Assembly: GCA_015661715.1 (NCBI GenBank)
Contig: DQVN01000046.1
Location: forward strand, 1-13,007
Reading direction: 5' to 3'
Length of the DNA stretch: 13,007 bases
Source of the DNA: Sulfurivirga caldicuralii
GTDB taxonomy: Bacteria; Pseudomonadota; Gammaproteobacteria; Thiomicrospirales; Thiomicrospiraceae
Part shown: piece by piece, positions 1-13,007 of the stretch
Layout: every line of letters begins with the position of its first letter
Numbering within the stretch: position 1 is the first letter of the stretch
Notes under the pieces: generated by a model
What the model saw: only the letters and a program-made list of their open reading frames with translations
Database searches by the model: none
Told to the model about the DNA's origin: nothing
Position numbers and translations under genes: made by a program

Positions 1-198
1 CTTGAACGCTTTGTTCAGCTCAGCCAACAGGCGGAAAAACAACACCTGGAAAATGGCGCCACCCTCATGCGTCTGGCCCAAATCAATGAAGGCCTGCTCA
101 ATATCCTGCTGGGGCGGCAGATGGACGCGCCCACCTATGACGACAAAATAAAAGGCCGCCGCTCCAGCGTCAGCGGCACACCATTAGGCAAAGCCTGA
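1..198 (+). CDS. flgN: FlgN-like flagellar export chaperone, 3' end only
   Basis: The first 66 codons of the window are open in frame 1 and end in TGA at 196-198, giving the last 65 residues of a protein whose start lies to the left. The fragment is amphipathic and Gln/Leu-rich, then carries LLNILLGRQ followed by a short polar tail. Known family fact: FlgN is a small cytoplasmic chaperone that binds the hook-filament junction proteins FlgK and FlgL before export, and its C-terminal helix usually contains a leucine-rich 'N-x-GLLNIL' stretch with a loose tail like this. The match is from memory of the family and rests on a short fragment. The gene is convergent with the next gene: its stop codon touches the neighbour's stop codon with no gap, the two forming the palindrome TGATCA. 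No terminator is visible between them. Confidence 0.6.
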   Translation, partial: LERFVQLSQQAEKQHLENGATLMRLAQINEGLLNILLGRQMDAPTYDDKIKGRRSSVSGTPLGKA

Positions 199-708
199 TC
201 ACCACAGTTTGCGTCCCTCCGCCTGCCACTGTTGCACCTGAGCCTGAAAGGCCGGCGGCCCCCAAGCATAAAGCAACTGCTCTCGCTGCAACGCCCCATC
301 TTCCTCGATGCACTCCGCCCAGATCAAAGGCCTGCCATGCTGTTCGGCAAATGCTTTGAGCCAGTTCAGCGCCCGAGGCGGAATGCGCTTGCCCACCGGC
401 AAGGCCACATCCACAGGCAGCCCCTGCCAATTGAGTTTGTTGAACAACACCATCACTTTGGCTTCATTGGGCTTCATCCACTCAGGCAAGGGCGAGTCAG
501 GTAGTAGCCAGCCACAGATAAACTGACGGCAGGGCACCTCTGGACGATTTTCATAGTCGCTACAGCCTTGCCCCGTGCTATAGGGGCAAGGATGCCCCGG
601 CCAGGCTTCATAGCCTTTCACATTGATCTGCACCCAGCCATCACAACAGGCGGTGCACCCATCACACTGGCGCGGGCCTTGCCGTTTTTTACGCTTTTTC
701 TTACCCAT
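199..708 (-). CDS. YkgJ/YcgN-type cysteine-cluster protein
   Basis: 169 residues from the ATG at 708. The N-terminus is strongly basic (MGKKKRKKR), followed by CDGCTACCDGW (Cys15, 18, 21, 22) and more cysteines at 41, 49, 60 and 65, the pattern of the YkgJ/'zinc- or iron-chelating' cysteine-cluster family (UPF0153 type). Members are small cytoplasmic proteins thought to bind a metal or Fe-S centre; their biochemical role is not established, so none is assigned. An in-frame start 13 codons upstream exists, but the ATG at 708 is preferred because it overlaps the prfC stop as TGATG, a typical arrangement for translational coupling, and because the family-like sequence begins there. It is last in a prfC-led pair and ends convergent with flgN. 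Confidence 0.75.
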   Translation of the reverse strand: MGKKKRKKRQGPRQCDGCTACCDGWVQINVKGYEAWPGHPCPYSTGQGCSDYENRPEVPCRQFICGWLLPDSPLPEWMKPNEAKVMVLFNKLNWQGLPVDVALPVGKRIPPRALNWLKAFAEQHGRPLIWAECIEEDGALQREQLLYAWGPPAFQAQVQQWQAEGRKLW

Positions 709-2282
709 CAGTGCTCTCGGGTTGCCACAAACTGCAATTGCGGCCAACGCTCCTCCATCAACTGCAGATTCACCCGGCTGGGGGCCAGATAAACCAAATG
801 ATCCGCCGCATCATAGGCGATATGCGCCTGCGCCTTAGCCTTGAATGTCTCGATCTCCTTCTTCGGCCCGAGCACCCAGCGGGCAGTCGCCACGGACACC
901 GGCTCGAAACTGCAGGCCACTTTATACTCATCTTTCAGCCGCTGCGCCACCACATCAAACTGCAGCACCCCCACCGCTCCCAGAATCAAGTCATTGTTCA
1001 TGACCGGACGGAACAACTGCGTGGCGCCCTCTTCAGAAAGCTGTTGCAGCCCTTTCTGCAATGCCTTCATTTTCATGGGATCCTTCAACCTGGCCCGGCG
1101 GAACAGCTCGGGGGCAAAATTGGGAATACCGGTAAACTTCAGCGCTTCCCCCTCACTAAAGGTATCGCCAATTTGAATAGTGCCATGGTTGTGCAGGCCG
1201 ATAATATCACCGGCATAGGCTTCCTCCGCCTGCTCCCGCTCATTGGCCAGAAAGGTGAGCGCCTTGGAGACCTTGATGTCCTTACCGATCCGCACATGGC
1301 GCAGACTCATCCCCTTGCGAAAACGCCCGGACACAATACGCATAAATGCGATACGATCCCGGTGCTTGGGATCCATATTCGCCTGGATCTTGAAAACAAA
1401 TCCCGTCAGTTTTTCCTCATCGGGGCAAACGGTGCGCGTCAAAGCCTCACGACACTGGGGCGGGGGCGCATAGGCGGCAAACGCATCCAGCAGCTCCTGC
1501 AAGCCGAAGTTATTAATAGCCGAGCCGAAAAAGACCGGAGTCAACCGTCCCGCCAAAAAGGCCTGCAGATCAAAGGCATGGCTGGCGCCGCGCACCAGCT
1601 CGATCTCCTCCCGCAGCGCCTCGGCCTGATCCCCCAGCACCTCATCCAACCGGGGATTGTCCAACCCTTCGATCAGTTCCCCCGCCGCCGCCGTGTCATT
1701 ATCCACCTGCTCGAAAATACGCACCTGATCGTTATACAGGTGGTAAATCCCTTTGAAACGCTTGCCCATGCCAATGGGCCAGGTCACCGGCGCGCACTGA
1801 ATCTTGAGAATCTCCTCAATCTCATCCAGCAGCTCGATCGGATCACGCCCTTCCCGATCCAGTTTATTGATAAAACTGAGAATAGGCGTATCCCGCAGGC
1901 GGCACACCTCCATCAACTTAATGGTGCGTTCCTCCACCCCCTTGGCACAGTCGATCACCATCAGGGCAGAGTCCACCGCTGTCAGCGTGCGATAGGTGTC
2001 TTCGGAGAAATCCTCATGCCCGGGCGTATCCAACAGGTTCATCACCACATTTTTATAGGGAAACTGCATCACCGATGAGGTGACGGAAATGCCGCGCTCC
2101 TGCTCCATCTGCATCCAATCCGATGTGGCGTGGCGGGCTGCCTTGCGCCCTTTCACCGCACCGGCCAACTGAATGGCCCCGCCATAGAGCAGCAGCTTTT
2201 CCGTCACCGTGGTCTTCCCCGCATCGGGGTGGGAGATAATGGCGAAAGTCCGCCGCTTGTCAATTTCGTCTTTCCAGCGCAT
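708..2282 (-). CDS. prfC: Peptide chain release factor 3 (RF3)
   Basis: 524 residues, close to the usual length of about 527. RF3 is a cytoplasmic translational GTPase that removes RF1/RF2 from the ribosome after peptide release. The GTPase motifs are intact and in order: P-loop SHPDAGKT at 17-24, switch [10 protein letters not shown] at 62-70, DTPGH at 85-89 and NKLD at 139-142. Later beta-barrel and C-terminal domains are full length (for example a VGVLQFDVV segment). The start [20 protein letters not shown] matches the family. No clear Shine-Dalgarno precedes the ATG, and the hairpin at 2303-2328 ends about 20 nt upstream, so transcription depends either on read-through from secF or on a promoter inside secF that I could not identify. 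Its stop overlaps the start of the following cysteine-cluster gene by one base. Confidence 0.97.
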
Positions 2283-2302
2283 ATTCGTATCGTTTGTGTC
2301 TC

Positions 2303-2328
2303 AAAAGGGGGCTTGCGCCCCCTGTTTT
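2303..2328 (-). terminator. Intrinsic terminator after secF
   Basis: Perfect 6-bp G+C stem GGGGGC / GCCCCC (2307-2312 with 2317-2322) around a 4-nt loop, extended by one A-T pair. On the minus strand it is followed by TTTTGAG, so it acts in the direction of secF. It lies between the secF stop and the prfC start and probably separates, or attenuates transcription between, the two units. The T-run is short, so partial read-through into prfC is plausible. Confidence 0.7.
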
Positions 2329-2338
2329 GCCGCGAGAA

Positions 2339-3322
2339 TCAGCTATTTTGTCGACGGGCTTCAGCTTCCAGATAGGCTTGAGTCAGCTCTTTTTCCAGCG
2401 CTTCGCGATCCACCTCATCCTTCGGCGGTGGCATCAGGTCTTCTTTGGAGACACCCAACATCAAGGCCAGCGCCGACGCCACATAGATAGAGGAGTAGGT
2501 ACCCACCGCAATACCCACCAGCAAGGCCAGGGCAAAGTTGTGAATAATCTCACCGCCCAAAAAGAATAGGGCGAACACCACCAGCAAGGTGGTCACCGAG
2601 GTCATAATGGTGCGCGACAGGGTCTGATTGACCGAAATATTCATCACCGCTTCCGGGGTTTTGTCCCGCAAGAGGCGGAAATTCTCCCGAATGCGGTCAA
2701 ACACCACAATGGTGTCATTCAAAGAGTAACCGATAACCGCCAGAATCGCCGCCAACACGGTCAGATCAAACTGCGCCTGAGTCCAGGCAAAGACGCCCAA
2801 GGTAATGATTACATCATGCACCAAAGCGGCAATCGAACCCAACGCAAAACGAAACTCAAAACGAAAGGCCACATAGATCAGCACCCCGATCAAGGCATAC
2901 AGCACCGCCAAGGCCCCATCTTCGGTCAGCTCATCCCCCACCTGCGGGCCCACATACTCGACCCGACGCAGCTCCACCGCCGGCACCTTAGCCTGTAACA
3001 GATCCAACACCCGGTTGCTCACCATGGCGGAGGTCATCCCCTCCCGGGGTTGAATGCGGATCAACACATCGCTGGCCGAACCGAAATGCTGCACAATCGC
3101 CTGGTCAAAGCCGCCTTCCGCCAGCGTTTGGCGCACTTCATTGAGCGCTACCGGCTGCGGGTAGCTCACTTCGATAATCGTCCCGCCGGTAAAGTCGATA
3201 CCGAAATTAAAGCCTTTGACCACCATGCCCACAATGGAGAGCACAATCAGCGTCAGCGACAGCCCCAGCGCCAGTTTGCGCTGCTTCATAAAATCGATTT
3301 GCTTCTCGCCCAGATCAAACAT
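2339..3322 (-). CDS. secF: Protein translocase subunit SecF
   Basis: 327 residues, normal for separate SecF (E. coli about 323). An inner-membrane protein that pairs with SecD and YajC and uses the proton-motive force to help preproteins complete export through SecYEG. Visible: a first membrane segment at about 17-35, the family motif FGIDFTGGT at 40-48, a periplasmic domain to about 135, and then five membrane segments from about 139 to 290 including GYSLNDTIVVFDRIREN at 198-214, the conserved TM4 signature that corresponds to the SecD 'VDANV' motif. The C-terminal tail is charged and cytoplasmic. Start ATG is supported by AAGGAG seven bases upstream; that ribosome-binding site overlaps the secD stop codon (gap 11 nt), so the two genes are tightly linked and probably coupled. 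Confidence 0.97.
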   Translation of the reverse strand: MFDLGEKQIDFMKQRKLALGLSLTLIVLSIVGMVVKGFNFGIDFTGGTIIEVSYPQPVALNEVRQTLAEGGFDQAIVQHFGSASDVLIRIQPREGMTSAMVSNRVLDLLQAKVPAVELRRVEYVGPQVGDELTEDGALAVLYALIGVLIYVAFRFEFRFALGSIAALVHDVIITLGVFAWTQAQFDLTVLAAILAVIGYSLNDTIVVFDRIRENFRLLRDKTPEAVMNISVNQTLSRTIMTSVTTLLVVFALFFLGGEIIHNFALALLVGIAVGTYSSIYVASALALMLGVSKEDLMPPPKDEVDREALEKELTQAYLEAEARRQNS

Positions 3323-3333
3323 GCTGCGTCTCC

Positions 3334-5220
3334 TTAGATGGCCAGTTTCTCGACCCGCTTGCCCCCATACAGCCCGTTGACAATGCCACGGGTAACCAGA
3401 ATGGCCGTAAACATGGAGGTGAGAATACCAATGGACAAGGTCACCGCAAAGCCTTTGATCGGCCCGGTACCGAAACTGAACAGGACAATGGCCGCCAACA
3501 AGGTGGTGATATTGGCATCGGCGATGGTCATAAACGCCTTTTCATAACCGGCATGAATGGCCTGCTGAATGGACTGGCCGGCTTTCAGCTCTTCCTTGAT
3601 ACGCTCAAAGATGAGCACATTGGCGTCCACCGCCATACCCACGGTCAGCACAATCCCGGCAATCCCCGGCAATGTCAGCGTCGCCTGCAATACGCTCAAG
3701 ACCGCGATCAGAATCACCAGGTTCAATGTCAGCGCCACATTGGCAATCAAACCGAACACCTTGTAACGCCAGGCCATAAACAGCAGCACCAGAATAAAGC
3801 CCACCACCACAGACATAAAGCCCTGGTTGATATTGTCCTGCCCTAAGCTTGGGCCGACAGTGCGCTCCTCGACAATTTCCATGGGCGCGGCCAGGGCACC
3901 GGCACGCAACAGCAGCGCCAGGTTCTGTGCCTCATCCATACTGTCCAAACCGGTGATCTGGAAGCGGTTGGCAAACTGATCACGAATAACCGCCGCATTG
4001 ATCACATCGCGCTGAGTGGTGCGTTTTTTCACCTTCTGGCCATCCGGCCCGATGACCGTCTCCACCTTGTTTTCGATATAGACCACCGCCATACGCTTGC
4101 CCACATTCTTTTTCGTGGTGGCCAGCATCTTCCGTCCGCCGGCGGCATCCAAGGTCACCGACACCATGGGCGAGCCACTCTGCTGCTCCAGCCCGGACTG
4201 GGCGTTGATGACATTGTCCCCCGAGACAATCACCCGGTTTTTCAATAAAATGGGCCGTCCATCGCGGAAGTGGTACAGACGGCTGCCCGGCGGAATACGC
4301 CCGGTGCGTGCCGCCAGCTCCGGATCATGCTGTTCGTCCACCAAGCGGAATTCCAATGTGGCGGTGGCCCCCAGGATCTCCTTGGCCCGCGCCGTATCCT
4401 GCACCCCCGGCAACTGCACCACAATACGCCGCTCGCCCTGCTGCTGCACGATGGGTTCGGCCACACCCAGCTCGTTAATGCGATTGCGCAAGGTGGTGAT
4501 ATTCTGCTTCAGGGCATACTCTTTAGTCGCCTTAATGGTTTTCGGGCTGAGGCGCCACACCAGCATGCGTCCTTTGGATGAGGTCTCATCCAAGAGCAGA
4601 TCCTCACCATACTGCTTTTGAATCAGCTCTCGGGCCTTCGTCACATCCGCATCATTGCGCAACTTGACGATCAACCGATCTGCTTCCGCCTGGATGCTGC
4701 CATAGCGGATCCGCTGTTGCCGCAGCAGGCTGCGCACATCTTCTGCATAGCGCTCATAGGCCTTAGCGATGGCCGCCTCCATGTCCACATCCAGCAGGAA
4801 GTGCACACCACCGCGCAAATCCAACCCCAGATACATGGGTTTGGCGCCAATGGCCTCCAGCCACTTGGGCGTAGCCGGCGCCAGGTTCAGCGCCACCACC
4901 GCCTGGTCGCCCAATAGCTGCTTGATGATGGTGCGAGCCTTCAACTGCGCTTGCGTATCGTTAAAACGCAACAGCAACTGACGGCCATCAAACGCCACGG
5001 ATTTGGGCGATACCCCCGCCTGCTGCAGCGCCTGCTTAACCCGCTCAACGGTTTTTTCGTCAAACTGCACCATCTTGACCGGCGACACCTGTACCGCCGG
5101 ATCCTCACCAAAAAGATTGGGTAAGGCATAGAGAACGCCAAAGGCGATCACCAATGCCATCAGGGCATATTTCCAGGCCGGATAACGATTTATCGGCGCA
5201 GTGGCTTGCTGTGTGAACAT
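3334..5220 (-). CDS. secD: Protein translocase subunit SecD
   Basis: 628 residues from the ATG at 5220, slightly longer than E. coli SecD (615). Works with SecF and YajC at the Sec translocon. Near the N-terminus is INRYPAWKYALMAL, then LPNLFGEDPAVQ, both strongly SecD-like, with one membrane segment at about 18-36. A large periplasmic region follows, including LDLRGGVHFLLDVD. The C-terminal half holds five membrane segments with the signature GMAVDANVLIFERI at about 528-541; the Asp there is part of the proton path in this family. The frame also opens at a TTG 11 codons upstream, but that would place the start inside the terminator-like hairpin's T-run, so the ATG is preferred even though its ribosome-binding site is weak. 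Confidence 0.97.
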   Translation of the reverse strand: MFTQQATAPINRYPAWKYALMALVIAFGVLYALPNLFGEDPAVQVSPVKMVQFDEKTVERVKQALQQAGVSPKSVAFDGRQLLLRFNDTQAQLKARTIIKQLLGDQAVVALNLAPATPKWLEAIGAKPMYLGLDLRGGVHFLLDVDMEAAIAKAYERYAEDVRSLLRQQRIRYGSIQAEADRLIVKLRNDADVTKARELIQKQYGEDLLLDETSSKGRMLVWRLSPKTIKATKEYALKQNITTLRNRINELGVAEPIVQQQGERRIVVQLPGVQDTARAKEILGATATLEFRLVDEQHDPELAARTGRIPPGSRLYHFRDGRPILLKNRVIVSGDNVINAQSGLEQQSGSPMVSVTLDAAGGRKMLATTKKNVGKRMAVVYIENKVETVIGPDGQKVKKRTTQRDVINAAVIRDQFANRFQITGLDSMDEAQNLALLLRAGALAAPMEIVEERTVGPSLGQDNINQGFMSVVVGFILVLLFMAWRYKVFGLIANVALTLNLVILIAVLSVLQATLTLPGIAGIVLTVGMAVDANVLIFERIKEELKAGQSIQQAIHAGYEKAFMTIADANITTLLAAIVLFSFGTGPIKGFAVTLSIGILTSMFTAILVTRGIVNGLYGGKRVEKLAI

Positions 5221-5251
5221 GAGTAAGGCTTCATCTGTAGGGTTAAAACGC

Positions 5252-5274
5252 AAAAAGGGGCCTGACGCCCCTTT
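5252..5274 (-). terminator. Terminator-like hairpin between yajC and secD
   Basis: Perfect 8-bp stem AAAGGGGC / GCCCCTTT (5254-5261 with 5267-5274), loop CTGAC on +. Read on the minus strand it ends in a run of five T then G. It has the form of a rho-independent terminator but lies inside an operon that should be transcribed through, so it probably acts as a partial terminator or an mRNA 3'-end stabiliser that sets the ratio of upstream to SecDF messages. Confidence 0.65.
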
Positions 5275-5292
5275 GCCAAAACCAACGGGTTT

Positions 5293-5643
5293 TTATTCTT
5301 CGGCTGTTTTGCCAGCCAGGGTGCCCTTCGGCAACAGGCGGGCAACATTCTGACGCTCCACCTTGATCACCACATTGGGCGCGATTTCCAGATCGATGAA
5401 ATTTTCATCCAGATCACGGATTTTACCCACCACGCCACCGTAGGTGGTCACTTCATCCCCTTTTTTCAGCGACTGCACCAGCTGCTTGTGTTCCTTGACC
5501 TTTTTCTGCTGCGGACGAATCAGCAGGAAGTAAAAAATCACAAACAGAATCAACAGCGGGATCAACCCTTCCCAACCACTGCCCTGCGCTTGAGCACCGG
5601 CTGCGGCCCCTTCCGCCCATGCATCAGAAATAAAAAATGCCAT
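5293..5643 (-). CDS. yajC: Preprotein translocase subunit YajC
   Basis: 116 residues, typical length (E. coli 110). Small single-pass inner-membrane protein that co-purifies with SecDF. Visible: a short Ala/Gly-rich N-terminus, one membrane segment at about 24-42 (GLIPLLILFVIFYFLLI), followed at once by the family signature RPQQKK at 43-48, and then a small cytoplasmic beta-rich domain with KKGDEVTTYGGVVGKI at about 60-75. The ATG is well supported by AAGGAGAAGCAT immediately upstream. The gene sits in its conserved place between tgt and secD, 42 nt after the tgt stop and followed by a terminator-like hairpin. Confidence 0.96.
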   Translation of the reverse strand: MAFFISDAWAEGAAAGAQAQGSGWEGLIPLLILFVIFYFLLIRPQQKKVKEHKQLVQSLKKGDEVTTYGGVVGKIRDLDENFIDLEIAPNVVIKVERQNVARLLPKGTLAGKTAEE

Positions 5644-5668
5644 ATGCTTCTCCTTTATCGATAAATTT

Positions 5669-7837
<2,169 letters not shown>

Positions 7838-7846
7838 AGGCGCAGC

Positions 7847-7852
7847 ATTATA
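7847..7852 (-). promoter_or_regulatory. queA: -10 box of the queA operon promoter
   Basis: Minus-strand TATAAT, perfect consensus, ending 9 nt before the queA ATG at 7837. The -35 region 17 nt upstream is GC-rich and weak. A start point about 7 nt downstream of the box would leave a 5' leader of only 2-3 nt. Confidence 0.55.
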
Positions 7853-7929
7853 CCGCGGGCTTATTTAGCCGCCGCCTCTTGTAATCACATCAAATGCCCC
7901 CATTCCAGTGAAGGGAAGGGGAGATGCCC

Positions 7930-7948
7930 GCAAATGGCCACCATTTGC
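7930..7948. promoter_or_regulatory. Perfect inverted repeat, possible operator
   Basis: GCAAATGG, a 3-nt CCA centre, and CCATTTGC form a perfect 8-bp inverted repeat 40 bp upstream of the ATG at 7989. No T-run follows, so it is not a terminator. Its place in the divergent region between queA and the 630-aa gene suits a binding site for a dimeric regulator; which regulator is unknown. Confidence 0.4.
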
Positions 7949-7988
7949 AGGTATCTTCCCAATTCAACAGAAAGAAAAGGAGTAGAAA

Positions 7989-9881
7989 ATGCTAATTAAA
8001 AAACCTCACGCAGAAATGCTGCTACAACTGCTTAAAAGCGGCCAAGAACCGGTCTCTTTGGACAAGCTGAATGACACCACATTGCAAGAGCTGCAAGTTC
8101 AAGGCATTGTCACCTTACCCACCCCCACCACAGCACATCTGACCTATGCGGGCAACCTGCTAGCCGGTGTACTGGATGAAGCCATCCAAAAAGGGCTGAC
8201 CAAGCCCGTTGCCGAATGGAAAGAGGGCTACCGCTGGTTGGGTTCTGAAGTCATCGCCATGCTTGATGCGGCCATCACGGCAGAAAAAGTACCCGAAACC
8301 ACCTGGCCGGCCCTGCACGAGCGCGGGCTTGCAGAGGAAGAAAAAGACCCCGACACCAAAGTGGTGAAAAAGGTGGTCAACCAGGCGGGTCAGGCCGTAC
8401 TGGAGTGTTATTTCATGCTGGAGCCTGAGCTGGCCATCAACAAAGAGCTGGCCGAATACATCAAAAAGGCGCCGGAAGGGCCCACTGAAGCCATCCACCT
8501 GCCTGTAGAAGGCAATCAGAAAGAGTTGCTTGAAGCCATGCGCCTGATCGCCTACTCCATACCCAATGGTGAAGTGGTCACCTTTACCGGTTTGGGCCAG
8601 GCGGTCAAGCGTGTGCTGAACATGGGCGTCACCCGCGAGGACGGCGATATTATTACCGCCTCCATCCTGGAAAATGTAGCGCGCGTGGCCGATGACGAAG
8701 AGATCAGCCCGGAAGCCCTGATCGTGCTGGAAGAGTTGAATCTGGTCATCAACGGGGAAACGCTGACGCCTGCAGGTGAAGCGGCACTGGATGCCTGGCG
8801 CATCTACAAGGATCAGGTGGAACAGCCCCTGCGCACCATCGCCCTGTCAGAGCCTGAAGTAGAGCTGCTGCTGACCATCGAGCGGCTACACGAAAAATAC
8901 GCCAACGATCCACACCGCCTGGTCGATCTCAACGAAATTCACCGCGAGCTGGTCGAGCGTCAAATCGCCAAATTTGAAAAGATCGCCGCAGAATACGGCC
9001 GCTACATGGACACCATGCCCAAACGCAAAAGCCGCATTCTCAAGGCGTTTTTAGAAACAAAAGACAAGATGCGCTGGTTTGAAGACAACTTCAACCTGCG
9101 CGAAATGCTCTACGCCCTGGAGGCCTTTAACCTGATCAGCGAATCCGTCAGTCAAAACGGCCATACCATCTTCGAACTGACGCCTTTCGGCAAAGAAGTG
9201 GCCGAAGATCAAAAACAGGCCACCCGCCAGATCAGCTCCACCGGACTGAAAACACTAATGCACGCCAACGAACTGTTTTTGGCGCCCAATATCGAATGGG
9301 TCAAACAGGCACGGGATGAAAAACTGCTGGGCGAATTTGAAGCCAGCCAATCCGGTCGCTTCTATGAAGACCTGGCGGGGCGTATCGAGCGCTTGCCCCT
9401 CATGACCGCGCTGATGGCGGACATCTTCAAAAAAATCGGCAGCAAAGGCACCAGCGTAGATGAGCTGCTGAAGAGCTATACCGACCCTTTACACAAAGAA
9501 GAAGCCCGTTGGGCCCTGGAACAACTGGAAGCCTTCGGTTGGGTCGAAGTGCTGGCCGATGGCAATATTGTTGAAACCCCGGCAGGCGAGCTCATGGACA
9601 TGGCCATAAGCGCTGTGCCCTCCGGCTTTGGCGCTCCACTCAACCCCACCATTTATCGGGTGATCAAAGCCATCTCGCAGGTGGGCACCCTGTATGTGAA
9701 AGAGCGCAAGATTCGCATGCTGCCCAAAAACCTGAAAACGGCCATCAAATACTCAGGCCTCTCCGAAGAAGCATTTGAAAAAGCCTATGTGGCTGCACGG
9801 GAGGCTCATTACCTGGGCAAAAACAGCGTCAATGAAGCCGGTCTGCATATCCTCGAGGCGGTAGAACAGCTCAATCAGTAA
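7989..9881 (+). CDS. 630-aa multi-winged-helix-like protein, probably DUF505
   Basis: I cannot assign a function. The protein is soluble, acidic, mostly helical, without signal peptide or membrane segments. It resembles DUF505 proteins, an uncharacterised prokaryotic family of about 600 residues; this match is from memory. What can be seen is an iterated motif of the form (L/V)Txx(A/F)Gxxx(L/V): LTYAGNLL at 51-58, VNQAGQAVL at about 130-138, LTPAGEAAL at 259-267, LTPFGKEV at 397-404, ETPAGELM at 529-536, VNEAGLHIL at 614-622. In MarR/PadR-like folds such a motif follows the wing, so these may be tandem winged helices, but the central region is longer and may be different. The ATG has AAGGAG six bases upstream. 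The gene stands alone, is divergent from queA, has a possible operator upstream and a strong terminator downstream. Confidence 0.7.
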   Translation: MLIKKPHAEMLLQLLKSGQEPVSLDKLNDTTLQELQVQGIVTLPTPTTAHLTYAGNLLAGVLDEAIQKGLTKPVAEWKEGYRWLGSEVIAMLDAAITAEKVPETTWPALHERGLAEEEKDPDTKVVKKVVNQAGQAVLECYFMLEPELAINKELAEYIKKAPEGPTEAIHLPVEGNQKELLEAMRLIAYSIPNGEVVTFTGLGQAVKRVLNMGVTREDGDIITASILENVARVADDEEISPEALIVLEELNLVINGETLTPAGEAALDAWRIYKDQVEQPLRTIALSEPEVELLLTIERLHEKYANDPHRLVDLNEIHRELVERQIAKFEKIAAEYGRYMDTMPKRKSRILKAFLETKDKMRWFEDNFNLREMLYALEAFNLISESVSQNGHTIFELTPFGKEVAEDQKQATRQISSTGLKTLMHANELFLAPNIEWVKQARDEKLLGEFEASQSGRFYEDLAGRIERLPLMTALMADIFKKIGSKGTSVDELLKSYTDPLHKEEARWALEQLEAFGWVEVLADGNIVETPAGELMDMAISAVPSGFGAPLNPTIYRVIKAISQVGTLYVKERKIRMLPKNLKTAIKYSGLSEEAFEKAYVAAREAHYLGKNSVNEAGLHILEAVEQLNQ

Positions 9882-9903
9882 ACCCCCTCACCCTTCCTTA
9901 ACC

Positions 9904-9925
9904 AGGCGCCTGCGGGCGCCTTTTT
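9904..9925 (+). terminator. Intrinsic terminator of the 630-aa gene
   Basis: Stem AGGCGCC / GGCGCCT (9904-9910 with 9915-9921), tetraloop TGCG, followed directly by TTTTT on +. It lies 22 nt after the stop codon. Confidence 0.9.
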
Positions 9926-9944
9926 AATATCCCACCCATACAAC

Positions 9945-9971
9945 AAAAAAGCCCAGCCAAAACGGCTGGGC
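9945..9971 (-). terminator. Intrinsic terminator at the left end of the CRISPR region
   Basis: Perfect 8-bp stem GCCCAGCC / GGCTGGGC (9951-9958 with 9964-9971), 5-nt loop, followed on the minus strand by six T (9950-9945). It begins 4 nt beyond the outermost degenerate repeat (9976), so it would end minus-strand transcripts running right to left through the array and the inserted genes. It is one argument for minus-strand transcription of the array. Confidence 0.85.
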
Positions 9972-9975
9972 GATC

Positions 9976-10080
9976 GTCTTATCATCTATCTGCGAGGTTA
10001 GGTGTCAAAGCCATCGTCAAAGCGGCGATGGGAGCAGGGTATTGGTCTTAACCCTCTATATGCGAGGTTAGGTGTCAAAG
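9976..10080 (-). CRISPR. Detached end of the CRISPR array: two repeats, one spacer
   Basis: Repeat at 10045-10080 is 36 nt and differs from the main-array consensus by one base (CTATATG instead of CTATCTG). Repeat at 9976-10010 is 35 nt, identical over its right 25 bases and degenerate, with one base lost, over its left part (GTCTTATCATCTATC against GTCTTAACCCTCTATC). They flank a 34-nt spacer at 10011-10044. Degeneration of the outermost repeat is typical of the leader-distal end of a CRISPR array. That makes this the trailer end of the array whose main body begins at 12135, split off by the 2-kb insert. Strand is inferred. Confidence 0.85.
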
Positions 10081-10111
10081 CCTAGCGTGGTGGGGGTTTC
10101 AAGAGTTAATG

Positions 10112-10138
10112 AAATAAAACGCCCCCATAAAGGGGGCG
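10112..10138 (-). terminator. Intrinsic terminator after the membrane-protein gene
   Basis: Perfect 7-bp stem CGCCCCC / GGGGGCG (10120-10126 with 10132-10138), 5-nt loop, followed on the minus strand by TTTTATTT. It lies about 70 nt beyond the stop of the 199-aa gene. The 69 bases between them hold nothing I recognise. Confidence 0.8.
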
Positions 10139-10207
10139 GGAGTTCGAATTGAAGGAATCATCCAAAACTAGTATATATGCGAACGCCCCATATCCGTTGA
10201 GTTATCA

Positions 10208-10807
10208 TCAATACCAGGTATTTCCGGCAGATGAGCTGTAAACATGGGAATCCCACCCATCATCTTTCCGCTTCCTGCCTTCATCCTCCATAGCCTCATC
10301 AATCGCCTGGTTAAGGCTTCCGCCCTCGTCCGGTGATCGATCCAGACTACCGATAGGAAAATTGAGTAATGCGAGTGCAAGCATACCCAAATCATAACCC
10401 CAGTCCGGAATGGTGGGTTCCCGCCCTATCCAAGCCACAAAAAGGAAAAACGCCGCCCAAACGATGATGTTATAACCCAGCACCACAACAAGGATTGGAA
10501 CTGGTTCAAACTCTTTTATTCCCTTAACCTTGTCAGGGAGATGGCGCTGCTTGTGCAGCCCGGCAAGCCGCAGACCGTGAATCCTGGCCATGATCCACGC
10601 AGGCGGCAAAATTATGATTCCCTTAATCACCCAATCCCATGTTTGCAATTGATAGGAAAACACGCCCTCAAGCGTCACGGGCGTGACGGCGATAAGCGTG
10701 ATGTAATACGAGGTGGCGAATAGCGCTGTATACAAGGGCAACAGCAGTATTATGAACAGGCAACCCTTTCTCATTACCTGGCGCAATTTATGATTGCCGT
10801 AAGCCAT
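10208..10807 (-). CDS. 199-aa inner-membrane protein of unknown function
   Basis: Not recognised by family. Four likely membrane segments: about 16-40, 58-76, 103-127 and 137-153, with basic stretches between 2 and 3 (HGLRLAGLHKQRH) and an acidic, polar C-terminal tail of about 45 residues rich in D, E and S. The ATG has GAGGA at good distance (AGAGGACACTATT), and a TTGACA promoter lies just upstream, so it can be expressed without the truncated frame before it. Context: it follows, on the same strand, the tail of a protein that loosely recalls the C-terminal part of conjugation protein TraG. In F-like plasmids and SXT-type elements traG is followed by a small inner-membrane entry-exclusion gene (traS, eex). 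An exclusion-type role is therefore a hypothesis from position, size and topology only; I see no sequence match. Confidence 0.8.
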   Translation of the reverse strand: MAYGNHKLRQVMRKGCLFIILLLPLYTALFATSYYITLIAVTPVTLEGVFSYQLQTWDWVIKGIIILPPAWIMARIHGLRLAGLHKQRHLPDKVKGIKEFEPVPILVVVLGYNIIVWAAFFLFVAWIGREPTIPDWGYDLGMLALALLNFPIGSLDRSPDEGGSLNQAIDEAMEDEGRKRKDDGWDSHVYSSSAGNTWY

Positions 10808-10845
10808 AATAGTGTCCTCTACGATAAAAATCGCTTATGTGTTCG

Positions 10846-10874
10846 ACGCTAGCATATTAGCGCAACCATGTCAA
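10846..10874 (-). promoter_or_regulatory. Sigma-70 promoter for the 199-aa membrane protein
   Basis: Minus strand: -35 TTGACA (perfect, 10874-10869), 17-nt spacer, -10 TAGCGT (10851-10846) preceded by TGC, an extended -10. It lies between the stop at 10890 and the start at 10807. The -10 hexamer is only 3/6, offset by the perfect -35 and the TGn element. Confidence 0.65.
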
Positions 10875-10889
10875 TGCCCTTCGGAGTAT

Positions 10890-12134
10890 CTATTTAAATT
10901 GAGAAGGGTCTCTCGTGGTCAACCTGCTCCGACGTGAATCAGTCACCCGCCGCTTGGACGTATCATTTAACGCTTGCATAATCTGCTCCAACTGATCCGA
11001 ATCATTGCCTGCACTTGGCATCCGGGATTCAGACACAGCGCTTGGCGTTGCGTTCCAGTTAGACCTTTGCAAGTGATCCGGGCCTTGTGTCAATGGCGGC
11101 ATCTGCGGATTTGGCGCAGTCTGCGAGCTCAGTTCATCGTCGCTGTTCCAATGACGCAACGCCAGACTGGACATCTCCTTGATAGCGGCCATTGCCCCTT
11201 CCGTCTCATATACCTGTTTGACTTGTTCTCTTTCGTTATCGTCTAGGGTCGCCCATGCCGCCGCCCCAAATGCCGCTACACCGGCGGCGGTAGCGGCGGC
11301 AGCAGTTGTGCCCGCCACGGCGGCAGCGCCCACCAGCGCCCTGCCCGCCACCGTCAATCCTGCGCCGGACAGAACGGATCGAGCGATAGCAGCCGCTTTA
11401 TCCGGAAATCGCTTGATAGCATTTTCGGCAACGGTCGTCAGACGGCCCAAATCCTTACGGTTAACATTGTCCACGTCAATGACATTGGAGACCGCATGCA
11501 CTGCTAACAATCCGCCAAAAGCATTGGCTAAGCCAGAGTTACTATGGTAAAAATTGTCGAAAGCCTTGCCCCAACCATCGAGCATATTAAAGTCACGCAC
11601 GCCATTGACATGGCCTTCATGAGACTTGAGAGCCGACATAAGATAATCCACATACTGCTCCTGTGCGGGCTTTTCCAATTTTGCAGGTTCATACCCTTCC
11701 GGCGAGGTGAGATTGGTTCCGTTATAAACACTTTGCATACGCTCAAAGCCTCTCCCATCGCCAAGGTTCTGCGGAACCGAATTGCTGAGGTTATTGACAT
11801 TGGGGTCTGCAGATATTTGTCCATTGACGGCATCTCGAACCCCATCTGTGACTTTTGAATTTGCATAATGCGCAGCCTGACTTGCTCGATCGGATAACTG
11901 ATTGAAATTATCCTTATCCACCATATTGCGCTTAGCGCCCAACAATCCGCCAAGCCGAGAAGTGATCTCGGCGGCGGCTTGAGGATTACGTTGAAGCGCC
12001 ACAATCGCTGCCATTCCCATAGATCCGGCCCCGCTCCAATTGTTTTTTTGGGCGATCCTCCGCAGCTCTTCCTGCGGGACACCATATTTATATGCCAGAT
12101 TACGTAAAAAAGCGTCGCCATCTTGCAGATTGCC
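10890..12134 (-). pseudogene. 5'-truncated gene cut at a CRISPR repeat, possibly TraG-like tail
   Basis: The frame is open for 414 codons from the repeat boundary at 12134 to a stop at 10890, with an in-frame TAA inside the repeat itself. The 38 codons before the first ATG (12020) look protein-like, for example AFLRNLAYKYGVPQEELRRI, and continue smoothly into MGMAAIVALQRNPQ. That ATG has no well-placed ribosome-binding site, so I read this as the 3' part of a longer gene. The product is helical and polar, then has an Ala/Gly-rich hydrophobic block (about residues 255-290 of the 414) with glycine-zipper spacing, and ends in a disordered Ser/Pro/Arg-rich tail. The Gln/Ser/Asn-rich helical part vaguely recalls the C-terminal region of conjugative TraG proteins; this is a weak impression. 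It could instead be translated from 12020 as a 376-aa protein. Confidence 0.65.
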
Positions 12135-12810
12135 GTCTTAACCCTCTATCTGCGAGGTTAGGTGTCAAAGGCCTATCTCTATGATGTTCTAGACCGCCTT
12201 GAGGGTCTTAACCCTCTATCTGCGAGGTTAGGTGTCAAAGGGCGAAAAAATGTAATATAAAGCCCGCCCTGCGCGGTCTTAACCCTCTATCTGCGAGGTT
12301 AGGTGTCAAAGGAGTAAGGAGCGATGATATGAAATACTTCAAGATTGTCTTAACCCTCTATCTGCGAGGTTAGGTGTCAAAGGCGATCCGTGCTTGGTGA
12401 TGTGCCTCTCCTCTATCGTCTTAACCCTCTATCTGCGAGGTTAGGTGTCAAAGGTATTTAGCATGGCTAAGCTCCTTTTGTGGGTTGACGGTCTTAACCC
12501 TCTATCTGCGAGGTTAGGTGTCAAAGGATTGGAATTCATGATTACATCAAACCCCTCTAAGGCGTCTTAACCCTCTATATGCGAGGTTAGGTGTCAAAGG
12601 AGCGGATAAGTCGGCTTAATTCTGCCCGTCAATTCGTCTTAACCCTCTATCTGCGAGGTTAGGTGTCAAAGGCATGAAAAAAATCCTTTTTGAAGTCACA
12701 GCCTGTCTTAACCCTCTATCTGCGAGGTTAGGTGTCAAAGGGATCAAAGAAATAGAGAGCGCAATAATTGCGCTGTCTTAACCCTCTATCTGCGAGGTTA
12801 GGTGTCAAAG
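12135..12810 (-). CRISPR. CRISPR array, ten 36-nt repeats and nine spacers
   Basis: Repeats start at 12135, 12205, 12276, 12347, 12418, 12491, 12564, 12636, 12705 and 12775. Each is 36 nt, beginning GTCTTAACCC and ending GTTAGGTGTCAAAG on +. Nine are identical; the one at 12564 has a single C-to-A change. Spacer lengths in order are 34, 35, 35, 35, 37, 37, 36, 33 and 34 nt, all different. Every repeat is followed by G, so a 37-nt repeat is possible. The repeat can fold: TAACCCTC pairs with GAGGTTA with one bulged C and a 7-nt loop. Transcription on the minus strand, leader at right, is inferred from the degenerate far-left repeat, the minus-strand terminator at 9945-9971 and the AT-rich right flank. 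No cas gene is in the window, so the type cannot be assigned. Confidence 0.96.
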
Positions 12811-12961
12811 GGGCTGTGGATAACTCTATTTCCTCAGCACTTTCAACAACTTAGGTATTAAACCTAAGATTTTTTCCAGACGGCCTTTTTCCAATTGAGC
12901 CCCCTAAAAAACAGGGTGGCTCTATAGAAAACTCCCAAAAATATAGATAAAAATCTATTTT
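12811..12961 (-). promoter_or_regulatory. Probable CRISPR leader with three hairpins
   Basis: A 151-bp AT-rich stretch next to the presumed youngest repeat. It contains three inverted repeats: 12850-12868 (7 bp perfect), 12897-12922 (9 bp with one bulged T, GAGCC/GGCTC outer stem) and 12943-12958 (6 bp, all A/T except one pair). A perfect DnaA-box sequence TGTGGATAA lies at 12815-12823. I could not find a convincing minus-strand promoter pointing into the array. Leader function is inferred from position and composition. Confidence 0.5.
12850..12875 (+). terminator. Terminator-like hairpin in the leader, + strand
   Basis: CTTAGGT / ACCTAAG (12850-12856 with 12862-12868), loop ATTAA, then A and six T (12870-12875). 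It is shaped like a weak intrinsic terminator for a short + transcript. There is no gene on + upstream of it except the array read in antisense, so it may close a small RNA, protect the leader from antisense transcription, or be a leader structural element. Confidence 0.45.
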
Positions 12962-12964
12962 TTA
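12941..12964. terminator. Weak AT-rich hairpin with T-runs on both strands
   Basis: ATAGAT / ATCTAT (12943-12948 with 12953-12958), loop AAAA. On + it is followed by TTTTT, on minus by ATTTTT. It lies directly after the stop of the frame entering from the right edge, so it could terminate that gene. The stem is short and AT-rich. Confidence 0.3.
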
Positions 12965-13007
12965 AAGAGCGCTGCTTGATCCTGCAACGACAAAGGCGAT
13001 CACTTCA
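12962..13007 (-). CDS. Possible 3' end of a gene entering from the right edge
   Basis: Fourteen codons (EVIAFVVAGSSSAL) followed by TAA at 12964-12962 on the minus strand, then an AT-rich hairpin. It would point toward the CRISPR leader, the position where cas1/cas2 or another adaptation gene often ends. The fragment is far too short to identify and may be a chance open frame. Confidence 0.25.
   Translation of the reverse strand, partial: EVIAFVVAGSSSAL

Follow-up and report, generated by a model that had tools for sequence, protein, structure and literature searches.

How a CRISPR array comes to hold 2 kb of coding DNA between intact repeats is the question raised by the locus described here. 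The window, i.e. the whole stretch of DNA that was analysed, is the entire 13,007 bp contig C66 of a draft genome (1.51 Mb, 163 contigs, 95.7 % complete), and it contains no N. The original prediction was that one array had been split in two by foreign, non-transposon coding DNA. Our results agree with this in that the locus has one trailer end, one leader end and no recognised transposon, but not in that the two parts derive from one array. The contig is better described as a hybrid in which foreign DNA bridges two arrays than as one split array, with a join formed in the cell and a join formed during assembly being about equally probable.

Repeat family and associated CRISPR system

A pattern scan of the same genome identified arrays of the C66 repeat on three further contigs, C12, C16 and C60. 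The 34 bp core of the repeat matched 35 sites in the genome at up to three mismatches whilst the reversed control pattern matched none, so its occurrence is not due to chance. The C12 array comprises six repeats when its terminal copy is counted, the C16 array five, close to the contig end (one of them carries a mismatch and was listed within a long spacer), and the C60 array 15. At the same threshold of up to three mismatches the repeat was absent from 56 other relatives, and the 35 bp repeat pattern had no exact match in Genome_contigs. The C60 array adjoins the effector and adaptation genes of a type III-B system, comprising Cmr1, Cas10, Cmr3-6, a Csx1-type protein, Cas6, Cas2 and Cas1, and all ten of the C60 proteins given matched models of such systems. 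A gene for a Card1-like CARF nuclease (PF09002, PF23400; L011:13169-14278) is also present on C60, behind the trailer of the array and opposite the type III-B genes. The window displays regular repeats and spacers, a leader end and a degenerate-repeat end, the two ends being on different halves. Judged from its sequence, it carries a putative CRISPR array of the kind served by the type III-B system. Searches for RNA families and tRNA genes within the window found none.

Layout of the two array parts

The right part (12135-12810, minus strand) consists of the ten predicted repeats, all of which were confirmed as intact 36 bp units; they are separated by nine spacers of 33-37 bp. It is followed by a minus-strand leader of the C12 type (12811-12968) and a further 39 bp upstream of the leader (12969-13007), and 197 bp in total remain past the last repeat. 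The left part (9976-10080), also on the minus strand, was likewise as described and includes an intact repeat at 10045-10080, a distal spacer of 34 bp at 10011-10044 that is not common to C16, and a degenerate terminal copy of 35 bp at 9976-10010, which C16 carries in the same degenerate form with one difference. The reading of this copy as an array end was borne out. Outward of it lie a minus-strand hairpin and T run (9944-9971) and then a plus-strand DUF505 gene (7989-9881; Pfam PF04458). The left part has a trailer end only and the right part a leader end only.

A GCCCAGCC/GGCTGGGC hairpin and T run was present directly behind the terminal repeat in all four arrays (window 9944-9971; L009:7038-7070; L010:11866-11900; L011:13020-13055). 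The leaders of the four arrays were 83-96 % alike, and the arrays occupy different intergenic sites. With a common hairpin and similar leaders at different sites, leader, array and terminator together resemble a unit that has been dispersed.

The two flanks belong to different loci

The flanks of one split array should both come from the same locus; those of the window come from two, in a draft genome of more than one strain. On the left, the flank is that of the C16 array. Positions 9853-10010 differ from C16 by two substitutions and one 1 bp indel, and C16 ends in 77 bp that the window matches without a difference. The DUF505 gene, which had one match in the genome, borders the trailer end of the array both here and on C16, where the array has a leader of its own and lies between panC (PF02569) and the DUF505 flank, on which it ends. 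On the right, the leader and the 39 bp beyond it are those of C12, with 96 % identity over all 197 bp (12811-13007). The C16 and C60 leaders matched the window only over the 158 bp nearest the array (83 and 84 %, respectively), and the outermost 39 bp matched only C12 elsewhere in the genome. The alleles at both ends of the window differ from those of C12 and C16, which suggests that more than one strain is present. At the extreme right, 91 bp (12917-13007) are identical to C12 and the contig then breaks off; at the opposite end, the window does not overlap with any other contig on its left.

Comparison with two sister genomes, G001 and G003, placed these loci in context. The C12 array is flanked by genes for a methyltransferase and an ArsR-rhodanese protein, the counterparts of which are neighbours in G001. 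The next gene on C12 encodes, by eye, an AAA-type ATPase, and in G003 its counterpart directly adjoins the methyltransferase gene, whilst the best match to the ArsR-rhodanese gene is located elsewhere. The gene order of C12 is thus backed by both sister genomes, in the case of G003 minus the ArsR-rhodanese gene. In each sister genome, panC and DUF505 were on separate contigs and were followed by other genes; as they are not neighbours there, the C16 array (L010:10107-11994) sits at a changed gene order. The window, having the left flank of one locus and the right flank of the other, conflicts with both C12 and C16.

Repeat lineage changes across the insert

The lineage of the repeats also differs between the left and right of the insert, which again opposes an origin from one array. 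Every repeat to the right, including the leader-adjacent copy, is preceded by an extra C (in the crRNA direction). The extra C was present in 9/9 right repeats compared with 7/21 in C12, C16 and C60 (Fisher p 0.0009), in a count that excluded every leader-adjacent copy as well as the degenerate copies that terminate C12 and C16; one of these two degenerate copies has it and the other does not. Neither of the left repeats has the extra C. The intact left repeat is of the GCATATAG form, as are most C16 and C60 repeats, whilst nine of the ten right repeats are of the GCAGATAG form, that of C12. The remaining right repeat carries GCATATAG (ATATGCG form), so this mark does not hold strictly. On either side of the insert, the adjoining repeats (10045-10080 and 12135-12170) differ from one another by one substitution and the extra C. 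Together, the C16-type left flank, the C12-type right end and the difference in repeats indicate that the identity of the array changes across the insert.

The insert and its genes

The 2,054 bp between the parts (10081-12134) contain no repeat and carry genes, as originally noted, in the form of two minus-strand reading frames; its GC content is 51 % compared with 57 % left of the array. The minus strand is also the direction in which the array is predicted to be transcribed from its leader. The shorter gene (10208-10807) encodes a 199 aa protein that appears membrane-like by eye, and behind it lies a terminator-like hairpin (10120-10138, minus strand). The longer gene (10890-12134) is represented by its 3′ part only, with a frame that stays open right up to the repeat edge. 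Upstream of the first ATG of this ORF, a stretch of 114 bp gave a coding score of 10.9 in its own frame and no more than 0.3 in the other five, computed with the insert's own codon model. As the coding frame runs up to this point, no more than a few codons can separate the right edge of the insert from that of the repeat, and the coding frame supports placing the two edges together.

Neither gene had a significant match in Pfam, NCBIfam or PHROGs. The protein of the long ORF (10890-12020) matched only its own cluster, P0001, among 8000 candidates scored, and a further search that admitted longer proteins gave no match; a second copy in the same genome and a relative in Genome_contigs were likewise sought and not found. 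The cluster P0001 of this truncated ORF names two contigs, one of which has the length of the window at 13,007 bases. Among 369 genomes of the class, two gave matches at E up to 0.001, one being the genome itself and the other G355, where the similarity (34 % identity, residues 240-311) fell in an Ala-rich stretch and was dismissed as composition. The 199 aa protein has a 94 % relative, P0002, on a separate 3,008 bp ENA contig, so similar DNA exists elsewhere. The two proteins are near-identical except for their last ~23 residues, where the differences are clustered (window 10208-10280). A search of 62 genomes of the order at E up to 0.01 returned the genome itself and G004, the latter with 20 % identity, three internal stop codons and an E value of 0.0055, and this match was dismissed.

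The description of the interrupting DNA as non-transposon held, in that neither gene gave a significant match to a transposase or other recognised mobile-element gene in Pfam, NCBIfam or PHROGs. Of the listed inverted repeats of at least 20 nt, none was a terminal inverted repeat at the insert ends. A first reading by eye of the 410 aa frame as a TraG-like conjugation gene was rejected, the best conjugation model being TrbL at E 0.67. TraG_N, which covers only the N-terminal part that is missing from the 410 aa frame, had no match in the genome, and its control matched in E. coli. We also rejected a phage or viral origin, for which no relative was found, and a plasmid origin, for which there was no plasmid protein match. 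A match in plasmid DNA, to 60 bases of a copper ATPase gene at 79.7 %, and a PDB match at E 0.11 were both dismissed as chance. The 33 spacers of the four arrays did not match the insert, the best alignment agreeing at 22/38 bases (shuffle controls for three), and searches of plasmid, viral and contig collections and of the class and order genomes did not find intact element DNA carrying the insert edges.

A proposed bridge of foreign DNA between two arrays

Repeats lie at both edges of the insert and the array identity differs between its two sides, and we therefore sought a single cause for both features. We consider that there is about an even chance that the contig consists of a leader half from a C12 allele and a trailer half from a DUF505/C16 allele, bridged via spacers by 2,054 bp of a foreign element. 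That element would have contributed a single spacer to each array, adjoining the repeat at 12135 in one case and the repeat at 10080 in the other, at positions of about 12099-12134 and 10081-10116, respectively. Element DNA between the two protospacers could then have bridged the arrays via ~35 bp of identity between spacer and protospacer. A path from array to spacer to element to spacer to array would account for both the repeat-bounded insert and the change of identity. Against such a bridge, 0/33 spacers match the insert and an intact element with both edge protospacers was not found. The reciprocal join was not seen either, the repeat being present on four contigs only.

The bridge may have formed in two ways, which we regard as about equally probable. 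It may have arisen by homologous recombination in cells of one strain, accompanied by chromosomal rearrangement, or it may represent a false path taken by the assembler in a mixed-strain sample. The assembler version is opposed by the 77 bp identity between C16 and the window, which may point to a k-mer far above spacer length; a k-mer of 77 fits one overlap, whilst the left end of the window has none and the right end has 91 bp. The cellular version is opposed by the presence of intact C12 and C16 arrays in the same genome and by the large rearrangement that it requires. In its full form, whereby in one strain the spacers of two arrays recombined with the protospacers of an invader, fusing the arrays, rearranging the chromosome and putting a complete invader gene downstream of the leader, oriented as the array is transcribed, we put it forward only tentatively.

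Alternative explanations

An unlikely alternative is that the array beside the DUF505 gene was interrupted by illegitimate insertion, with its leader separately swapped for one of the C12 type and extra-C repeats accumulating thereafter. Between them, the two parts possess a single leader end and a single trailer end, as this would predict, and only 39 bp beyond the leader are specific to C12, so the contig could continue into another locus. However, two independent events with coinciding breakpoints would be required, and the coding frame runs to the repeat edge with no spacer remnant visible on the right.

An assembly error of a plainer kind, whereby contigs from separate strains or replicons were fused at repeats or close to them and not via spacers, is unlikely, and a little more so than the preceding alternative. 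The conflict of the window with both C12 and C16 speaks for it, as do the divergent end alleles, which imply more than one strain. A common repeat alone would be insufficient for such a join, however, given that repeat-free element DNA meets a repeat at both edges.

Integration by Cas1-Cas2 of a 2 kb element fragment at the leader end, in effect as a giant spacer, is very unlikely. The insert does lie between intact repeats and cas1 and cas2 are present in the genome, but the repeats bounding a new spacer should be copies of one another and these differ by the substitution and the extra C noted above. Moreover, all 33 spacers of the four arrays are 32-37 bp in length, and a literature search on unusually long spacers turned up work on algal viruses. 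Lastly, two independent arrays long separated by the insert genes would fit the differing repeat lineages but are highly improbable. The degenerate terminal repeat and trailer hairpin present in the left part and in C12, C16 and C60 are missing from the right part, no leader accompanies the left part, and the gene adjoining the right part is truncated where the repeat begins.

Implications and comparison with known systems

Should the bridging of two arrays by foreign DNA have taken place in the cell, spacers would be more than a memory of past invaders and would also serve as homology anchors for recombination between invader and array, offering a testable route by which arrays could fuse, genes be captured and chromosomes be rearranged. 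Should the join instead be one of assembly, arrays in drafts of mixed populations could seem interrupted because two arrays remember the same invader. The literature searched, outside which most subscription journals fall, yielded no case of two arrays joined over foreign DNA, and we do not claim that none is in print. DeBoy et al. in 2006 reportedly discussed arrays and rearrangement together, in the context of large-scale inversions and CRISPR diversification in Thermotogales; unlike in the window, no foreign bridge is said to have been involved there.

Two further systems bear comparison with the window. In Haloquadratum walsbyi HBSQ001, a MITE has been inserted in a CRISPR spacer (PMC3119063), and as in the window foreign DNA thus lies between two repeats of an array. 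The H. walsbyi MITE resides in a spacer of one array, however, whereas the window has the flanks of two arrays and no transposable element was recognised in it. Recombination between repeats within arrays, as reviewed in PMC8047081, leads to loss and duplication of spacers and resembles the window in that arrays are rearranged at short identical sequences. In the recombination covered by that account the exchange takes place between repeats within one array, whilst in the window it would have joined two arrays, with foreign DNA in the join.
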